From: Rubellicoccus peritrichatus
Lineage (GTDB): Bacteria; Verrucomicrobiota; Verrucomicrobiia; Opitutales; Cerasicoccaceae
Length of the DNA stretch: 64,000 nt
Direction: 5' to 3'
Assembly (NCBI RefSeq): GCF_033100135.1
Contig: NZ_CP136920.1
Location: 3,715,001-3,779,000 of the forward strand
Shown here one piece after another: positions 1 to 64,000 of this stretch. A program made the translations under genes and the position numbers. The notes beneath the pieces are model-generated. The model did not search any database. It worked only from the letters and a program-made list of their open reading frames with translations, and was not told where the DNA came from. Within the stretch, counting starts at the first letter, position 1. The number at the start of each line of letters is the position of its first letter.

Positions 1-879
1 GGCAACGGCAATGGCTTGCGGGCGGCAGGAAAGAACCAACCGGTCGCTTTCATGAAGTTCCTGTTTTCGCAAATCACCAGGGAGCGCGACACCATCGCGA
101 ATGATTTCGAGGAGTCGAATGCCGCGTGTTTTGCGAAGCGGAGATTCTGCAAAAGTCTGCCCGATCAGGCTTGATCCACCACGAATAAAGGCTTCGGTGA
201 TGTACTCTTTTCGTTCTTCTTCAGACAGAATCGCAGTCAGAGTTTCCCGCACAGGCAGGACTTTTTTCCCGAATACCATGAGGTAAATAGTTCCAAGGGC
301 CATGAGCGGAAGACCAACAGTGGCCAGCTCAAACATCCCGATTGGCGCGTATCCGGATTCAAAAAGAATTCCACTCATGAGCAGATTGGTGCTCGTTCCA
401 GTCAGAGTGCAAATTCCGCCAAAGATCGAGACATAGGAGAGCGGAATCAGGAGTCGCGATGCGGGTGTACCCATTTTGCGGGAAAGACTGATGATTACCG
501 GCATGAAAACGACGACAACGGGTGTATTATTGATGAATGCGGAAATGCCGCCAACTCCAATGGCAAGAACACCAAGAAAAGCCCAATAGGGCAGGGCTGT
601 CAGTTTGCCCAGGCCACGTGCGAGGAGGTCAATGGCACCACAACGTTCCAGCGCAAGACTGATAATGAACATAGCGGCAATCGCCAGTGGTGCTGGATTC
701 GCAAAAACCGAGATGAGTGCTGTGGTTGTAGGAAGGAGTTCTGTTTGAGTCGTTGCACTAACTCCAATCAACAAGGCGAACACCACGACTGCAGTGACAT
801 CGACAGGTACTCGCTCCATGGCAAAGGAAACCAGTGCTGCAATCAGTAGTACGAGTACGAATATGATCTCCCAAGTCAT
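1..879 (-). CDS. SLC13/DASS-family anion permease with TrkA-C domain (partial, 3' end outside window)
   Basis: Integral membrane carrier of the divalent-anion/Na+ symporter (SLC13, ArsB/CitM-like) superfamily; the substrate cannot be told from sequence. The reading frame starts at an ATG at 879 and stays open for 293 codons to the left edge, so the C-terminal half is missing. The start is MTWEIIFVLVLLIAALVSFA, a first membrane helix. The two family hairpin signatures are visible: GISAFINNTPVVVVFMP near residues 112-128 and GGICTLTGTSTNLLMSG near 152-168. After about seven helices, residues about 228-290 (EAFIRGGSSLIGQTFAES onward) read as a TrkA-C/RCK_C regulatory domain, which sits mid-protein in many SLC13 permeases. 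It is co-oriented with glycyl-tRNA synthetase, with 80 bp between them. Confidence 0.85.
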   Translation of the reverse strand, partial: MTWEIIFVLVLLIAALVSFAMERVPVDVTAVVVFALLIGVSATTQTELLPTTTALISVFANPAPLAIAAMFIISLALERCGAIDLLARGLGKLTALPYWAFLGVLAIGVGGISAFINNTPVVVVFMPVIISLSRKMGTPASRLLIPLSYVSIFGGICTLTGTSTNLLMSGILFESGYAPIGMFELATVGLPLMALGTIYLMVFGKKVLPVRETLTAILSEEERKEYITEAFIRGGSSLIGQTFAESPLRKTRGIRLLEIIRDGVALPGDLRKQELHESDRLVLSCRPQAIAVA

Positions 880-959
880 TCTTTAAAACGATCTGACATT
901 AGGGCAAACGAGCGCCGCTGCAAAAGAAATATGAGCTTAAGTTTGTCTGTGGTAATGAC

Positions 960-2507
960 TTAAACGTCAATCTTCTCAGAAAGGAAGGCGATAACCTCGT
1001 CTTCCGAAAGGCGTTTTTGCTCAGTAGTGTCCCGGTCACGTATGGTCACTGTGCCGTCTTTTTCGATGGTGTCGAAGTCGACAGTAATGCAATACGGTGT
1101 GCCTATCTCATCCTGACGGCGATAGCGGCGACCAATTGCTCCGGATACGTCCCAGGCCACACTCCAACGGCGTTGAAGCTTTTCAAAGAGACCTCGAGCA
1201 CGTTCCAGCAACTCAGGCTTGTTCTTAACAAGCGGGAAAACTGCTGCCTTGTAAGGTGCAATACGGGGATGGAACTTGAGCAAGCTGCGCTTCTCGGGCT
1301 TGCCTTTATCGTTCGGGATTTCGTCTTCCGTGTAGGCCGCCGTGAGGACGGCGAGGAAGGTGCGATCTACACCCAGAGCAGGTTCAACAACATGAGGTAT
1401 GTATTTGAATGGTTCTTCGCCTCGGTCCTTGCGATCCTGATCAAAGAATTCCATCGATTTGCCGCTGTGCTCCTGATGCTGAGTCAGATCAAAGCAACCA
1501 CGGCAGGCAATGCCCCACAGTTCCTGAACGCCGTGTGGGAATTTGAACATCAAATCCGTTGTTCCTTTCGAATAGTGGCTGAGTTTGTCCTCGGGATGGA
1601 CATCTTCGCTGATCATGTCGCGGTCAATACCAATCGAAACAAGCCAGTCGGTGCACCAGTCGAGCCAGTAGCGATACCATTTCAGGCGGCTTTCCTCACC
1701 GGGTTCGATGAAGAATTCCATCTCCATTTGTTCGAATTCACGCGAACGGAAAATGAAGTTGCGCGGTGTGATTTCGTTGCGGAAAGCTTTACCTATCTGC
1801 GCGATGCCGAATGGCATTTTAACGCGACCAGTATCAACAATGTTCTTGTAGTTCGCAAAGATACCCTGAGCTGTTTCCGGACGGAGATAAGCGACTGCCG
1901 TGCTGTCCGCCAATGGGCCTACCTTGGTTTCAAACATCAGGTTGAAATCGCGAGGTGCAGTCAGGCTGCCGGGCTTGCCGGTAGCTGGGGATGGAATCTT
2001 CTCGTAAAGATCAGGAGTCGCTTCGGTATAATCGAGAAGCTGCAAAGGAGCCATTTCACCTTGTTTGGCCAGCTTGCGCTTCATACTGTCAGCTTGTTTC
2101 TGTGCTTCGGCTTCCATTTCGCCGTCCTCAAGCACAGAGACATAACCGATGGTTTCATCGCCAACCACAACCGCAGCCCAGAATAACTGATCCGCGCGAT
2201 AACGGAGTTTGCTTTCCTTGCAGTCGACCATCGGGTCAGAGAATCCACCCACGTGTCCACTGGCCTTCCAGATATTTGGGTGCATGATGATGGATGAGTC
2301 GAGGCCGACCACATCATCACGGCGGTGCACCATATCGCGCCACCAGGCATCTTTGATGTTCTTTTTTACTTCAACACCAAGTGGACCATAGTCGAAAAAG
2401 CCGTTATAGCCTCCGTAGATATCGGAAGACTGAAAGACAAACCCACGGCGCTTGCATAGCGTCACGATGGTTTCCATAGCGGGCGTTTCTGTGATTTCTT
2501 TGGCCAT
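960..2507 (-). CDS. glyQS: Glycine--tRNA ligase, single-chain (alpha2) type
   Basis: Class II aminoacyl-tRNA synthetase that charges tRNA-Gly; cytoplasmic homodimer of the archaeal/eukaryal/Firmicute-like type, not the alpha2beta2 GlyQ+GlyS type. Motif 1 region ([20 protein letters not shown]), the family-typical motif 2 ([19 protein letters not shown]), motif 3 ([14 protein letters not shown]) and a C-terminal anticodon-binding domain (from about '[18 protein letters not shown]') are all present. I chose the ATG at 2507 ([20 protein letters not shown], 515 aa) because the reading frame upstream (to 2621) encodes no conserved sequence and the family starts just before '[15 protein letters not shown]'. 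The divergent ABC transporter begins at 2659, so a shared promoter region of about 150 bp separates the two genes. Confidence 0.96.
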
Positions 2508-2658
2508 AAAGCCGCGTAAGGAATGAATTTCAGGGACGAAGGTCAAGCAGCAAGAGAAAAAGCAATAGTTGTTGGACAAATGAGGTTCAGATATATAAGC
2601 GTTTATATTTGCTGTCTCCAACTATATTTTTACCAACAATAAGTCAGAATAAATATAC

Positions 2659-4383
2659 ATGTTCAAATCGCGTTCGTTACTTGGTTTCTTTTATGAGCAT
2701 ACCCCGGGATTGAAGGGGTTCCTGTTTTGGCGCAGTTTGAGTCTACTGCTGATCACCCCATATCCTGTGATCACCATGTGGATTGTCGATGATGCGCTTC
2801 CTAAAGGTGATATCATTGGGGTGATCTATTACACCTGCATCGGCTTTCTCCTAACGATGGTGCATATGTACACGATGAGGCGGGCGGTTCACGAATGGTC
2901 TCAGCAAACTCAGAAGATCTTTGCTTCGATGCGGGCAAGGATCTTCGAAAAACTCCAATTTGTTCATTTTGGTTTCCTGGATTCTACACAATTGGGACGT
3001 ATGATCTCAAAGTACTCCAACGATACGACCAATATTGAGTTAACCACTGATGTTGTATATTCTAATTTCATATCCGATGTCTTCAGAGCACTGCTCATGC
3101 TGGCTGTTCTAACCTGGCTGGATCCATGGCTGTTTGTTTTTGTGATCGTAATGGTTCCAATATTCGCCTGGATAAGGTTCTATTTTTTCGATCAATTCAG
3201 ACAGGTAAACCGCGAAGTGCGACTGGCACGGGAGAAACTGACCGGTCATGCGAGTGAATTGATCTCGGCAATAAAGCTTATTCGAGGATTTGGTCAGGAA
3301 GAACAAGCGCGCATGAACATCGCTGAAAAAAGTGAGCACTATGCGTCGTCCCGAAGAGCACAGGTGAAGCTTGATCAAACGATGGGCTATGTGATTTTCA
3401 GCCTCTATTCAATCGTGAGTCTGAGTGCAGTTGCGTTTGGAGCATTCCTTGTGATGGAGGGCCTTGTTACTCTCGGAACGCTTCTGGCACTGGCTGGCGC
3501 CTTGCCAACAATCATGAGTCCAATACTCTTTTTTACAACTGCTAGCATTCAATATTTCCAGGGAAATGAAAGTTATCATAGCATCAAGGAATTGATTGAC
3601 TGTACTTATGTCGAAGATTGGAAAGGGGAAAAACTGCTGGAGGATTTCCGTGGGGAAATCCAGTTCAGCAATGTTAGTTTCCGCTACACAAAGGAATCGG
3701 ATTTTGTCCTTGATAAAATTAACCTTCAGATACGTCCCGGAGAGAATATTGCTTTGGTTGGGCCAAGTGGGTCAGGTAAGAGTTCCTTCATCAATCTTCT
3801 GCTCGGTTTGTATGCACCTGAAGAAGGTGAAATTCGTATCGATGGAGTGGCTCAGGAAGAGCTTGCCATGCGCGATTTTCGCAGACAATGCGCTCTTGTT
3901 ATGCAGGATAACATACTGTTATCCGGGACCGTTCTGGAAAACCTGCGTTTTGGGAAGCCGGATGCATCTGAAGCTGAAGTAATCCATGCGGTCAAAGAAG
4001 CCAATGCATGGGAGTTTATTGAAAAAATGCCATTAGGTATAGAAACTGAAATAGGCGAGCGAGGTGTTACTCTGTCGGGTGGACAACGACAGCGCCTGGC
4101 AATTGCACGAGCAATCTTGTGTGATCCTAAGATTTTGATTCTGGATGAAGCGACCAGTGCATTGGACTATGAGAGTGAGGCCCTGGTTCAAGAAGCGCTT
4201 GACCGAGTTATGAAGGGCCGAACAAGCATTACAATTGCCCATCGATTAAGTACCGTAACCGATGTGGATCGTGTTATTGTGCTGCGTGAAGGACGTGTCT
4301 ATGAACAGGGAAGCTTTAAAGAATTAGCCGATTGCGAATGCAGTTATTTCTTTGAGCTGCTTTCAGCGCAACGGATTGCTTAA
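2659..4383 (+). CDS. ABC exporter half-transporter (fused transmembrane and ATPase domains)
   Basis: Type IV (ABCB-like) exporter subunit of 574 aa, expected to work as a homodimer in the inner membrane; such proteins flip lipids or export drugs or peptides, and the substrate is not evident. Residues about 20-310 hold six membrane helices of the exporter domain. The ATPase follows: Walker A GPSGSGKSS near 369, Q-loop (VMQDNILLSGT), signature LSGGQRQRLAIARA, Walker B ILILDEATSALD, and H-loop in 'ITIAHRLST'. No accessory membrane fusion or outer membrane gene is adjacent. It is divergent from glyQS. A possible stem (GAGCGAGG near 4385 with CCTCGC near 4411) follows the stop, but no T-run is present. 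Confidence 0.93.
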   Translation: MFKSRSLLGFFYEHTPGLKGFLFWRSLSLLLITPYPVITMWIVDDALPKGDIIGVIYYTCIGFLLTMVHMYTMRRAVHEWSQQTQKIFASMRARIFEKLQFVHFGFLDSTQLGRMISKYSNDTTNIELTTDVVYSNFISDVFRALLMLAVLTWLDPWLFVFVIVMVPIFAWIRFYFFDQFRQVNREVRLAREKLTGHASELISAIKLIRGFGQEEQARMNIAEKSEHYASSRRAQVKLDQTMGYVIFSLYSIVSLSAVAFGAFLVMEGLVTLGTLLALAGALPTIMSPILFFTTASIQYFQGNESYHSIKELIDCTYVEDWKGEKLLEDFRGEIQFSNVSFRYTKESDFVLDKINLQIRPGENIALVGPSGSGKSSFINLLLGLYAPEEGEIRIDGVAQEELAMRDFRRQCALVMQDNILLSGTVLENLRFGKPDASEAEVIHAVKEANAWEFIEKMPLGIETEIGERGVTLSGGQRQRLAIARAILCDPKILILDEATSALDYESEALVQEALDRVMKGRTSITIAHRLSTVTDVDRVIVLREGRVYEQGSFKELADCECSYFFELLSAQRIA

Positions 4384-4474
4384 GGGAGCGAGGCATATTG
4401 CTATGCAAACCTCGCTTTAGCTCCTCCGTTAAACTGGTTCGATAAGGTGCGGTATGTCATTTCCCAAACCATGG

Positions 4475-4497
4475 GTGTAAGTTTGGGGAAGTTACAC
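4475..4497. promoter_or_regulatory. Inverted repeat upstream of the secreted glycoside hydrolase gene (possible operator)
   Basis: GTGTAA at 4475-4480 and TTACAC at 4492-4497 form a perfect 6-bp inverted repeat with 11 bp between, about 40 bp before the start of the 1219-aa protein. It could be an operator half-site pair. No regulator gene is adjacent and a 6-bp pair can occur by chance. Confidence 0.25.
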
Positions 4498-4537
4498 AGT
4501 ACCCCTGCTACATAACCTACGTTCCTAAATACACCCT

Positions 4538-7500
4538 ATGAGAAAATTATCTTTGTGCGCCTGCGGGTTCATTGCATTCATTATCAGTGCTCTATCGTCG
4601 AGCGCTTACACTGATTATTCCGGAACCATGGATGACTTCATGGGTATTAATATTCACAGTGTTTATTGGACACAACACTACCGTGAAGGCAACGAAGACA
4701 TCGATCTTAGTCTTGGCTTTAAATGGGTTAGAAACTATCTGCGCTGGGATGTACAGGAACCTCAACCTGATGTCTATCGCTTCAATGATGACGACTTTTA
4801 TGGGAAGGCGCGTTGGCTGGACGAATACTATCGGTTGTTAAATGAAGACGGCTTTAACATTGTCGTCACGCCTATCGAAGTGCCGGATCATACGGATTCA
4901 TTTTATACGGATATGACCCCTTGGTTCACAGGGAGCAAGTATTTGCCTGCAGAAGGTGGCCCAGGAGATGAACCGAATCATTATCGCGAACGAGCAGAAT
5001 TTCTTGCTCAACTTTCGGCGCGTTACGGCCCTACCGGAGGGCTTTCTGAAACACGTCTGGAAACAAGCGACAATGTTCAGGGACTGGATTACGTTCGCTA
5101 CATCGAAGGTGCCAACGAACCGAATCAAAAATGGCGTGATGAGATCTGGCCCGATGCTTATTACGGTCAATGGATGAATGCCGCACATGATGGCCGTGGT
5201 GTTATCCGAGATGGAGGCCTTCCGATCGCCGGGATCAAACAAGGTGATCCCAATGTGACACATGTGATGTGCGGGCTGGTTGAAAATGGGGTAGACCTCG
5301 GTTTTCTTGACCAGACTTTACTTTCTGCGGGACGTCAGGCTTACGATATTATCAACGTCCATTCTTATTTTCGAAACAGTCATTTGAATCCCACAGTGGA
5401 ACATGGTGTTTCACCCGAGTATTACATTCTTGAGAGTGGATTGGATGAGCTCCAGAAAACTATCCGATGGCGCGATGAAAATACGCCGGGCACTCCTGTT
5501 TGGCTTACTGAATTTGGCTGGGATACGCATCTAGCTTACAATGGAACTCATTCTAGAACGTATGCTCCCGAGCCTTCCCAGGGGAACTATATTCTGCGTG
5601 CTTTTCCATTACTGAAGAAAATCGGAATGGATAAAGCATTTCTTTATTTCGATTTCGATCCGGCGGCTGGGAGCCCTAAAATGCATAGTAGCTCTGGCAT
5701 CATTACTCGGATTAACAACGTGACGCCTCTCCGACGTAAGCCTTCCTATTATTACATGACTGCGATGTCGGCCATGGTTGGCGAATATACCTATGAAGGC
5801 GCTCATATTTTTGGAGAAGGAACGCCCGAAGTATACGCTTATCTTTTTTCAAAAAGCCTGACTGATCAAGTTATCATGATATGGTGTCGCGAACGTGATT
5901 CCTTCATCGATAACGGAACCACTTTGAATAACTATGTTTTCTCAGCACCTTATATGATAGAGTGCGAACAAGTCGTCCCAACGGTTGATGTTATCGGTGG
6001 CGTCTCAACGAATTTGTCGGTTGCGCAATCAGGTCAAAATGATGCATCTGTTACGATTGCCCAATTGAGTGAAACCCCGATTTTCTTAAAGATTACAACA
6101 AGTCAGGCTGCAGCCTTAAACTTGTCTCCTGTTGCTGATGCTGGCGACAATCTGGAAGCTATACTGCCTGATGGAGAAAACACAATTGATCAAATTATAA
6201 TTAATGGATCAGGCAGTGACGTAGACGGAACAATCGTTGGCTACCAATGGACGCAGTTATCTGGTCCATCGGCGAATATGCAACAGGCCAATACGGCAAA
6301 TCTTACATTGTCAAATCTTACAGCTGGCAATGACTATGAGTTTGCCTTGGCGGTTACAGATGATGACGGTGCAATAAGCCGCGATCGTGTTAGTCTGATC
6401 GTTGCTGATCGTCAGCCTTTTGGTGGTAACCGTCGTTCGATACCTGGTGTGATTGAAGCAGAGGATTACGATACAGGCGGCTCAGGCGTTGCCTACTATG
6501 ATTCCACTGGGGGCTCCAAAGGATGGTATAACCGTGACGACGATGTGGATATTATGAAGATTGGTAATGCCCCGGGGACGGAATTCTATATTGAAAATCC
6601 TACCCCAGGTGAGTGGATCAAATATTCAGTGACGGTTACACAATCAGGCTTGTATACTTTGGACGCCAAAATTGGAAAGTTTAATGCAAATGAGCGTCGT
6701 GTGTACTTCGAAATAGATGGTGTTGCTTTGGGCGGTATCTTTCGTCCCTTACAAACACCCACTTGGACAACTTTCTACTCCAACACCGGTGAAGGGCCAT
6801 TCTATCTGGAAGCAGGAGATCATACTTTGACAGTTCATTTCGAAACTGCTGGCATCGCGTTGGATAAGTTTGAATTTATCGTTTATGATCCGCCACTGGT
6901 TGATTCCGGAAATTACTTCCGTTTTAACAACCCTAATCCTAACTGGCAGTCAGTCAGAGTGTTTTATGACACAAAATGGAATGACGATATTGATGTGCTT
7001 GCAGGTGGAAACACACACCTTGAATTTTACATCACGAATTTGGATATGACGCTGGTTCCCGACTGGTCGAAAGTAAAGGTCGGAATATCGGATATCAACT
7101 CTATCTACAGTGACATCTGCATCGCAGACTACGTGTCAGGTGTCGGTTCAAACTGGACCCTCGTAAGCGTTCCTTTGTCTGATCTCACGGCTGGTAATAT
7201 TATCGATCTCAATCATGTCATGATGATGAATGTCCGATCAACCAGCGCTGGAGCCTTTGATATTGGCATTGATGAAATTGTCTTCACGGGTGGAACCATG
7301 CCTTTTGTATGGCTGGGAGATGATCATGAGACAAATCCGACCTCCAACAGTTCGATCGTCATGACGGTTGAGCCAGTTGGTGGAATTGGCATTGATGCTG
7401 TCTATGATGAAGCGCCATTTGTCGATGCTGGTCCTGACGATTTTATTCGTCCAACTCTGACCAGTTATACTTTTCCAGGTGCTGCCGAGGACATTGAAGG

Positions 7501-8197
7501 AAGTATCACGAATTATGAATGGGTGCAACTGAGTGGTCCGGTGCTTGCTGCTCCGATGTCAGGTCAATACGCCGCTGAAATGACGGCAACATTCAATACA
7601 TTCGGTACTTACGAGTTTCGACTTTACGCATGGGATGAAGCAGGCCAGCGCGGTGAGGATGATGTCACACTGGTTTACGAAGATACGGGTGGCTATATCT
7701 CAATGGAGCATACTGCGTTGAACAATCAGGCAGTGACCATGCGTTACAATCCCGACGAAGATCCGGTCAATGTCCTTGGAGACCTTAGCCAGCCAAACGA
7801 CACCTTGGAGGTTCACTTCAAGCGCTTTGATTTAAATTCGACTATCGACTGGTCAAAGTTTTATGTGCTTATGAGAAGTTCAGCTTCAGCAATGATTTCT
7901 GCAAATGTTGGTGCCTATCTTAATGGCGCCAGTATCGATGATGAATGGGTTAAGGTTTCGATACCATTGTCAGAGTTTGGTGGAGTGGATCATACTCAAC
8001 TGACTCGCATGCGATTCCAGTCCTCAAAAGCCGGACCTTTCCTTGCGCTTGGAATTGATGAAATCCAGTTTACAGGAGGCAGCAAGCCAGTCGTTTTTTA
8101 TGGAGATGATCACACGGATAATAACTTCGCACCTTTTCAGTCAGATATGACTGCCACCTTTGAATTGACTAATGGTGCTGTCGATACGGCTCCATAG
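4538..8197 (+). CDS. Secreted multimodular glycoside hydrolase (clan GH-A-like) with PKD, CBM6 and duplicated C-terminal modules
   Basis: Probable polysaccharide-degrading enzyme of 1219 aa. Order: signal peptide (about 1-24, ending SALSSSAYT); TIM-barrel catalytic domain (about 28-480) with a likely acid/base Glu194 in EGANEPNQ and a likely nucleophile Glu325 in WLTEFGWDTH, as in clan GH-A (GH39/GH5-like); PKD-like domain (about 533-627); CBM6-like module beginning VIEAEDYDTGGSG (about 637-785); an unnamed beta-type module (about 789-945); a second PKD-like domain (about 960-1050); and a second copy of the unnamed module (about 1051-1215). The two copies share W..VSIPLS, GIDEI.FTGG and GDDH..N patterns. 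No PEP-CTERM or type IX sorting tail is seen. Substrate is unknown. It stands alone, with a REP-like element downstream. Confidence 0.82.
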   Translation: MRKLSLCACGFIAFIISALSSSAYTDYSGTMDDFMGINIHSVYWTQHYREGNEDIDLSLGFKWVRNYLRWDVQEPQPDVYRFNDDDFYGKARWLDEYYRLLNEDGFNIVVTPIEVPDHTDSFYTDMTPWFTGSKYLPAEGGPGDEPNHYRERAEFLAQLSARYGPTGGLSETRLETSDNVQGLDYVRYIEGANEPNQKWRDEIWPDAYYGQWMNAAHDGRGVIRDGGLPIAGIKQGDPNVTHVMCGLVENGVDLGFLDQTLLSAGRQAYDIINVHSYFRNSHLNPTVEHGVSPEYYILESGLDELQKTIRWRDENTPGTPVWLTEFGWDTHLAYNGTHSRTYAPEPSQGNYILRAFPLLKKIGMDKAFLYFDFDPAAGSPKMHSSSGIITRINNVTPLRRKPSYYYMTAMSAMVGEYTYEGAHIFGEGTPEVYAYLFSKSLTDQVIMIWCRERDSFIDNGTTLNNYVFSAPYMIECEQVVPTVDVIGGVSTNLSVAQSGQNDASVTIAQLSETPIFLKITTSQAAALNLSPVADAGDNLEAILPDGENTIDQIIINGSGSDVDGTIVGYQWTQLSGPSANMQQANTANLTLSNLTAGNDYEFALAVTDDDGAISRDRVSLIVADRQPFGGNRRSIPGVIEAEDYDTGGSGVAYYDSTGGSKGWYNRDDDVDIMKIGNAPGTEFYIENPTPGEWIKYSVTVTQSGLYTLDAKIGKFNANERRVYFEIDGVALGGIFRPLQTPTWTTFYSNTGEGPFYLEAGDHTLTVHFETAGIALDKFEFIVYDPPLVDSGNYFRFNNPNPNWQSVRVFYDTKWNDDIDVLAGGNTHLEFYITNLDMTLVPDWSKVKVGISDINSIYSDICIADYVSGVGSNWTLVSVPLSDLTAGNIIDLNHVMMMNVRSTSAGAFDIGIDEIVFTGGTMPFVWLGDDHETNPTSNSSIVMTVEPVGGIGIDAVYDEAPFVDAGPDDFIRPTLTSYTFPGAAEDIEGSITNYEWVQLSGPVLAAPMSGQYAAEMTATFNTFGTYEFRLYAWDEAGQRGEDDVTLVYEDTGGYISMEHTALNNQAVTMRYNPDEDPVNVLGDLSQPNDTLEVHFKRFDLNSTIDWSKFYVLMRSSASAMISANVGAYLNGASIDDEWVKVSIPLSEFGGVDHTQLTRMRFQSSKAGPFLALGIDEIQFTGGSKPVVFYGDDHTDNNFAPFQSDMTATFELTNGAVDTAP

Positions 8198-8215
8198 TCA
8201 GTTTAAAGTCTTTTG

Positions 8216-8320
8216 GTAGGGCGCAGTCTCCAGACAAGCCATTCAGTAGCTGCGCTCGTGAGAGCGTGAACCCAAGAATCCACCATCTTACGACGGCGGC
8301 TACTGGAGACTACGTCCTAC
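8216..8320. repeat. REP/BIME-like or MITE-like imperfect palindrome (105 bp)
   Basis: Outer arms GTAGGGCGCAGTCTCCAG (8216-8233) and CTGGAGACTACGTCCTAC (8303-8320) are inverted copies matching at 16 of 18 positions. Inside are two further inverted GTAGC-starting units, one reading from 8246 on the + strand (with the hairpin CGCTC-GTGA-GAGCG) and one from about 8304 on the - strand. GTAG followed by a hairpin is the usual design of REP sequences mobilised by RAYT (TnpA-REP) transposases. It lies in the 180-bp gap after the glycoside hydrolase gene; no transposase is in the window. Confidence 0.65.
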
Positions 8321-8376
8321 TTCAAGTTGGGAGAAATGTTTTTACATTTCGCTTTTGAGGTCCTAGTTCTCGTCTC

Positions 8377-8769
8377 ATGGCAATACCAACCATCGTTATT
8401 GGATTACTTCTCATAATTGTAGGCTTGATCGGCTACTTCTTAGGAACTCCACCTGAAGGAGCAGATGCGGTCAGTGTCACTGCACTCATTCCAGCTTTTT
8501 TTGGTGCTGTGCTTTTCGTTCTTGGACTCGTTGCTGCTCAAATCAAAGGCAAGGCTGTGATGCACGTTATGCATGTGGCTGTTCTAATTGGATTGCTGGG
8601 GCTTGTTGGATCGGCTATGCGAATTCCCAAGAGTATTGCAGCGGTTCAGGAGGGAGGAGAAGCCTTGGCGCTTTATGCGCAATCTGCAATGGCAGTTCTT
8701 TGTTTTATCTACGTTGCTCTATGCATTCGGTCTTTCGTAAATGCTCGAATAAAAAAGCAGGCGGAATAG
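8377..8769 (+). CDS. Small four-helix membrane protein of unknown function
   Basis: A 130-aa protein made almost wholly of four hydrophobic helices (about residues 3-23, 35-57, 65-82 and 100-120) and ending in a basic tail (RIKKQAE). The first helix reads MAIPTIVIGLLLIIVGLIGY. No catalytic motif is seen. I recognise the general type (short conserved membrane protein seen in Verrucomicrobia and Planctomycetes) but no named family or function. It precedes the radical SAM gene by about 70 bp in the same direction and might share its transcript. Confidence 0.75.
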   Translation: MAIPTIVIGLLLIIVGLIGYFLGTPPEGADAVSVTALIPAFFGAVLFVLGLVAAQIKGKAVMHVMHVAVLIGLLGLVGSAMRIPKSIAAVQEGGEALALYAQSAMAVLCFIYVALCIRSFVNARIKKQAE

Positions 8770-8842
8770 GCAAGGGGCTGTTGTTCCGATAATAACACCG
8801 GAGCATGAGTCAGCCATTGTGGTATTCCAGACCCATGCATTG

Positions 8843-9856
8843 ATGAAGTTCGCTCCGCATTTTTCGCGCATCTATGTTGAAAAAGATGCCTTGAAGTATC
8901 CTTTTGCGCAGCAGGTGCTGGATCGTTTTTCGAAGGCTAATCTGGTCTACATCGATGATTATCGGAACGTATTTAATCGATCAGGGCAGGATTTTCGTCT
9001 CCAGAAAGCATCAAAAAGTCTGATTTTAGCCAAAAAGAAGGACAATCTTCTTTATGACGGCAATGCAATGGTCCAGGACTTTGGTTATCGGAATTTTGCT
9101 TACAATACGCCCGTCTTGAACTGCATCTATGACTGTGCTTACTGCTATCTGCAGGGCATGTTTTCTTCGGCGAATCTCGTCGCTTTTGTGAATACGGAAG
9201 ATTTCTTTGATGCAACGAAACTTGCCATCGCTGAACGGCCCGATAAATCAGCTCCACTGCACCTGGCCCTTTCCTATGATACTGACTTGCTCGCGTCTGA
9301 AACTATTTTGCCCTTTTGTTGCGAGTGGATTGAATTTTGCAGAAACAATCCGGATCTGGTCATCGAAATAAGGACTAAAAGTGCTAATCTCGCGCCGCTT
9401 GCTGATATCCGCCCACTTGACCGTTGTATTTTGGCTTGGACAATGACCCCGCCAGAGCTGGCAGAACGTTACGAAACCGATGCACCCAAGCCGGAAAAAC
9501 GGCTTATTGCTGCCACGAAGGCAATAGATGCAGGTTGGCCCGTACGTCTTTGTTTCGATCCGGTCTTGCCCTGTGGGGATTGGGATGCCATTTACTCAAG
9601 TTTCTATGAGGAAGTCTTCTCCCGGCTCTCTGGACAACAAGTCCTTGATGCGAGTCTCGGAGTCTTTCGGATCAACCATCAATTTTATACTCGTCTGAAA
9701 AAAAACCGACCCAATACCGATCTCGTGTATCGTAACTGGACCCGCGAAGGAGATTCGCTTTCCCTGCCCAGCACTGAGCGCGAGAAAATGCTTGAACGTC
9801 TGACGGCCTTACTCCGTCGTTATCTTCCCCAGGAAAAGATTGCCGTATGGATGTAG
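8843..9856 (+). CDS. SPL-family radical SAM protein (spore photoproduct lyase-like)
   Basis: Radical S-adenosylmethionine enzyme of the spore photoproduct lyase (SplB-like) family, whose founding member repairs thymine-dimer lesions in DNA; the substrate of this non-sporulating relative is unknown. The 4Fe-4S cluster motif is CX3CX2C in NCIYDCAYCYLQ (Cys94, Cys98, Cys101), the spacing normal for radical SAM proteins. The N-terminus (RIYVEKDALKYPFAQQVLDR) matches the SPL family start. I prefer the ATG at 8843 (337 aa); a GTG at 8819 would add eight residues. The stop overlaps the start of the next gene by 10 bp, so the two are translationally coupled. Confidence 0.87.
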   Translation: MKFAPHFSRIYVEKDALKYPFAQQVLDRFSKANLVYIDDYRNVFNRSGQDFRLQKASKSLILAKKKDNLLYDGNAMVQDFGYRNFAYNTPVLNCIYDCAYCYLQGMFSSANLVAFVNTEDFFDATKLAIAERPDKSAPLHLALSYDTDLLASETILPFCCEWIEFCRNNPDLVIEIRTKSANLAPLADIRPLDRCILAWTMTPPELAERYETDAPKPEKRLIAATKAIDAGWPVRLCFDPVLPCGDWDAIYSSFYEEVFSRLSGQQVLDASLGVFRINHQFYTRLKKNRPNTDLVYRNWTREGDSLSLPSTEREKMLERLTALLRRYLPQEKIAVWM

Positions 9857-11490
9857 CTGTCATTACGGGTGCTTCTGCCGGCTCCGGACTCGCCATATCC
9901 CGACGCCTTGTTGCGATGGGAATGCGAGTCTACGGAATCGATGCAGATTATGAAAACTGTGCCTGGAAGCATGAGGACTTTATCAAAGTCACTTGTGATG
10001 TATTCCGGCAGGACAAACTGGCAATGGCCTGGAAGGAGATCGTTGACCGTGACCCTGAAGTTTCTGTTCTGGTTCATGCTGCTCACGCAAAGGTTCCGGC
10101 TTCTCTGGAATCTGCGCATCCCGATGATATTCACCGTGCGCTTGAAGCACGATTGATCGGGCCAACGCTTTTGATGCGTTACGCGCTTCCCAGAATCATT
10201 CGGATTCGTGGTACTGTGCTTTTCCTGACAACGAATACTGGTAATGCGATTGATTACATGGTCGATGGCGCGATTGCCTCGCTATCATCTGCAGCATTTG
10301 CCGAATTGCGTGATACTGGAGTCAAGATTTGTGAAATCGCTCTCCAGCCTAATGTTGAAGGTGAAGAGGCTGATTCTCGATTTACGCGTATTGACTTTGA
10401 TGTTGTTGGTGAGGCGGTGGAGAGCATTTTGCGATTGCCGGCAAACAATGTGGTAACCCGTTTGGTCGTGCGTCCGCAGGCGACACGTGAGGAGCCGTTC
10501 AAAGCTACCGCACCTTTGTTACGTTGGGGGCCGGATGATATACAGTTGCCGCCGCGTGAGAAGTTCCCCGAAGAACCGGATCCGATCATGACGCCACCGC
10601 GCGAACGTCCTTTGGATGCGCCGCCTCCAGGCGAATATGACGATGATGACTTTGAAGATGAAGACGATGAGTTGGACCGCCTTTTGGAGGAGTCCAGGCA
10701 GAGACTGAAAAAACAAGCCGATCGCAGTCGACAAAGCAGAGGTCAACGTGGTGATCGAAACCAACGTGGCGGTCGAAATCGAAGGGGCTCGAATCAACGT
10801 AGTCGAGATGATAATCGCCGAAGTGATGAAGAGCATAAGCGAGATGATGATAGGCGTCCATCGGACGAAGGCGAAGGCCGCCGGGATGAAAGTCAGCAAA
10901 GCGAACAACGGCCCAGGGATTCTCAAAACCAAAATCCAGAAGGAGATAATCCAAACAGGCGCCGCCGTCGTCGAGGCCGTCGCCGTGGTGGTCGCAGGGA
11001 TCGTGATGATCGTTGTCCTGACCAGCGTGATGATGGTGCTGATCGTCAACAAAGTGATCGTAGTAGTGCAATTCCAACAGGCGAAAGTCGCCGTGATGAT
11101 CGCTCTGGAAAGGCTGGGGACGAAAGCCATTCCGATGGGATAAGAAAGCAGGATCGCTCAGATCGGCATTCTGATTCACAAGCCGAAGCTCCTAAAGAAT
11201 TTTCTAAAAAGCCGCAGCCAACACTCAACAAAGCTCCCAAAGAGAAGACAGCTGGTCTAGTAACAGATACACTTACGAAGGAAGAAAGCTCTAAACCAAA
11301 GAAAAAAGCTGCGAAAAAGGCAGTAAAGAAAGTGGCTAAGAAAGCCGTCAAAAAGACGGCAACCAAAAAGGCCGCTACAAAAAAGGCAGCGAAGACAGTT
11401 AAGAAGGCAGCAAAGAAGGCCGTTAAAAAAGCGGCAAAGAAGGCTGTCAAGAAGACGGTGTCCAAGGCCAGGAAAGAGACAAGTGACTAA
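9847..11490 (+). CDS. SDR-fold protein with acidic linker, Arg/Asp-rich region and histone-H1-like Lys/Ala tail
   Basis: A 547-aa fusion. Residues 1-215 are a short-chain dehydrogenase Rossmann fold with TGASAGSG at 7-14. The catalytic set looks broken: the usual NNAG is HAAH (77-80 region), and the YxxxK motif reads Tyr137-MVD-Gly141, with glycine in place of lysine. Residues about 255-275 are acidic (EYDDDDFEDEDDELD). About 276-420 are rich in Arg, Asp, Gly and Gln, including RRRRRRGRRRGGRRDRDD. Residues about 478-545 repeat KKA/AVKK units like the C-terminal tails of eukaryotic H1 and bacterial AlgP/HctB-type proteins. The tail should be disordered and bind nucleic acid. It starts inside the SPL radical SAM gene, suggesting a joint role. 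Function is unknown. Confidence 0.85.
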   Translation: MDVAVITGASAGSGLAISRRLVAMGMRVYGIDADYENCAWKHEDFIKVTCDVFRQDKLAMAWKEIVDRDPEVSVLVHAAHAKVPASLESAHPDDIHRALEARLIGPTLLMRYALPRIIRIRGTVLFLTTNTGNAIDYMVDGAIASLSSAAFAELRDTGVKICEIALQPNVEGEEADSRFTRIDFDVVGEAVESILRLPANNVVTRLVVRPQATREEPFKATAPLLRWGPDDIQLPPREKFPEEPDPIMTPPRERPLDAPPPGEYDDDDFEDEDDELDRLLEESRQRLKKQADRSRQSRGQRGDRNQRGGRNRRGSNQRSRDDNRRSDEEHKRDDDRRPSDEGEGRRDESQQSEQRPRDSQNQNPEGDNPNRRRRRRGRRRGGRRDRDDRCPDQRDDGADRQQSDRSSAIPTGESRRDDRSGKAGDESHSDGIRKQDRSDRHSDSQAEAPKEFSKKPQPTLNKAPKEKTAGLVTDTLTKEESSKPKKKAAKKAVKKVAKKAVKKTATKKAATKKAAKTVKKAAKKAVKKAAKKAVKKTVSKARKETSD

Positions 11491-11679
11491 GCAATCATAA
11501 GCGTTTCATCACATGAAGCACTTGATCGTCTGTGTGAAGCAACTGCTGTTGTCTCTGAAGCAATTGCTGCAGGCTATAAAACGATATCCGCAAATTGAAC
11601 TGGGGAAGCCTTCTAGATATTCTATTCTGGACTTCCAGCTCTAATATGAAATCCACCATAGGGGTATTTAAAAGAGAGT

Positions 11680-12102
11680 TTATTCATCCTCATCCGCTGG
11701 AATTGCTTCGGTTGTATTATTGGGGAGTTCATGCGGGAGGAAGAAGTAGTAGCTGCCAAGCCATAATCCCCAGGCCCATCGGTATAACAACATCGGACCA
11801 ATAACACCAGCGGCCAGGCAAAGGTAGATTATGGTTTGCACTGAGAACCATTCAATGAATCCGATGACCAGGATGAGGGGAAAAATCCCGAAAACGATCA
11901 GCCCGTAGTTCCAGACCATTGCGCCCAAAAAGAAACCTTCGTTGCGCGATAGCTTCAACCCACAAGAAGTACAACGATAACGTAAACGAAACCAGCCGCG
12001 AAACAAGCCCTTGGACCCACAGTTCGGACACTGGATTTTGAGTCCTCGCTTTAAAATCTCAGACTTGGACACTGTGTTGCCATTATCACTGACTGTGTTC
12101 AT
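11680..12102 (-). CDS. DUF983 family protein (zinc ribbon plus two membrane helices)
   Basis: A 140-aa protein with an N-terminal four-cysteine zinc ribbon (CPNCGSKGLFRG at about 25-36 and CTSCGLKLSRNEG at about 44-56) followed by two membrane helices (about 60-80 and 88-108), the DUF983 layout. In other bacteria DUF983 genes occur near cytochrome oxidase genes, but not here. It follows the farnesyl diphosphate synthase gene by 13 bp in the same direction and is probably its operon partner. The end (LPNNTTEAIPADEDE) is acidic. Function is unknown. Confidence 0.88.
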   Translation of the reverse strand: MNTVSDNGNTVSKSEILKRGLKIQCPNCGSKGLFRGWFRLRYRCTSCGLKLSRNEGFFLGAMVWNYGLIVFGIFPLILVIGFIEWFSVQTIIYLCLAAGVIGPMLLYRWAWGLWLGSYYFFLPHELPNNTTEAIPADEDE

Positions 12103-12115
12103 GGCGTTACTCGAC

Positions 12116-12994
12116 TCAATGAATTCGTTGCTCCATGTATTTGGCGAGTTCGATCAAGAGTGTGTTGTTACCGCCAATTTCGTCAAAATAACGGATGGCC
12201 TCGGCAGTGTGCTCTTGAGCTTTCTTTCGTGATTTCTCAAGACCGTAGAGGGAAGGGTAAGTCATTTTCTTGTTTTCCTCATCAGCACCGACTGGCTTGC
12301 CCATGGTTTCCGCGTCTGAGGTCTCATCCAGGATGTCATCAATGATCTGAAAGGCCAAGCCCAGGTGCCGTCCTGCATTTCGGATTAATTCCACTTTTTC
12401 ATCTGAGGCATCTGCCAGCCGCAAGCCCATGACTAGGCTGCAGGTTATCAAAGCGGCTGTTTTATTCAGGTGAATAAAATCCAGGCTCTCTACGGTGGGT
12501 GTGGCCCTTTCTCCGAGCAGATCTTCCATCTGCCCGCCAATCAGATGTTCGCTGCCACTGGCTTTGCCTAGTTCACAGACGAGATCATTTGCGAGTTTTG
12601 GTGTTTCACGATAATTGTGAGCCAACATCCAGAGCGAGTAGGTTAGAAGCGCATCCCCGGCAAGCAGGGCAGTTTCTTCGTCAAACTGTTTGTGACAGGA
12701 AGGTTTGCCCCGGCGCAAATCCGAGTCGTCCATGCAGGGGAGGTCGTCATGGATAAGGCTATAGGTGTGCATGCATTCGATCGAAACGGCCGCTGGCATG
12801 GGATCATTCTTTGATTCGAAGAGTGCATGTGCCGCCAGGACAAGGCATGGGCGAAGTCGCTTGCCTCCTGCATCAAGGCTATAGCGCATGGCTTCATGTA
12901 GAACCGCCGGGCGAGTTTTTGTATTGGGAACCAGGCTCGCGATCGATGCTTCGACGCGTTCCTGATACTCCTTTAGTGTTGCTTTGAAATCCAT
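12116..12994 (-). CDS. ispA: Polyprenyl diphosphate synthase, farnesyl diphosphate synthase type
   Basis: Condenses isopentenyl diphosphate with DMAPP and GPP to make farnesyl (possibly geranylgeranyl) diphosphate for ubiquinone/menaquinone, undecaprenyl and carotenoid pathways; cytoplasmic. At 292 aa it has the usual length. The first Asp-rich motif is YSLIHDDLPCMDDSDLRRG, with the DDx4D spacing of bacterial short-chain synthases, and the second is QIIDDILDETSDAETMGK. The substrate lysine/arginine motif GGKRLRPCLVLAAH lies near residue 43. Start ATG at 12994. The DUF983 gene lies 13 bp downstream. Confidence 0.94.
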   Translation of the reverse strand: MDFKATLKEYQERVEASIASLVPNTKTRPAVLHEAMRYSLDAGGKRLRPCLVLAAHALFESKNDPMPAAVSIECMHTYSLIHDDLPCMDDSDLRRGKPSCHKQFDEETALLAGDALLTYSLWMLAHNYRETPKLANDLVCELGKASGSEHLIGGQMEDLLGERATPTVESLDFIHLNKTAALITCSLVMGLRLADASDEKVELIRNAGRHLGLAFQIIDDILDETSDAETMGKPVGADEENKKMTYPSLYGLEKSRKKAQEHTAEAIRYFDEIGGNNTLLIELAKYMEQRIH

Positions 12995-13033
12995 TGAAGA
13001 AAGACTCTCTCGAAATTTTGTAAACTATTGGCA

Positions 13034-13624
13034 ATGGCAACCATCGATTCAGTTTGCGAGCGCATTTTTTCTGCAGAGGGTTCCTGGAGGAGACTTCTTT
13101 TCGGCGGACTGCTCTGCCTTTCCATAATTGGTATCCCATTTGCGGCCGGTTATCTCTTTCATTATGCGGCTTCGCTGCGTTCTGGGGATCGAGTTGAGCT
13201 TCCGCCCTGGGGTGAGTGGACAAAACGTTTTATCGCGGGTCTCCACTTTCTGGGAGTCTTTGCTGTCTGGTATTTGCTCGTTTTGTTTCTGGGCTTTGTT
13301 TTTGGCTGGTTGATTGAGGCTGTAACACTCGGATTGCTTTGGTGGGCTGGATACGTAATCACGATGTTGGCGAGTGCGGCAGCACCAGCATTTTTTGCTT
13401 CTGCCTTGAATGAATATCTGAAGCGTGAGAGCTGGTCTGCACTCAAAGATATCTCTGCCATCCTGGTTCCAATCCGGTCCCATTGGATTGCGTTGCTCCT
13501 TCCAGGAGCAGCTTGGATTGGTCTATTGACCATTGCCCTGCCGCTTTTGCCCTTTGCGTTTTTCCTTGGATTTACAGCCCTTCTTGCCTATTACATACCC
13601 CTATTTGCAGGACAGAATCGTTAA
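13034..13624 (+). CDS. DUF4013-like membrane protein
   Basis: A 196-aa integral membrane protein with about five helices. The short cytoplasmic segment LPPWGEWTKRFIAGLHFLG is typical of DUF4013, in which a 'LPxW..w...F..Gl' stretch follows the first helix pair. I chose the ATG at 13034 (MATIDSVCERIF) over a TTG six bases upstream. Divergent from ispA (39 bp between starts), so the two promoters must overlap. It is followed by the FmdB-type zinc ribbon gene after 27 bp. Function of the family is unknown. Confidence 0.72.
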   Translation: MATIDSVCERIFSAEGSWRRLLFGGLLCLSIIGIPFAAGYLFHYAASLRSGDRVELPPWGEWTKRFIAGLHFLGVFAVWYLLVLFLGFVFGWLIEAVTLGLLWWAGYVITMLASAAAPAFFASALNEYLKRESWSALKDISAILVPIRSHWIALLLPGAAWIGLLTIALPLLPFAFFLGFTALLAYYIPLFAGQNR

Positions 13625-13651
13625 GTTCTGGAAAAATTAGATTCATAAATT

Positions 13652-13933
13652 ATGCCGACATACGAATATCATTGTGATGCATGTGAACGCGATCTGGAGA
13701 TTTTCCAGTCGATGAAGGACGATGCGCTAACGGTTTGCCCTGAATGCGGAAAAAAGGGGAAAATCCATCGCCAGATCAGTGGTGGGGCTGGAATCATCTT
13801 CAAAGGGTCCGGTTTTTACGAAACAGATTACAAATCGAAGTCAGAACCCAAGACCTCAGAAAAGTCAGAGTCAAAGACCTCCGAAACGAAATCTCCCAAG
13901 AAAGAAAAAACAGCAGCAGCGGCTGCATCATAA
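13652..13933 (+). CDS. FmdB-type zinc ribbon protein
   Basis: A 93-aa protein with the FmdB/CxxC_CXXC_SSSS domain at its start: MPTYEYHCDACERDLEIFQS, then CPECGKKGKIHRQ, two CxxC knuckles that bind zinc. The rest (about 60-93) is a low-complexity Lys/Ser/Thr/Glu tail ending in an alanine run. The first members were proposed regulators of formamidase/amidase genes, but the domain is very common and its role here is unknown. It lies 27 bp after the DUF4013 gene and 10 bp before the next gene, so the three are probably one operon. Confidence 0.9.
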   Translation: MPTYEYHCDACERDLEIFQSMKDDALTVCPECGKKGKIHRQISGGAGIIFKGSGFYETDYKSKSEPKTSEKSESKTSETKSPKKEKTAAAAAS

Positions 13934-13943
13934 AAGGTAAGCC

Positions 13944-14642
13944 ATGAGCCTGAAACGAGAGAAACAGAAGGCAAAAGAAGCACGCGAAGCCAGCCTTGGC
14001 GGCGCCCTAGTCTTGGCTGCGATCAGTTTACTTCTCGGAATTTTACTTGGAGTTTACAATCTAGCCGCCATCCCGGTCAACGAAGTGCGGGAAATGCCCC
14101 CTGAAGAGGAAATTCAGAAAGATGTTGTCTACTACGTACAGGGGCAGGAACGTGGAGGTAATTCATATCGCAGCAAAGAAGCTGCACTGTTTGACAGTCG
14201 TCCAGGGAGTGTCGCTCTCAATGAAGCAGAATTGAACACTTGGTCGCGAAATACCTTTAAATTTGGAGCACCTGCAAAACCAGGCGAAGAAGAAGAGGAG
14301 ACTTATGTCACCTTAAAGCCTGCGGCTCCCAAATTTCGCATTCATGACAATCTTATAAATATTTCAATGTCAATGGAGGTTGAAATATTTGGGAAAAGCC
14401 AGAAGGTTTTGGTTCAATCTGAGGGGACTTTTTCTGATGCAACTGGTGTTTGGGAGTTTGTGCCATTGCATACGTATATTGGTTCAGCGCGAATTCCACC
14501 TGATGTTGCAGCTCCACAATTAGTGTCAAAACTGATGAATGTTTTTGAGCAGTCAGAGGATTATGAAAAGCTCTATGCCATGTGGAATAATCTGTCAGGT
14601 GTCGAAGTTTCAGGTGATGAGCTGATTTTAGCGAAAAAGTGA
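13944..14642 (+). CDS. Membrane-anchored protein of unknown function
   Basis: A 232-aa protein with a basic cytoplasmic start (MSLKREKQKAKEAREAS), one membrane helix (about 19-42) and a C-terminal domain that should face the periplasm (about 50-230). I recognise no family. The last part (FVPLHTYIGSARIPPDVA and the end of the domain) suggests a beta-rich fold. Its TGA stop overlaps the GTG start of the following gene (GTGA), so the two proteins are made in a coupled way and may form a pair in the envelope. Confidence 0.75.
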   Translation: MSLKREKQKAKEAREASLGGALVLAAISLLLGILLGVYNLAAIPVNEVREMPPEEEIQKDVVYYVQGQERGGNSYRSKEAALFDSRPGSVALNEAELNTWSRNTFKFGAPAKPGEEEEETYVTLKPAAPKFRIHDNLINISMSMEVEIFGKSQKVLVQSEGTFSDATGVWEFVPLHTYIGSARIPPDVAAPQLVSKLMNVFEQSEDYEKLYAMWNNLSGVEVSGDELILAKK

Positions 14643-15826
14643 TATCAACTGAGAGCCACATACCTCGCATTTTTTGCCTTGGTGAGATATTCGGGTCAAG
14701 AATAGCCATGCTGGCAGTGCTTTGTGGCATTGGACTTTTGGGAGCTTCGATATCGAGAGCTGATACTGAGCTAGCCGAACGCTTTTCAGAGAATAACCTT
14801 TTTCAGGTAATTGGCTTTAGCTACGAAGCTGTCCAGTTTACAGGCCAGATGGCGGATCAATGTGTTAATCTGGGAAAAGATTACCTCCCCATCCCTTTAA
14901 ATCCTCCTCAGCCTGTCTTGGTGAAGTTGGTCCCTCAGGAAGCAGCAAATTCAGAAACGCCATACTATTTGCGAAGCCAGGTTGATGGTGGTGTCCATGT
15001 TTATATTCATTGGGGGGAAGATACGAAATTCGAAGATGTTTGTCAGGCATTGGCCAGTGGCATGCTGCAACGAACTGCGATTTGGCACTACGGGCATGAT
15101 GCCGGAGCAAAGGTTCCAGATTGGTTTGAGCTGGCATTTGGTCAGCTTCTGGCCACAAAAATCAGAGCAGCTCTTATTGATCAGCAGCGTGAAGAAGCTT
15201 TGGATTCCGGCTGTATGCCAGCTGTTGACATTGTCGGAGTGGAAGGTCCGTTTGGTGAGAATATCGATAGTATCGCATTAAACTCGGTCTGGTTTTTCCG
15301 ATTCCTTCAAGCACAAGCCAAAGATATGACGATGTTTCGGCGTGTCTGTACGGCTTTTCTTGCAGATTTAGAGCCTATTTCTGTTTTGGTGAAAGGCTAC
15401 CCGGATGAATTTAAGAGCATTCAAGAGTTGGAACTTTGGTGGGAGGTCGGTTTTCAAGCAACCGTCAGGGGAAGGCAGACACCGTTTTATTCCATGCAGG
15501 AATCCCGGGAATTGATTCGTCGTTTTGCCTTTATCACATTTCAGGAAGATGAAGTTGATGTGCGTGTTGCGGTCAATGATTTGCGCCCCTACCAGGAGGA
15601 TGATAACTATAAGGTTGCAGTGCAAAACCGCCTGAGAGAAGTGAAGATTGAGATTCAGAAAATTAACCCTGTGTATTTCAATGCATTGTTATCTCTTGGG
15701 GTTGCCCTGGAAGCTGCTAATTCCGTAGAGGAATCGGAATACGAGTTAGGATTAGAGGCTTTTGCCAGTGATTACAGCAGCGCTCAAAAACTGGAACTTG
15801 AGATCCGGCGATTGCTTCGATGGTAG
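14639..15826 (+). CDS. Secreted/envelope protein of unknown function, translationally coupled to preceding gene
   Basis: A 395-aa protein from a GTG start that overlaps the stop of the previous gene by 4 bp. A second possible start is the ATG at 14708, which gives a cleaner signal peptide (MLAVLCGIGLLGASISRAD). The middle (about 105-190: VHVYIHWGEDTKFEDVCQAL, then AKVPDWFELAFGQLLATK) resembles the layout of gluzincin-like 'peptidase MA' domains, where an HExxH motif would sit near 'LASGMLQRTAIWHYG', but no HExxH is seen. If related, it is not an active metalloprotease. No named family is recognised with confidence. Confidence 0.72.
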   Translation: MISTESHIPRIFCLGEIFGSRIAMLAVLCGIGLLGASISRADTELAERFSENNLFQVIGFSYEAVQFTGQMADQCVNLGKDYLPIPLNPPQPVLVKLVPQEAANSETPYYLRSQVDGGVHVYIHWGEDTKFEDVCQALASGMLQRTAIWHYGHDAGAKVPDWFELAFGQLLATKIRAALIDQQREEALDSGCMPAVDIVGVEGPFGENIDSIALNSVWFFRFLQAQAKDMTMFRRVCTAFLADLEPISVLVKGYPDEFKSIQELELWWEVGFQATVRGRQTPFYSMQESRELIRRFAFITFQEDEVDVRVAVNDLRPYQEDDNYKVAVQNRLREVKIEIQKINPVYFNALLSLGVALEAANSVEESEYELGLEAFASDYSSAQKLELEIRRLLRW

Positions 15827-15844
15827 AGCCGAATTTTGGTCAAC

Positions 15845-17149
15845 TCAGAAGTAAAATAGGTCGTCCGAATTGTTCGGATCATTAAGAAAGTTCTGACCAT
15901 TCGTTGTGTCGAAAAACACTCTTGGTTGGGTATCTAGCTCGAAGAAATAGACCCAACCAATGTTATTGACGTAAATAAAGGGATAAACTGCTCGACTGGT
16001 CCAGCTCCACTCCAGAGATGCCGAATACCACCACATTCCAGATTCACTGCCTTGGTAAAACATAAGTCCATGCTGATCGTGGAGCAGTAGACCTGGATTG
16101 GCTCCGTTTGTGACAACCAGATCGAAAAAGCTGCCAAACCATGCCGTAGTAATATAGGCGGCGTTATTAAAGGTTTGGGTGTCACTACCGAAGTCTACTG
16201 GTGGATTTTGGACGCTTGCACCACTCGTAGTGAAATCGAGCTTCACGCTTTGATTATTGAAAGTAAACTGCTGGCTTTGATTGCTCCCAAGTGCACTTCC
16301 AGAGGCTGTAACTGTGACAGTGCCGGAAACATTCTCCATTGGTATGGCATAGCCACCAGATGAGGAGGTAACGGCAAAAAAGTCGCCCTGGTCCGGTGTG
16401 ATCGTGATTCCTGAAATACCTTCACCTTCTGAATAGAATCCATCTCCGTCGTCGTCAGAGTAGACGACACCTACTATGTAATCGACATCATTGCTGGGCC
16501 GTCCGAAGTCTTGTGTGACAACCAAAGGACCAAGAACGGTGGTACCAGCAGTATTTGTGTCTGGTCGAATCCCAATGCCAATTTCCGTGAAGGGATCATC
16601 CGGATTATTGAAGTCCATAATGGCACTGCGATGACCAGGAGGATCTTGAATGCCATTTGGTGTATTGCCCCAGTCGATTTGGAAAGCAGCATGGCCCATC
16701 CATGGGTTTTCCATGTAGGCATAGACATTTTCACGTAGGGATGATTGTGCCGTATAACCAGCAGTGTTGGTACGTGTTCTGAGATTCGGGCCATTAGCAA
16801 ATTGATGAGTTTGCTCATCTCCCACAATCATCGCCTCAGTATGAGTATCGGCGGATTCCAGCAATTGGCTGTTGAAGGCGAGGGGAGGCACTGCCTGATA
16901 GCTGTTAAAGGCGTTGGTTACATCACTGATTACAACACCAAAAGTATTTATTGCATTGATAACATCGGGGTCAGTTGAGGTGACAAGGCGCTGACCTTCG
17001 GCAGAAGGGTTGGCCCTCGCTCGATTGATGTATTCCAGCATCAGCTGCTCTGCATCACTAGGATTACCGTGGCTGAATTGTTGCTGTTGTCCAAATACTA
17101 GATATGGTGCTAAAAGTGCAGCGGTAAGGATAGGGAAACGAATCATCAT
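15845..17149 (-). CDS. Secreted CAP-domain (SCP/PR-1-like) protein
   Basis: A signal peptide (MMIRFPILTAALLAPYLVFG) is followed by a CAP domain (about 30-220). Visible CAP elements are MLEYINRARANPSAEGQRL, the first histidine in SADTHTEAM, LRENVYAYM (the GEN-like element), and GHRSAIMDFNN followed by FTEIGIGI. Next comes a small beta-sandwich domain like SdrD-B/carboxypeptidase regulatory repeats (VYSDDDGDGFYSEGEGISGI). The C-terminal 100 residues are rich in Trp/Tyr/Phe (WSWTSRAVYPFIYVNNIGWV), a module often found at the end of verrucomicrobial surface proteins. I chose the ATG at 17149 rather than a TTG at 17164. Role unknown; CAP proteins act in adhesion, lipid binding or defence. Confidence 0.85.
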   Translation of the reverse strand: MMIRFPILTAALLAPYLVFGQQQQFSHGNPSDAEQLMLEYINRARANPSAEGQRLVTSTDPDVINAINTFGVVISDVTNAFNSYQAVPPLAFNSQLLESADTHTEAMIVGDEQTHQFANGPNLRTRTNTAGYTAQSSLRENVYAYMENPWMGHAAFQIDWGNTPNGIQDPPGHRSAIMDFNNPDDPFTEIGIGIRPDTNTAGTTVLGPLVVTQDFGRPSNDVDYIVGVVYSDDDGDGFYSEGEGISGITITPDQGDFFAVTSSSGGYAIPMENVSGTVTVTASGSALGSNQSQQFTFNNQSVKLDFTTSGASVQNPPVDFGSDTQTFNNAAYITTAWFGSFFDLVVTNGANPGLLLHDQHGLMFYQGSESGMWWYSASLEWSWTSRAVYPFIYVNNIGWVYFFELDTQPRVFFDTTNGQNFLNDPNNSDDLFYF

Positions 17150-17239
17150 ACTGGATAAAAACAATTCATGACTCTAGAGAGTTATCCTTGTTTAAGCAAA
17201 CCTTGAATCCAGTGCCGCTGTTTTTAAGGGCGCGTTTAC

Positions 17240-17262
17240 AAAAAGAGCCCATTTTTCGGGCT
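17240..17262 (-). terminator. Rho-independent terminator of the response regulator gene
   Basis: On the - strand, AGCCC-GAAAAAT-GGGCT is followed by CTTTTTG. It lies about 125 bp after the stop of the response regulator gene and before the CAP gene, in the only sizeable gap (17150-17386) of this stretch. The stem is only five G/C-rich pairs, so efficiency is uncertain. Confidence 0.6.
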
Positions 17263-17386
17263 AATTAAGGGGGGACTGGGAGCTTTGCACGTGGTAGGTA
17301 ACTGTTTCAAAACGCCTGTTTCGCAAGTTTTGCGAGAGTGATCACTTCAGCAGTGCAAGATGGGCTGAATTAAAGACGATTATTGC

Positions 17387-18019
17387 TTAAACGGTTTCAG
17401 GGTGCCAGAAACCGTTCTTGATTCCATAACGCATTAATTCTGTTGTCGCGTGTATTTGAAGCTTTTTCATGATATTGCGGCGATGCCAAAGGACTGTGCT
17501 TGGCTTTAGGCCAACCTCATCACTGATCGCATTATTATCCAAACCACGTGAGAAAAGAGGCAACAACTCAAGCTCACGGTCTGATAGAATCCGTTGAAAA
17601 GAGCTGGGGTCTTGTTTCAGATCGTCACGCACTTCCGCAAACTGCTTGGTGAAGTAGGGCTTGCCTTCTGCCACTGTTTTTATGGCTTCCTGAACGACTT
17701 CAATCGGTTCAGACATCTTATTTACATAGCCAAGCACACCAGATTTCAACAGGCGGTAGACAGTAAACGTATCAATATGCCCGGAAAGCGCTAGAACGCG
17801 TATCCCCGGCTGTTCTTTTAACAAGATTTTGGTTACATCAATTCCATCAGGCTCAGGAATCATAATGTCCATTATGACTACTTCGGGCTTTTTTTTGCGA
17901 CAAACGCTGAGTGCTTCGCCGCCATCAGCAGCTTCGCCAACTACGTTGTAATCCTCATTGCACAGCTTGATTAGCATCTGCCGAAATAGCGTATGATCTT
18001 CTACTACTACAATTTCCAT
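17387..18019 (-). CDS. NarL/FixJ-type response regulator (orphan)
   Basis: Two-component response regulator of 210 aa. The receiver domain (1-120) has the acidic pair Glu7-Asp8, the phosphoacceptor Asp51 in VVIMDIMIPEPDG, and the conserved Lys101 in GYVNKM. The LuxR-type helix-turn-helix covers about 143-205 (LSDRELELLPLFSRGLDNNA; VGLKPSTVLWHRRNIMKKLQ). No histidine kinase is adjacent. It is divergent from the TonB-dependent receptor with 85 bp between starts, so it may control that receptor, though this is inference only. Confidence 0.92.
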   Translation of the reverse strand: MEIVVVEDHTLFRQMLIKLCNEDYNVVGEAADGGEALSVCRKKKPEVVIMDIMIPEPDGIDVTKILLKEQPGIRVLALSGHIDTFTVYRLLKSGVLGYVNKMSEPIEVVQEAIKTVAEGKPYFTKQFAEVRDDLKQDPSSFQRILSDRELELLPLFSRGLDNNAISDEVGLKPSTVLWHRRNIMKKLQIHATTELMRYGIKNGFWHPETV

Positions 18020-18104
18020 AATTCAAAGACTTGCTATCTGTCGTTTCTTAATCAACAGAATACGTGTCTTGTTATTAAATCTTCGAATATTTAATTTCCT
18101 GAAG

Positions 18105-20843
18105 ATGCTGCCACGAATGAGTAGTTCGTCATCTTGCGCCATTTTCTTTTGTTTATCGCAGGTTTTGGTGGCTCAGGAAGAGCTCAAGCCCGTTGCAGAT
18201 CAAGAAGAGCCCATTGTTGAGATGGAGCCGTTTGTTGTCACCGGTTCATTACTCACTACTGATGATATTAAGTTCTTCTCACCCACAACAACACTGACTT
18301 ATGAAGATTTGATCCTCACTGGCAGTCAGACTCCAATCGAAAGTCTCCGTTTGTTACCATCCTTCTTCGGAGCGATGAATACCGAAAATGATAGTAATGG
18401 AGGCATTGGTACTGCTTCTCCTAATATTCGGGCAATTGGAACCTTACGTACGCTGACATTGATTAATGGCCGTCGCGCTGGGGGGAATAGTGCATTTGGC
18501 TTACAACCAGGTGGCTTTGCTGACTTAAATTTAATCCCGCAAGCTGCAATTAGTGAAATAGAAATATATAAGGCAGCAGCAAGCACGACTTATGGTTCTG
18601 ACGCCATTGGTGGAGTCGTTAATGTGCTTTTGGATGATCGATTTGAAGGAGTTCGTGCCAATGCACTTTATGGTGATACAACCGAGGGTGGTGGTGCTGT
18701 CCAGCAGTATTCCGTAACAGGTGGTTTTAATGTTGATGAGGATACACATATTACCGTGCTTGCCAGCTATTATGATCGCACGACTGTCTGGGCTCGGGAT
18801 CGCGATCTTTCGAAAACAACCAACTTTATTTCACGAGGTGGTACCAATCGTGGAAGCGCGACTTTTCCCGGGACTGCTCAAGCAACAACGAATGGAGGCT
18901 TGAATGGCATTCTTGCTCCTGGAGTAACCATTCCAACCAGTTCTGCAGACTATGTGACTTACAATCAAAACACTGATGCCTTTAATTTTAATGAGTTCGC
19001 GCCAGCAATTCCAGGGCAGGAAATCGTTAGCGGTTATGGAGCTATTCAACATGATCTCACTGATCAAGTCATGCTTTATGGCGATGTTCTTTATACCTAC
19101 ACCGACCAGGATAATGGATTAGCACCCGCACCATGGTCTGCATCCGCATTCTCACCACCCGCATTCTTTTCTGCAGTAGAAAACAGTCCACATAATCCTT
19201 TTGCGGCAGGAGAGCTTCAGCAGGTGAATTATCGGAGTTTTGAGCTGGGAGATTTAAAAGCCGGTTGGCAACGTAATGCAGTTCGTTTGGTTGGTGGTGC
19301 AACTGGAGAAATCGATGAACGATGGATTTGGGATTCTGCGGTTCTTTATACTCAAGAAAATATAACCGGCAGCTTTACGGGTATCGCCGATGCCACTCTG
19401 TTGACACCGTTTATTCAAAGCGGTCAGTTTAATCCTTTCGCTTCTGTTTCTCAGGGAGTTAATAACGGTATCGCTTTCGATAATGCAGCCGCCTTGCAGG
19501 CTGCAGCAACTTCTGCGCAGAACAAGTACTTTGAAAACCTATTTTCTTATGACGCAAAGGTTCAGGGCGACTTAATCGAATTACCTGCGGGATCTCTAAC
19601 TGGTGCCATTGGCGCCGAGTATCGTTATGAGTCAATAAGCGTTGACCCCGATCCACTTTGGGCAAGCGGAAATAATCTGGGTGGTGGTGGCTTAACCAGC
19701 TCATTTACTGGACAAAGAAATGTTGGTGCTGTTTTTGCCGAGACTATAGTGCCACTGGTGGCTCCAGGTCAGCATGTTACTGGTGTGCATCGTCTAGACC
19801 TTGATCTTGGATTGCGTTTTGAAGGATTTGATGACCGAGGGCAGGATCCTTTGGCTCCAGGGACAGAAGCACCAAACAGTTATAACAATCTTTCGTGGAA
19901 AGCTGCTTTAGGATACCAACCAACAGAAGGTATCACTATGAGTGGTAGTTTTGCTACAGGCTTTCGTGCTCCAACTCTCTACGAATCATATTCAACTCAG
20001 GTTGTTGATTTCCCCATCCTGATCGACTCAACTGGAGCAAGTCCTCCAGGTTTGGCGATACCTACAATTGTCAGGGGAAATCCCAATCTTGATCCTGAAA
20101 CTTCGCGCAGTTGGTCTGCGGGCATTGGATGGGAACCTCAGCAAATTGAAGGCCTTGCATTTGGTATCGATTATTATCATGTTACTATCGATGACGCTAT
20201 TGCAAATGGCGCGCAGTTTACATTGGATGCAAATAATCCAAGTTCAGTTATCCGTGATCCGGTTACTGGTCAGGTAAATGTCGTTTTCTCTCAGTTTTTC
20301 AATGCCTCGAGTATCACAACACAGGGTTTGGAATATACCGTAAGCTATGATCATGAGGTTACAGATGGCTTTCGCATCAGGACTAGCCTGGGTGTTAATC
20401 AAGTGCTGACTTATCGGGCAGATGTTCCGGGTATCGGTGATATTTCTTTCCTTGGACGCTACGTTGATAAGCGTTCCAATAACTTAAGCCCTGGAGCGGT
20501 TCCTCGTTGGAAGGGATTGGCCACTATTTTCTTCTTTGTTCGCAATTTTACATTTGGAACTACGGTTAATTATATTGGTAGCTATGAGGATGATCCTGCC
20601 TTCACGACCAATGGGGAAGGAAGGACCGTTGATGACTTTGCAGCCTTAAATCTAGTCGCTGCTTATACTTTTGAAAGTAGCGGTTCAAGCTGGCTAGATG
20701 GGCTGACTGCAACAGTCGGAGTGGACAATGTTTTTGATACGCCTCCACCATTTGCGGCAGGTGCTTTTGCTGATGGTTATGATACTTCACTCTATTCAAT
20801 TAGAAACCGTTTTGTTTACGGTGCATTGAGCAAACGTTTCTAG
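18105..20843 (+). CDS. TonB-dependent outer membrane receptor
   Basis: Outer-membrane active transporter driven by TonB/ExbBD; substrate unknown (siderophore, cobalamin or oligosaccharide). From the ATG at 18105 the protein has 912 aa with a signal peptide (MLPRMSSSSSCAIFFCLSQV...VAQEE). A TonB-box-like stretch (MEPFVVTG) and plug domain follow (about 35-190, with NIRAIGTLRTLTLINGRR and IYKAAASTTYGSDAIGGVV). The beta barrel runs to the end, which is a terminal phenylalanine (YGALSKRF), as required for BAM-dependent insertion. A TTG at 18069 would lengthen it by 12 residues. An NTF2-like gene follows by 12 bp. No SusD partner is present, as usual in Verrucomicrobia. Confidence 0.93.
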   Translation: MLPRMSSSSSCAIFFCLSQVLVAQEELKPVADQEEPIVEMEPFVVTGSLLTTDDIKFFSPTTTLTYEDLILTGSQTPIESLRLLPSFFGAMNTENDSNGGIGTASPNIRAIGTLRTLTLINGRRAGGNSAFGLQPGGFADLNLIPQAAISEIEIYKAAASTTYGSDAIGGVVNVLLDDRFEGVRANALYGDTTEGGGAVQQYSVTGGFNVDEDTHITVLASYYDRTTVWARDRDLSKTTNFISRGGTNRGSATFPGTAQATTNGGLNGILAPGVTIPTSSADYVTYNQNTDAFNFNEFAPAIPGQEIVSGYGAIQHDLTDQVMLYGDVLYTYTDQDNGLAPAPWSASAFSPPAFFSAVENSPHNPFAAGELQQVNYRSFELGDLKAGWQRNAVRLVGGATGEIDERWIWDSAVLYTQENITGSFTGIADATLLTPFIQSGQFNPFASVSQGVNNGIAFDNAAALQAAATSAQNKYFENLFSYDAKVQGDLIELPAGSLTGAIGAEYRYESISVDPDPLWASGNNLGGGGLTSSFTGQRNVGAVFAETIVPLVAPGQHVTGVHRLDLDLGLRFEGFDDRGQDPLAPGTEAPNSYNNLSWKAALGYQPTEGITMSGSFATGFRAPTLYESYSTQVVDFPILIDSTGASPPGLAIPTIVRGNPNLDPETSRSWSAGIGWEPQQIEGLAFGIDYYHVTIDDAIANGAQFTLDANNPSSVIRDPVTGQVNVVFSQFFNASSITTQGLEYTVSYDHEVTDGFRIRTSLGVNQVLTYRADVPGIGDISFLGRYVDKRSNNLSPGAVPRWKGLATIFFFVRNFTFGTTVNYIGSYEDDPAFTTNGEGRTVDDFAALNLVAAYTFESSGSSWLDGLTATVGVDNVFDTPPPFAAGAFADGYDTSLYSIRNRFVYGALSKRF

Positions 20844-20855
20844 GTTAATATTGGA

Positions 20856-21215
20856 GTGATTAAAGAAGACCCAATCTATGCCTTATTGGCAGATATGACA
20901 GAAGCCTGGAATAGCTGTGACCTGGATCGCTTTATGAGTGGTTATGCTCCTGGTTCAGATACTCTACTCCTTGTTAGTGGCAAAGAAATTCATGGATTTG
21001 ATGCCATTTATGCCCATTATAAAAAACTCTTTGAAAGTCTACCCGAGATGCCGCATCTTAGTGTAGAAATTCTTTCAGCAGAGTCCAATCATGACACTGC
21101 AAGATTTGAGCTTCGTTTTACGCTTGGAAGTGATGGAAAAAGCTTCACCGGACTATCAGTCATCACATTGATTAAATTGGATAATCGCTGGCTGATTGTT
21201 AAGGATTACTCCTAG
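20856..21215 (+). CDS. NTF2-like (SnoaL/DUF4440-type) protein
   Basis: A 119-aa alpha+beta-barrel protein from a GTG start. Features of the NTF2-like fold: an N-terminal helix MTEAWNSCDLDRFMSGYAPG, then the strand-turn LLLVSGKEIHGFDAIYAHYK, and a final strand pair (GLSVITLIKLDNRWLIVKDY). Such proteins bind small hydrophobic ligands or act as isomerases or hydrolases. Its position 12 bp after a TonB-dependent receptor suggests co-expression; what it binds is unknown. Confidence 0.82.
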   Translation: MIKEDPIYALLADMTEAWNSCDLDRFMSGYAPGSDTLLLVSGKEIHGFDAIYAHYKKLFESLPEMPHLSVEILSAESNHDTARFELRFTLGSDGKSFTGLSVITLIKLDNRWLIVKDYS

Positions 21216-21233
21216 TAGGGGGTCTTTTCGTGG

Positions 21234-21329
21234 CGTAAAAGAGGCAAAAGCGAAGCCAGAATGTGACATTTGAGTTTTCAAATGCCACATCCCGGTCTTC
21301 GTTTGCAGTTTTCGCAGTGTTGCTTTACG
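21234..21329. repeat. Long imperfect inverted repeat with 13-bp near-perfect core hairpin
   Basis: The core is ATGTGACATTTGA (21261-21273) and TCAAATGCCACAT (21278-21290), matching at 12 of 13 positions around a GTTT loop. The symmetry continues outward with gaps: GCAAAAGCGAAG on the left pairs with CTTCGTTTGC on the right, and CGTAAA (21234) pairs with TTTACG (21324). There is no T-run, so it is not an ordinary terminator; it looks like a mobile palindromic element or a structured RNA. Confidence 0.55.
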
Positions 21330-21382
21330 ATAGGCTTGCCTGCTTCGCCGCATTCGTGACAGTAAGTGCGGCGATTTAGACC
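21278..21382 (-). pseudogene. Possible zinc-ribbon gene fragment
   Basis: On the - strand, a 34-codon open stretch between two stops reads a double-CxxC zinc ribbon (TYCHECGEAGKP and HCENCKRRPGCG). It has no ATG, GTG or TTG start, so it cannot be an intact gene; it may be a remnant or part of the repeat element it overlaps. It resembles DksA/TraR-like or L32-like zinc knuckles only in cysteine spacing. Confidence 0.3.
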
Positions 21383-21523
21383 TCATTTGTGGCATTTTGT
21401 GCTTATCCTGGCAAAAAGTTGAATGAGTGGTCGTGGTCTAAAATTCCATGGTATGTCTCATTGAATTAGATTCACACTCATGTAATGGTGGTGATTAGTT
21501 CGCTTTAGACTGAAAAAATATAT

Positions 21524-21781
21524 TTATTGGGCGACGGCATCCAACTCAAACGCTACCATTTTCTGAGTGTCAGACATGTTTAAGCCGATAGAAATAACAC
21601 GCTTTGCTTCAGCCAGACTCGCTGGAGATAAGTGAAGCGGTCTCAAATCAATTTCCATTACGGGTTTCTGAAAGTTTCTGTTTGTGATTCCTTGAAATGA
21701 ACACGCTAGAACGGGTTCTTTTCGAATGGGAATTACAATGGAGCCTTTTTGATCTGATGAATTATCTAATGGAGTATGCAT
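21524..21781 (-). CDS. Hypothetical protein (low confidence)
   Basis: An open frame of 85 aa from ATG 21781 (or 103 aa from a TTG at 21835), starting MHTPLDNSSDQKGSIVIPIR. No signal peptide, membrane helix or known motif. It is the only plausible gene in a 940-bp AT-rich gap between the NTF2-like gene and rmuC. Its C-terminal half (EIDLRPLHLSPASLAEAKRV) has normal protein-like composition. The rest of the gap (21836-22157) holds nothing I can identify. Confidence 0.35.
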   Translation of the reverse strand: MHTPLDNSSDQKGSIVIPIRKEPVLACSFQGITNRNFQKPVMEIDLRPLHLSPASLAEAKRVISIGLNMSDTQKMVAFELDAVAQ

Positions 21782-22157
21782 GTTTTGAGTAGTGGGTATT
21801 TTCGATGCACAGTCTATGAACCTAAGTAGGCTCAATGTTGTGTATTTCTGTGCGAAAAGATGGGTGAGCAGTGAATTTACTGGATTTATGGCGTTCGATT
21901 CTACGAAAGCCTATATTGTATGAGATAGTTTCGATCAGAGATTTGATAGTTTTACTCATTGTTATATCCATTTTGCTTAATTCTATGATTTTAGATATCT
22001 GAATTAAACTTTGATTGATACTATTGATGATGTAATTTTAGAAAAGCTTTCTGAACCCTAAAAATTATGGGGGTAGTGCTCTCTCTTCGTGGAAAGCCTA
22101 CTATTGGACAAGAATAGGGCTATTGCTCTATTCTGAGTTCATGTGAGATAAAGGCTC

Positions 22158-23543
22158 CTACAGCTCTTTGTCAGCTTTCGCATTCAGCTCCTCAGCGGTC
22201 ATATTGAGTAGATTCTCATTCGCTTGCTCAAGTGGTTCGATTACCTTATTCGTCGTTGCCTGCAGCTCGCGAAAGCGACGGGCAGTAGGCAGCAATCGAC
22301 TTTCGACAGACCTGACTGCATCATTGTAAGCGTCGGTTGCAGTATCCAGTCCCTTGCGAATTTTGCCTAAATGTTTTCCAAGGACGCCAACACGCTCATA
22401 AAGCTCATTTCCAAGTCGACTGATCTCAGCTGCCTCACGTGCTATTGCTTCCTGACGCCAGCCAAATGCAACAGCTTTCAAAAGAGCAATCAGCGTTGTC
22501 GGTGTTGCTAAAATAACGCGGTTCTCAACACCGTAATCAATCAGTGCCGCATCCTGCTGTAGGGCAGCACTGAAGAACGACTCGCCAGGTAGAAAGAGGA
22601 CTACGAATTCCGGTGCTTCCTTGAATTGTTTCCAATACTGTTTGCTACCAAGTTTCTTAAGGTGATCTCTTACCTGTCTTGCGTGGTCGGCCATATGTTT
22701 TGCTTGGACATCTGGATTCCCAGCTTCCAGTGCCTCAAGATAGGCTGCCAATGGTGCTTTGGCATCCACCACTACTAAACGGTCATTTGGTAGATGAACC
22801 AGCATATCAGGGCGCTGTGGTCCATCTTCAGTTGCAACTGAAGTCTGTTCTGTAAAATCACAATGGTTGATCAAGCCTGCCATTTCGACAGTGCGACGAA
22901 GCTGCATTTCGCCCCAACGACCGCGAACCTGGGGAGCTCTAAGGGCCTTGACCAGATTGGCAGTTTCTGACTGCAGGCTGACGCCCATTGTCATGAGATG
23001 CTTGATCTGTTCGGTAAGGGCAACATTAGCGTTATTGCGGACTTTCTCCAGATTCTGAATCTTCTCATCCACTTTATCCAAGCTTTCGCGAATGGGCAGT
23101 ACCATGCGATCAATTGCAATCTGGCGTTTTTCCAAGTCGCCCTTAGCGTTTTCTTGGAACTTCTCGAGATTTACTTTCGCAAGTTTGAGAAACTCCTCAT
23201 TGTTCGATTTTAGCGCATCTGCTGACAATGCTTTAAACTTATCGGCAAAAATTTCCTGAATTCTCTCCAGGCGCTTAATTTGTTCTGCATCAGCCTCACG
23301 TCGTGTCTCGGCTTCCCGTAGCTTTAGGGCCAGTTCATTGGCGCGTTGGCTTTCTGCTTTATGTAATTCAAGGTCTCTGTCTTGTGACGCTTTCTGCTCA
23401 GCAAGAGCAGTTTTTACGTTATTGGACTCGGATTCAAGGCGTTGCTGGAGCAAACGAGCACGCTGAGTGGTGACGACGTAGGTAATTACCGCGCCTATTG
23501 CCAAGCCGAATAAAAGAAATACGAATGAAAGTGAGCTGATCAT
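22158..23543 (-). CDS. rmuC: DNA recombination protein RmuC homolog
   Basis: RmuC-family protein of 461 aa, a predicted membrane-anchored nuclease-fold protein that limits inversions at short inverted repeats in E. coli. An N-terminal membrane helix (LSFVFLLFGLAIGAVITYVV) is followed by a long coiled coil (about 25-160) and the RmuC domain: VRGRWGEMQLRRTVEMAGL, RPDMLVHLPNDRLVVVDAK and FVVLFLPGESFFSAALQQD. I prefer the ATG at 23543 over a GTG at 23567, because the GTG would leave only 10 bp before the divergent gene; AAGGA lies upstream of the ATG. Confidence 0.93.
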   Translation of the reverse strand: MISSLSFVFLLFGLAIGAVITYVVTTQRARLLQQRLESESNNVKTALAEQKASQDRDLELHKAESQRANELALKLREAETRREADAEQIKRLERIQEIFADKFKALSADALKSNNEEFLKLAKVNLEKFQENAKGDLEKRQIAIDRMVLPIRESLDKVDEKIQNLEKVRNNANVALTEQIKHLMTMGVSLQSETANLVKALRAPQVRGRWGEMQLRRTVEMAGLINHCDFTEQTSVATEDGPQRPDMLVHLPNDRLVVVDAKAPLAAYLEALEAGNPDVQAKHMADHARQVRDHLKKLGSKQYWKQFKEAPEFVVLFLPGESFFSAALQQDAALIDYGVENRVILATPTTLIALLKAVAFGWRQEAIAREAAEISRLGNELYERVGVLGKHLGKIRKGLDTATDAYNDAVRSVESRLLPTARRFRELQATTNKVIEPLEQANENLLNMTAEELNAKADKEL

Positions 23544-23577
23544 TGACCGGGAACTATCCTTTGACACATTGATCTAA

Positions 23578-24549
23578 GTGTCTATTCGCAAATTCATCTG
23601 CATCCTGGTCTTTCTTTCATTTGCACCTCTTGGTTTCACTATTGAGCGGGAGGTTTGGGACGAGTATCGTATAGCTTTGGTTGGTCAGACAACAGCTGAT
23701 CCATTGTATTCAGCTGTGCAGGCTGGTGCTCTGGCCGCCGCTAATGATTTAGAGATGGAACTTCGCCTTGAAATTGAAATTGATTTCAAAACTCAGCGGC
23801 GTGCGAATGTGGATATGCAGGTGAAGGCTCTCAATGACTGTTTCCTGGCGGGTGTCGATGGAGTTATTCTAAACCCGATAAAAGACCCCAGGCTAAATGA
23901 AGCAGTCGGTTTTCTCGTAGAGCAAGATATCCCTGTTGTCGTCTATCGGAATGTTTCCGGTATAGATCAGGCATTGGCCCGTGTTTATACTGATCAAAAA
24001 AGAATGGGCGAGCAGGGGATGGAGCACTTAAAAGACGCAATTGGACCACGTGGCAAGGCGGTTGCGGTTCTGTCCAGTAACTCGGGTGATCTTGTTGCTA
24101 ATCAAAGACTAGCTGGTGCTAAGGCCTATGCTGATACACATAATATCGGATTGTACGGTGTCTTTCCAACTGCAGAAGAAATTGGTGCTGCTGTGAATAC
24201 GGTTGATTCAGTGACCAGAGGGGATCGCGATGGCAAGCTCTACGGTTGGCTCTTTTTGGGAGATTGGCCAATCTCGGGAGGAGCTGATCTTCCATGGCAG
24301 CCTGGGAAGATGCCCTGTGTGGCTATTGGTGCTCATCCAGCTCAGTTGAGGTATTTACAGTTGGATTATGTGGATGCATTGATTGCAAACGATGCCTATC
24401 AATGGGGATATCAGTCGGTTAAGGTTATGATCGATAAGTTGCATTCTAAAAAAAGTCCTGAATCCCGTGATATCACGGTACCTGCAGAGGTCGTCACTCG
24501 TGGCAATCTGGATGAGTTCCTCAGCCGCTGGTCGCAGTGGTTACGATAA
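23578..24549 (+). CDS. Periplasmic substrate-binding protein, sugar type (type 1 fold)
   Basis: Secreted ligand-binding protein of 323 aa of the RbsB/Peripla_BP_4 family, which binds sugars or autoinducers for ABC transport or chemosensing. A short signal peptide (MSIRKFICILVFLSFAPLGF) precedes the mature chain. Family features: the first strand YRIALVGQTTADPLYSAVQA, GVDGVILNPIKDPRLNEAV and VYTDQKRMGEQGMEHL. Start is a GTG. No ABC permease or ATPase is adjacent, so it must serve a distant transporter or a sensor. Head-to-head with rmuC. Confidence 0.85.
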   Translation: MSIRKFICILVFLSFAPLGFTIEREVWDEYRIALVGQTTADPLYSAVQAGALAAANDLEMELRLEIEIDFKTQRRANVDMQVKALNDCFLAGVDGVILNPIKDPRLNEAVGFLVEQDIPVVVYRNVSGIDQALARVYTDQKRMGEQGMEHLKDAIGPRGKAVAVLSSNSGDLVANQRLAGAKAYADTHNIGLYGVFPTAEEIGAAVNTVDSVTRGDRDGKLYGWLFLGDWPISGGADLPWQPGKMPCVAIGAHPAQLRYLQLDYVDALIANDAYQWGYQSVKVMIDKLHSKKSPESRDITVPAEVVTRGNLDEFLSRWSQWLR

Positions 24550-24681
24550 GATAATCACGGCTTAAGCCAATGCAGCTGCAATGCAGTGGGGCAACTTGTT
24601 TCAATTGGTCATAGCCGGCATTTCTGTAATCCAGCTTCCGCTATAGGCTGAGACTTTGTTGCGTTACTTTTAGGCGAAGGC

Positions 24682-24710
24682 TTGACATTTGGTTATTTAA
24701 TAAATATTAA
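24682..24710 (+). promoter_or_regulatory. Sigma-70-type promoter of the Verru_Chthon cassette gene (possibly leaderless)
   Basis: TTGACA (24682-24687), a 17-bp spacer and TATTAA (24705-24710). The predicted transcription start falls at or near the GTG start codon at 24717, so the mRNA could be leaderless. The -35 box is a perfect consensus match. Confidence 0.55.
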
Positions 24711-24716
24711 ATAGGT

Positions 24717-27700
24717 GTGAAAAAAAATCCTATCCCTAGGTTTTTGAGTTGTCCTTGCCGGACTCAATCAGTTGCGAATGCATTCGCGAATCGCAAGCAT
24801 TCTGGTTTTGCCATCGTCATTGCGATTGGACTGATGGCGATGATTCTTCTTATGTTGATCAGCCTAACGACTTTGATTCAAATCGAGGTTTCCTCTGCCT
24901 CCGTGGAGAAAAATCAGTTCACGGCAAGGGCAAATGCTCTTTTAGGGCTCGGAGTCGCATTAGGAGAAATACAACGAACGCTTGGGCCTGATGCGAGAGT
25001 CACTACGCGTGGGGAGCTTTGGGATGATGACCCCAATACGGTAACCACAGCCTTGAACCATCCATGGCTGACTGCTGTGTTTGACCCAAGGTATTCGGGA
25101 AGTCTGCCGCATTTTTTGATTAGTGGAAACGAGCATCTGACATTTGATCCAGCAAGTGCAACAAGCTATCCCAGTGGCTATCTTCATGCAAATGCCTCGG
25201 CTTTGTCAGATCCGGACAATAATCAGGATACCGCTTGGTTGGTCCATGACCCTGACGATTTATATCGTTCCATCATCGCTCCTAAGGTCAGCACTAACTC
25301 AAGTGGACAGCCTGGTTCTTATGCCTATGTTGTGCTGGATGAAGGTTTGAAGGTAAAAGCGAACCGCAACTCGGAAAGCACTGCCGCGGGGCTTGACAAT
25401 GTAGTTCCAGATTATGCATCACCAGAGTTTTATGGAATATCCACACTCCCTGGACTGTCCGCTGTTCAGAGTGAAAGTGAAATTTGGAATGCAATCCTGC
25501 GGGGTTATGATCTTAACAGCTTGGATGCTGCTTTGGATAACAATAGTGTCACTGACGCGCTACAGCATGAAGTCACTTTTGGTAGCTACGGTCTTATAAC
25601 GAAAACAATTCGAGATGAAGATGATCAAGACACTGGTGATGTCTGGGGCGGGCTTAAAAGTGATTTAAGTGTGGTTTTGAGAGATGATGACTTACCAGAT
25701 GCTTTTGAAGGAGAGCGGATTTTTGAGGCTAAGACCAATCTTTCCACTGATGATGGAGGCCCACTTTGGGACCAGCTCCATTCTTTTGTTCAGTTGGAGC
25801 CAGCATCTTCTTCAGCTGCCGATGCTGGATATACCCCAAGACCTTACACTGGAGAAATCCATGGCGTCGGCCCGGTCATTGCTTTAATGCAACTCCATGT
25901 CAATGTGGTTGTGGTTGAGGAGTCCTCTGGTAATTACAGTGTCTGGTATTACATGCGTCCGGCGGTGGTGCTTTGGAATCCCTACGATGCAAAACTCGAT
26001 GCGACTTCTTATTATGCGGAGTCCCAGTTGTCGAATAGTTCTATCCTCCGTTGGAAGCATCGATTGGAGATTGAAAGCGACATGGGCGGCACAACATACA
26101 TTCCCGGCCCAACTGCTTCTGACCATCAATCTGTTGACATGACGACTCCTGTGAATGGCAGAATCCCCATGCATTTGGATATTGGACGTTCCATGGAACC
26201 TGGGGAAGCTATTGTTTTCACGCCTGAGCTACCTTACGAGGAGGTAAATGATGGAGTGACGCCGTGGCGCCTGACTCCAGGTTTTCGCGGTGGCTTTAGT
26301 TTCGCCTACAAAGTACCCGGATCTAATTTCTCCCTGGACCCTCTAGACACGCATCAAATTACATTTTTAGAGACTTTGTCAGATTCACGTTTCAGTGGCA
26401 TTTTGAGACTTGCCAATACGCAAGCGGAGTTGGAAACGGATCCGCTGCATTATGTTCAACGACTTAACCTTTCGGGTTTCACGAAGTCGAGCCAGCAAAG
26501 TAAACTTCAAGCTGAGGCATCAGAACAGTTGTCAATTTATTCACTGGTTGATGCACAAGATTCGATAGAAGATATTCCTGCCAATTTTGCTTATCGCAGT
26601 GGAATGAAGTTCGGGTCCAATCGACTCGAAAGTTATGAATCCAGTACGCCCAATGGGGCAGACTATTTTCGTATCCAATGGCTTGAAGATTACAACCCGC
26701 GAGCACCTTACTCTGGCCGCTCACCGTTAGAGTATGAAGCATCCAGTAGTTCTAATGGAGGTACTGGTGATAACCCGTCCTTTATGGGGGAGTTCTTTAC
26801 GACCCAGGAGCTAAGTGCGGATCCCAATGATCCGGAAGTACCGCATACTTCGGACAATGCTTACGTTGGCTTTACCGATTCAGTTGGAGGCTCAACACAT
26901 GCTACGCTTTTTCATTTACCTAGAAGTTTCGCTGAGTTTCAGTCCATTGGAGATTTGATGCACGCGGGGCTCACGATGACTTCAGGTTTTACGGATGCAG
27001 TTAACAATTGGAAGTGGATGAGCTATACTCCAGCTTTTGCAATTGGAAACTCTCTTGCTGATCCGCGATTGGATTTGAATCAAACTTATCGTGATGAATG
27101 GCCGGATTTTAATTTTTCCGGAGCGGGTGTTGCGACTGCCCCAGCTCATTATGATTTTTCATATCATCTCAATAAAGCCCTTTGGGATGACTACTTCTTT
27201 TCATCACAATTGGAAGCAGTTGCCGATACTGGAGTTTTCAATCCGCAAAACAATCGTGTGGTCGCTGTGGATGAGGATGATATTACAGTTTTGGATGACT
27301 TCCAACTGGCAGCATCGAATTTGATGATCGACGGTGCTTTCAATGTAAATTCGACATCTGTCGAAGCATGGGAAGCTTTGCTAGGGGCGTATCTGGGAAC
27401 TGAAGTTACGACTCGGGAAGCAGGTGATTTTCAGGATGCTGAACGCTCTCCATTGGTCCGTTCTCTTTATCCAGTTGCTGGGCTTGCTGATGGAGAAGAT
27501 GAAAATGCACCGGAGCTGGCAGTCAATTACCTGGGTTTTCGTGCATTAAGTAAGACTGAAATTCGTCGTCTTGCCGAAGAGATTGTTAAGCAAGTCAAAA
27601 CCCGTGGGCCATTTCTTTCGATGTCGGAATTCGTTAATCGTTCTCCAGTGCCGTTCAGTGCGCAGGGAAGGTCGATCTCTAATCTTGTAGATTGGCAACT

Positions 27701-28154
27701 TGCCGGCCCACTTCAGGCTGCCATCAATGCCTCAGGTCTTAATAGTGGTTTTTTTGACGATGAGACTGATGATATTTACAGTGTGGAGGATGGAGAATCT
27801 GTTTATTCAGATACAATTACATCCAGCCGTTATTTTCGTAATTTCAATCGAGCTGCATTGGAAGGATCGCTGGCGGCGCAGGCCCCAGGTTACTTGACTC
27901 AAGCTGATATCCTGGCACGGCTTGGTAGCGTTTTGACTGTGAGATCGGATACATTTCGGGTACGTAGCTATGGCGATGTTAGAGATCCGTTTACCAATGA
28001 AGTAGTGGGCGAGGCATGGTGTGAAGCGGTGGTTCAGCGACTGCCGGAAAAGGTGAATGCCGCAGAAGATGTTAGCCGCGGTGATCTGGTCGATGGAATG
28101 GGCCGCCGTTTTGTCATAAAATCATTTCGCTGGCTCCAGAAGGAGGAAGTATAA
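24717..28154 (+). CDS. Verru_Chthon cassette protein A-like (large prepilin-like secreted protein)
   Basis: A 1145-aa protein with a basic leader of about 31 residues, then a prepilin-like segment: Gly followed by FAIVIAIGLMAMILLMLI, a membrane helix with the cleavage-type GF junction but without the Glu at +5 of true pilins. This start and the following helix (IEVSSASVEKNQFTARANAL) are typical of the 'Verru_Chthon cassette protein A' family, known from genome surveys of Verrucomicrobia and thought to build a surface structure with pseudopilin-like partners. The remainder is a large extracytoplasmic region. It starts with GTG and is followed 2 bp later by a secreted protein gene. The usual cassette B, C and D genes are not next to it here. 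Confidence 0.82.
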   Translation: MKKNPIPRFLSCPCRTQSVANAFANRKHSGFAIVIAIGLMAMILLMLISLTTLIQIEVSSASVEKNQFTARANALLGLGVALGEIQRTLGPDARVTTRGELWDDDPNTVTTALNHPWLTAVFDPRYSGSLPHFLISGNEHLTFDPASATSYPSGYLHANASALSDPDNNQDTAWLVHDPDDLYRSIIAPKVSTNSSGQPGSYAYVVLDEGLKVKANRNSESTAAGLDNVVPDYASPEFYGISTLPGLSAVQSESEIWNAILRGYDLNSLDAALDNNSVTDALQHEVTFGSYGLITKTIRDEDDQDTGDVWGGLKSDLSVVLRDDDLPDAFEGERIFEAKTNLSTDDGGPLWDQLHSFVQLEPASSSAADAGYTPRPYTGEIHGVGPVIALMQLHVNVVVVEESSGNYSVWYYMRPAVVLWNPYDAKLDATSYYAESQLSNSSILRWKHRLEIESDMGGTTYIPGPTASDHQSVDMTTPVNGRIPMHLDIGRSMEPGEAIVFTPELPYEEVNDGVTPWRLTPGFRGGFSFAYKVPGSNFSLDPLDTHQITFLETLSDSRFSGILRLANTQAELETDPLHYVQRLNLSGFTKSSQQSKLQAEASEQLSIYSLVDAQDSIEDIPANFAYRSGMKFGSNRLESYESSTPNGADYFRIQWLEDYNPRAPYSGRSPLEYEASSSSNGGTGDNPSFMGEFFTTQELSADPNDPEVPHTSDNAYVGFTDSVGGSTHATLFHLPRSFAEFQSIGDLMHAGLTMTSGFTDAVNNWKWMSYTPAFAIGNSLADPRLDLNQTYRDEWPDFNFSGAGVATAPAHYDFSYHLNKALWDDYFFSSQLEAVADTGVFNPQNNRVVAVDEDDITVLDDFQLAASNLMIDGAFNVNSTSVEAWEALLGAYLGTEVTTREAGDFQDAERSPLVRSLYPVAGLADGEDENAPELAVNYLGFRALSKTEIRRLAEEIVKQVKTRGPFLSMSEFVNRSPVPFSAQGRSISNLVDWQLAGPLQAAINASGLNSGFFDDETDDIYSVEDGESVYSDTITSSRYFRNFNRAALEGSLAAQAPGYLTQADILARLGSVLTVRSDTFRVRSYGDVRDPFTNEVVGEAWCEAVVQRLPEKVNAAEDVSRGDLVDGMGRRFVIKSFRWLQKEEV

Positions 28155-28156
28155 GC

Positions 28157-28873
28157 ATGCGTTTTGCATTTCTTTTCCTTGTCACGCTTATCTCTTCATG
28201 GCGGTTATCGGCTCAAATTGCTGATGAAGCACAAGTCAGTTTTTCGTTTAATTGTTACTTGGTTGGTTCTCAAGCAAAGGGAGTTACGGTTACAGACGAT
28301 CCGGATTTTCGCCGTGATGTGACTTATTATTACTATGATGAGGGAGTACCAAGGCCGATTGACCTGACACCAGGTATTCGCTCGAAGCAATTACGCTATC
28401 GTGGCCCTGAAACTTTTACGCTTTATGAGCAGCGGCCGCAAAGTAAGCCTGATGAGGAGATACAATATCTGCCAGTGGCTTCCATTAAGATTTCGCCTGG
28501 CCAGAAACAAGTCATGTTTGTTCTGATTAAAAGTGGAGCATCCAGTGATGGCTTAATCATGCTTCCTTTTGACCTTGATTTGGATGCCATTAAGCCGGGG
28601 TATGCCTACATGTTCAACCTAAGCCATTCTCCTCTGATTTGTAGTGTCGGTTCTGATAAGTTCAAATTGACTCCACTTAGTGGACGCAGTGTCGGCCTTT
28701 CTGAGGTTGGTAAAGATTTTCAACTGAATATCCAATGTGCTACTCGTGAAGCGGATGAATGGGAACTCGTCTACTCAGGCAGTCAGACTGTGAAGAAAAA
28801 GAAACGATATCTTTTTCTGCTCAGTCCGATTGGAACCTATGATCGCTTTCGGCTCATCCGCTTCAAGCTATGA
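28157..28873 (+). CDS. Secreted protein of unknown function, partner of Verru_Chthon cassette protein A
   Basis: A 238-aa protein with a signal peptide (MRFAFLFLVTLISSWRLSAQ) and a beta-rich mature part; no known domain recognised. Its start lies 2 bp after the stop of the cassette protein A gene, so the two are certainly co-transcribed. In Verru_Chthon loci a small secreted protein of this kind often accompanies protein A. The C-terminus is basic (KKKKRYLFLLSPIGTYDRFR). Confidence 0.72.
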   Translation: MRFAFLFLVTLISSWRLSAQIADEAQVSFSFNCYLVGSQAKGVTVTDDPDFRRDVTYYYYDEGVPRPIDLTPGIRSKQLRYRGPETFTLYEQRPQSKPDEEIQYLPVASIKISPGQKQVMFVLIKSGASSDGLIMLPFDLDLDAIKPGYAYMFNLSHSPLICSVGSDKFKLTPLSGRSVGLSEVGKDFQLNIQCATREADEWELVYSGSQTVKKKKRYLFLLSPIGTYDRFRLIRFKL

Positions 28874-28902
28874 GTTGATACAGGTAAAGGTATTGCAAAT
28901 AC

Positions 28903-30081
28903 CTAAACTGTTTGCGGGATACGTTCTGCTGAAACAGCCTTTTCCATACGTTCAAGGGCGGTTTCAAGAATTGAACGTGGGCATCCGAAATTCAGTCGTA
29001 AGTAATTGCCGTCTGCAAAGTCTTTGCCGGGCGAAAGTCCTACTCCTGCATCGACAAAAAACTGATGTGGGTTATCGATGCCAATAGTAAGAAGACCTTC
29101 AATATTGAGCCATGCAAGGTAGGTGGCCTCCATGGGGTGCAATTTGATTTCCGGAATTCGCTCAGTAATAAATTGATAGAGATAATCCCGGTTTTCACGA
29201 AGATATCCAAGTAATGCCTGACGCCAAGGTTCGCCAAGTTCGTAAGCTGCTGCACAACCGGCATAGCCAAATGGGTTGACTTCAGTTATCAAACCACGCG
29301 CCGCATTCTTGAATTTAGCTCGTATTTGTGGGTTGCGAATCACGGCAAATGCACAAGCCAGCCCTGGGACATTGTAGGTCTTACTTGGTGCCATAAAGGT
29401 GATCGTCCGTTCGTCGATTTCCTTGCTCAATGTCGCTGTGCAAATGTGTTTAACGTCATTAAGGATGAGGTCGCAGTGTATTTCATCAGAGAGGAGGACC
29501 AGATCATGGCGTTCACAAAACTCAGCCAGCTTAATTAGCTCATCACGATCATAAACCCGACCTACAGGATTGTGCGGGTTGCATAGATAAAATGTTCGGC
29601 TGCGAGGGGTTACCTTGGCTTCAAGATCATCAAAATCAAAGGTCCAGCGTTTGCCATCCCACTGCAAATGGCTGGTCCCGCTTTTTCTTTCCTGCCATAC
29701 GGGTGCGCTGAGGAAGGGTGGATAAATGGGAGTGCAGGTCAGGATCTCGTCTCCTGTTTCTCCAAAAGCGCGTGCTGCCACATTCAGGCCGGGGACCATT
29801 CCATGCATCCAGAAAAGCCATTCGGGCTTGGCATCATAACCATGCTTATTTTTCAGATAGGCTAGGGCAGCATCGGTTGTATCTTGCGGAGGCAAGGTGT
29901 AGCCCATGACCCCATGGTCGAGGCGTTTTTGTAACGCCTCGATGATTTCTGGTGCGGAAACAAAATCCATATCCGCGACCCACAACGGTAGCACATCACT
30001 GCCAGCATACTTTTCCCATTTAAGGCTGCCGGTTCCGCTTCGGTCTAAAACTGTATCAAAATCGTATTCCATTTTCTGCAT
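28903..30081 (-). CDS. MalY/PatB-family PLP-dependent aminotransferase (cystathionine beta-lyase type)
   Basis: Fold-type I pyridoxal-phosphate enzyme of 392 aa. Members cleave cystathionine (PatB/MalY C-S lyase) to homocysteine, pyruvate and ammonia. The N-terminal signature is YDFDTVLDRSGTGSLKWEKY followed by LPLWVADMDF. The PLP lysine is in FMAPSKTYNVPGL, and NPHNPVGRVYDRDEL and LLSDEIHCDLIL are the cofactor-contact motifs. Start ATG at 30081 (an ATG at 30072 is also possible). Its stop overlaps a small hairpin (28888-28904) shared with the convergent gene. Confidence 0.92.
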   Translation of the reverse strand: MQKMEYDFDTVLDRSGTGSLKWEKYAGSDVLPLWVADMDFVSAPEIIEALQKRLDHGVMGYTLPPQDTTDAALAYLKNKHGYDAKPEWLFWMHGMVPGLNVAARAFGETGDEILTCTPIYPPFLSAPVWQERKSGTSHLQWDGKRWTFDFDDLEAKVTPRSRTFYLCNPHNPVGRVYDRDELIKLAEFCERHDLVLLSDEIHCDLILNDVKHICTATLSKEIDERTITFMAPSKTYNVPGLACAFAVIRNPQIRAKFKNAARGLITEVNPFGYAGCAAAYELGEPWRQALLGYLRENRDYLYQFITERIPEIKLHPMEATYLAWLNIEGLLTIGIDNPHQFFVDAGVGLSPGKDFADGNYLRLNFGCPRSILETALERMEKAVSAERIPQTV

Positions 30082-30188
30082 AGGGCTTTAGTCGTTTGAG
30101 GAGCTAAATCCGAGAAGAATTTTGTTTTGGATCAACTTATTGAAAATTCGTAGTTGCCGCAAGTGGAGCCAGACATTGCCTTAAAGGG

Positions 30189-30896
30189 ATGTGCGGACGC
30201 TTTACCATGACAGCCAAGCAGCGTAAACTGTTTGAGAAGTTTCTGGCCAGAAACATGCCTGAATTAATAGCGCGCTATAATATTGTCCCAAGCCAGCCGG
30301 TGCTAACGGTCCGTGAAGAGCCGGAATCAAAACAGCGGCAAGCCGCAATTTGCACTTGGGGCCTGGTTCCATTTTGGTCAAAGGATCCGAATATTTCGCG
30401 TTCGTTGAATAATGCGCGTTCCGAATCTGCAGCTTTTAAGCCTGCTTTTAAAGGGCCAATGCGCCACCATCGCTGCCTTATTCCAGCAAACGGTTTCTAC
30501 GAATGGAAGCGAACTGGGAATCAAAAACTACCACACTATTTTCAGCGTCCAGAGGGGGAACTATTTGCGATCGCCGGTCTTTGGGACCACTGGGGAAGTC
30601 CTGATGGATCCGAGATTGAATCCTGCACGATATTGACGACAACCCCGAATAAGGAAATGGCTTCTGTTCACCACCGGATGCCGGTCATCATTGAAGAAGT
30701 GGAATTCGACCGTTGGCTTAGTACAGAAACTCAACGGGCGAGCGATGTTGAAGATCTCCTCCGACCAGCTCCTGATGGCTTTTTTGAGCGCTATCCAGTT
30801 ACCGATTTAGTCAACAATGCGCGCAACGATGGTCCCGAATTAATGCAGAGAGCCGACATCCAGCCCGAATTTGAGCAAGGGGAGTTGTTTACGTAA
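30189..30896 (+). CDS. SRAP-domain protein (YedK/HMCES family)
   Basis: SOS-response-associated protein of 235 aa that forms a thiazolidine crosslink with abasic sites in single-stranded DNA to shield them during replication. The catalytic Cys2 becomes N-terminal after Met removal (MCGRFTMTAKQ). Other active-site elements are present: SLNNARSESAAFK (Asn), RCLIPANGFYEWKRTG (Glu) and VHHRMPVIIEE (His). Length and motif order are normal. No LexA box was recognised upstream. It is divergent from the MalY-type gene and alone otherwise. Confidence 0.94.
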   Translation: MCGRFTMTAKQRKLFEKFLARNMPELIARYNIVPSQPVLTVREEPESKQRQAAICTWGLVPFWSKDPNISRSLNNARSESAAFKPAFKGPMRHHRCLIPANGFYEWKRTGNQKLPHYFQRPEGELFAIAGLWDHWGSPDGSEIESCTILTTTPNKEMASVHHRMPVIIEEVEFDRWLSTETQRASDVEDLLRPAPDGFFERYPVTDLVNNARNDGPELMQRADIQPEFEQGELFT

Positions 30897-30934
30897 GCAT
30901 TAGGTGGATTCGCTGAACTCTTTTTACTTCTGCC

Positions 30935-31348
30935 TCATATGTAATACATGTTGCCGCTATCATCAGGCATCATGTCTTTGAGGGTAATGCCCTTCAACGC
31001 TTTATCGAGTGCATCCGATACACTGGCCCATGCGTCTGCAACAAGTGGGCCGGATTGGCCGAGTTTGCCTGCTTCGGCCTCGAGCATTTCGCTATCGACC
31101 ACGGCCACGATATCCCGGAGCGTGATCTCCTCCGGGGAGTTGGCGAGAGCGTATCCACCTTGTTTGCCACGCTTACTTGTGATCAGGCTGCCATTGCGCA
31201 ACTCGTTCAGGATTTGAACAAGATAATTGGCCGGAACGGCTTCGGCTTCAGCCAATTCGTCTATATGCGCAAGTGTCTCTGTTCCAAAGCGCCGTCCGAG
31301 TTGGGCAAGGACACGGCAAGCATACTCGACTTTCAAGGATAGCTTCAT
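30935..31348 (-). CDS. Rrf2-family transcriptional regulator without Fe-S cysteines
   Basis: A 137-aa winged-helix regulator. The Rrf2 start MKLSLKVEYACRVLAQLGRR, recognition-helix part VPANYLVQILNELRNGSL and wing SKRGKQGGYALA are clear. The three cysteines that hold the Fe-S cluster in IscR/NsrR are absent, so it is more like CymR-type members that sense through partners or small molecules. It lies 37 bp after the Fur-like gene in the same direction, so they likely form a two-regulator operon. Confidence 0.9.
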   Translation of the reverse strand: MKLSLKVEYACRVLAQLGRRFGTETLAHIDELAEAEAVPANYLVQILNELRNGSLITSKRGKQGGYALANSPEEITLRDIVAVVDSEMLEAEAGKLGQSGPLVADAWASVSDALDKALKGITLKDMMPDDSGNMYYI

Positions 31349-31385
31349 TCTTTCAATCTCAGGTCAAGAACCTAAGATATCAAGG

Positions 31386-31775
31386 CTATTTCGCTGTAAT
31401 TGCTTTCTTTAAGCGCCCATGAAGCACAACTTCATAGCCGTCGCACTCGAAATGGTCGGGTATATCCGGTAACTCAATGTTGATTTCCTCCGTATCCAGA
31501 ACCTGCACTTCCTTTGATTCACTGCAAAAGAGTAGGGCATGCTTCTTTTGCCTTGGATAGGTATAGTGCGGCATTTGTCCGGGTAAATGGACGGACTCTA
31601 TTTCCCCATCTTCAAGCATTTTACTCAAATTGCGGTATACCGTAGCGATTCCAAGGTTTGGATGGCTTTCGCTAGCCAAACGGTGAATCTGCTTTGGATT
31701 GAGTGGATTATTATGTTGCAACAAGGTTTCCCGAATTGCAGCACGCTGGCGCGTCTGTCGAGTAGGCTTCGGCAT
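31386..31775 (-). CDS. Fur-superfamily regulator lacking structural-zinc cysteines
   Basis: A 129-aa regulator of the Fur/Zur/PerR type. The DNA-binding domain is standard (NPLNPKQIHRLASESHPNLG, IATVYRNLSKMLEDGEIESV). The dimerisation domain is altered: where the family has HHHHxxCxxCG, this protein reads KKHALLFCSESKEV, with Cys84 kept but Ser87 in place of the second cysteine, and the C-terminal CxxC pair is missing (HGRLKKAITAK end). The structural zinc site should be lost, and the sensing site may differ. Sits upstream of the Rrf2 gene. Confidence 0.88.
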   Translation of the reverse strand: MPKPTRQTRQRAAIRETLLQHNNPLNPKQIHRLASESHPNLGIATVYRNLSKMLEDGEIESVHLPGQMPHYTYPRQKKHALLFCSESKEVQVLDTEEINIELPDIPDHFECDGYEVVLHGRLKKAITAK

Positions 31776-31954
31776 ATAGTGGTAAATTGGTATTTTTAAC
31801 GGTAGCTTAAGTTAAAATTTGCGCTGTTTTTACAGAAAGTAAAGCGAGGATTCACTTTTAATACTTTTTATTCACCAATTATCGTGAAATGTCGCTTATG
31901 TATTGAATCGTATCACGTAGCACTGTGTACAGGAAAAAGCTCCCTTCCAATAAT

Positions 31955-31981
31955 GGATTGAGCAGGATAGTGACTCAATCC
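31955..31981. other. Perfect 8-bp hairpin between Fur-like gene and binding-protein gene
   Basis: GGATTGAG (31955-31962) and CTCAATCC (31974-31981) form a perfect stem with an 11-base loop. It lies 35 bp after the stop of the binding-protein gene on the - strand and could end or stabilise that transcript, but no T-run follows. The rest of the gap 31776-32014 shows nothing clear. Confidence 0.4.
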
Positions 31982-32014
31982 GGATGGCTCTCTTGATCGA
32001 GTAAAGCAGTTGTC

Positions 32015-32782
32015 TTAGAATTTTGGACGCTTTGGCAGCCAACGATCCAGAACCCAGCCAATTTGTCCATCGGCATTGAGTTTTGCCATGGCGTTTGCGA
32101 CTTCCTTCTGAAGCTTTTTGTCGTCTTTACGCATTCCCCAGCCGAGATATTCGACGGTCAGGTTGATACCAATTGCTCCGACTTGCTCTTGCTCGTATTC
32201 ACCTCCGAGCCAAAGTATGGTAGGAGAATCATAAATAAAAACATCTGCTTCGCCTTTAACCACCGCTTTGGTGGCTTCATCCGGAGTGCCAAAGGGTTTA
32301 ACTTCTGCATTTGGGAAAAAACTTTCGACAAAGGTTGCTCCAGTGGTTCCGGGAATGACGGCAACACTTCCACGTGTTGACATGATTGAGCGTGCATTGG
32401 GATAGCGTGTGCGGTCAGCGTCTTTGACCAGCGCCATTTGGCCGTATTCAACGTAAGGCTCTGAGAAGTCGATCTCCTTGCTTCGATCCTTGGTGATGGT
32501 CATCCCACTCATAATGATGTCGGTTTTTCCATCAACTAGTGCTGGTATTTGCTCTTCCCAAGGGAGTTCAACGAACTGTATAGGCCGTCCGATTTCTTTT
32601 CCGATCATCTTGGCGAATTCGATTTCGATTCCCTGCAACTCATTACCGGCCTTGAAGACCAAAGGCGGTGAGTCCGCAGTAATGCCGACTTTAAGCGGCT
32701 CTGTTTTGAATGGGCTTAGGCCAGATTGCCCAAAGGCGGCAAATGGCAGCAAAAGTATAGCGAGAAGGAAACGAAACTTCAT
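32015..32782 (-). CDS. Amino-acid-type ABC transporter substrate-binding protein (SBP_bac_3)
   Basis: Periplasmic binding protein of 255 aa of family 3 (polar amino acids, opines). Signal peptide MKFRFLLAILLLPFAAFG, then LKVGITADSPPLVFKAGNEL, IEIEFAKMIGKEIGRPIQFV and the family signature DIIMSGMTITKDRSKEIDFS (the GMTIT.eR...fS pattern). No permease or ATPase genes lie nearby, so the protein either serves a remote transporter or acts in sensing. The start ATG is at 32782. A gap of 190 bp separates it from the DUF1015 gene. Confidence 0.9.
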   Translation of the reverse strand: MKFRFLLAILLLPFAAFGQSGLSPFKTEPLKVGITADSPPLVFKAGNELQGIEIEFAKMIGKEIGRPIQFVELPWEEQIPALVDGKTDIIMSGMTITKDRSKEIDFSEPYVEYGQMALVKDADRTRYPNARSIMSTRGSVAVIPGTTGATFVESFFPNAEVKPFGTPDEATKAVVKGEADVFIYDSPTILWLGGEYEQEQVGAIGINLTVEYLGWGMRKDDKKLQKEVANAMAKLNADGQIGWVLDRWLPKRPKF

Positions 32783-32919
32783 AAGTGCAATAAGAGGGTT
32801 TTATGAAATCACCCCATGGCGCCCGGCGTCAAGCGCTGGGTTCCATCAAAAAGTGCCACCGAAAAACTCCCCAAAGATCTCATTGTATCTCTAGAGAACT
32901 CCCATGATGAGGAAGTCAT

Positions 32920-32954
32920 TGCTAATCCAAGTTAAAGAGACACTTGGATTAGCA
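32920..32954. other. Perfect 13-bp inverted repeat (hairpin) downstream of DUF1015 gene
   Basis: TGCTAATCCAAGT (32920-32932) and ACTTGGATTAGCA (32942-32954) are perfectly complementary with a 9-base loop. On the - strand it begins about 20 bp after the DUF1015 stop, the place of a terminator, but no T-run follows. It might instead be a regulator binding site before the binding-protein gene. Confidence 0.55.
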
Positions 32955-32975
32955 GGTTCTAGGGCGGTCAAGTGA

Positions 32976-34193
32976 TCAGAAGGTATGAATAAACAGGCCG
33001 CTACGGAGCTTTGGTTCGAACCAGGTGCTCTTTGGCGGCATGATTTCACCAGCATCAGCGATGTCCATCAACTGATCGCAAGTCGTTTCAAACATAGAGA
33101 AAGCGGCTGCGCACTCGCCGGAATTGACACGCTTTTCAAGTTCAGCGGTGCCACGGATACCACCAACGAAATCAATGCGATTGCTTGTTCTTGGGTCATC
33201 GATCCCAAGAATTGGTGTCAGAATCTTGTCCTGCAGCCGACTGACATCAAGGCTTTCGATTGGGCCTTCGGATGCATCTTCCGGGAATGAAAGTCCATAC
33301 CATTTTCCACCCAGATAGAGGCTGACCTCACCGGGCTTGGAAGGTGAGGGGTTTGCATTTTCAGTGACTTCGACAGACTCAAGGACTTTTGCCAAAAACT
33401 CGTCCTCAGTCAGGCCATTGAGGTCTTTCACTACACGGTTGTAAGGCAGAATATTGAGCTGACCAGCTGGGAAAAGCACAGTCAGGAACCAATTGTAATC
33501 CTCATCACCAGTGTGATTCGGGTTTGCCTCGCGGCGTTCCTTGCCGACACGGGCAGCACTGGCGCTGCGGTGATGACCATCAGCGACGTATGCCACCGGG
33601 ATGTTTTTGAAAGCTTCAACGTAATCATCACCACCGGCGATACGCCAGACCGTGTGCTTGACCCCATCAGGCGCAACAAAGTCAATCAGCGGGTCGGTTT
33701 TGACGGCTGCTTCCGTCAATGCATCAATGGCTGGCTCGTCTTTGTGGGTCAAAAAAACAGGACCGGGGTGTGCCGCGAGGGTGCGATTCAGATTGGTTCG
33801 ATCGTCTTCCTTTGCCTTACGGGTCTTTTCGTGTTTCTTGATGATGTCGTTCTCGTAATCCTCAATATGGCAGACAGCAACCAGTCCGGTTTGTGAGTGT
33901 TCGCCCATTTCCTGACGATACAGGAATACGCAGGGCTCAGATTCTCGAACCAGTCCGCCCTGGCTTTGAAGGCTTTCAAGGTTTTCCTTGGCCTTGGCAT
34001 AAACCGGATCTGAATACGGATCGGTATCATCCGGCAGGTCAATCTCTGCGCGGACGACGTGGAGAAAGCTCAGTGGATTTCCCGAAGCAAGCTCTCTAGC
34101 TTCCTCAGTATTGACCACATCGTATGGCAAAGAAGCCACCTTGGGCGCGTTATCAGGTGTTGGTCGGAGTCCTTGAAAGGCACGAATTCGCAT
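32976..34193 (-). CDS. DUF1015 family protein
   Basis: A 405-aa cytoplasmic protein of DUF1015 (COG4198). Recognised by the start MRIRAFQGLRPTPDNAPKVA followed by LPYDVVNTEEARELA, the middle motif IPVAYVADGHHRSASAARV and the NRVVKDLNGL region. Family function is not established; members often sit near serine biosynthesis genes, but not here. Length is normal. It is followed upstream by coaX in the same direction, with 72 bp between. Confidence 0.9.
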   Translation of the reverse strand: MRIRAFQGLRPTPDNAPKVASLPYDVVNTEEARELASGNPLSFLHVVRAEIDLPDDTDPYSDPVYAKAKENLESLQSQGGLVRESEPCVFLYRQEMGEHSQTGLVAVCHIEDYENDIIKKHEKTRKAKEDDRTNLNRTLAAHPGPVFLTHKDEPAIDALTEAAVKTDPLIDFVAPDGVKHTVWRIAGGDDYVEAFKNIPVAYVADGHHRSASAARVGKERREANPNHTGDEDYNWFLTVLFPAGQLNILPYNRVVKDLNGLTEDEFLAKVLESVEVTENANPSPSKPGEVSLYLGGKWYGLSFPEDASEGPIESLDVSRLQDKILTPILGIDDPRTSNRIDFVGGIRGTAELEKRVNSGECAAAFSMFETTCDQLMDIADAGEIMPPKSTWFEPKLRSGLFIHTF

Positions 34194-34265
34194 GACGCAC
34201 GGAGGGCAACAGATGTTCGCCTCAATGACAAGCGCGAGTTTTTGAAATCTGATGACCTCTTTTGC

Positions 34266-35051
34266 CTATCCGCTCTTGCTGGATGCCAAACGCCGCAGTT
34301 GTGCCTCAGCCAGACCCAGCAAGGTGAGATCTGGTTCAGCGCGATACTCGCTTAGTGCTTCCCGTATGAAGCCCCTTGTTGCACCTCCGGTCAGGATTAC
34401 AGTGGGCTCGTCTTCGCCCAATTCAGAAAACTCTTCACGAACGCCTTCGAGCAGGGTTTGAATCATTCCCAGATAACCTCGTGTGCATCCGACCGACATT
34501 GCTTCAATCGTGCTCCGGCCAATGCGAGGCCCCAGAGTCAGATTTTCAGGCGGCAATTCAGGCAGCAGACTGACTTTCTCCTGCAGGTAGTCTGTCATCA
34601 TAGCTAACCCAGGGGCAATGATACCGCCAATAAAACCATATTGCATGGTCACCAGGTCAAAAGTCATGGCTGTGCCTATGTCAATGACTGCTGCTGGACT
34701 ACCGACGAGTGCTTGTGCACCAATCGCATTGGCAATACGATCATGACCAATCTGTTCTGGCTTAGGGTACGTCGTGAATGAAAGCCCGGGGGCATCGTGG
34801 CAGGTTAAACGCCATGCCTGTCGTCCACTTTTCAACAAGGCATTGCTGAGCAAATCAGCTAAATCGGGTATGACGCAGGACCAACTGACAGGAGCATCTG
34901 ACTCTTCAAGGATCTCTGGCAAGGTTGCAAGTAAGTCGTCCGTTGGCATAACACCTCGACGGCCTACGGTTTGGTTTTCGACGACTGCCCATTTTGCGCG
35001 CGTATTGCCAATATCGATAATGAGGACTTCAGTTGAATTATGCTCTGTCAT
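34266..35051 (-). CDS. coaX: Type III pantothenate kinase
   Basis: Phosphorylates pantothenate, the first step of coenzyme A synthesis; cytoplasmic dimer of the ASKHA fold. The P-loop-like phosphate motif IIDIGNTRAKWAVVE, the second phosphate motif AVIDIGTAMTFDLV, GFIGGIIAPGLAMM and VILTGGATRGFI are all present. I chose the ATG at 35051 (MTEHNSTEVLIIDIGNTR, 261 aa), which matches the usual family length; the open frame runs upstream to 35162 but would then overlap the next gene. Confidence 0.94.
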   Translation of the reverse strand: MTEHNSTEVLIIDIGNTRAKWAVVENQTVGRRGVMPTDDLLATLPEILEESDAPVSWSCVIPDLADLLSNALLKSGRQAWRLTCHDAPGLSFTTYPKPEQIGHDRIANAIGAQALVGSPAAVIDIGTAMTFDLVTMQYGFIGGIIAPGLAMMTDYLQEKVSLLPELPPENLTLGPRIGRSTIEAMSVGCTRGYLGMIQTLLEGVREEFSELGEDEPTVILTGGATRGFIREALSEYRAEPDLTLLGLAEAQLRRLASSKSG

Positions 35052-35086
35052 GCCAACTTGCCTAAACTGATTAATATCATTTGTCA

Positions 35087-35482
35087 TCACTGTTTTAGCC
35101 ATGCTCTTATCGTATTGCAGATGCCCATGCTTGTTGTTCCAGGCGTTGGGATCTTCACCCATGTTCCATCTTTAAGTCGGAGTGATGTTCCGCAACCTTT
35201 CTCCCATCTTACACATTCAATCTCTGCTTTTTCTATGGTTCTTGTTTTAAACTCGTGGGTGAAATTAATCGAAGCAGTGTATAGAACCAATTTGGTGGTC
35301 ATCAATTCGTAGATTCCTCCAAGACTAATCAGAGTGAAGGCGTAGAAACACCAGGCCTCCCAGGTGTATGGGTCACTCAAGATGTAGTATGCGCTGAAAA
35401 TCAGTGCGCCCAATGGTATGGCAGAGAAATATAAAAATGATTTTCTACTTGGTCGGAAGACTTTCTCGGGGGTGTCTTTCAC
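35087..35482 (-). CDS. Small membrane protein of unknown function
   Basis: A 131-aa protein with two membrane helices (about residues 16-36 and 42-60) followed by a C-terminal domain of short strands (KLVLYTASINFTHEFKTRTI, then GTSLRLKDGTWVKI) that resembles bacterial PH-like domains in membrane proteins, an uncertain comparison. Its start overlaps the stop of the SDR gene by 4 bp (same direction), so the two are coupled. Function unknown. Confidence 0.72.
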   Translation of the reverse strand: MKDTPEKVFRPSRKSFLYFSAIPLGALIFSAYYILSDPYTWEAWCFYAFTLISLGGIYELMTTKLVLYTASINFTHEFKTRTIEKAEIECVRWEKGCGTSLRLKDGTWVKIPTPGTTSMGICNTIRAWLKQ

Positions 35483-36156
35483 TTCTGCATCAGATTAACG
35501 TCTCCAACTTCGGTAAACTTGGATAAACCCAGGATCCAATCTACGGCCTGAATGACGTCTGCCAGCGGGATCGGATTTTGGGTTGGTGTCCTGCCGGAGT
35601 TCATATCTTCGATGACTTCTTCAGTCGCGACCAATCCCGGATTGATCACAGTGAATCCAATGCCTTCTTCCTTGAGGCCGCAGCGGAGGGCTTGAATGCT
35701 TCCACGAAGACCAAATTTTGATGCAGAATTAGCGACTTCAGGTGAAGGGCATAGTTCCAATCCTGAAATGGACCCCATGTATATTGCCCTCGGGTTTTCT
35801 GATTGCTTTAGATTGTTCAGCAATCCTTTGGTGATCTCGATCGGTGCAATCAGGTTTACGTTGATCACAAATTGGGTCTCTTCAAACGGGCTCTTCCTGA
35901 AATCATAACCATCGCTGAAAGCCTCTTGTTCCCAGACACCACCCATAAACAATAAGGCATCAATCCTTCGGGTTGAAACGGTTGTGATGACTTTCTCTAT
36001 GCCCTCAGGCTTTGAAATGTCGGCTTCGATCCATTCGCCAATAGCGGATGGTGTTCGTGACACCGAAAAAATATTATCGTCTTTGGCATCGTAAAATCGA
36101 GCAACTGCCGCCCCGATCCCTCGGCTTGCTCCAACAATTAAAATGTTCTTTTTCAT
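35479..36156 (-). CDS. SDR-family protein with altered active-site tyrosine
   Basis: A 225-aa short-chain dehydrogenase/reductase fold. NAD(P)-binding motif GASRGIGAAVARF at the N-terminus and catalytic serine region MGSISGLELCPSPE are normal. The YxxxK motif reads NSASK (in EVANSASKFGLRGS): lysine is kept, but tyrosine is replaced by asparagine, one base change away (AAT for TAT). It may be inactive or use another acid. It overlaps the small membrane protein gene by 4 bp. A 120-bp gap with nothing evident separates it from the GNAT gene. Confidence 0.85.
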   Translation of the reverse strand: MKKNILIVGASRGIGAAVARFYDAKDDNIFSVSRTPSAIGEWIEADISKPEGIEKVITTVSTRRIDALLFMGGVWEQEAFSDGYDFRKSPFEETQFVINVNLIAPIEITKGLLNNLKQSENPRAIYMGSISGLELCPSPEVANSASKFGLRGSIQALRCGLKEEGIGFTVINPGLVATEEVIEDMNSGRTPTQNPIPLADVIQAVDWILGLSKFTEVGDVNLMQK

Positions 36157-36276
36157 TTTTGTAGAACGTCAAAAACTACTCAATAACGTCATATTGTCGA
36201 CGCTCATTAACTGCGGTTGATTGATCCTTTGTCAGTGCAGTTCAAGGAGCTTCATTTCGAATGGATTCCACCGACT

Positions 36277-36807
36277 TTACCATAGTTCAGGTTTGTTCAA
36301 AGCACTGACGCACTGGATGGGCTCAGGTTGTTTTGCAGGATTTATGGCGCGATTATCGATTGCTTGCCAACCAAATGGATACTTAAGTTCAAATGGAGGA
36401 AGATACTTTTCAGCTGGTTCTGGCTTGAATCCAAATCGACTGTAAAATTTAGGATCACCATAAACCAATATGACTTCGACTTTACGGCTGGCCAGTTCTT
36501 TGAAGCCTTCTTCTATCAGCTTTTTTCCTATTCCTTTTCTTTCGTGTGAGGGGAGAACTGCAAGTGGCGCCAAAATGTATCCTATCAGGTTTCCTTTTGT
36601 TTTTGAATGAATTGGACTAAAAGCTATGTGACCGACCAAATAGCTTTCTGCTTCAGCAACGAGATGAATTGAATTTGGGGATGAAGATTCTCTCAGCAGT
36701 TCACAAGCTAAGTTTGCCACCAACTCCTTTTCATCATCACCGAACGTTTTGAGATGAATCTGGCGAATGCTTTCTTCGTCTGATTTATTCGCTTTTCTGA
36801 TATTCAA
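36277..36807 (-). CDS. GNAT-family N-acetyltransferase (YhbS-like)
   Basis: A 176-aa acetyl-CoA-dependent transferase of the YhbS/COG3153 group. The start is a TTG directly after an in-frame TGA, giving MNIRKANKSDEESIRQIHLK. The acetyl-CoA binding motif A is LAVLPSHERKGIGKKLIEEG; VILVYGDPKFYSRFGFKP is the typical later part of this group. Substrate unknown. Only 25 bp separate it from the FkbM gene upstream, so they may be co-transcribed. Confidence 0.88.
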   Translation of the reverse strand: MNIRKANKSDEESIRQIHLKTFGDDEKELVANLACELLRESSSPNSIHLVAEAESYLVGHIAFSPIHSKTKGNLIGYILAPLAVLPSHERKGIGKKLIEEGFKELASRKVEVILVYGDPKFYSRFGFKPEPAEKYLPPFELKYPFGWQAIDNRAINPAKQPEPIQCVSALNKPELW

Positions 36808-36832
36808 TCACTTATGCCATTGGCTTGTTATG

Positions 36833-37600
36833 TTAGTCTGATTGTATCGAATCGAACTTCTCCCTTAGTGCAGGTGAAAGAAAGATCGCGTCCCCTTGCC
36901 TCAGCTGTCCATCTCCAGCAATCGAATTGTTATAGATGTTATATAGACTATAATCAAATTCTGAAAGGAAGGACCAAATCTCATGCATCATGGGACTTCC
37001 TTCATAGTGAGGAATATACATCACTTCAGAGTAAACCATAGAGATCGATCCCCTTTTGAGCATGTCTACTGCTCCCTTGAGAGCTCTTAGTTCACCTCCT
37101 TGAATATCCATCTTGAGAATGTCGATATGGGGAATGGATTGCTCTTCAACATATTTATCAATTGATAATGATTGAACTAAAATCTCTTCTTTAGCTGTCG
37201 CATTTTCAGGGTAATAGCGCTTTCCTTTCTTGGGTCTTTCAAATAGTGAATTCGTGGGGTCAGAGTGATTCACAAAGAACTTCTCCTCTCCTTCAGACTC
37301 AGTGATGGCAAATTGATTAATTACCACATTGCTATCTGTTTTCGTATTTTCCTTTAACTTCTGGAATGAATCGGGAAATGGTTCAAATGAGTGTATGCTG
37401 GCTTCAGGAAAAAGTTTTCTATACCGGCGTGTAATGGTGCCGATATTTGCTCCAATATCAAAAATCGTCTCACACTTCCTGTCTGTAATTTTGAGAAGCT
37501 CTTGCTGGGGAGAATACGCATCGATTGGCGAGCCTTTTGAAACTCTCGAAAGGCGTAAGTCAAAAGTTCCTAGGACCTGATTGATTATTTGTTTTAGCAT
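36833..37600 (-). CDS. FkbM-family methyltransferase
   Basis: A 255-aa SAM-dependent methyltransferase of the FkbM family, which methylates hydroxyls in polyketides or surface glycans. SAM motif I is TIFDIGANIGTITRRYRKLF; FEPFPDSFQKLKENT follows, and the acidic motif IDILKMDIQGGELRALKGA is the family's conserved centre. The gene is AT-richer than most neighbours, and no glycosyltransferase is adjacent, so transfer from elsewhere is plausible. Start ATG at 37600. Confidence 0.88.
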   Translation of the reverse strand: MLKQIINQVLGTFDLRLSRVSKGSPIDAYSPQQELLKITDRKCETIFDIGANIGTITRRYRKLFPEASIHSFEPFPDSFQKLKENTKTDSNVVINQFAITESEGEEKFFVNHSDPTNSLFERPKKGKRYYPENATAKEEILVQSLSIDKYVEEQSIPHIDILKMDIQGGELRALKGAVDMLKRGSISMVYSEVMYIPHYEGSPMMHEIWSFLSEFDYSLYNIYNNSIAGDGQLRQGDAIFLSPALREKFDSIQSD

Positions 37601-37721
37601 AGTTTATTTTGTGGAGTCATGTGCAGTGTGTCAGTTACGCAGCTCGTTAAAGTATTAATTCTATAAGATGTAAGTCAACTGCTTACGCTTGGTTAGGAGG
37701 ATACGGGCGAAGCGAGTGTTA

Positions 37722-37767
37722 GCCTAACGTCAAAGTGTGCTACGTCATCTATGACGATTTGTTAGAC
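37722..37767. repeat. attC-like (integron recombination site-like) imperfect palindrome
   Basis: The ends GCCTAAC (37722-37728) and GTTAGAC (37761-37767) fit the integron core consensus RYYYAAC...GTTRRRY and can pair along all seven positions. Inside, GTCA (37729-37732) pairs with TGAC (37752-37755), leaving an unpaired GATTT on one side, as attC sites have. The stop codon of the frameshifted gene overlaps one end, as in cassettes. At 46 bp it is shorter than typical attC sites and no integrase gene is in the window. Confidence 0.4.
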
Positions 37768-38221
37768 TACATTGTTATGGACGTGCCTTCAGAGGAATAA
37801 TACTCGAACGCCTTTACTCGCTCTTCCTCTGAGTAATGGTTTTTCTGCGATTTCAAGTTAGTAACTACATCTGCGACTTGGTCCGAATTTAAATAATTGC
37901 TGTAACCGCTGGCCAAGTAGAGTTCCTCTATCTCAACATACTCATCAGGCTCAATATCATAGGGTTGCTTTTTCAAGGTGGCGTTGGTGGTTATGGAGAG
38001 GTCGGCGATATCCCAGTTTTCTGCGCCCTCTATTCGGCGTTGGATTTTATAAGAATCGGTTTTGCCACCTTTTTGGGCTTTTTCCAATTGAAACTGATGA
38101 TGCCAACGCTTTTGGGGCTTACTTCGAGTATCATGTGTTGTCCAGTCTTGGGGAATGGAATCCGGGCCTGGCAAGTTCCCGATCCGATGAGTTTAAGCTG
38201 CTCGTCGTTGGATTGCGTCAT
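37767..38221 (-). pseudogene. Frameshifted gene with Fn3-like segment
   Basis: Two overlapping frames on the - strand make one broken gene. The first starts at ATG 38221 (MTQSNDEQLKLIGSGTCQAR) and runs to ...ISFNWKKPKK; the second frame continues GGKTDSYKIQRRIEGAENWD. The join lies at about 38064-38071, next to an A5G2 run, and one missing base explains it. The segment around the join resembles the fibronectin type III-like tail seen in other bacteria (KKGGK..YKIQRR..G..W). The last 65 residues do not fit that pattern, so the 3' part may be a second rearrangement. It lies 18 bp after mog and ends in the attC-like site. Confidence 0.65.
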
Positions 38222-38239
38222 GCCTTCAGCGCAACGATA

Positions 38240-38770
38240 TCAGGCCTTTCGAGGTCTAAAAGCTTTTATAATCTCTGGATTGGTTTCCAATCTCGGGCCG
38301 CCGATCAAGTCGACACAGTAGGGGATCGCACTGAAAACGGCTCCCATGCATTCGCGTATAGCCTTAGGTTTTCCGGGGAGATTTACAATCAGGCAGCTTT
38401 TTCTGATACCCGCTGTTTGGCGTGAGAGAATCGCAGTTGGCACAAACTTGAGAGATTCTTGACGCATGGCTTCTCCGAAGCCGGGAAGCATTTTATCACA
38501 GACGGCCTCGGTAGCCTCAGGCGTCACATCGCGTTTGGCGGGTCCGGTTCCTCCGGTGGTGAAGATGAGGCAGCAATTGTTAATATCTGCCATGCGTATG
38601 ACTTCCGCCGAAATAAGTGCTTTTTCGTCGGCAATTACGGCGAATTCACAGGCCCAGTCATGGCTAAGGCATTCGTTGAGAAATTCTTGCACTTCCTTCC
38701 CAGGAGTCGGTTCATAAACTCCAACGCTCGCGCGGTCCGAGACGTTAATGATTCCAATATGCACTGCCAT
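38240..38770 (-). CDS. mog: Molybdopterin adenylyltransferase
   Basis: MogA-type enzyme of 176 aa that adenylates molybdopterin before molybdenum insertion. The start MAVHIGIINVSDRASVGVYE, the active-site stretch IFTTGGTGPAKRDVTPEAT and SCLIVNLPGKPKAIRECMG are diagnostic. ATG at 38770 was chosen; the open frame upstream to 38857 has no conserved sequence. No other molybdenum cofactor genes lie in the window, so it stands alone. Confidence 0.92.
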   Translation of the reverse strand: MAVHIGIINVSDRASVGVYEPTPGKEVQEFLNECLSHDWACEFAVIADEKALISAEVIRMADINNCCLIFTTGGTGPAKRDVTPEATEAVCDKMLPGFGEAMRQESLKFVPTAILSRQTAGIRKSCLIVNLPGKPKAIRECMGAVFSAIPYCVDLIGGPRLETNPEIIKAFRPRKA

Positions 38771-39126
38771 GATGACATTGTGGAACTGCGGAATTGTTTT
38801 TGTCAAACGACATGAAAATCTTACTACCAACTTTTTCGAAAATGCTCTAAATCGCACGACGACCTAAGGCTGTTTATGGTGATGCGCTCAATCCAGCTCA
38901 TCTACTTCCCCCCCAACCTTAGCATGACGAATATGGGTTGTTTACAATAAAATAGCCTCAATGTGCCTTATTGCTCAAATACGCTGTGACGGTCTATAAA
39001 ACTGATTAGACAAGATTGATTTTAAAATAAATGAGCAAAAATCCGCTCATTCATCTTCTGTTAATGTTTGGTATGGTATGATGGTCGCAGAATTAATCGA
39101 TTCGAGAGAGTCAACTACATACTATT

Positions 39127-39801
39127 ATGATTTTAAATCCTCACAGTTCAGGCTTATTCAGAGAACAACAAAATTCTTCGGAATCACATTGTTATTCGAC
39201 GACTGCCCAATCTTTTTTATCAAACGCCCGAAAATCCGCTAATGGTATTTATTTTAGCGGAAGTCATGGTATTAACGTTAGGTTAAAGAACGCTGCACAT
39301 TCCAATATTTTTAATAATAGAATTACGGACCAAACATTCAATGGCCGGAAGCTCTTTGGGGAAAGCAATGCAAATCTGGCTGCCCATGCGGTGCATTTGA
39401 CAATCACCTGGGATAGTAATAGAAACAGTATTATTGAGGGGTTTGACTTCGGGACATGCAATTTGGATTTGAATATGGATATCGATTCTCCAGGCAGCCG
39501 TGAAGCGGTAATGACTTACGATTATGCCGGAGCAGACAGTTCTATTTTCCACTATGAGCACTTAATCCGTTACCACCTGGATGTCTGTGATAAAACACAT
39601 TATGGTTGGGCTATGATTACCTCCTTGGAGCATTCTCTAACAGTGAGTTCATGGTCTTACAGCCGGAATGTGACTCAAAGGAGCAATCAGACTCCACAAC
39701 TCTCAGAGACTGTGGCAGGGATCGGTGCTTTGACCCTTGGTGCTGTTTGTTTACGCAAAACAAATCGCACGAGAGAGTCCGCAAGCATGCAAACCAATTA
39801 A
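39127..39801 (+). CDS. Probable diverged PEP-CTERM-type protein with degenerate sorting tail
   Basis: A 224-aa protein whose last part (THYGWAMITS, then TVSSWSY, then SETVAGIGALTLGAVCLRKTNR) follows the same plan as the PEP-CTERM protein at 50.6-51.3 kb (THYGWADVSW, TVNEWAW, then a PEP motif, hydrophobic helix and Arg tail). Here the Pro-Glu-Pro is replaced by PQLSE and no signal peptide is seen at the N-terminus, so it may be a decaying copy or its true start may lie elsewhere. The 270-bp gap before it (38858-39126) holds only a short ATGAGC/GCTCAT hairpin near 39031. Confidence 0.55.
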   Translation: MILNPHSSGLFREQQNSSESHCYSTTAQSFLSNARKSANGIYFSGSHGINVRLKNAAHSNIFNNRITDQTFNGRKLFGESNANLAAHAVHLTITWDSNRNSIIEGFDFGTCNLDLNMDIDSPGSREAVMTYDYAGADSSIFHYEHLIRYHLDVCDKTHYGWAMITSLEHSLTVSSWSYSRNVTQRSNQTPQLSETVAGIGALTLGAVCLRKTNRTRESASMQTN

Positions 39802-39957
39802 GATTGCCGCAGTAATTACAGGAAAATTTTCACAAGCCATATCAACCAATTTGACAGCCCAAAACACCGAAATGTTAAGGGAATATGCCATAAAGCTCTT
39901 CGTTGATTCGAAGTACTTACTGGAACGAGTAGTAGCGAACCAGTGAGCCTATATAAA

Positions 39958-39972
39958 TAGTAGTAGTAGTAG
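39958..39972. repeat. (TAG)5 trinucleotide repeat
   Basis: Five tandem TAG units just before a terminator. The region 39802-40248 (447 bp) otherwise holds no gene: the terminator at 39982-40020, a short palindrome GACGT-GG-ACGTC at about 40097-40108, and no start codon with a plausible protein. The repeat could vary in length by slippage but is not in a coding or clear promoter position. Confidence 0.6.
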
Positions 39973-39981
39973 AGTGAGAGT

Positions 39982-40020
39982 AGCAGGGAGGTCGATTAAT
40001 TTCGCCTCCCTGCTCGTTTT
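39982..40020 (+). terminator. Rho-independent terminator
   Basis: AGCAGGGAGG (39982-39991) and CCTCCCTGCT (40005-40014) form a perfect 10-bp stem with a 13-base loop, followed by CGTTTT. It lies 180 bp after the stop of the diverged PEP-CTERM-like gene and shields the mrp operon from upstream transcription. Confidence 0.8.
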
Positions 40021-40248
40021 GGGAATTCCGGTTTCGGGTCGAGGTTGGCTTAGTTCCTTCGAATCCGGTTTTGTGTGAGGGTCCAATGGACAGTAGGACG
40101 TGGACGTCTCCCACTGATTTTGTGCGTTTCTTCCTTCGGTGATTTCACACAAGTTTATAAAAAAAATCCGGTTCCGCTTGCATTTGGCCAATTTCTTATG
40201 ATCGTCACGGCAATCTGACGGAAAAATTGATTCCCGCCATTTGAACCT

Positions 40249-42591
40249 ATGCTATTAATTGCCAGCCTTATTATCATCTTCATCGCGGCCTTTGTTGCGC
40301 CGCTGGTGTGTCGCTATTTGAAGCGAGGTGAGGGCTATGTGCTGGCAGTTGCACCACTCCTGGCCTTTGTCGCGATTGCGAGTCAGATTCCCTTTGTTGG
40401 GAGCGGAGTTAACGTCCATTTCTCCTTTGAGTGGTTTTCTGCGTTGGGAGTCGCTTTAGACTTCAAGCTCGATGGACTGGCCATGCTAATGGCTTTGCTG
40501 GTGACAGGAGTAGGGACACTTATTGTCATTTATGCAGGTGGATATATGCACGGGCACCCGCAGCTGGGGCGTTTTTTCCTTTATCTGCTTTCCTTTATGG
40601 GGGCGATGCTGGGCCTGGTCCTTTCGGATAATCTTCTGTTGCTCTTTGTCTTTTGGGAGCTGACCAGCATCACCTCCTACCTGCTGATTGGGTTCAATCA
40701 TGAGCAAAAGGAATCCCGCTGGAAAGCTCTGCAGGCACTTTTGATTACTGGGTTTGGAGCAGTTGCCATGCTGGCGGGCTTTATCCTAATCGGGATTGTG
40801 GCCGGCACCTACAACCTGACGGAAATCAACCTCATGAGCATGGATATTGAGTCCGTGCGCGAGATTTTTCATTCGAGTCCGCTCTACACTGCAATAGTTG
40901 TACTGGTTCTGCTTGGAGCCTTCACAAAAAGTGCTCAAGTGCCTTTTCACTTTTGGTTGCCAAATGCAATGGCGGCTCCAACCCCCGTTAGTGCTTACCT
41001 GCATTCGGCGACTATGGTTAAAGCGGGGGTTTTCCTGCTGGCACGCCTGAATCCAGCACTTGGTGGAAGCATGAGCTGGTCCTGGACCTTGACCATCTTT
41101 GGCAGCATTACATTACTTTTGGCTGTTGCTCTTGGGCTTTTTCAGACCGATCTCAAGCGTATTCTGGCTTACACCACACTCGCAGTACTGGGCATGTTGA
41201 CGATGCTGATCGGGGTGGGGACGGAGATGGCCATTCAGTCCATGGTGATCTTTTTGCTTGGTCATGCACTTTACAAAGCCGCACTCTTTATGACCGCTGG
41301 TTCCATCGATCATGAAACCGGGACGCGCGATGTGACTGTTTTACGAGGTTTGCGAGGTGTCATGCCGATCACAGCCACAGCCGCTTGTTTGGCTGCGTTA
41401 TCCAAGTCCGGATTTCCGCCATTCTTTGGATTTGTTGGTAAGGAATATGTTTACAAGGCCGGTGTCGGGATGGAAGGCGTGGCACAGTATGTTCTGGGCG
41501 CAGCCTTTATTGGAAACCTAATCATTCTGGCGCTGGCATTCAAGGCTGGGGTCGCACCGTTCTTTGGTAAACTTAAGGCGGAATTGCCAAAGAAGCCACA
41601 CGAAGCACCAATGTCAATGTGGCTGGGACCGATCATATTGGGGGTACTTGGGCTTGTGCTTGGGCTGTTTCCCATACTGGTATCAAGCAGTCTCATTGCC
41701 CCGGCTGTTTCGGCGATTGAGGGTCAACCAGTCGAGCTATCGGTGAAACTCTGGCATGGAATCAACCTGCCTTTGTTAATCAGTATGGCAACGCTGGCAG
41801 GTGGGCTTGTCGTTTTCTCATTTCGCAAAGCAGTATGGAGCCGGGCAGATGAAATCCTTACTGCCATACGTCCTTATGGAGCCGAAGCTGCCTACGAAAG
41901 ACTCTTTAACGGCGTCGTTTGGTTTTCGAAAGCGCAAACACGATGGCTGCAGTCAGGCTATCTGCATCACTATGTTTTCACTGTCGTCATCACAGCAGCA
42001 GGCTTTCTGCTATGGGCCTTAACGAAGTTCGGAGGGTTATCTTTCGATATAGACTGGGTGAATTTTGATATCCTCACTGCTGGCCTGGTGCTGGTCATGA
42101 TCATTTCGACCTGCGTCGCAGCCACGACGGAATCCCGTATCACCGCACTGGTGGCCCTGGGTGTGATCGGCTTTGGAGTTGCTCTGATTTTCGTTTATTT
42201 TGGAGCACCGGATCTCGCGATCACGCAGTTACTGGTGGAAACCCTGGTTGTTGTGCTTTTCATGTTCGTTATTGTTCGATTGCCCACATTCAAAAGCTAT
42301 TCGACAAAAGCGACGAAAATTCGTGATGGCATCCTGGCTTGCGGTTTTGGTTTGTTGATGACTGTTATGGTCTTGAAGGCTGTCAACATTCAGTTCGACC
42401 ACCCAATTGCTGAAAAGCTCGCTGAGATGAGTTATCCTGAGGCAAAGGGCAAAAATGTGGTCAATGTGATCCTCGTCGACTTTCGAGCAATTGATACTTT
42501 TGGAGAAATCGTTGTCGTGACAACAGCTGCCCTTGGAATTGCAGCCTTGGTCTCCACTCGATTCAAAAAAGGAAAGGAGGCGACGAAGTGA
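40249..42591 (+). CDS. mrpA: Mrp Na+/H+ antiporter subunit A
   Basis: Largest subunit (780 aa) of the multisubunit Mrp/Mnh/Sha antiporter, homologous to NuoL of respiratory complex I; it exchanges Na+ for H+ in the inner membrane, giving salt and alkali tolerance. The proton-pumping domain is clear (LLFVFWELTSITSYLLIGF, VPFHFWLPNAMAAPTPVSAY, SATMVKAGVFLLARL). The C-terminal extension includes the DUF4040 and MbhE-like parts (GAPDLAITQLLVETLVVVLF; VNVILVDFRAIDTFGEI) expected of a full-length subunit A. First gene of a seven-gene operon; mrpB overlaps its stop (GTGA). Confidence 0.96.
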   Translation: MLLIASLIIIFIAAFVAPLVCRYLKRGEGYVLAVAPLLAFVAIASQIPFVGSGVNVHFSFEWFSALGVALDFKLDGLAMLMALLVTGVGTLIVIYAGGYMHGHPQLGRFFLYLLSFMGAMLGLVLSDNLLLLFVFWELTSITSYLLIGFNHEQKESRWKALQALLITGFGAVAMLAGFILIGIVAGTYNLTEINLMSMDIESVREIFHSSPLYTAIVVLVLLGAFTKSAQVPFHFWLPNAMAAPTPVSAYLHSATMVKAGVFLLARLNPALGGSMSWSWTLTIFGSITLLLAVALGLFQTDLKRILAYTTLAVLGMLTMLIGVGTEMAIQSMVIFLLGHALYKAALFMTAGSIDHETGTRDVTVLRGLRGVMPITATAACLAALSKSGFPPFFGFVGKEYVYKAGVGMEGVAQYVLGAAFIGNLIILALAFKAGVAPFFGKLKAELPKKPHEAPMSMWLGPIILGVLGLVLGLFPILVSSSLIAPAVSAIEGQPVELSVKLWHGINLPLLISMATLAGGLVVFSFRKAVWSRADEILTAIRPYGAEAAYERLFNGVVWFSKAQTRWLQSGYLHHYVFTVVITAAGFLLWALTKFGGLSFDIDWVNFDILTAGLVLVMIISTCVAATTESRITALVALGVIGFGVALIFVYFGAPDLAITQLLVETLVVVLFMFVIVRLPTFKSYSTKATKIRDGILACGFGLLMTVMVLKAVNIQFDHPIAEKLAEMSYPEAKGKNVVNVILVDFRAIDTFGEIVVVTTAALGIAALVSTRFKKGKEATK

Positions 42592-43031
42592 ATTCCTTTA
42601 TCCTCAGTGCCACCGGACGGATGCTTTTTCCGTGGTTGATCGTCCTGTCTTTGATTGTTCTTTATCGTGGTCATAATCTCCCAGGTGGTGGCTTTATTGG
42701 CGGACTGCTTGGTGCTTCAGCTTACATTATCTATGGACTGGGAGAATCGATTGAAGCTGCTCGTAAGCGCCTGCGTATCGATCCGGTCACATTGATGGCG
42801 GTGGGACTAACCATCGCTTTTGTTGCAGGGTTACCCGGGTTGTTTATGGGAGCTGAGTTTTTTACGGGCGAATGGCTGCCTGGTTTTTCATTGCCACTTC
42901 TTGGGAAAGTTCACCTCGGAACGCCTTTGGTTTTTGATGTAGGTGTTTATTTAACCGTGATTGGTTTTGCATTGCACACGACTTTCAGTCTGGCTGAAGT
43001 CGCCCATGCGGAAGGAGGCGGACAGTCTTAG
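42588..43031 (+). CDS. mrpB: Mrp antiporter subunit B
   Basis: A 147-aa MnhB-domain membrane protein from a GTG start overlapping the mrpA stop by 4 bp. Family landmarks are LSLIVLYRGHNLPGGGFIGG near the start and GVYLTVIGFALHTTFSLAE at the end, with four membrane helices. Needed for assembly of the Mrp complex. Its stop is one base before the mrpC start. Confidence 0.94.
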   Translation: MNSFILSATGRMLFPWLIVLSLIVLYRGHNLPGGGFIGGLLGASAYIIYGLGESIEAARKRLRIDPVTLMAVGLTIAFVAGLPGLFMGAEFFTGEWLPGFSLPLLGKVHLGTPLVFDVGVYLTVIGFALHTTFSLAEVAHAEGGGQS

Positions 43032-43032
43032 G

Positions 43033-43380
43033 ATGGAGCCTCTGATTGCAGTTCTGATTGGTGTGCTTTTTGCAGGTGGGGTTTACTGTCTGCTTCGACG
43101 GAGTATCGTCAAGTTGGTCATTGGTGTCATCCTTATCAGTCAGGGAGCCAACCTGCTTGTCTTCACGTCGGGTGGCCTTTTGCCGGGACGCCCGGCTCTC
43201 GTTCCCAGCGATGGTACCGTTCCGATTGCACCGTATGGTGATCCATTGCCGCAGGCTATGGTGCTTACTGCAATCGTTATTGGCTTCGGTTTAACCGCCT
43301 TCCTCCTAGCACTCGTTCATCGTGCTCATCAAGCAGTAGGTACTGATGACATTAACGCATTTAAAAATACAGATACATGA
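43033..43380 (+). CDS. mrpC: Mrp antiporter subunit C
   Basis: A 115-aa NuoK-like subunit with three membrane helices. The start is the ATG at 43033 (MEPLIAVLIGVLFAGGVYCL); a longer open frame from 42961 would overlap mrpB and has no conserved sequence. Motifs VILISQGANLLVFTSGG and DPLPQAMVLTAIVIGFGLTA are diagnostic. It is separated from mrpD by a 148-bp insert that contains an inverted repeat, unusual inside this normally tight operon. Confidence 0.94.
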   Translation: MEPLIAVLIGVLFAGGVYCLLRRSIVKLVIGVILISQGANLLVFTSGGLLPGRPALVPSDGTVPIAPYGDPLPQAMVLTAIVIGFGLTAFLLALVHRAHQAVGTDDINAFKNTDT

Positions 43381-43382
43381 AG

Positions 43383-43497
43383 GAAGCGGGAAAGGCAGAA
43401 GTTAGAAGGAAGAAGACAGAAGTGGCGTATTTTTGTCACGTGCCAACTGTGGTTTTGAATCCCCCAATTCTTCTGCCTTCTCATCTCTGCCTGCTTA
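43383..43497. repeat. Purine/pyrimidine-asymmetric inverted repeat inserted between mrpC and mrpD
   Basis: The left half (43383-43422) is almost all purine with AGGCAGAAG at 43393-43401; the right half (43470-43497) is almost all pyrimidine with the exact complement CTTCTGCCT at 43470-43478. The outer parts (GAAGCGGG and CCTGCTTAC) also pair imperfectly. It could fold into a long hairpin in the mRNA, or be an inserted intergenic repeat of the GAAGGCAGAAG kind. Confidence 0.55.
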
Positions 43498-43528
43498 CTT
43501 TTGCTTTCTCAATCAACTAATCTCAAAC

Positions 43529-45049
43529 TTGAACTCCTCCTTAGCAATACTTCTTCCCATCATGCTGCCGCTCATAGGAGCGATCTGCTGTCTTGCGGGT
43601 ATGCGGTCGCTGGTTTTTCAGCGGGTTGGGGGAGTAATCTTCAGTGTGATTACGTTTGGGGCATCACTCTATTTGCTTTTTGAAGCAGATGAATCAGGAG
43701 TGATCGTGATGCAGGCCGGAAACTGGTCAGCTCCATTCGGAATCAGCTTTGTAGCGGACCGTTTTAGCGCAGTCATGGTGGCAGTATCGTCCTTCATGGG
43801 AGCGGCTGTGGCCGTCTATTCACTGAGTGAAATTGACGAAGATCGCCTTAAGAAATTTTTCTTCCCGCTTTATTTGATTCTGCTTTTTGGAGTCAATGGT
43901 GCATTCCTTACAGGCGACCTTTTCAACCTCTATGTCTGGTTCGAGGTTATGCTGGTAGCATCCTTTGTTCTTACATCGCTGGGAGGCGAGAAAGCAGAGC
44001 TGGAAGGTGGTATCAAGTATGTCAGTCTGAATTTGATTGCTTCGGCTTTATTTCTGGCGGGTGCAGGAATCATCTATGGCAAGCTCGGTACGCTGAACAT
44101 GGCTGATATTGCCCAAAAGCTGGCGGCTTCATCCGACTCGGAATGGGTTGTCAGTAGTTCGATGCTACTCTTTGTCGCTTTCGGATTAAAAGCGGGTATC
44201 TTTCCATTTTTCTTTTGGCTTCCAGCCTCCTATCATACACCGCCTTCGACGGTTTCAGCTATATTTGCCGGACTTTTAACCAAAGTTGGTGTTTATGCCC
44301 TGATCCGTGCTTACACCTTGATGTTTGTTCCAATCTTCAGCGAAGTTCAGGGAATTATCCTGTTTTTGGCGATCATGACAATGGTGACTGGTGTCTTTGG
44401 AGCGGCATCTCATTTTGATATGAGGCGCATACTGTCGTTTCATATCGTCAGTCAGATAGGCTACATGATTCTCGGGTTGGCACTGATGACACCACTGGCC
44501 CTTGCCGCTGCGATTTTCTACCTGGTTCACCATATTATCGTGAAAACGAATCTCTTCCTTGTCAGTGGCATCGTCATTCGGTTGAAGGGAACCTGTGATC
44601 TAGCCAAGGTTGGTGGTCTGGTGAAGACTACTCCGTGGCTGGCTGTGTTGTTCTTCATTCCAGCCTTTTCACTGGGAGGTATTCCGCCGCTGTCGGGCTT
44701 CTGGGCTAAGTTTGCCGTGGTCAAGGCGGGCCTCGATGTTGGGGCTTGGATCTCGGTTGGAGCTGCACTTGCGGTTGGTGTTCTGACGCTCTACTCCATG
44801 ACAAAGATCTGGGCTGAAGCCTTTTGGAAGAAACAGCCCGAGGAAGTTGATGGTGTGATCGAGCATAAACCTGCTGGTCGACTTGTATGGATGGTTGCGC
44901 CGGTTGCCTTGTTAGCTATTTGCACGGTTTTAATCGGTCTTTTCGGTGAGCCACTGTTTGAGTTTTCCGAAAGAGCAGCGACTCAATTGATGAATCCAAG
45001 TGAGTATATTACGGCCGTTCTACCGGGAGAAACGGAGGTGCAGCCATGA
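43529..45049 (+). CDS. mrpD: Mrp antiporter subunit D
   Basis: A 506-aa NuoN/NuoM-like proton-translocating subunit with about 14 membrane helices. Signatures: FNLYVWFEVMLVASFVLTSL, FGLKAGIFPFFFWLPASYHT and FDMRRILSFHIVSQIGYMIL. I chose the TTG at 43529 (MNSSLAILLPIMLPLIGAIC), which matches family starts; the frame stays open upstream to 43433 across the repeat, but that part is not conserved. Its TGA overlaps the mrpE ATG (ATGA). Confidence 0.93.
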   Translation: MNSSLAILLPIMLPLIGAICCLAGMRSLVFQRVGGVIFSVITFGASLYLLFEADESGVIVMQAGNWSAPFGISFVADRFSAVMVAVSSFMGAAVAVYSLSEIDEDRLKKFFFPLYLILLFGVNGAFLTGDLFNLYVWFEVMLVASFVLTSLGGEKAELEGGIKYVSLNLIASALFLAGAGIIYGKLGTLNMADIAQKLAASSDSEWVVSSSMLLFVAFGLKAGIFPFFFWLPASYHTPPSTVSAIFAGLLTKVGVYALIRAYTLMFVPIFSEVQGIILFLAIMTMVTGVFGAASHFDMRRILSFHIVSQIGYMILGLALMTPLALAAAIFYLVHHIIVKTNLFLVSGIVIRLKGTCDLAKVGGLVKTTPWLAVLFFIPAFSLGGIPPLSGFWAKFAVVKAGLDVGAWISVGAALAVGVLTLYSMTKIWAEAFWKKQPEEVDGVIEHKPAGRLVWMVAPVALLAICTVLIGLFGEPLFEFSERAATQLMNPSEYITAVLPGETEVQP

Positions 45050-45372
45050 GTCGTGTTTGGGGCTTTATTGGATTTGTCGCCTTTTATATTGGCGATGTCT
45101 TTCAATCGAACTTGCGAGTGGCTTATGACGTTTTGACGCGGAAGCACCTGATGAAGCCAGGAATCATCGCCTTGGATGTCTCTGATATGACGGATCGGCA
45201 AACCGTTATCATGTCGAATCTGATGACAATGACTCCAGGGACACTTTCTCTGGTGGTTTCCGAGGATCGCAAGACGCTCTATCTGCACGCCATGTATATC
45301 GACGGTTCGCCGGAAGAACTCGCAAAAAGTCTTCAAGAAGATTACGGAAGGAGAATCCGCAATGTATTTTGA
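45046..45372 (+). CDS. mrpE: Mrp antiporter subunit E
   Basis: A 108-aa subunit with a hydrophobic start (VWGFIGFVAFYIGDVFQSNL) and a cytoplasmic domain (IMSNLMTMTPGTLSLVVSED), the usual MnhE/PF01899 core. It is shorter than typical MrpE proteins of about 160 aa: the first membrane helices are missing, a form also known in Gram-negative operons. It overlaps mrpD by 4 bp and mrpF by 11 bp. Confidence 0.92.
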   Translation: MSRVWGFIGFVAFYIGDVFQSNLRVAYDVLTRKHLMKPGIIALDVSDMTDRQTVIMSNLMTMTPGTLSLVVSEDRKTLYLHAMYIDGSPEELAKSLQEDYGRRIRNVF

Positions 45373-45652
45373 GGAGCTCGGTTTACCCATTGCAATCGCC
45401 ATGGTGGTTGCGTCCGTGCTATTCCTGTCTGCTTTGGGTTTGGCGCTTTGGCGTATTGTGAACGGGCCTACGATGTTCGATCGTGTTGTCGCCCTTGAGC
45501 TCGTCAGTGGTATCTGCCTTGGGATCATCATCATGTTTGCGATCCACTTTGATCAGCAGGTGTTGATGGAAGCGGCATTCGCTATCGCTCTGATCGGTTT
45601 TCTTGGAACGGTAGCTTTTGCCCGTTACCTCGAACGTGGAGGTGGCAAATGA
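45362..45652 (+). CDS. mrpF: Mrp antiporter subunit F
   Basis: A 96-aa subunit with three membrane helices. Diagnostic stretch is ALWRIVNGPTMFDRVVALEL followed by a second helix (GICLGIIIMFAIHF) and the end IGFLGTVAFARYLERGG. It overlaps mrpE by 11 bp and mrpG by 4 bp (ATGA). Confidence 0.94.
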   Translation: MYFEELGLPIAIAMVVASVLFLSALGLALWRIVNGPTMFDRVVALELVSGICLGIIIMFAIHFDQQVLMEAAFAIALIGFLGTVAFARYLERGGGK

Positions 45653-45999
45653 ACTGGGTAGTAGCGATTTTAATGATTGCTGGAGCTTTCTTTGCCTTAG
45701 TCGCAGCTGTCGGTGTTGTTCGTATGCCGGACTTTTACATGCGCTTGCATGCAGCCACCAAGGCAGGTGCTTTTGGAGCAGCTTTGATGCTTTTAGCGGC
45801 TGCGCTCTACTTTGGCTCTCTTCGAGCTGCAATCATGGCACTGATTACGATCATATTCTTTTACCTAACCGCGCCAGTGGCTGGGCAAGCTATTGGGCGG
45901 GCTGCCTATCGTCGTCGAGTAAAACTCTGGGACAGAACCAGCGTTGACGAGCTGAAGAACGCTGATGTCTGTGATTCTGAAGCGGACGAGAAAGCGTGA
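45649..45999 (+). CDS. mrpG: Mrp antiporter subunit G
   Basis: A 116-aa subunit with three membrane helices and the PhaG/MnhG signature VGVVRMPDFYMRLHAATKAG. The C-terminal tail (DELKNADVCDSEADEKA) is acidic. Last gene of the mrp operon. The 130-bp gap that follows has nothing evident before the next antiporter gene. Confidence 0.94.
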   Translation: MNWVVAILMIAGAFFALVAAVGVVRMPDFYMRLHAATKAGAFGAALMLLAAALYFGSLRAAIMALITIIFFYLTAPVAGQAIGRAAYRRRVKLWDRTSVDELKNADVCDSEADEKA

Positions 46000-46130
46000 T
46001 TTGGCAGATTTGAGGACTGGAAGGTCTAAAAAATACATGCAATTGTCGGCTTTGTGGCGATGGGGCTTGCCATTATGGATACTAATCGATTGGTAAACGG
46101 CGCTTAAATTGCTAATTGATTATTGACGAT

Positions 46131-47738
46131 ATGTTTAAAGGCCTGATTACAGTTCTTGGTTTCCTCATTTGCGGGATGTCCTTCTCCTTTGCTGCTGGTG
46201 GCAGTTCGAACGATAAAGATATTAATTTTCCCATCTCGGAGGCAACTTACATCGAGATGGAGAAGCAGGAAGCTGAAAAGACAGGCAAACCTCTAAGTCT
46301 GACTCAGCAATTGATACTTCGCGCCAAGGCGGATCCTTTTAATGTTGTCGCAACATTGATTTTCTTCTTCGCAGTGATGCACACCTTTCTGGCCGCAAAG
46401 TTCAACAAAATGGCTCATAAATATGAGCACCTTCATCAATATCAGGTCAAGAATGACACGCGGGTTTATGTCGAAGGCAAGGAGCCGGTAAGTTTAAGAG
46501 CAACTTTGTTTCACTTCCTGGGCGAAATTGAAGCCATTTTTGGCATCTGGCTTATCCCCTTGCTCATTGCGCTGGTCATCATGGAGCCAAACGGAATGAG
46601 TACGGCTGCATTCTACATCGACAGCCGCAATTATACCGAGCCAGTGTTTGTGGTCATCATTATGGCGATCGCATCCAGCCGTCCTGTTATCCAAATGGCC
46701 GAAGGATGCTTGAGACAAGTGGCCAGCATTGGTAAAAAGACTCCGGCAGCCTGGTGGTTGTCCATCCTGATCATTGCACCTCTACTAGGCTCATTTATTA
46801 CTGAGCCTGCTGCCATGACGATTGCGGCTTTATTGCTTGGGCATCAGTTCTACGTGCTCAAACCAAGTGCCAAGTTTAAGTATGGCACGCTAGGATTGTT
46901 GTTCGTCAACATATCTGTTGGTGGCACACTGACGCACTTTGCAGCTCCGCCGGTCTTAATGGTTGCGAGCAAATGGCACTGGAACATGCCATATATGTTC
47001 ACTCATTTTGGCTGGAGAGCCATATTGGGTATTCTTATTGCGACAGCCATATACTACGTTATTTTTAAGAGAGAGTTTGCAGGTCTCAAGGGACGCGCTG
47101 AAGAGTTGGCTGCAGAAAAAGGGAATGAACCAACACCAGAGCCAGCACCAGGCTGGATTATCTTTGTGCATATGGCCTTTGTCGCCTGGACCGTATTAAC
47201 ACTCCATCATCCAGCATTTTTCATTGGCGGCTTTCTCTTCTTTTTGGCCTTCACGATGGCAACTCAGCATCACCAGTATGAAATTAAGCTAAAAGGACCG
47301 CTTTTGGTTGGTTTCTTCCTCGCAGGCCTGGTGACCCATGGGGGATTACAAGGCTGGTGGATTTCTCCTGTTTTAACGAGTTTGACTGAAGTCCCTCTCT
47401 TTATTGGAGCCACTGTTCTCACGGCATTTAATGATAATGCTGCCATTACTTTTCTTGCAGCTCAAGTGCCTGCCTTTAATCCAGATATGTTTGTTGGGGG
47501 GCAATGGATCTCCAAAACAGGTGACGCTCTCGCTGCGGCCAAAGGCCTGGAGTATGCCGTCGTGGCCGGAGCTGTTACCGGTGGTGGCTTGACCGTTATT
47601 GCCAATGCGCCGAATCCTGCTGGTCAGTCGATTCTCAGCAAATATTTTCCAGACGGTATTTCTCCAATAAAGCTATTGCTTGGAGCACTTTTCCCAACGA
47701 TCATCATGGCCTGCTGTTTCATGGTTTTACCACACTGA
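46131..47738 (+). CDS. Putative Na+/H+ antiporter (PF07399-like)
   Basis: A 535-aa inner membrane protein with a signal-like first helix (MFKGLITVLGFLICGMSFSF), an acidic stretch, and about 12 helices. It resembles the 'putative Na+/H+ antiporter' family known from chlamydiae and Verrucomicrobia, distantly related to the ArsB/NhaD ion-transporter superfamily: two related signatures are ITEPAAMTIAALLLGHQFYV and FNDNAAITFLAAQVPAFNP. I use the ATG at 46131, not the TTG at 46116. It lies 130 bp after mrpG and 27 bp before the MscS gene, forming a salt and osmotic block. Confidence 0.82.
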   Translation: MFKGLITVLGFLICGMSFSFAAGGSSNDKDINFPISEATYIEMEKQEAEKTGKPLSLTQQLILRAKADPFNVVATLIFFFAVMHTFLAAKFNKMAHKYEHLHQYQVKNDTRVYVEGKEPVSLRATLFHFLGEIEAIFGIWLIPLLIALVIMEPNGMSTAAFYIDSRNYTEPVFVVIIMAIASSRPVIQMAEGCLRQVASIGKKTPAAWWLSILIIAPLLGSFITEPAAMTIAALLLGHQFYVLKPSAKFKYGTLGLLFVNISVGGTLTHFAAPPVLMVASKWHWNMPYMFTHFGWRAILGILIATAIYYVIFKREFAGLKGRAEELAAEKGNEPTPEPAPGWIIFVHMAFVAWTVLTLHHPAFFIGGFLFFLAFTMATQHHQYEIKLKGPLLVGFFLAGLVTHGGLQGWWISPVLTSLTEVPLFIGATVLTAFNDNAAITFLAAQVPAFNPDMFVGGQWISKTGDALAAAKGLEYAVVAGAVTGGGLTVIANAPNPAGQSILSKYFPDGISPIKLLLGALFPTIIMACCFMVLPH

Positions 47739-47765
47739 TATATAACCGAATAACAGAAAACTACT

Positions 47766-48611
47766 ATGGAATCGATAAATTCAACTTTTGCCGCAATTAC
47801 CCCAGATAACTGGGATTTGGGCGATTACGCGATGAGAGTCCTGTTTGCCGTTGTCATCTTTTTTGTCGGTAAATGGCTTTCCGGTATTGGACGCAGTATA
47901 TTCCGTAAAATTCTTGAAGCACGAAAAGTGGATCCTGTGCTGATTAGTTTTTCGAGTAATATCGTTTATGCCTTGCTTATCGTGATGGTTGTGATTGCAG
48001 CCCTCGAAGCACTTGGTGTTGATACTACATCTGCCGTGGCCATTGTCGGTGCATCCACATTGGCGGTTGGCTTGGCGTTGCAGGGATCTCTCAGTAATCT
48101 TGCCGCTGGTGTCATGATCATTATATTTCGACCATTTCGAATCGACGATTTCATCGATGCGGGTGGTGTGACTGGTATCGTGACTGACCTCAATATCTTT
48201 GAGACACACCTTAGAACACCGGACAATAAGAAGGTTATTCTGCCAAATGGCCAGATTACCGGTGGAGCAATTACTAACTTCAGTGCCAATGACACTCGCC
48301 GTATGGATTTGGTCGTAGGGGTTAGCTATGACGACGATATCCGCAAGGTTAAGAAGGTTCTATGTGAGATCCTTGAAAATGATGAAGGTGTTCTGAAAGA
48401 TCCGGCTTATTCAGTGGGCCTGCTTGAGATGGCCGACAGCAGCGTTAATTTTGCAGTTCGCCCCTGGGTCAAAACACCAGAATACTGGGATGTGTTCTTC
48501 CGCCTTCAGGAGGCTATTAAGCTCAGAATGGATGAAGAAGGTATCACCATTCCATTCCCACAGCAGGATGTCTACATGCATCAAATGGATGCGAAAGAGG
48601 GTTCCGCTTAA
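47766..48611 (+). CDS. Small-conductance mechanosensitive channel, MscS family
   Basis: A 281-aa pressure-gated channel that releases solutes on hypo-osmotic shock; heptamer in the inner membrane. Three N-terminal helices (about 20-110) end in the pore-lining TM3 rich in Gly and Ala (VAIVGASTLAVGLALQGSLS), then the beta domain (FRPFRIDDFIDAGGVTGIV; KKVILPNGQITGGAITNFSA) and the C-terminal mixed domain. Length is near that of E. coli MscS (286). It follows the antiporter gene by 27 bp and is followed by a strong terminator. Confidence 0.95.
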   Translation: MESINSTFAAITPDNWDLGDYAMRVLFAVVIFFVGKWLSGIGRSIFRKILEARKVDPVLISFSSNIVYALLIVMVVIAALEALGVDTTSAVAIVGASTLAVGLALQGSLSNLAAGVMIIIFRPFRIDDFIDAGGVTGIVTDLNIFETHLRTPDNKKVILPNGQITGGAITNFSANDTRRMDLVVGVSYDDDIRKVKKVLCEILENDEGVLKDPAYSVGLLEMADSSVNFAVRPWVKTPEYWDVFFRLQEAIKLRMDEEGITIPFPQQDVYMHQMDAKEGSA

Positions 48612-48651
48612 GGCATTTAAAATTCCAGGCAATTTTTATCTTCTTCACTTT

Positions 48652-48686
48652 CCCTTCTCAGTCTCAAACTGAGAAGGGATTTTTTT
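48652..48686 (+). terminator. Rho-independent terminator after the MscS gene
   Basis: CCCTTCTCAG (48652-48661), a 7-base loop and CTGAGAAGGG (48669-48678) form a perfect 10-bp stem followed by A and seven Ts. It ends the antiporter-MscS transcript. Confidence 0.93.
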
Positions 48687-48712
48687 ATTCATAGCCTGCT
48701 GGTTGTCTTGAC

Positions 48713-48741
48713 TTGAGATTTTTCCTGGATATGCATTATAT
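48713..48741 (+). promoter_or_regulatory. Candidate sigma-70 promoter of the sulfatase gene
   Basis: TTGAGA (48713-48718), a 17-bp spacer and TTATAT (48736-48741), 18 bp before the ATG at 48760, right after the MscS terminator. Each box has one or two mismatches to consensus. Confidence 0.4.
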
Positions 48742-48759
48742 GGTTTTATCTAGTATATA

Positions 48760-50271
48760 ATGAAAAAAACCTTTTGCGCTTTAGTTTTTGCACTGTGTAT
48801 TGTTCATACGAGTTTTGGGAAGCTCCCGAACATCATCATTCTCTATGCAGATGATATGGGCTATGGAGACCTTGCGATTGAGAATCCGAAATCGAAGATT
48901 CCAACGCCAAATCTTGATCAGCTTGCCCGTGAAGGGCTTATTTTTACCGATGGTCATTCCTCTTCGGGCATTTGCACACCATCCCGATATTCTCTACTAA
49001 CTGGGCGTTACCATTGGCGGGACTTTCACGATATTGTTCATTCAATGGGGCCTTCGGTGTTTAAGGACGGGGTTTTAACAATGCCAGAAATGTTGCGCAA
49101 GCAGGGCTATACTACGGCTTGTATCGGAAAGTGGCACCTGGGATGGGATTGGGATGCAATTCGCAAACAAGGTAATGACCCGAAAAGTCTTGAGCACGAT
49201 GCCTTTGATTGGTCCAAGGCAATACCAGATGGCCCTTTAGCTCATGGCTTTGACTATTACTTCGGCGATAGTGTGATTAATTTTCCTCCATACACATGGA
49301 TTCAAGACGACAAGGTTTTGAAGGCACCAGACATGACATTGGACCCCAAAGAAATTACTGCAAAAACCAAAGAAGGCAGCTGGGAGGTGCGTTCCGGTCC
49401 TGCTGTTTCCGATTGGGACTTTTATCAGGTCCTGCCGACTATGGCAGAGCATGGTGTTTCTTATATAGAATCACGCAAAGATTCAGATAAGCCATTCTTC
49501 TTGTATTTTTCGTTTCCTTCACCGCACGCTCCAATTATTCCGAATGACGAGTTCGACGGAAAGTCCGAAGCCGGAGCCTATGGAGATTTCGTTTATCAGA
49601 CGGATTACATATGCGGACAACTGATGGATGCATTAGAACGAGTAGGTTTGGCTGATAATACACTTGTTGTCTTTACCGCAGATAATGGCCCCGAGCACTA
49701 TGCCTATATTCGGAATCGCGATTTTTCACATTGGTCATCAGCGCCGTTTCGTGGTCTGAAGCGCGATATATATGAGGGAGGGCATCATGTGCCGTTTATC
49801 ATTCGTTGGCCCGATGTTATTGAAGCTAATCGTAAGACAAACGCTCTTGTTTCACAGATTGACCTTATGGCCACTTTTGCAGCGATTACTGATTATGATC
49901 TTCCACATGGCGCCGCAGTAGATTCACACAATTTGCTGCCTTTGCTGGAGAAGAGTGGCCGTTCAAGTCAGGTTCGAAAGTCACATGTTCACAATACGTA
50001 TAAGAAGCGTTATGCGCTGCGTCATGGTGATTGGGTCCTCATTGACGGCACAAATGGCTATCACACTGGAGTCAGGGCTGATTGGGAAAAGTTGCATGAT
50101 TATGAAGCAGACGACGACCAGCCAGTCGAACTCTACAATCTCAAAGAAGATATAGGCCAGAAAAGCAATTTAGCGAAATCGGAGCCTCAGCGTGTTGAGG
50201 AAATGCAAGACCTGTTACAGGAGATTCGCGAGAAAGGATACTCTGCTCCCAGGTTGATAGAGTCTGAATAA
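48760..50271 (+). CDS. Type I sulfatase (arylsulfatase family), secreted
   Basis: A 503-aa formylglycine-dependent sulfatase that removes sulfate esters, probably from marine polysaccharides. Signal peptide MKKTFCALVFALCIVHTSFG; metal-binding IIILYADDMGYGDL; active-site motif with Cys72 in CTPSRYSLLTGR, the CxPSR form matured to formylglycine by an anaerobic or aerobic maturase; CIGKWHLG and VFTADNGPEHYAY supply further metal and sulfate ligands. The maturase is not in the window. No other carbohydrate-active gene is adjacent except far upstream (4.5 kb). Confidence 0.94.
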   Translation: MKKTFCALVFALCIVHTSFGKLPNIIILYADDMGYGDLAIENPKSKIPTPNLDQLAREGLIFTDGHSSSGICTPSRYSLLTGRYHWRDFHDIVHSMGPSVFKDGVLTMPEMLRKQGYTTACIGKWHLGWDWDAIRKQGNDPKSLEHDAFDWSKAIPDGPLAHGFDYYFGDSVINFPPYTWIQDDKVLKAPDMTLDPKEITAKTKEGSWEVRSGPAVSDWDFYQVLPTMAEHGVSYIESRKDSDKPFFLYFSFPSPHAPIIPNDEFDGKSEAGAYGDFVYQTDYICGQLMDALERVGLADNTLVVFTADNGPEHYAYIRNRDFSHWSSAPFRGLKRDIYEGGHHVPFIIRWPDVIEANRKTNALVSQIDLMATFAAITDYDLPHGAAVDSHNLLPLLEKSGRSSQVRKSHVHNTYKKRYALRHGDWVLIDGTNGYHTGVRADWEKLHDYEADDDQPVELYNLKEDIGQKSNLAKSEPQRVEEMQDLLQEIREKGYSAPRLIESE

Positions 50272-50319
50272 TTTGAAAATATTGCCCAGGCTTCTGGCCA
50301 TTTCATAAATCTTCTGTAT

Positions 50320-50583
50320 ATGAAGAGAGTGGCAGATAAAAATAAGCCTGAGTCTTCGCTAACGGAGATGCTATATAAAGTGGTCGGAGCGATGTTACCT
50401 GGGTGTGATCGGGCACTTGATTTAGCTGAGCTAGGCCAGAAGCGTCCTTTGAGCCTCAAAGAACGCTTCGTTCTTAAGTATAATTCACCGCTCTGTTTGC
50501 ACTGTAATTGCAAACGTGATCAGTTTAACCGCGAACTAGTCAAACTCCACGATGCCAAAGAGAGACGAATGAGTAACCGGTGA
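50320..50583 (+). CDS. Small zf-HC2/anti-sigma-like protein
   Basis: An 87-aa protein with PLSLKERFVLKYNSPLCLHC followed by NCKRDQFNREL. This order (a Leu-Ser-rich helix, a second helix, then a CxxCxxx(R/K) stretch) resembles small zinc-finger proteins often annotated as zf-HC2 anti-sigma factors, in which the first helix carries another zinc ligand. Only three cysteines are close together (CLHCNC), so the zinc site is uncertain. No sigma factor gene is adjacent. It begins 48 bp after the sulfatase stop and converges on the PEP-CTERM gene. Confidence 0.6.
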   Translation: MKRVADKNKPESSLTEMLYKVVGAMLPGCDRALDLAELGQKRPLSLKERFVLKYNSPLCLHCNCKRDQFNRELVKLHDAKERRMSNR

Positions 50584-50592
50584 CTGTCATCA

Positions 50593-51264
50593 TTAACACT
50601 CACGCTTTCGCCAGCGACGAAGTCCAGCTGCACCGAGGGCCAAGACGCCTAGACCTGTAGCAATTGATGCAGGTTCAGGGACTGGCGTAGCTGCATCTGC
50701 AACATCGTTCCAGGCCCACTCGTTGACTGTCAAAGTCGCTTCAGTGGATCCGGTAGTGTTCCATGATACATCTGCCCAACCATAGTGTGTATTTCCATCG
50801 CGAAGAAAACTGAAGCCAATCAGACCATTAGTTTTGGGGATGAACTCAAAATTGACAGCGCCTTGATTGGACGAGATTGTTGTAAAGCTTGGCGAAGGGT
50901 TACTGCCGAAAATGTAATTTGTTGGACCAACTTTACCGTTTGCTGATACGGGTGCCAGATCTTCATTTGTTTTGGTCCCTGTGTCAATGACCGCAAATTT
51001 CAATCGCCCCATTGACGTTTGAAAACCAGCATAGGCGCTGTAATCTCCTGAGTAGGTATCACTGAATGCCTGAGCAAAAACCCGGCCTTCATCGACGCCG
51101 TTGTTGTCGATATCCCACTGAATGGATTCACTATCGTTACCGGTTGCTGTCACCATGATTGGGGAGCCGGATATAATGTGAACAACGCCGCTAGCAGAGG
51201 AAGCAGCCAGCAGTGAGCTGATAGTTACAGGAGCTGTAGCTTTAAGGGGGCTTGAGGTCTTCAT
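50593..51264 (-). CDS. PEP-CTERM sorting domain protein
   Basis: A 223-aa exported protein. From the ATG at 51264 it starts MKTSSPLKATAPVTISSLLA, a signal peptide. The mature domain (about 28-190) ends in NTHYGWADVSW and LTVNEWAWND. The C-terminus is a full sorting signal: VPEPASIATGLGVLALGAAG, then LRRWRKREC. Such proteins are processed by an exosortase and linked to the cell surface or exopolysaccharide. The exosortase is not in the window. A related but degenerate protein lies at 39.1 kb. Confidence 0.9.
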   Translation of the reverse strand: MKTSSPLKATAPVTISSLLAASSASGVVHIISGSPIMVTATGNDSESIQWDIDNNGVDEGRVFAQAFSDTYSGDYSAYAGFQTSMGRLKFAVIDTGTKTNEDLAPVSANGKVGPTNYIFGSNPSPSFTTISSNQGAVNFEFIPKTNGLIGFSFLRDGNTHYGWADVSWNTTGSTEATLTVNEWAWNDVADAATPVPEPASIATGLGVLALGAAGLRRWRKREC

Positions 51265-51371
51265 GATTGTTCGTTCTGAGTCCGCATCGTACGAGTCGGC
51301 ATGACTCTGTTTGCGTTTATGATAACATGAAATCATTAGGGATTTATGAAGAGAGCCTCACTTTTCCCAAA

Positions 51372-51404
51372 AAGAAAAACCCCGCGACCTAAGCCGCGGG
51401 GTTT
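51372..51404 (-). terminator. Rho-independent terminator of pnp
   Basis: On the - strand AAACCCCGCG, an 8-base loop and CGCGGGGTTT form a perfect 10-bp stem running into TTTCTTTTT. It lies about 30 bp after the pnp stop. Confidence 0.95.
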
Positions 51405-51433
51405 GATGTAAAGAATTGTCTGAATCGATGCTC

Positions 51434-53761
51434 TTACGCCTCGGAAGATGCTGGAGCTTCGTTACGGTCGCCGCCATTGTCATCTTTACGAGGGCCACGA
51501 TCATCACGGCGTCCACCACGGTCATCACGACGTCCGCCGCGTCCGCCACGATCACCGCCACGTCCGCGTCCACCGCGTCCGCCACGATCACCACCACGAC
51601 CGCCACCTTCTGGGCGTTGACGTGGTTCGTATGGACGACCTTCGGCTTCTGCCAGGGCAGCACGGCGTGACAAACGGACTTTACCGCGATCATCAACACC
51701 GACACACTTGACGAGAATTTCGTCTCCTAGCTTGCAAACGTCTTCGACTTTTTCGACACGGAAGTCAGCCAGTTCGGAAATATGAACAAGGCCTTCCTGG
51801 CCTGGGAGACATTCGACGAATGCACCGAAATCTTTGATTGAACGAACGATTCCCTTGTAGGTCTTGTTCACTTCAATTTCTGCAGTGACGAGTTCGATTT
51901 CCTCGATTGCACGGCGCATCGCTTCACCACCAGCAGCGTAGATGAGGATCTTACCGGAGTTATCCTCATTGATGTCGATTTGTGCGCCAGTGATTTCCTG
52001 AACGCGACGGATGTTTTTACCACCAGGTCCAATAAGTGCACCGATCTTTTCCGGATCGATTTGAACTTGCTCGATACGTGGAGCAAACTCCTTGAGCTCA
52101 GTGTTGTGCTCCGGCATGGTGCCAGTCATCACGTCGAGGATCTGATTACGTGCATCGCGGTTGCGCAAAATGGCGGCTTTTGCGATTTCAAACGGTAAAC
52201 CTTGAATCTTAAGGTCCAGCTGGAAACCAGTGATACCACTGCGTGTGCCACAGATTTTGAAGTCCATGTCGCCAAAGTGGTCTTCTGCACCAAGGATATC
52301 AGTGAGTAAAACATGGTTGCCAATCACACCACTATCGTCGGTTTCAGTGACGAGACCGACAGAGATACCAGCTACAGGATCGCTGATTGGTACACCTGCA
52401 TCCATAAGAGCAAGCGTTCCACCACAAACGGATGCCATCGAGGTTGATCCGTTTGATTCCATGATTTCCGACACAAGGCGAATGGAGTAGGGGAAATCGT
52501 CTTCTGCTGGAAGTACAGGCAGAAGTGAACGTTCAGCAAGAGCACCATGACCGATTTCACGACGGCCTGGAGTGCCAAAGCGACCACATTCACCAACTGA
52601 GTATGGAGGGAAGTTGTAATGCAGAATGAATGACTTCTGCTTGGTTCCGCCAGTTAAGCCATCCAGTTCCTGGGTATCTTTACCAGTGCCGAGGGTAGCA
52701 ATTACCACGGTCTGGGTTTCGCCGCGTTGGAATAATGCAGAACCGTGAACGCGCTTGAGCATATCGGTTTTGCAGAACAGCGGACGAATGTCTTCCGGGC
52801 TACGACCATCAACACGCTTGTTGCTCTTGAGGATGTTCTCGCGATAGACTTCTTCCTGCAGAATTTCGAAGGCCATATTGATCTGGGCATTATCGAAAGC
52901 TTCTTCTCCAACTTTCTCTTTTACCTGTTCAGCAGCGGCTTCTTTGACAGCACTAACAGCTGCGTCGCGATCTGAGCGTTTGTCCTGGAAAACTGCTGCA
53001 CCGAGCTTTTCTGCGGAAGATTCGCGGCACATGGCCAGAATGTCGTCCTGAACCTTGTGAAGTTCGAATTCCTTCTTCTCTTTACCGATCTTGGCAGCAA
53101 GTTCACGCTGACCTGCGATAATGCTCTGGATTGCATTATGGGCAAATTCAAGGGCTTCGATGAAACGTTCGTCCGAAATCTGGTCGGCCGAACCTTCGAT
53201 CATCATCATTTCCTTTTCGTTACCAACGTAAACAAGATCGAGCGTGGACTCGAAGCTTTCCTGATTGGTCGGGTTGATGATGAACTGGCCGTCGATTTCT
53301 CCAACACGGACGCAGCCGATTGGGCCATTCCATGGGATGTCCGAGCAAAGCAGCGCAGCGGATGCACCATTAACCATGAGGATGTCCGGCTCGTTAGTCA
53401 AATCAGTCGACATAAGCAAACCGATGACTTGAACTTCGTTCAGGAATCCCTTGGGGAAAAGTGGACGAAGGGGACGGTCACAAAGGCGGGATGTGAGAAT
53501 TTCTTTTTCAGAAGGACGTCCTTCGCGTTTGAAGTAGCCGCCTGGGAAACGTCCAGCAGCAGCGAATTTTTCGCGATAATCAACGGTCAGGGGAAAAAAA
53601 TCCTGATCGGGGGAGCGTAGACCGGTGGCAGCGGTAGCAGCGATGAAGACCTCGGTCTCACCTTTGCTGATAGTGACAGAGCCGTTGGCCTGCTTGGCGA
53701 TAGATCCAGTTGAGATAGTAATCCCAAGCTCTTCTATCGTAATAGTATGTTCTTGTTCCAT
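51434..53761 (-). CDS. pnp: Polyribonucleotide nucleotidyltransferase (PNPase) with RG-rich tail
   Basis: Phosphorolytic 3'-5' exoribonuclease of 775 aa, trimeric, part of the RNA degradosome. Two RNase PH domains ([60 protein letters not shown]), a KH domain ([20 protein letters not shown]) and an S1 domain ([20 protein letters not shown]) are all present. Beyond the S1 domain, about 60 residues repeat [15 protein letters not shown] and RRDDRGG units, absent from E. coli PNPase; the composition fits a disordered RNA-binding tail. Lies downstream of rpsO, an ancient gene order, but with its own terminator between (53989-54025). Confidence 0.97.
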
Positions 53762-53988
53762 GTGGTTTGGTTTATTTTGGATTTGTTTGCCCGCGTGCGA
53801 GTAGGACGCCTCAGCGTGGCAGGGTCGTTTTATTTTTGTGTGTTCTTGTGTTCCTTAGTTCGAGTGTTCTTCTGGTAGAGGCTCCAAGCGCTTGGGCTGG
53901 GCTATTGAACTGATTAAATAAATTGCTCAATAGGCCAAGCTTTGAGCTTGAGAACTCTTAAATTTGAGAACACTGAAATGTCTTTGTA

Positions 53989-54025
53989 GACAAAAAGCCC
54001 CGCCGTTTCAGGCAAGGGCTTTGTC
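53989..54025 (-). terminator. Rho-independent terminator between rpsO and pnp
   Basis: On the - strand GACAAAGCCC pairs with GGGCTTTTTGTC around an inner small stem (GCC-TGAAAC-GGC), ending in a T-rich run. About 30 bp after the rpsO stop. The remaining gap to pnp (53762-53988) is the pnp leader; I see no clear promoter in it. Confidence 0.82.
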
Positions 54026-54055
54026 GAAAAAATAGTCATCTACTGGTTAGCGCGA

Positions 54056-54322
54056 TTAGCGACGCAGGCCAAGGCTCTTGATGATTTCCTCGTATTTCTG
54101 CAGATCCTGACGCTTCAAGTAGGAGAGGAGCTTCCGGCGACGATTGGTCATGTGAATCAGACCACGGCGTGAGTGGAAGTCCTTGCGGTGTGTGCGCAAA
54201 TGGTCAGTCAAGTGGCTGATCCGGGCGGTGAGGAGTGCGATCTGCACTTCTGACGAGCCGGTGTCACTGTCGTGAGTTTTATATTCTGCGATTACTTTTG
54301 ATTTATCTACTGCTTCTGACAT
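54056..54322 (-). CDS. rpsO: 30S ribosomal protein S15
   Basis: An 88-aa primary rRNA-binding protein that nucleates the central domain of the 30S subunit. Diagnostic stretches are [20 protein letters not shown] and [20 protein letters not shown], with [12 protein letters not shown] near the end. Full length. The 5' leader has two hairpins (54350-54462) that might let S15 control its own translation, as in several other phyla. Confidence 0.97.
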
Positions 54323-54349
54323 TATCGATTTTTGTTGTTCACGATTGAA

Positions 54350-54462
54350 GGCTTCGAGTTGTCGAAGCCGTATTCCTCGCAGCGAAGCCAGAAATACCGC
54401 TAAATCAAGGATTTGACTCCCTGATCAATCGAGGAAGCAGGTTGCTCGACGCAACCGACTTC
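54350..54462 (-). promoter_or_regulatory. rpsO 5' leader with two hairpins (candidate S15 autoregulatory element)
   Basis: Proximal hairpin: GGCTTCGA (54350-54357) and TCGAAGCC (54362-54369), perfect 8 bp with a 4-base loop, 27 bp before the rpsO start on the - strand. Distal hairpin: GAAG-x2-GGTTGC with GCAACC-x2-CTTC (54434-54462), 10 bp with a small internal loop. Both are palindromic, so they fold on either strand; position favours rpsO. Not matched to a named family. Confidence 0.45.
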
Positions 54463-54588
54463 TAACGTAAGCGCAGGAAAGTGGTCATAAGTGACCGTCT
54501 GTGCAAGAAAAAAGTGACTTCTCACTTCCCCCTTAAATTGCCCAATTTTGGACTTGTCGCTTTACACGAATCAATTGAAGTGCAGTCC

Positions 54589-55611
54589 ATGGAAAAAATA
54601 AAGGTGCTTCATGTGGGGTGTGGTGGAATGTCTTGGGCTTGGCTAAAGCCACTCGAAGGACGAGATAACGTCGAGGTCGTCGCACTGGTAGACTTGAATC
54701 TGGAAACAGCTAAAGAGCGGGCAAAGGAGTTTAAGCTGGAGGGGATTTATGTAGGGACGGATTTGGAGGAAGCCCTCGAAGCAACAAAGCCAGACGTTGT
54801 TTTCGATTGCACAATTCCGGAAGCTCACGAGCCAGTGACACTCGCGGCACTGGAAGCTGGTTGTCATGTTTTGGGAGAAAAGCCTTTAGCCCATTCAATG
54901 GAGGCAGCTCACAAATTACTGGCTAAGGCCAGTGAAGCTGATCGCATATTTGCTGTTACGCAGAATCGTCGCTACACACGTACCGCCCGCCGGACAAGAG
55001 CTCTGATTGAAGAAGGGGTCATTGGTAAGGTTCATACAATTTATGCCGACTTTTTTATAGGCGCTCATTTCGGAGGATTCCGGGACGTGATGGATCATGT
55101 GCTGTTACTTGATATGTCCATTCACCACTTTGACCTGTTGCGCATGCTCTCTGGTGGTTTAAAGGCAAACTCCGTCTACTGTAATGAATTTAATCCTGCC
55201 TCTTCATGGTATCAGCATGGTGCGTGTGCCGACGCGTTGTTTGTGATGGAAGGCGATTTGCGTTTCAACTATCGAGGATCATGGTGCGCCGAAGGGCAGA
55301 ACACATCGTGGAATGCTGCCTGGAGAATTTATGGCGAAAAGGGATGCATCAGTTGGGATGGCGATGATGAACTTTCTCTTGAGCGTGTTACTGGTGATCA
55401 AGGTTTTGTGCGACAATTGGAGTCGACGAATTACGAAGTGAAGCACCCTCAGGATTATGAAGACGGGCATGATGCTGTCATCACCGAATTTCTTGATGCA
55501 GTCCAAAAGGGCACCGAGCCGGAGACAATTGCCACCGACAATATCCACAGTCTTGCTATGGTCTTTGCCACCATTGAAAGCGCAAACAGCGGTCAGCTTG
55601 TTAAATTATAA
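54589..55611 (+). CDS. Gfo/Idh/MocA-family oxidoreductase
   Basis: NAD(P)-dependent sugar or cyclitol dehydrogenase of 340 aa. Nucleotide-binding start MEKIKVLHVGCGGMSWAWLK, the conserved GEKPLAHSMEAAHKL (EKP motif with the catalytic lysine) and DMSIHHFDLLRML. The ATG at 54589 was chosen; upstream residues from 54481 are not conserved. First gene of a probable catabolic operon with a glycosidase-like protein (78 bp on) and an AEC transporter. The substrate is unknown. Confidence 0.92.
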   Translation: MEKIKVLHVGCGGMSWAWLKPLEGRDNVEVVALVDLNLETAKERAKEFKLEGIYVGTDLEEALEATKPDVVFDCTIPEAHEPVTLAALEAGCHVLGEKPLAHSMEAAHKLLAKASEADRIFAVTQNRRYTRTARRTRALIEEGVIGKVHTIYADFFIGAHFGGFRDVMDHVLLLDMSIHHFDLLRMLSGGLKANSVYCNEFNPASSWYQHGACADALFVMEGDLRFNYRGSWCAEGQNTSWNAAWRIYGEKGCISWDGDDELSLERVTGDQGFVRQLESTNYEVKHPQDYEDGHDAVITEFLDAVQKGTEPETIATDNIHSLAMVFATIESANSGQLVKL

Positions 55612-55689
55612 GCGGATCCAGGTCATGTGCTCCTCCTTCTGTTACCTTGACGATGGAAGAGCTTCTTTCATCCTGTCTCAGTATACCCC

Positions 55690-56754
55690 ATGAAGACAAA
55701 CCTACTTATCCAAGATACTGATTTCATTATCAACGGAACTCCGACCTACGTAGGACGCATTTGGAATGGAAATCGTATTGAAGGTCTCCTGTTCAACAGT
55801 CGTTGTATTCAGGCGATTTTTGACGACAGCAATCCCGATACTCGTCCGCATTGGAATTACCCGGACACAGGCGTATGGGATGCGGAGCGTAATACGGATG
55901 AGTTTTGTGCGGCACTGCCTGTCTATCGGCGCCATGGATTACTCGGCGTGACAATTGGTATGCAGGGTGGGGGCTCCATCTACACAGATGAGATATATGA
56001 AGCCTATCATGCCTCAACATTCCGTGAAGACGGCTCACTTGAGCCAGCTTGGCTGCGTCGACTGGATCGCGTTTTGAAGGCAGCCGATGATTGCGGTATG
56101 GTTGTGATCGTCAGTTATTTTTATTGGATGCACGCAAGGCGTCTGGCAGATGAGAAAGCAGTGGCCCGAGGTGTAAAGGACTTGACTGAATACTTAAGTA
56201 ATTCCGGATACAAAAACCTGATCATTGAAATCGGTAATGAGATGGAATTGTTCAAAAGAATTCCTCACAGAAACCTACACCCGGATAGAGTCCATGAATT
56301 GATCCAGCTGGCGCAGGAGGTTTGCGAAAGAAAAATCCTCGTCACTGCCAGTAGTATCGGTGCAGCCGAAAACCCATTTGGGCCATGGCTTGAGAATGTC
56401 GATATTCATACGCTTCATGGTAATGGTCTGACACCTGCTGAACTTACTGAAAAACTGGAGCGATTTAAAGCGCAGCCTGAAGTCATTGATCGTCCCATTC
56501 CGATTATCATTAATGAGGATTCTATATACACTGGTAATATGGATGCCGCATTAGCTGCTGGAGTTTCCTGGGGTTACTATAGTCAGGGCAATGGAGCTGA
56601 TTATAAGGACCTCACAGACTGGACTGCTCCACGTGAATCGAGTTATGAAGCACTGAGTGGCTTTCAAACTCTGCCCGTGAACTGGTCGATCAACACCAAA
56701 GAGAAGAAGAACTTTTTCAATCATGTAGCTGAAGTCACAGGCTCGGTTCAGTAG
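55690..56754 (+). CDS. TIM-barrel glycoside hydrolase-like protein (GH5-like), intracellular
   Basis: A 354-aa protein with no signal peptide. The barrel elements suit clan GH-A: RHGLLGVTIGMQGGGS, then GMVVIVSYFYWMHARR, a likely acid/base Glu184 in IIEIGNEMELF, and a likely nucleophile Glu276 in IIINEDSIYTGN. The absence of a signal peptide suggests it works on imported oligosaccharide or glycoside. I cannot assign a family with certainty. Sits between a sugar oxidoreductase and a transporter gene. Confidence 0.75.
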   Translation: MKTNLLIQDTDFIINGTPTYVGRIWNGNRIEGLLFNSRCIQAIFDDSNPDTRPHWNYPDTGVWDAERNTDEFCAALPVYRRHGLLGVTIGMQGGGSIYTDEIYEAYHASTFREDGSLEPAWLRRLDRVLKAADDCGMVVIVSYFYWMHARRLADEKAVARGVKDLTEYLSNSGYKNLIIEIGNEMELFKRIPHRNLHPDRVHELIQLAQEVCERKILVTASSIGAAENPFGPWLENVDIHTLHGNGLTPAELTEKLERFKAQPEVIDRPIPIIINEDSIYTGNMDAALAAGVSWGYYSQGNGADYKDLTDWTAPRESSYEALSGFQTLPVNWSINTKEKKNFFNHVAEVTGSVQ

Positions 56755-56758
56755 TGAT

Positions 56759-57679
56759 ATGGGTGACATGGTCGTCCATATTATTTTCTACATTCTTGCA
56801 CCTGTTTTTATTCTGATAGGTTTGGGGGCATTGCTTGATCGTTTGCTCAATTTGGATGCGAAGACACTTGTTCAACTGAACTTTTATGTGTTTGTTCCTG
56901 CTCTGGTTGCTGTCAAAATTATAGACTCTCCTGTGAGTCTGGCTGAGTTTGGCGGTGTTGCCATTGCTGCACTTTTGTCTCTTCTCTTATGCGGAGCAGT
57001 TGCCTGGCTGATTGCAGGACGTGGCAAGCTCCGTCCGCAACGTCCGTTACTGGTTTCGACTGCGATGTTTACCAATGCCGGCAATGTGGGGATTCCTGTT
57101 GCGGCTCTCGCATTTCCTGATTTTGGAGCTGCCTACATGGGGGCAATTCTGATGGTCCAGAATTTTGCCTGTTTTTCCATCGGTATGATTTTGCTGGCTG
57201 ACATGAAACCAAAGTCAGCATTGGATTTCATAAAAGTTCTGCTTCCGGTGCCAGTGACTTGGGCAATCGTTTTGGCTCTCATCATAAGATCCACCAACTT
57301 GCATGTTCCGGAGCCTTTGTTTACGCCACTGAGTTACCTTGGTGATGGCCTTATCCCTGTTGCCCTGTTGACCCTTGGGGTTCAATTGCGTCGTAGTCTT
57401 GGAGGCTCCGGTGATTTTATATTTTTGACGGTGGGAATGCTTTTGCGGCTTTTACTTGGCCCACTCATCGTGTTCGCAGTTGCGATACTGTTGCCATTGC
57501 CGGAAGAAGGTCGCCAAGTGCTGATCTTAAGCGGTGTCCTTCCAGTGGCAGTCAATGTATACATTCTCGCAGCCCGTTATGAGTCCAATGCCTCGCTAGC
57601 ATCTCAGCTCGTTTTCTGGTCAACAGTTCTTAGCCCGATTGGCTTTGTTGCAGTGCTGTTGTTTTTGTCTACGGGCTAA
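56759..57679 (+). CDS. AEC-family transporter (auxin efflux carrier/membrane transport protein)
   Basis: A 306-aa inner membrane carrier with about ten helices of the AEC (Mem_trans, bile-acid/arsenite/riboflavin) superfamily. Starts IIFYILAPVFILIGLGALLD; the middle FTNAGNVGIPVAALAFPDFG is the family's conserved unwound-helix segment and VLPVAVNVYILAARYESNAS the second. Probably exports or imports a small organic anion. Starts 4 bp after the glycosidase-like gene. Converges on the deaminase gene; the 40-bp gap has no clear terminator. Confidence 0.9.
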   Translation: MGDMVVHIIFYILAPVFILIGLGALLDRLLNLDAKTLVQLNFYVFVPALVAVKIIDSPVSLAEFGGVAIAALLSLLLCGAVAWLIAGRGKLRPQRPLLVSTAMFTNAGNVGIPVAALAFPDFGAAYMGAILMVQNFACFSIGMILLADMKPKSALDFIKVLLPVPVTWAIVLALIIRSTNLHVPEPLFTPLSYLGDGLIPVALLTLGVQLRRSLGGSGDFIFLTVGMLLRLLLGPLIVFAVAILLPLPEEGRQVLILSGVLPVAVNVYILAARYESNASLASQLVFWSTVLSPIGFVAVLLFLSTG

Positions 57680-57719
57680 GTGTCAATAAAGTATATGAAT
57701 ATTGTTTTATTATAATTCA

Positions 57720-58712
57720 TTAGGCCAGGGATGTGAATTCACCCAACCATTCGTCCTTTGTCTTATCATCGGCGATTGCTGTTTCAAATCCATTACGCGC
57801 AACTTGTGTCAGCTCTTCTTTGTTGAATCCACGGTGTTCGTACAAGGCCGCGTACTCCTCGTTGAGGTGATTGCCAAAACTAACCGGATCATCCGTGCTG
57901 ATTGTGACTGGACATCCGGCATTATAAAGCTCACGAATCGGGTGATTTGAAATTTGAATGCCTGGCATCAGCTTGTGGTTGCTGATCGGGCAAATATCCA
58001 ACGGGATGTTGTTAATCTTGATGAGTTCGACTACATTTGGATCTTCAACAGCGCGGATACCATGACGCAGCTTTTGTGCCCCAAGCTCTTCAATGGCCCA
58101 ACGGACGAAATCTGGGCCACAGAATTCGCCAGCATGAGCGACTGTGGTCTTGCCTTCAGCACGAGCATCCCGCCAGATTGAGACGGCAGCAGGATCAACC
58201 GGGATTGTTTCTGTACCATGAAGATCAAAGCCAGTCAGCTTCTGCCATCCAATGGCGTCTTCAATGATTGGCAGCATCTTTTCATTGAAACCATTATGGT
58301 GGATACCGAGAAAAACACGAAGCTCAAGATCCTTCGGAGCAGCTTCTACAATAGCGCTGAGGACTTCCTTGCCGTTCAAGCCAAGGAATTCAATCACACC
58401 GCTGGCAAAGCTGGTTTCGACATACTTTACGTTAGCAGCAACATGCGCCGCAAAAATCTCCCTGGCAGCTTCGTGGTAATTCTCTGGTGAAGTATACCAG
58501 GTAAAGGCATGCCCGAGTAGCTGTTCTTCAAAGTGAGCAAAGTCACGAAATTTATAATCATTCTGCCATGACTCAGGAACGTCCTTGAACTTCACCGGGT
58601 CAATGCGCTGAAGCAATTTCCACGGAAGCGCCCCCTCAATGTGAAGGTGCGTTTCTGTCTTGGGAAGTTGTTGGATAAAACGAGCGGTTTCCGGATCGGT
58701 TGTAAAAGCCAT
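57720..58712 (-). CDS. add: Adenosine/adenine deaminase family protein
   Basis: Zinc amidohydrolase of 330 aa that deaminates adenosine or adenine. Metal ligands and catalytic residues are present: KTETHLHIEGALPWKLL (HxH), TTVAHAGEFCGP (His, Glu) and PVTISTDDPVSFG (Asp pair). The IEGAL form resembles the adenine deaminase (AAH1-like) side of the family, so substrate is not certain. Alone between the AEC gene (convergent) and the purD group (same direction, 90 bp away). Confidence 0.88.
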   Translation of the reverse strand: MAFTTDPETARFIQQLPKTETHLHIEGALPWKLLQRIDPVKFKDVPESWQNDYKFRDFAHFEEQLLGHAFTWYTSPENYHEAAREIFAAHVAANVKYVETSFASGVIEFLGLNGKEVLSAIVEAAPKDLELRVFLGIHHNGFNEKMLPIIEDAIGWQKLTGFDLHGTETIPVDPAAVSIWRDARAEGKTTVAHAGEFCGPDFVRWAIEELGAQKLRHGIRAVEDPNVVELIKINNIPLDICPISNHKLMPGIQISNHPIRELYNAGCPVTISTDDPVSFGNHLNEEYAALYEHRGFNKEELTQVARNGFETAIADDKTKDEWLGEFTSLA

Positions 58713-58804
58713 GGATTTATATATGAGCGTGAAGTCAGAAGTGATTCCAAGATTAAAACTTTCTACAGGTCTTCATTTATCAGGATTTAGATGCAGCCTT
58801 CTTC

Positions 58805-59761
58805 TCACTTCGCATGTCCATCCTCATCCGGCAATTTTCCAAGCACTTGCAAAGCGATAATAATATCGACGGCACGCTGCATGATGTGATCCACCGGTTT
58901 CAGACCATTACCATTGTCTTCAGCATCCTCTTCGTCAATGGCATCTGGATCAAGCGTGGGGAGCTCGGAACGTAGAATGGCTTGGGCCGAGCTGCCGTTC
59001 TCAATCAACTGATAACCAGTGAAATCTTCTGCCGGGGTTACGGTGACGGGGACATCGGGTTCCAGACCAACCCCAAGTAGGGAAGATCCATCACGCGCTT
59101 TCACTGAGCCTTTAATAACCCAAAAGCCGTCGCTATTCGGAATTGGTTCATAGCTTCCCGTTGCACCAGCCGTGCGAGTCCCAACCAGCATGGCATGGCC
59201 GCTTCTCTGCAATTCATCAAGCGCTGCCTCAATCGCTCCGCGTGTTCGGTGATTGACTAGAATAATGACAGGATACTCGCGGGATTGGGTTTCCTTTGTG
59301 ATGCTCCCACTTTTTCGTGGCACTACGTATTCGCCTTCCGTTTGCAAGAGATCGTCTGGTGCTTTCGTGTCTGACAAAAGTTCCAGCATGGATATTGCAT
59401 TCTCATAGTCACCGACAACATAACGAAAATCCCAAATCAAGGCAGGAACATCCAGACTTTCAGTTAACAGATTTCGGGCTGATTCGAAGCCATAAGCACG
59501 CACATATGTAATTCCACGCGGCAACTCCTCCGTGAAACCGTCATTGGTTTGCTTGGAGCCATTGCTCTCTGGAGCTTTATCAAGGACGCGGCCCGGATAT
59601 AGTTTCACCATTCCTTCAAGAAATATTCTCTCTGGTGCCTGTTTCGATAAGTCGGGAAAAAACTCCTTTGGAAAAAGGGTTCCATTACCAGGTTTGAGAT
59701 CTTCAGATAGCTCAAAACCAAAGACCAGCCCTGGAAGGAGTAGGGCAAGGAATACGCGCAT
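58805..59761 (-). CDS. Secreted S41 protease-like protein, probably inactive
   Basis: A 318-aa protein with signal peptide MRVFLALLLPGLVFG, similar to C-terminal processing (S41) peptidases: PALIWDFRYVVGDYENAISM, a strand (YPVIILVNHRTRGAIEAALD), AMLVGTRTAGATGSYEPIP and LLGVGLEPDVPV. In active S41 enzymes the third motif is GSASASE with the nucleophile serine; here the aligned residues are HRTRGAIE and no serine is present. No PDZ domain is seen. Start ATG at 59761. It follows purD by 17 bp, so likely co-transcribed. Confidence 0.75.
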   Translation of the reverse strand: MRVFLALLLPGLVFGFELSEDLKPGNGTLFPKEFFPDLSKQAPERIFLEGMVKLYPGRVLDKAPESNGSKQTNDGFTEELPRGITYVRAYGFESARNLLTESLDVPALIWDFRYVVGDYENAISMLELLSDTKAPDDLLQTEGEYVVPRKSGSITKETQSREYPVIILVNHRTRGAIEAALDELQRSGHAMLVGTRTAGATGSYEPIPNSDGFWVIKGSVKARDGSSLLGVGLEPDVPVTVTPAEDFTGYQLIENGSSAQAILRSELPTLDPDAIDEEDAEDNGNGLKPVDHIMQRAVDIIIALQVLGKLPDEDGHAK

Positions 59762-59778
59762 AGGAGGAAAGCAACTTC

Positions 59779-61047
59779 TCATGATCCCAATACTCGCCAG
59801 CCGATATCTTTGCGGAAGAATGCATCGGACCATTTGACTTCCTTGGCCAGGGCATAGGCATCATCAGCGGCCGCTTGCAGCGTCGGGCCAGTTGCAACCA
59901 CACCGAGAACGCGTCCACCGGCAGTTACGATTTCACCTGCATCATTCAGTTTTGTTCCCGCATGGACGATTGAGCAGTTATCAGGGATGCTCTCCGGGAA
60001 CGTAATGACATCACCTTTGCCGTAGGGACCGGGATAGCCGCCCGCTGCCATCACGACGATCATGGCATGCTCGTCTTTTACCTTTACGTTTGCGGGTTCG
60101 AGTGTGCCGTTTGCACAATCCAGCATCAGCTTAATCGGATCATCCTCCAGTAAAGGCAACAGAATCTGGCATTCGGGATCTCCAAAGCGAACGTTGTACT
60201 CGACCACAAAAGGTTCACCCTTGACCACCATAACACCGACATAAAGCGTGCCACGATAATCAACACCGTCGCTTTTCAGTCCCTTCAGGCTTGGCTCAAT
60301 GATTTTAGTACGAATTTTTTCTGCGATTTCCGGGGTTACGACAGGAGCTGGAGTATAGGCGCCCATCCCTCCAGTGTTAGGCCCGGTATCACCTTCGCCC
60401 ACGCGTTTATGGTCCTGGCTTGGCGGCAGTTGGACGTATTGTTCGCCCGAAACCATCAGCATGATGCTGGCCTCTTCGCCGTCCATGAAATCTTCAATCA
60501 ACACCGTGTGGCCACTGTCACCGAACACATTCTTAACCAACATCTCGTGAATCGTACGCTGTGCGTCCTCGAAATTCTGCGGAATAATAACTCCCTTGCC
60601 GGCCGCAAGTCCACTGGCCTTGATGACAATCGGGTAGCTCTTGTCCTTTAGGTATTCTAAAGCTTCGGCGTAATCGCTAAAAGTTGCAGAGCCTGCAGTC
60701 GGAATTTGATGGCGCTGCATAAATTCCTTCGAAAACGCTTTGCTGGCTTCAAGCTCTGCTCCCGCTTTACCCGGACCATATACTGCTATACCTGCCTCGC
60801 GAAGGGTATCCGCGACACCAACAGCAAGCGGTGCTTCCGGGCCAACGATGACCAATTCCGCTGCTTCCTGCCTGGCTAATGCCAGAACGGCCGCACCGTC
60901 TTCAATGTCAACGGCCAAACAGCGTGCTTCCGCCGCCATGCCGCCATTCCCGGGCGCTGCGACAACTTCATCCACTAGTGGACTCTTCAAGCACGCCTTC
61001 AACAGTGAGTGCTCACGTCCCCCCGATCCGATAATCAATACTTTCAT
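59779..61047 (-). CDS. purD: Phosphoribosylamine--glycine ligase
   Basis: ATP-grasp enzyme of 422 aa for the second step of purine biosynthesis (PRA + glycine + ATP to GAR). N-terminal MKVLIIGSGGREHSLLKACL, phosphate-binding stretch LAAGKGVIIPQNFEDAQRTI, catalytic region GPNTGGMGAYTPAPVVTPE and VVEYNVRFGDPECQILLPLL. Full length. The 424-bp gap upstream (61048-61471), shared with the divergent dCache gene, is AT-rich; I see no clear promoter or operator in it. Confidence 0.97.
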   Translation of the reverse strand: MKVLIIGSGGREHSLLKACLKSPLVDEVVAAPGNGGMAAEARCLAVDIEDGAAVLALARQEAAELVIVGPEAPLAVGVADTLREAGIAVYGPGKAGAELEASKAFSKEFMQRHQIPTAGSATFSDYAEALEYLKDKSYPIVIKASGLAAGKGVIIPQNFEDAQRTIHEMLVKNVFGDSGHTVLIEDFMDGEEASIMLMVSGEQYVQLPPSQDHKRVGEGDTGPNTGGMGAYTPAPVVTPEIAEKIRTKIIEPSLKGLKSDGVDYRGTLYVGVMVVKGEPFVVEYNVRFGDPECQILLPLLEDDPIKLMLDCANGTLEPANVKVKDEHAMIVVMAAGGYPGPYGKGDVITFPESIPDNCSIVHAGTKLNDAGEIVTAGGRVLGVVATGPTLQAAADDAYALAKEVKWSDAFFRKDIGWRVLGS

Positions 61048-61471
61048 ACTTCTCGGCAGTGAAAACGACTTCCGGCCAAGCGCAATGCATTTGTTCAGGG
61101 GAAGCGTTGAACTCGTGGAAGTACATTACTCTAAATCAGGTAAATATGCTAAAATATTCACCCTCTTTTGAAGATTAATGGCTGCTTTCATGTTTCTTAT
61201 TCATTTACAACGAAAACTAAGCAACTTTTGAGCGTTTAAACATTCCTAGTTGGAAACGAAAAGCAAGTATGACTGCATAGGGCCTTAATGCCAGAATTCC
61301 CTATTGCCGAAGACTTTTGGACTGAAGCAATAGTTGATTGGGAAAATCTGGCCCTTGGGTACCTGTACTGCTCGATTTTTATAACTGGACGTATGTACTT
61401 TATTTTATATTTTAAAAATTGAATATGCTGGATAAATTCAGTTCTTATCTAATCAAACCTACAATGACCCT

Positions 61472-62533
61472 ATGACTACTGTTAGAAAACCTCATTGCTG
61501 TTTAATTGCCACGCTTCTTTTTGCCTTAGCAAGCTCGTCCTCACATTGCATTGCTGAAACAGAAGAACCCATGGAAGCATTGGCTTTGCTTGCAGCAGAT
61601 CGAATTAATGGCGTTTTTGTTGATGTCTCGAACAGCATACAGGCGGTTGGCAAAGAGTATCAATTATTGGCGGAATCCACACAACCCAGTTTAACAAAAA
61701 GCGAAAAGGAAGCGTGGGTCGCGCGAGGTATGACCAAAGGTCCCGTAACTGTTTTTCGCACTTGGGCCGCCGATGCATCTACGCCAAAATTTGAAGCCGA
61801 TTTTGCAGGTTTGTATAACTTGAGCGAACAGTCGCTATCGGATAAAAGAATCAGCCAGCTGCAACGATTTGAGCAACTCATTCCCGTTTTCCGCACTGCT
61901 TATGAAAGTTTTGATTTCTCCTGGGTTTACCTGACAACCACTGACAACATGTTGTTGATTTATCCATTCATGACGCCCAAGGATGCCGCAAACACAGTTC
62001 CACCAACGGAGAAAGTTTTCTACAAATGTGCTGACTTCAAAGGTCGTAAAGTCGGATGGAGTCAGCCCTATCTGGACCTTGCAGGGGCTGGGATGATGGT
62101 CACCGCATCTTATCCGATCTATTCTCAGGACAAGTTGCTCGGAGTTGCATCGCGCGACATCACATTACAGCAATTGGCGAACTCTGTCTTAGACCATCTA
62201 GTCCGAGGTGGGGTGCAGAGTGCTTTCATTATCAGCAAACAAGGACGCGTTATCGACGCAAGCGATGCAAAGCTGAAGAATGAAATCGCGAATGTGAGCA
62301 GTGGAGCAAAAAACGCTCATCTCTACTACCGCTCAAAGAAAAAACTTCCTGAGAACGGTATTAACTCACAGTATGATTGGGTTAATCAGTTAACGGACGA
62401 AGTGATTTCACGGACCAAGCTTAGAAGTGCTTCGGGGTTTGACACATTTAAAATGGATGAGCGACAGGTACTGACCGCAGAGATCGAAAGCACAGGCTGG
62501 TTTGTCGTATTGGTACTCCCACATTCTCGATAA
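61472..62533 (+). CDS. Secreted dCache-domain protein without effector domain
   Basis: A 353-aa protein with a signal peptide ending near SSSSHCIAETEE and a long extracytoplasmic part that resembles double-Cache sensor domains: the N-terminal helix, the first pocket (FDFSWVYLTTTDNMLLIYPF), GWSQPYLDLAGAGMMVTASY and LLGVASRDITLQQLANSVL are typical. In chemoreceptors and kinases this domain is followed by a membrane helix and signalling domain; here the protein ends after the second Cache subdomain (STGWFVVLVLPHSR). It may act as a periplasmic ligand-binding protein. The cysteine in SSHC sits as in a lipobox only loosely. Confidence 0.72.
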   Translation: MTTVRKPHCCLIATLLFALASSSSHCIAETEEPMEALALLAADRINGVFVDVSNSIQAVGKEYQLLAESTQPSLTKSEKEAWVARGMTKGPVTVFRTWAADASTPKFEADFAGLYNLSEQSLSDKRISQLQRFEQLIPVFRTAYESFDFSWVYLTTTDNMLLIYPFMTPKDAANTVPPTEKVFYKCADFKGRKVGWSQPYLDLAGAGMMVTASYPIYSQDKLLGVASRDITLQQLANSVLDHLVRGGVQSAFIISKQGRVIDASDAKLKNEIANVSSGAKNAHLYYRSKKKLPENGINSQYDWVNQLTDEVISRTKLRSASGFDTFKMDERQVLTAEIESTGWFVVLVLPHSR

Positions 62534-62760
62534 GGACCCCATTGGGGTAATCCGTTGACAAAACGAATGGGATAGGGGCTGGCGTAAAGTATTTAAATTT
62601 AAGTCGGTCCAGATTCTTGACTCGAACATGTGATCGAAGAGCTGGCAACATCAGCTCCGGTTTCAATGTTCTATTATGCGTCGAAATTTTTTGATGCAAA
62701 ACTGTATTTAGAGATTTCCGGGGCGCGACGTTTTCAATCAAATAGCGATTGTCGCGATGA

Positions 62761-62790
62761 TTGACATTCCGCTAGATTAGGGAATATGTA
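62761..62790 (+). promoter_or_regulatory. Candidate promoter upstream of the COG0523 GTPase gene
   Basis: TTGACA (62761-62766), an 18-bp spacer and TATGTA (62785-62790), about 95 bp before the likely ATG. No Zur- or Fur-type palindrome was recognised in 62534-62885, which otherwise holds only a small hairpin (ACCCC-ATT-GGGGT) after the dCache stop. Confidence 0.4.
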
Positions 62791-62885
62791 AGCCTAATGT
62801 TTCTGGTATTTTCTGTGTCACCAGTTTGATTAGAAACATGGTATTAGGGGTTTGCCTTCTGATCCGTTTATTTTTCTCCAAAACA

Positions 62886-64000
62886 ATGTCATTTATTAAT
62901 TGGAAACCATCCAGCACATTAACCGACTCTGACCGTTCGCCAGTTACCGTTGTCAGCGGTTTTTTAGGCGCAGGAAAAACGACTCTGCTAAACCACATCT
63001 TGTCTTATTCGGGGTCCCGGCGGTTAGCAGTCGTTGTTAACGACTTGGGCGAGGTCAACATTGATGCCTCGTTGATACGCAACAAGCTAGTCGAGATTGA
63101 TGGCCCAATTGATGGATTACTGGAGCTCCAAGGAGGCTGTATTTGTTGCTCTATTCAGGACGATTTGTTGGATGCACTACTGGAACTTTGGGAGAACTTT
63201 TGCCCGGAGCACATCTTAGTCGAGGCGACTGGTGTTGCTGAGCCCAAGTCGATACTCGAAACCTTATATGCGACTAATTTCAATGGCTGTCGTGGGACAG
63301 ATTTTCTGCGCATCGCAAATATGGTTACCGTTTTAGATGGCGGCAATTTGGAACAGTATTTTGAGTCTTCCGAAAATACTGGTCAGGAGCGCCGAACACG
63401 CATGCTTCATGTTGATCGTCGCCAACCGTTGCAAGAACTCTTAATGGAGCAGATCGAATGCGCCGACCTTTTGGTGATTAATAAAGTTGACTGCATTAGT
63501 GAGGCGGATCGCGAACGGTTTACCGCTTATTTAAACACACTTAATCCCGATGCTGAATTGTTGGGATGTACGATGGGGCAAGTAGATGTTCCACGGTTGA
63601 TGCAGGATTTTCGTTTTGATGAAGAAAAAACGTTGAGTAGTGCAGGTTGGCACCAAGCAATACTTTCCAATGACGATGGGCGTGAGACCGGATGGAAACA
63701 TGTCCATGGTGGGCATGCGAAGGGCAACAGCGATGGATGTGATCATGTGCATCATCACGATATGGTCGATGACGATTCTCATGAGCACCATCACCACGAT
63801 GGTCATGGGCACCACCATAAGGACTACGGTCTTGAAACTTTCATTTTCAATGCTCGGCGTCCTTTTAATGAATCGAAGCTACTAAAAGTGCTTCGCAATC
63901 GCTTGCCTGGTGTGCTTCGAGCTAAAGGCTTTTACTGGACCGATGCGAATCCGGAAAGGGTCGGGGTTCTGTCAATAGCCGGTAAAATGCTCCGAGCAGA
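62886..64000 (+). CDS. COG0523 (CobW-type) metal chaperone GTPase with His-rich loop (partial, 3' end outside window)
   Basis: G3E GTPase that inserts metal into target proteins or serves under zinc limitation. Walker A is GFLGAGKTT (residues 25-33); the CxCC metal-transfer motif is CICC at 85-88 in LQGGCICCSIQDDLL; ILVEATGVAEPKSIL and VINKVDC are further G-domain motifs. Residues about 260-300 are packed with His and Asp (DSHEHHHHDGHGHHHK), a metal-binding loop before the CobW C-terminal domain (LETFIFNARRPF), which continues to the right edge. An in-frame ATG 48 bp upstream is possible; I use 62886 (MSFINWKPSSTL). Confidence 0.93.
   Translation, partial: MSFINWKPSSTLTDSDRSPVTVVSGFLGAGKTTLLNHILSYSGSRRLAVVVNDLGEVNIDASLIRNKLVEIDGPIDGLLELQGGCICCSIQDDLLDALLELWENFCPEHILVEATGVAEPKSILETLYATNFNGCRGTDFLRIANMVTVLDGGNLEQYFESSENTGQERRTRMLHVDRRQPLQELLMEQIECADLLVINKVDCISEADRERFTAYLNTLNPDAELLGCTMGQVDVPRLMQDFRFDEEKTLSSAGWHQAILSNDDGRETGWKHVHGGHAKGNSDGCDHVHHHDMVDDDSHEHHHHDGHGHHHKDYGLETFIFNARRPFNESKLLKVLRNRLPGVLRAKGFYWTDANPERVGVLSIAGKMLRA

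Follow-up and report, generated by a model that had tools for sequence, protein, structure and literature searches.

Two overlapping genes on the forward strand of a 64,000-nucleotide stretch of the Rubellicoccus peritrichatus genome (hereafter, the window) encode a radical SAM protein of a subfamily like spore photoproduct lyase (SPL), here termed S, and a pseudo-SDR with a long charged tail, here termed T. Our joint best reading, to which we assign a probability of about 0.45, is that S would work with a nucleosidase-like protein (N) and an SDR that retains its active-site motif (D) in an undescribed radical-SAM module, N-S-D, and that T may be a polyanion-binding scaffold built on a dead SDR. 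Gene order, co-occurrence, loss of catalytic residues and conservation of the tail were computed, and from these we infer every substrate, every activity and the polyanion binding discussed here. The sequence comparisons indicate that the module is probably not one of DNA repair. A search of the openly licensed literature, with subscription papers outside it, found no paper on an N-S-D module.

S (positions 8843 to 9856, forward strand, 337 aa) is taken to start at the ATG at 8843, near which its relatives begin, and its frame could open at a GTG at 8819. It matches the Pfam SPL family (PF20903) with 67.9 bits over a cutoff of 27 and lies far below the cutoffs of both NCBIfam SPL equivalogs (72.6 bits with a cutoff of 400, and 56.4 bits with a cutoff of 437.55). 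The three cysteines of its CxxxCxYC iron-sulfur motif (C94, C98 and C101; 9122 to 9145, forward strand) are invariant in 25 alignment rows and in all 55 S proteins compared. The best structural matches of its AF2 model, which is of modest confidence (pLDDT 66.9), are SPL crystal structures (Z 19.2 to 19.6; for 4fhf, Z 19.6 with an RMSD of 2.6 over 232 residues), followed by lipoyl synthase at Z 13.4. The Pfam match and the SPL fold of the model bear out the initial annotation, which had called the first gene an SPL-like radical SAM protein. It had also reported a 10 bp overlap of the two genes, and the stop of S and the start of T do overlap at 9847 to 9856 on the forward strand; overlaps of the same length occur in loci L002 and L004 and one of 16 bp in L007. 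A search of 54 related genomes at E 0.001 found S in 18, comprising 17 strong matches (E < 1e-50) and one distant match (G012, 9e-13, 21% identity). The nine other members of the window's family gave no match.

By sequence, the strict partner of S is N, a putative nucleosidase of the MTAN/futalosine hydrolase type. Besides the window's own locus there are 16 strong S loci, and each has a gene of this kind, of about 280 aa, ahead of S. At E 0.001 the N profile matches 21 of the 54 relatives, and the 17 strong matches (E < 1e-70, the strong/weak cuts for both S and N having been chosen after the gap was seen) fall in the same 17 genomes as strong S (p 2e-14, ignoring shared descent); the weak ones are in G012, G025, G044 and G030 (6e-18 to 8e-5). 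A sample of 288 genomes of the phylum gave S in nine and N in seven at E 1e-15, the strong ones (E < 1e-100 for S and E < 1e-50 for N) being the same five genomes, where the best candidates per genome, at most seven for S and eight for N, were scored. Both genes occur in 20 distinct genomes, and in 18 of these they are neighbours. The exceptions are G095, in which an ABC-F-type gene lies between them, and the window's own genome (G000), where N is about 600 kb from S, at 5637 to 6722 of locus L060; the single TAA counted inside this N is, by its coordinates, the gene's own stop.

The assignment of N to the PNP_UDP_1 group is supported by profile, fold and conserved residues. The PNP_UDP_1 profile matches all three N proteins tested (27.1 to 42.7 bits, cutoff 25.1), the model of N from locus L019 (pLDDT 65.8, again modest) aligns with structures of MTAN and futalosine hydrolase, and all 21 alignment rows keep a DME motif and, further on, an Asp (D165); N has these features in common with those two enzymes. 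N differs from these enzymes in an extra C-terminal helical region of its model and in missing the NCBIfam cutoffs: the three N proteins tested come nearest to families of futalosine hydrolase, MTAN or generic nucleosidase without reaching any of the cutoffs, the best score being 47.4 bits of the 124.7 needed among the MTAN/futalosine hydrolase equivalogs. For example, the best NCBIfam match of the N of locus L007 is futalosine hydrolase, at 1.9e-12 and below cutoff.

N-S genes are also found in loci titled Lachnospiraceae, Eubacteriaceae and Erysipelotrichaceae. S is present in 33 of 200 sampled genomes (E < 1e-100) of the gut Firmicutes family of G328, the genome of locus L019 (L114 and L019 being the same place). 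Among 30 of these 33 loci, examined over about 1.5 kb per side and in some cases on short contigs, which leaves absences infirm, 26 contain N (two by a partial match), 23 an SDR gene and 21 all three; in two (L134 and L135) N and S are fused in one open frame. The strict pairing of N with S and these fusions suggest that N may act on what S makes. D, the SDR of the N-S operons, is represented by 26 Firmicutes proteins and one from the relative G029, and YxxxK is present in all 27; the Firmicutes D are tailless, with ORFs of 229 to 291 aa. An SDR gene adjoins S in seven of the 17 relatives with strong S, namely T in six and a tailless D in G029. The initial annotation had proposed to check the gene pair in related genomes, and the SPL-like/SDR pair proves real and old, given an SDR beside S both in the Firmicutes loci and in these relatives. 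Within the stretches examined, neither D nor T stands beside S in seven of the 30 Firmicutes loci and 10 of the 17 N-S relatives, and thus a reduction step would not be obligatory.

The distance between S and SPL can be gauged from a second SPL-like class, present in seven of the 200 genomes of the family of G328 (E 2.5e-38 to 3.5e-32) and, in one gut genome (G355), carried together with S. With TIGR04070 (cutoff 400) the seven second-class proteins score 215.6 to 242.6 bits and the three S proteins tested 72.6 to 81.9 bits; with both SPL equivalogs pooled, the ranges are 158 to 243 and 52 to 82 bits, respectively. By these scores the seven are nearer SPL than S is, yet they too miss the equivalog cutoff and are unconfirmed as SPL. 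A C-terminal motif, GRGRG(K/R)YCY, which was defined on these seven proteins, with the SPL of Bs and Gt left out, is present in 7/7 of them and in 0/55 S; we take it to have a DNA-contact role. Thus S shares with SPL the fold, the CxxxCxYC motif and, in the window, both positions of the SPL tyrosine pair (all 55 S have Tyr at the first; at the second, 45 have Tyr, nine Phe and one Trp), but differs in its scores, in lacking the C-terminal motif, in its tie to a nucleosidase and in co-existing with a closer SPL-like protein in G355.

The hydrogen donor of SPL is given as C141(Bs)/C140(Gt) or C74(Ca), and a C141A mutant still turns the lesion over, to an abortive product (PMC5368176, in the portion available). 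The Gt donor sites were placed on S by phmmer alignment and visual inspection, to within one to three residues, and in the spans around them, residues 70 to 81 and 139 to 146, the S of the window has no Cys. The C74(Ca) site is presumably marked by S76 of Gt, an assumption prompted by the title of PDB entry 4rh0. A Cys lies within these two spans in 34/55 and 41/55 S, respectively, and in or near at least one donor site in 42/55, being absent in the window and 12 others; the seven closer SPL-like proteins have none in either span. Part of the S family could therefore keep SPL-like hydrogen donation, and the S of the window looks, by sequence, unable to use the known donor-Cys sites. Among the 55 S no non-cluster Cys is universal; the best such column has Cys in 48 (C237 in the window), and the next two have it in 40 and 34, where the window has Ala and Val.

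T (9847 to 11490, forward strand, 547 aa) resembles a classical SDR in its match to adh_short (49 bits, cutoff 26.6) and, in most T, in a TGxxxG-type motif. Unlike a classical SDR, it has a long tail and lacks YxxxK, which is missing in all 18 T examined and present in 13 of 14 other SDRs as well as in every D. In the window this motif is replaced by DYMVDGA (T residues 136 to 142; 10252 to 10272, forward strand), which places no Lys at the catalytic position with either D136 or Y137 aligned to the catalytic Tyr. We consider it most likely that, in the window's order, D gave rise to T. This derivation draws on sequence profiles, on an RPQ/KPQ-type motif and on the shared place in the operon: all 27 D (108 to 188 bits) score above all 14 other SDRs (30 to 88 bits) with the T profile, and RPQ also occurs in one of those 14. 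In an unrooted SDR tree T, D and the remaining SDRs each lie on one side of a branch, a topology that leaves the origin of T unsettled. In the relative G029 the N-S operon includes an intact D, and a T is encoded at another place in the genome; in the S tree this relative is the first branch of a 15-member clade, weakly supported (81/54). The initial annotation had described a two-gene SPL/SDR system; the pair stands, and the description had overlooked the third gene, N, and the loss of the catalytic residues of T.

The tail of T, about 335 residues, has acidic, R/D/G/Q-rich and K/A repeat segments, and the earlier description of the second gene as a Rossmann-type domain followed by acidic, Arg/Asp/Gly and Lys/Ala stretches agrees with this composition and with the adh_short match. 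From its N-terminal end, and with identities to five members of the window's family, the forward-strand segments are an RPQ motif with a proline-rich linker (T residues 206 to 262; 10462 to 10632; 51-71%), an acidic DELDRLLEESR segment (263 to 290; 10633 to 10716; 68-86%), an R/D/G/Q-rich segment with a RRRRRRGRRRGGRR core (291 to 470; 10717 to 11256; 26-40%) and an H1/AlgP-like K/A repeat (471 to 547; 11257 to 11487; 52-65%). The SDR fold itself is 34-63% identical, and the acidic segment and linker exceed it in each of the five, all of which are genomes without S. In the order at large, not every T has a strong acidic part, and tail lengths lie between 163 and 514 residues; all 18 T examined keep a long charged tail, which answers in the affirmative the earlier question of its retention.

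The tail of T matches no Pfam family at E 0.1, and HC2, likewise unmatched by the T of the window at E 0.1, scores only 15.1 bits (cutoff 40) with the T of locus L002. A stretch that satisfies a K/A rule (a 40-residue window with K at 25% or more and A+P+S+T+V at 30% or more) occurs in 16 of 17 T and in two of 516 other ORFs of at least 100 aa in the fetched neighbourhoods, which were chosen for T or N-S and serve as a local, not genome-wide, control; the T of L068 is left out of this ORF set, a longer overlapping ORF having displaced it. Within that local control, the same counts disfavour K/A tails as a general habit of these genomes. The K/A-rich C-terminal repeat is shared with AlgP and H1-like bacterial proteins, and the KPAA tail of AlgP matters at polyphosphate granules (available portion of PMC9239181); T differs from these proteins in joining its tail to a dead SDR and in the acidic and Arg-rich modules that the tail also has within the window's family. 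From this composition and the AlgP precedent, T is most likely a dead-SDR scaffold whose tail would bind a polyanion, be it DNA, RNA or polyphosphate, without need of S.

T is found strongly (E < 1e-50) in 18 of the 54 relatives, 10 of them without N-S, and in 12 of the 288 phylum genomes, every one of them a member of the window's order, with the best candidates, at most nine per genome, scored; that sample also gives weaker matches (to 1e-26), which are SDRs whose open frames measure 235 to 314 aa. The 54 relatives divide into eight with T and N-S, nine with N-S alone, 10 with T alone and 27 with neither (Fisher p 0.21, ignoring shared descent). As this co-occurrence is not significant, we reject T as an obligate partner of S. 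The initial annotation had supposed that the tail holds S on nucleic acid, a proposal that fares poorly given the same p value, the persistence of T without S (for example, in five of nine other members of the window's family) and the tailless SDR of Firmicutes. In six of the eight genomes with both, T adjoins S, and in four of these the two frames overlap. The T of G030 and G048 lies beside a miaB-like gene, a gene without a Pfam match and a guanylate kinase gene, with no N-S there, and in G016 it is N-S that occupies the miaB-like/guanylate kinase locus and T that is missing. These two arrangements at the same place suggest that the ancestral locus was probably N-S-T, either part of which was then lost. 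A gene of the histone-deacetylase family lies next to N in G000 and G036 and next to T in G030 and G048; under the unlikely pathway version set out below, the tail could be controlled by lysine deacetylation.

We propose that S would cleave SAM reductively, consuming it, and that N would cut adenine from the resulting nucleoside, be it an adenosyl adduct made by S or the by-product 5'-deoxyadenosine. In Firmicutes, D, with its intact SDR active site, could then act as the reductase for the carbonyl or sugar so formed; within the window's order, D would have become T by losing catalytic residues and gaining a tail, leaving a scaffold on a polyanion that has lost the reductase chemistry. MqnE and MqnB are an adenosylation-depurination pair. 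In the pair HpnH-HpnG, the closest precedent described, a radical SAM enzyme adds a 5'-deoxyadenosyl radical and a putative phosphorylase then removes adenine; the step from ribosylhopane to the tetrol has no established enzyme (PMC12583986, in the portion available). N-S resembles both pairs in joining a radical SAM enzyme to a putative adenine-removing one. A more specific version of the proposal, in which N-S-D joins the hopanoid and futalosine routes as one more pathway of radical adenosylation and D was converted in the window's order to T, a dead dehydrogenase with a histone-tail-like polyanion anchor, appears unlikely to us. In it, the SPL fold of S would have been recruited from cleaving lesions to adding a 5'-deoxyadenosyl group to a substrate, N would cut off the adenine and D would reduce the ribosyl product. 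S differs from MqnE in lying nearest to SPL (Z 19.6, versus 12.5 for MqnE), HpnH being outside this comparison.

Among the other explanations, the one first offered, that S repairs a DNA or RNA lesion and that the tail of T holds the complex on nucleic acid, has in its favour the SPL fold of the S model, the two tyrosine positions kept in S, the donor-site cysteines of 42 of the 55 S (the window not among them) and a polycationic tail on a gene that overlaps S. Set against these are a nucleosidase as the strict partner of S, the large score distance from SPL and the GRGRG(K/R)YCY motif missing throughout S, and for the tail part the tailless Firmicutes SDR and the 10 relatives that keep T without N-S. 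We regard this explanation as distinctly unlikely; with a strict nucleosidase partner, such a distance in score and no C-terminal motif, lesion repair by S is set aside as the main reading. Clearance of 5'-deoxyadenosine is normally served by a general MTAN. N might nonetheless only clear the 5'-deoxyadenosine made by S, so that the link would be protective and no pathway step; N is MTAN-like, and 5'-deoxyadenosine is described as an inhibitor of radical SAM enzymes (PMC8102628, in the portion available), but a dedicated, strictly co-inherited and sometimes fused nucleosidase exceeds the needs of clearance, and we hold this to be rather unlikely.

With regard to T, its tail could be an AlgP-like organiser of polyphosphate or the chromosome, unconnected to N-S, with the operon a relic of descent from D. 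The non-significant co-occurrence, tail segments that are better conserved than the fold in a family whose nine other members all lack S, and the role of the AlgP tail at polyphosphate granules (PMC9239181, in the portion available) agree with this, but the adjacency of T to S in most genomes with both, with frames overlapping in four, does not; it is a serious contender, tentatively placed short of an even chance. A neutral repeat expansion would account for the variable tail length, K/A repeat count and R/D/G segment, but sits badly with an acidic DELDxLLEES segment and linker conserved above the fold in each of the five family members and with the K/A-rich stretch of 16 of 17 T, and is very unlikely. 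That charged low-complexity tails evolve easily, and that polyanion binding is a guess from composition, counts against the scaffold reading of T. N-S-D as a radical-SAM module, with T as a polyanion-binding scaffold, remains the reading that we prefer.

COG1533 SplB is included in a table of transferred gut genes, with no nucleosidase there (PMC10782964, in the portion available). The genomic evidence is strong that an SPL-fold subfamily present in one gut Firmicutes family works beside a nucleosidase. SPL is known as a DNA repair enzyme, and some 'spore photoproduct lyase' labels may thus mislead; the link to a nucleosidase also makes the chemistry of S testable. T presents the case of an enzyme fold that loses its catalytic residues while parts of its charged tail are the best-conserved stretch. 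N-S-D, with N and S co-inherited in two bacterial groups, hints at an undescribed pathway of radical chemistry.

The nucleosidase N (MTAN/futalosine-hydrolase type) and S, the radical SAM protein resembling spore photoproduct lyase (SPL), are fused in a single open frame in two Firmicutes genomes (L134 1462-3684 and L135 526-2508). In genome G095, S and N are separated by an ABC-F-type ATPase gene, which is encoded on the opposite strand (L098 9140-10741). The position held by N in other genomes is occupied in the window by a gene of 130 aa with hydrophobic stretches (8377-8769, forward strand), which gave no Pfam match over the cutoff. Further upstream on the same strand, a protein of 1219 aa (4538-8197), whose start resembles a signal peptide, has the look of a glycosidase.

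Seven SPL-like proteins from one Firmicutes family (L144-L150) are nearer to SPL than S is and score below the SPL equivalog cutoff. No cysteines are present in these around the known SPL donor sites, and two cysteines placed directly behind the cluster are common to all seven.

Opposite the charged tail of T, the SDR-domain protein lacking YxxxK, the reverse strand carries a pair of long ORFs of 203 and 197 aa (10519-11179), which mirror the skewed codons of the tail and are probably not genes. A second SDR-like gene in the window (35479-36156, reverse strand) falls with ordinary SDRs and has an Asn aligned to the catalytic Tyr position.

A histone-deacetylase-family gene (PF00850) adjoins N divergently in the window's own genome (G000:C1:4325605-4326390; L060 6558-7460) and in G036, and T, likewise divergently, in G030 and G048; the genes of these three other genomes are those at L103 5530-6444, L107 8208-9098 and L070 9276-10175. 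In the remaining genomes with T or the N-S pair, among the 54 related genomes searched, matches to this family are on different contigs, distant or absent. The PF00850 scan covered three of the four genes.
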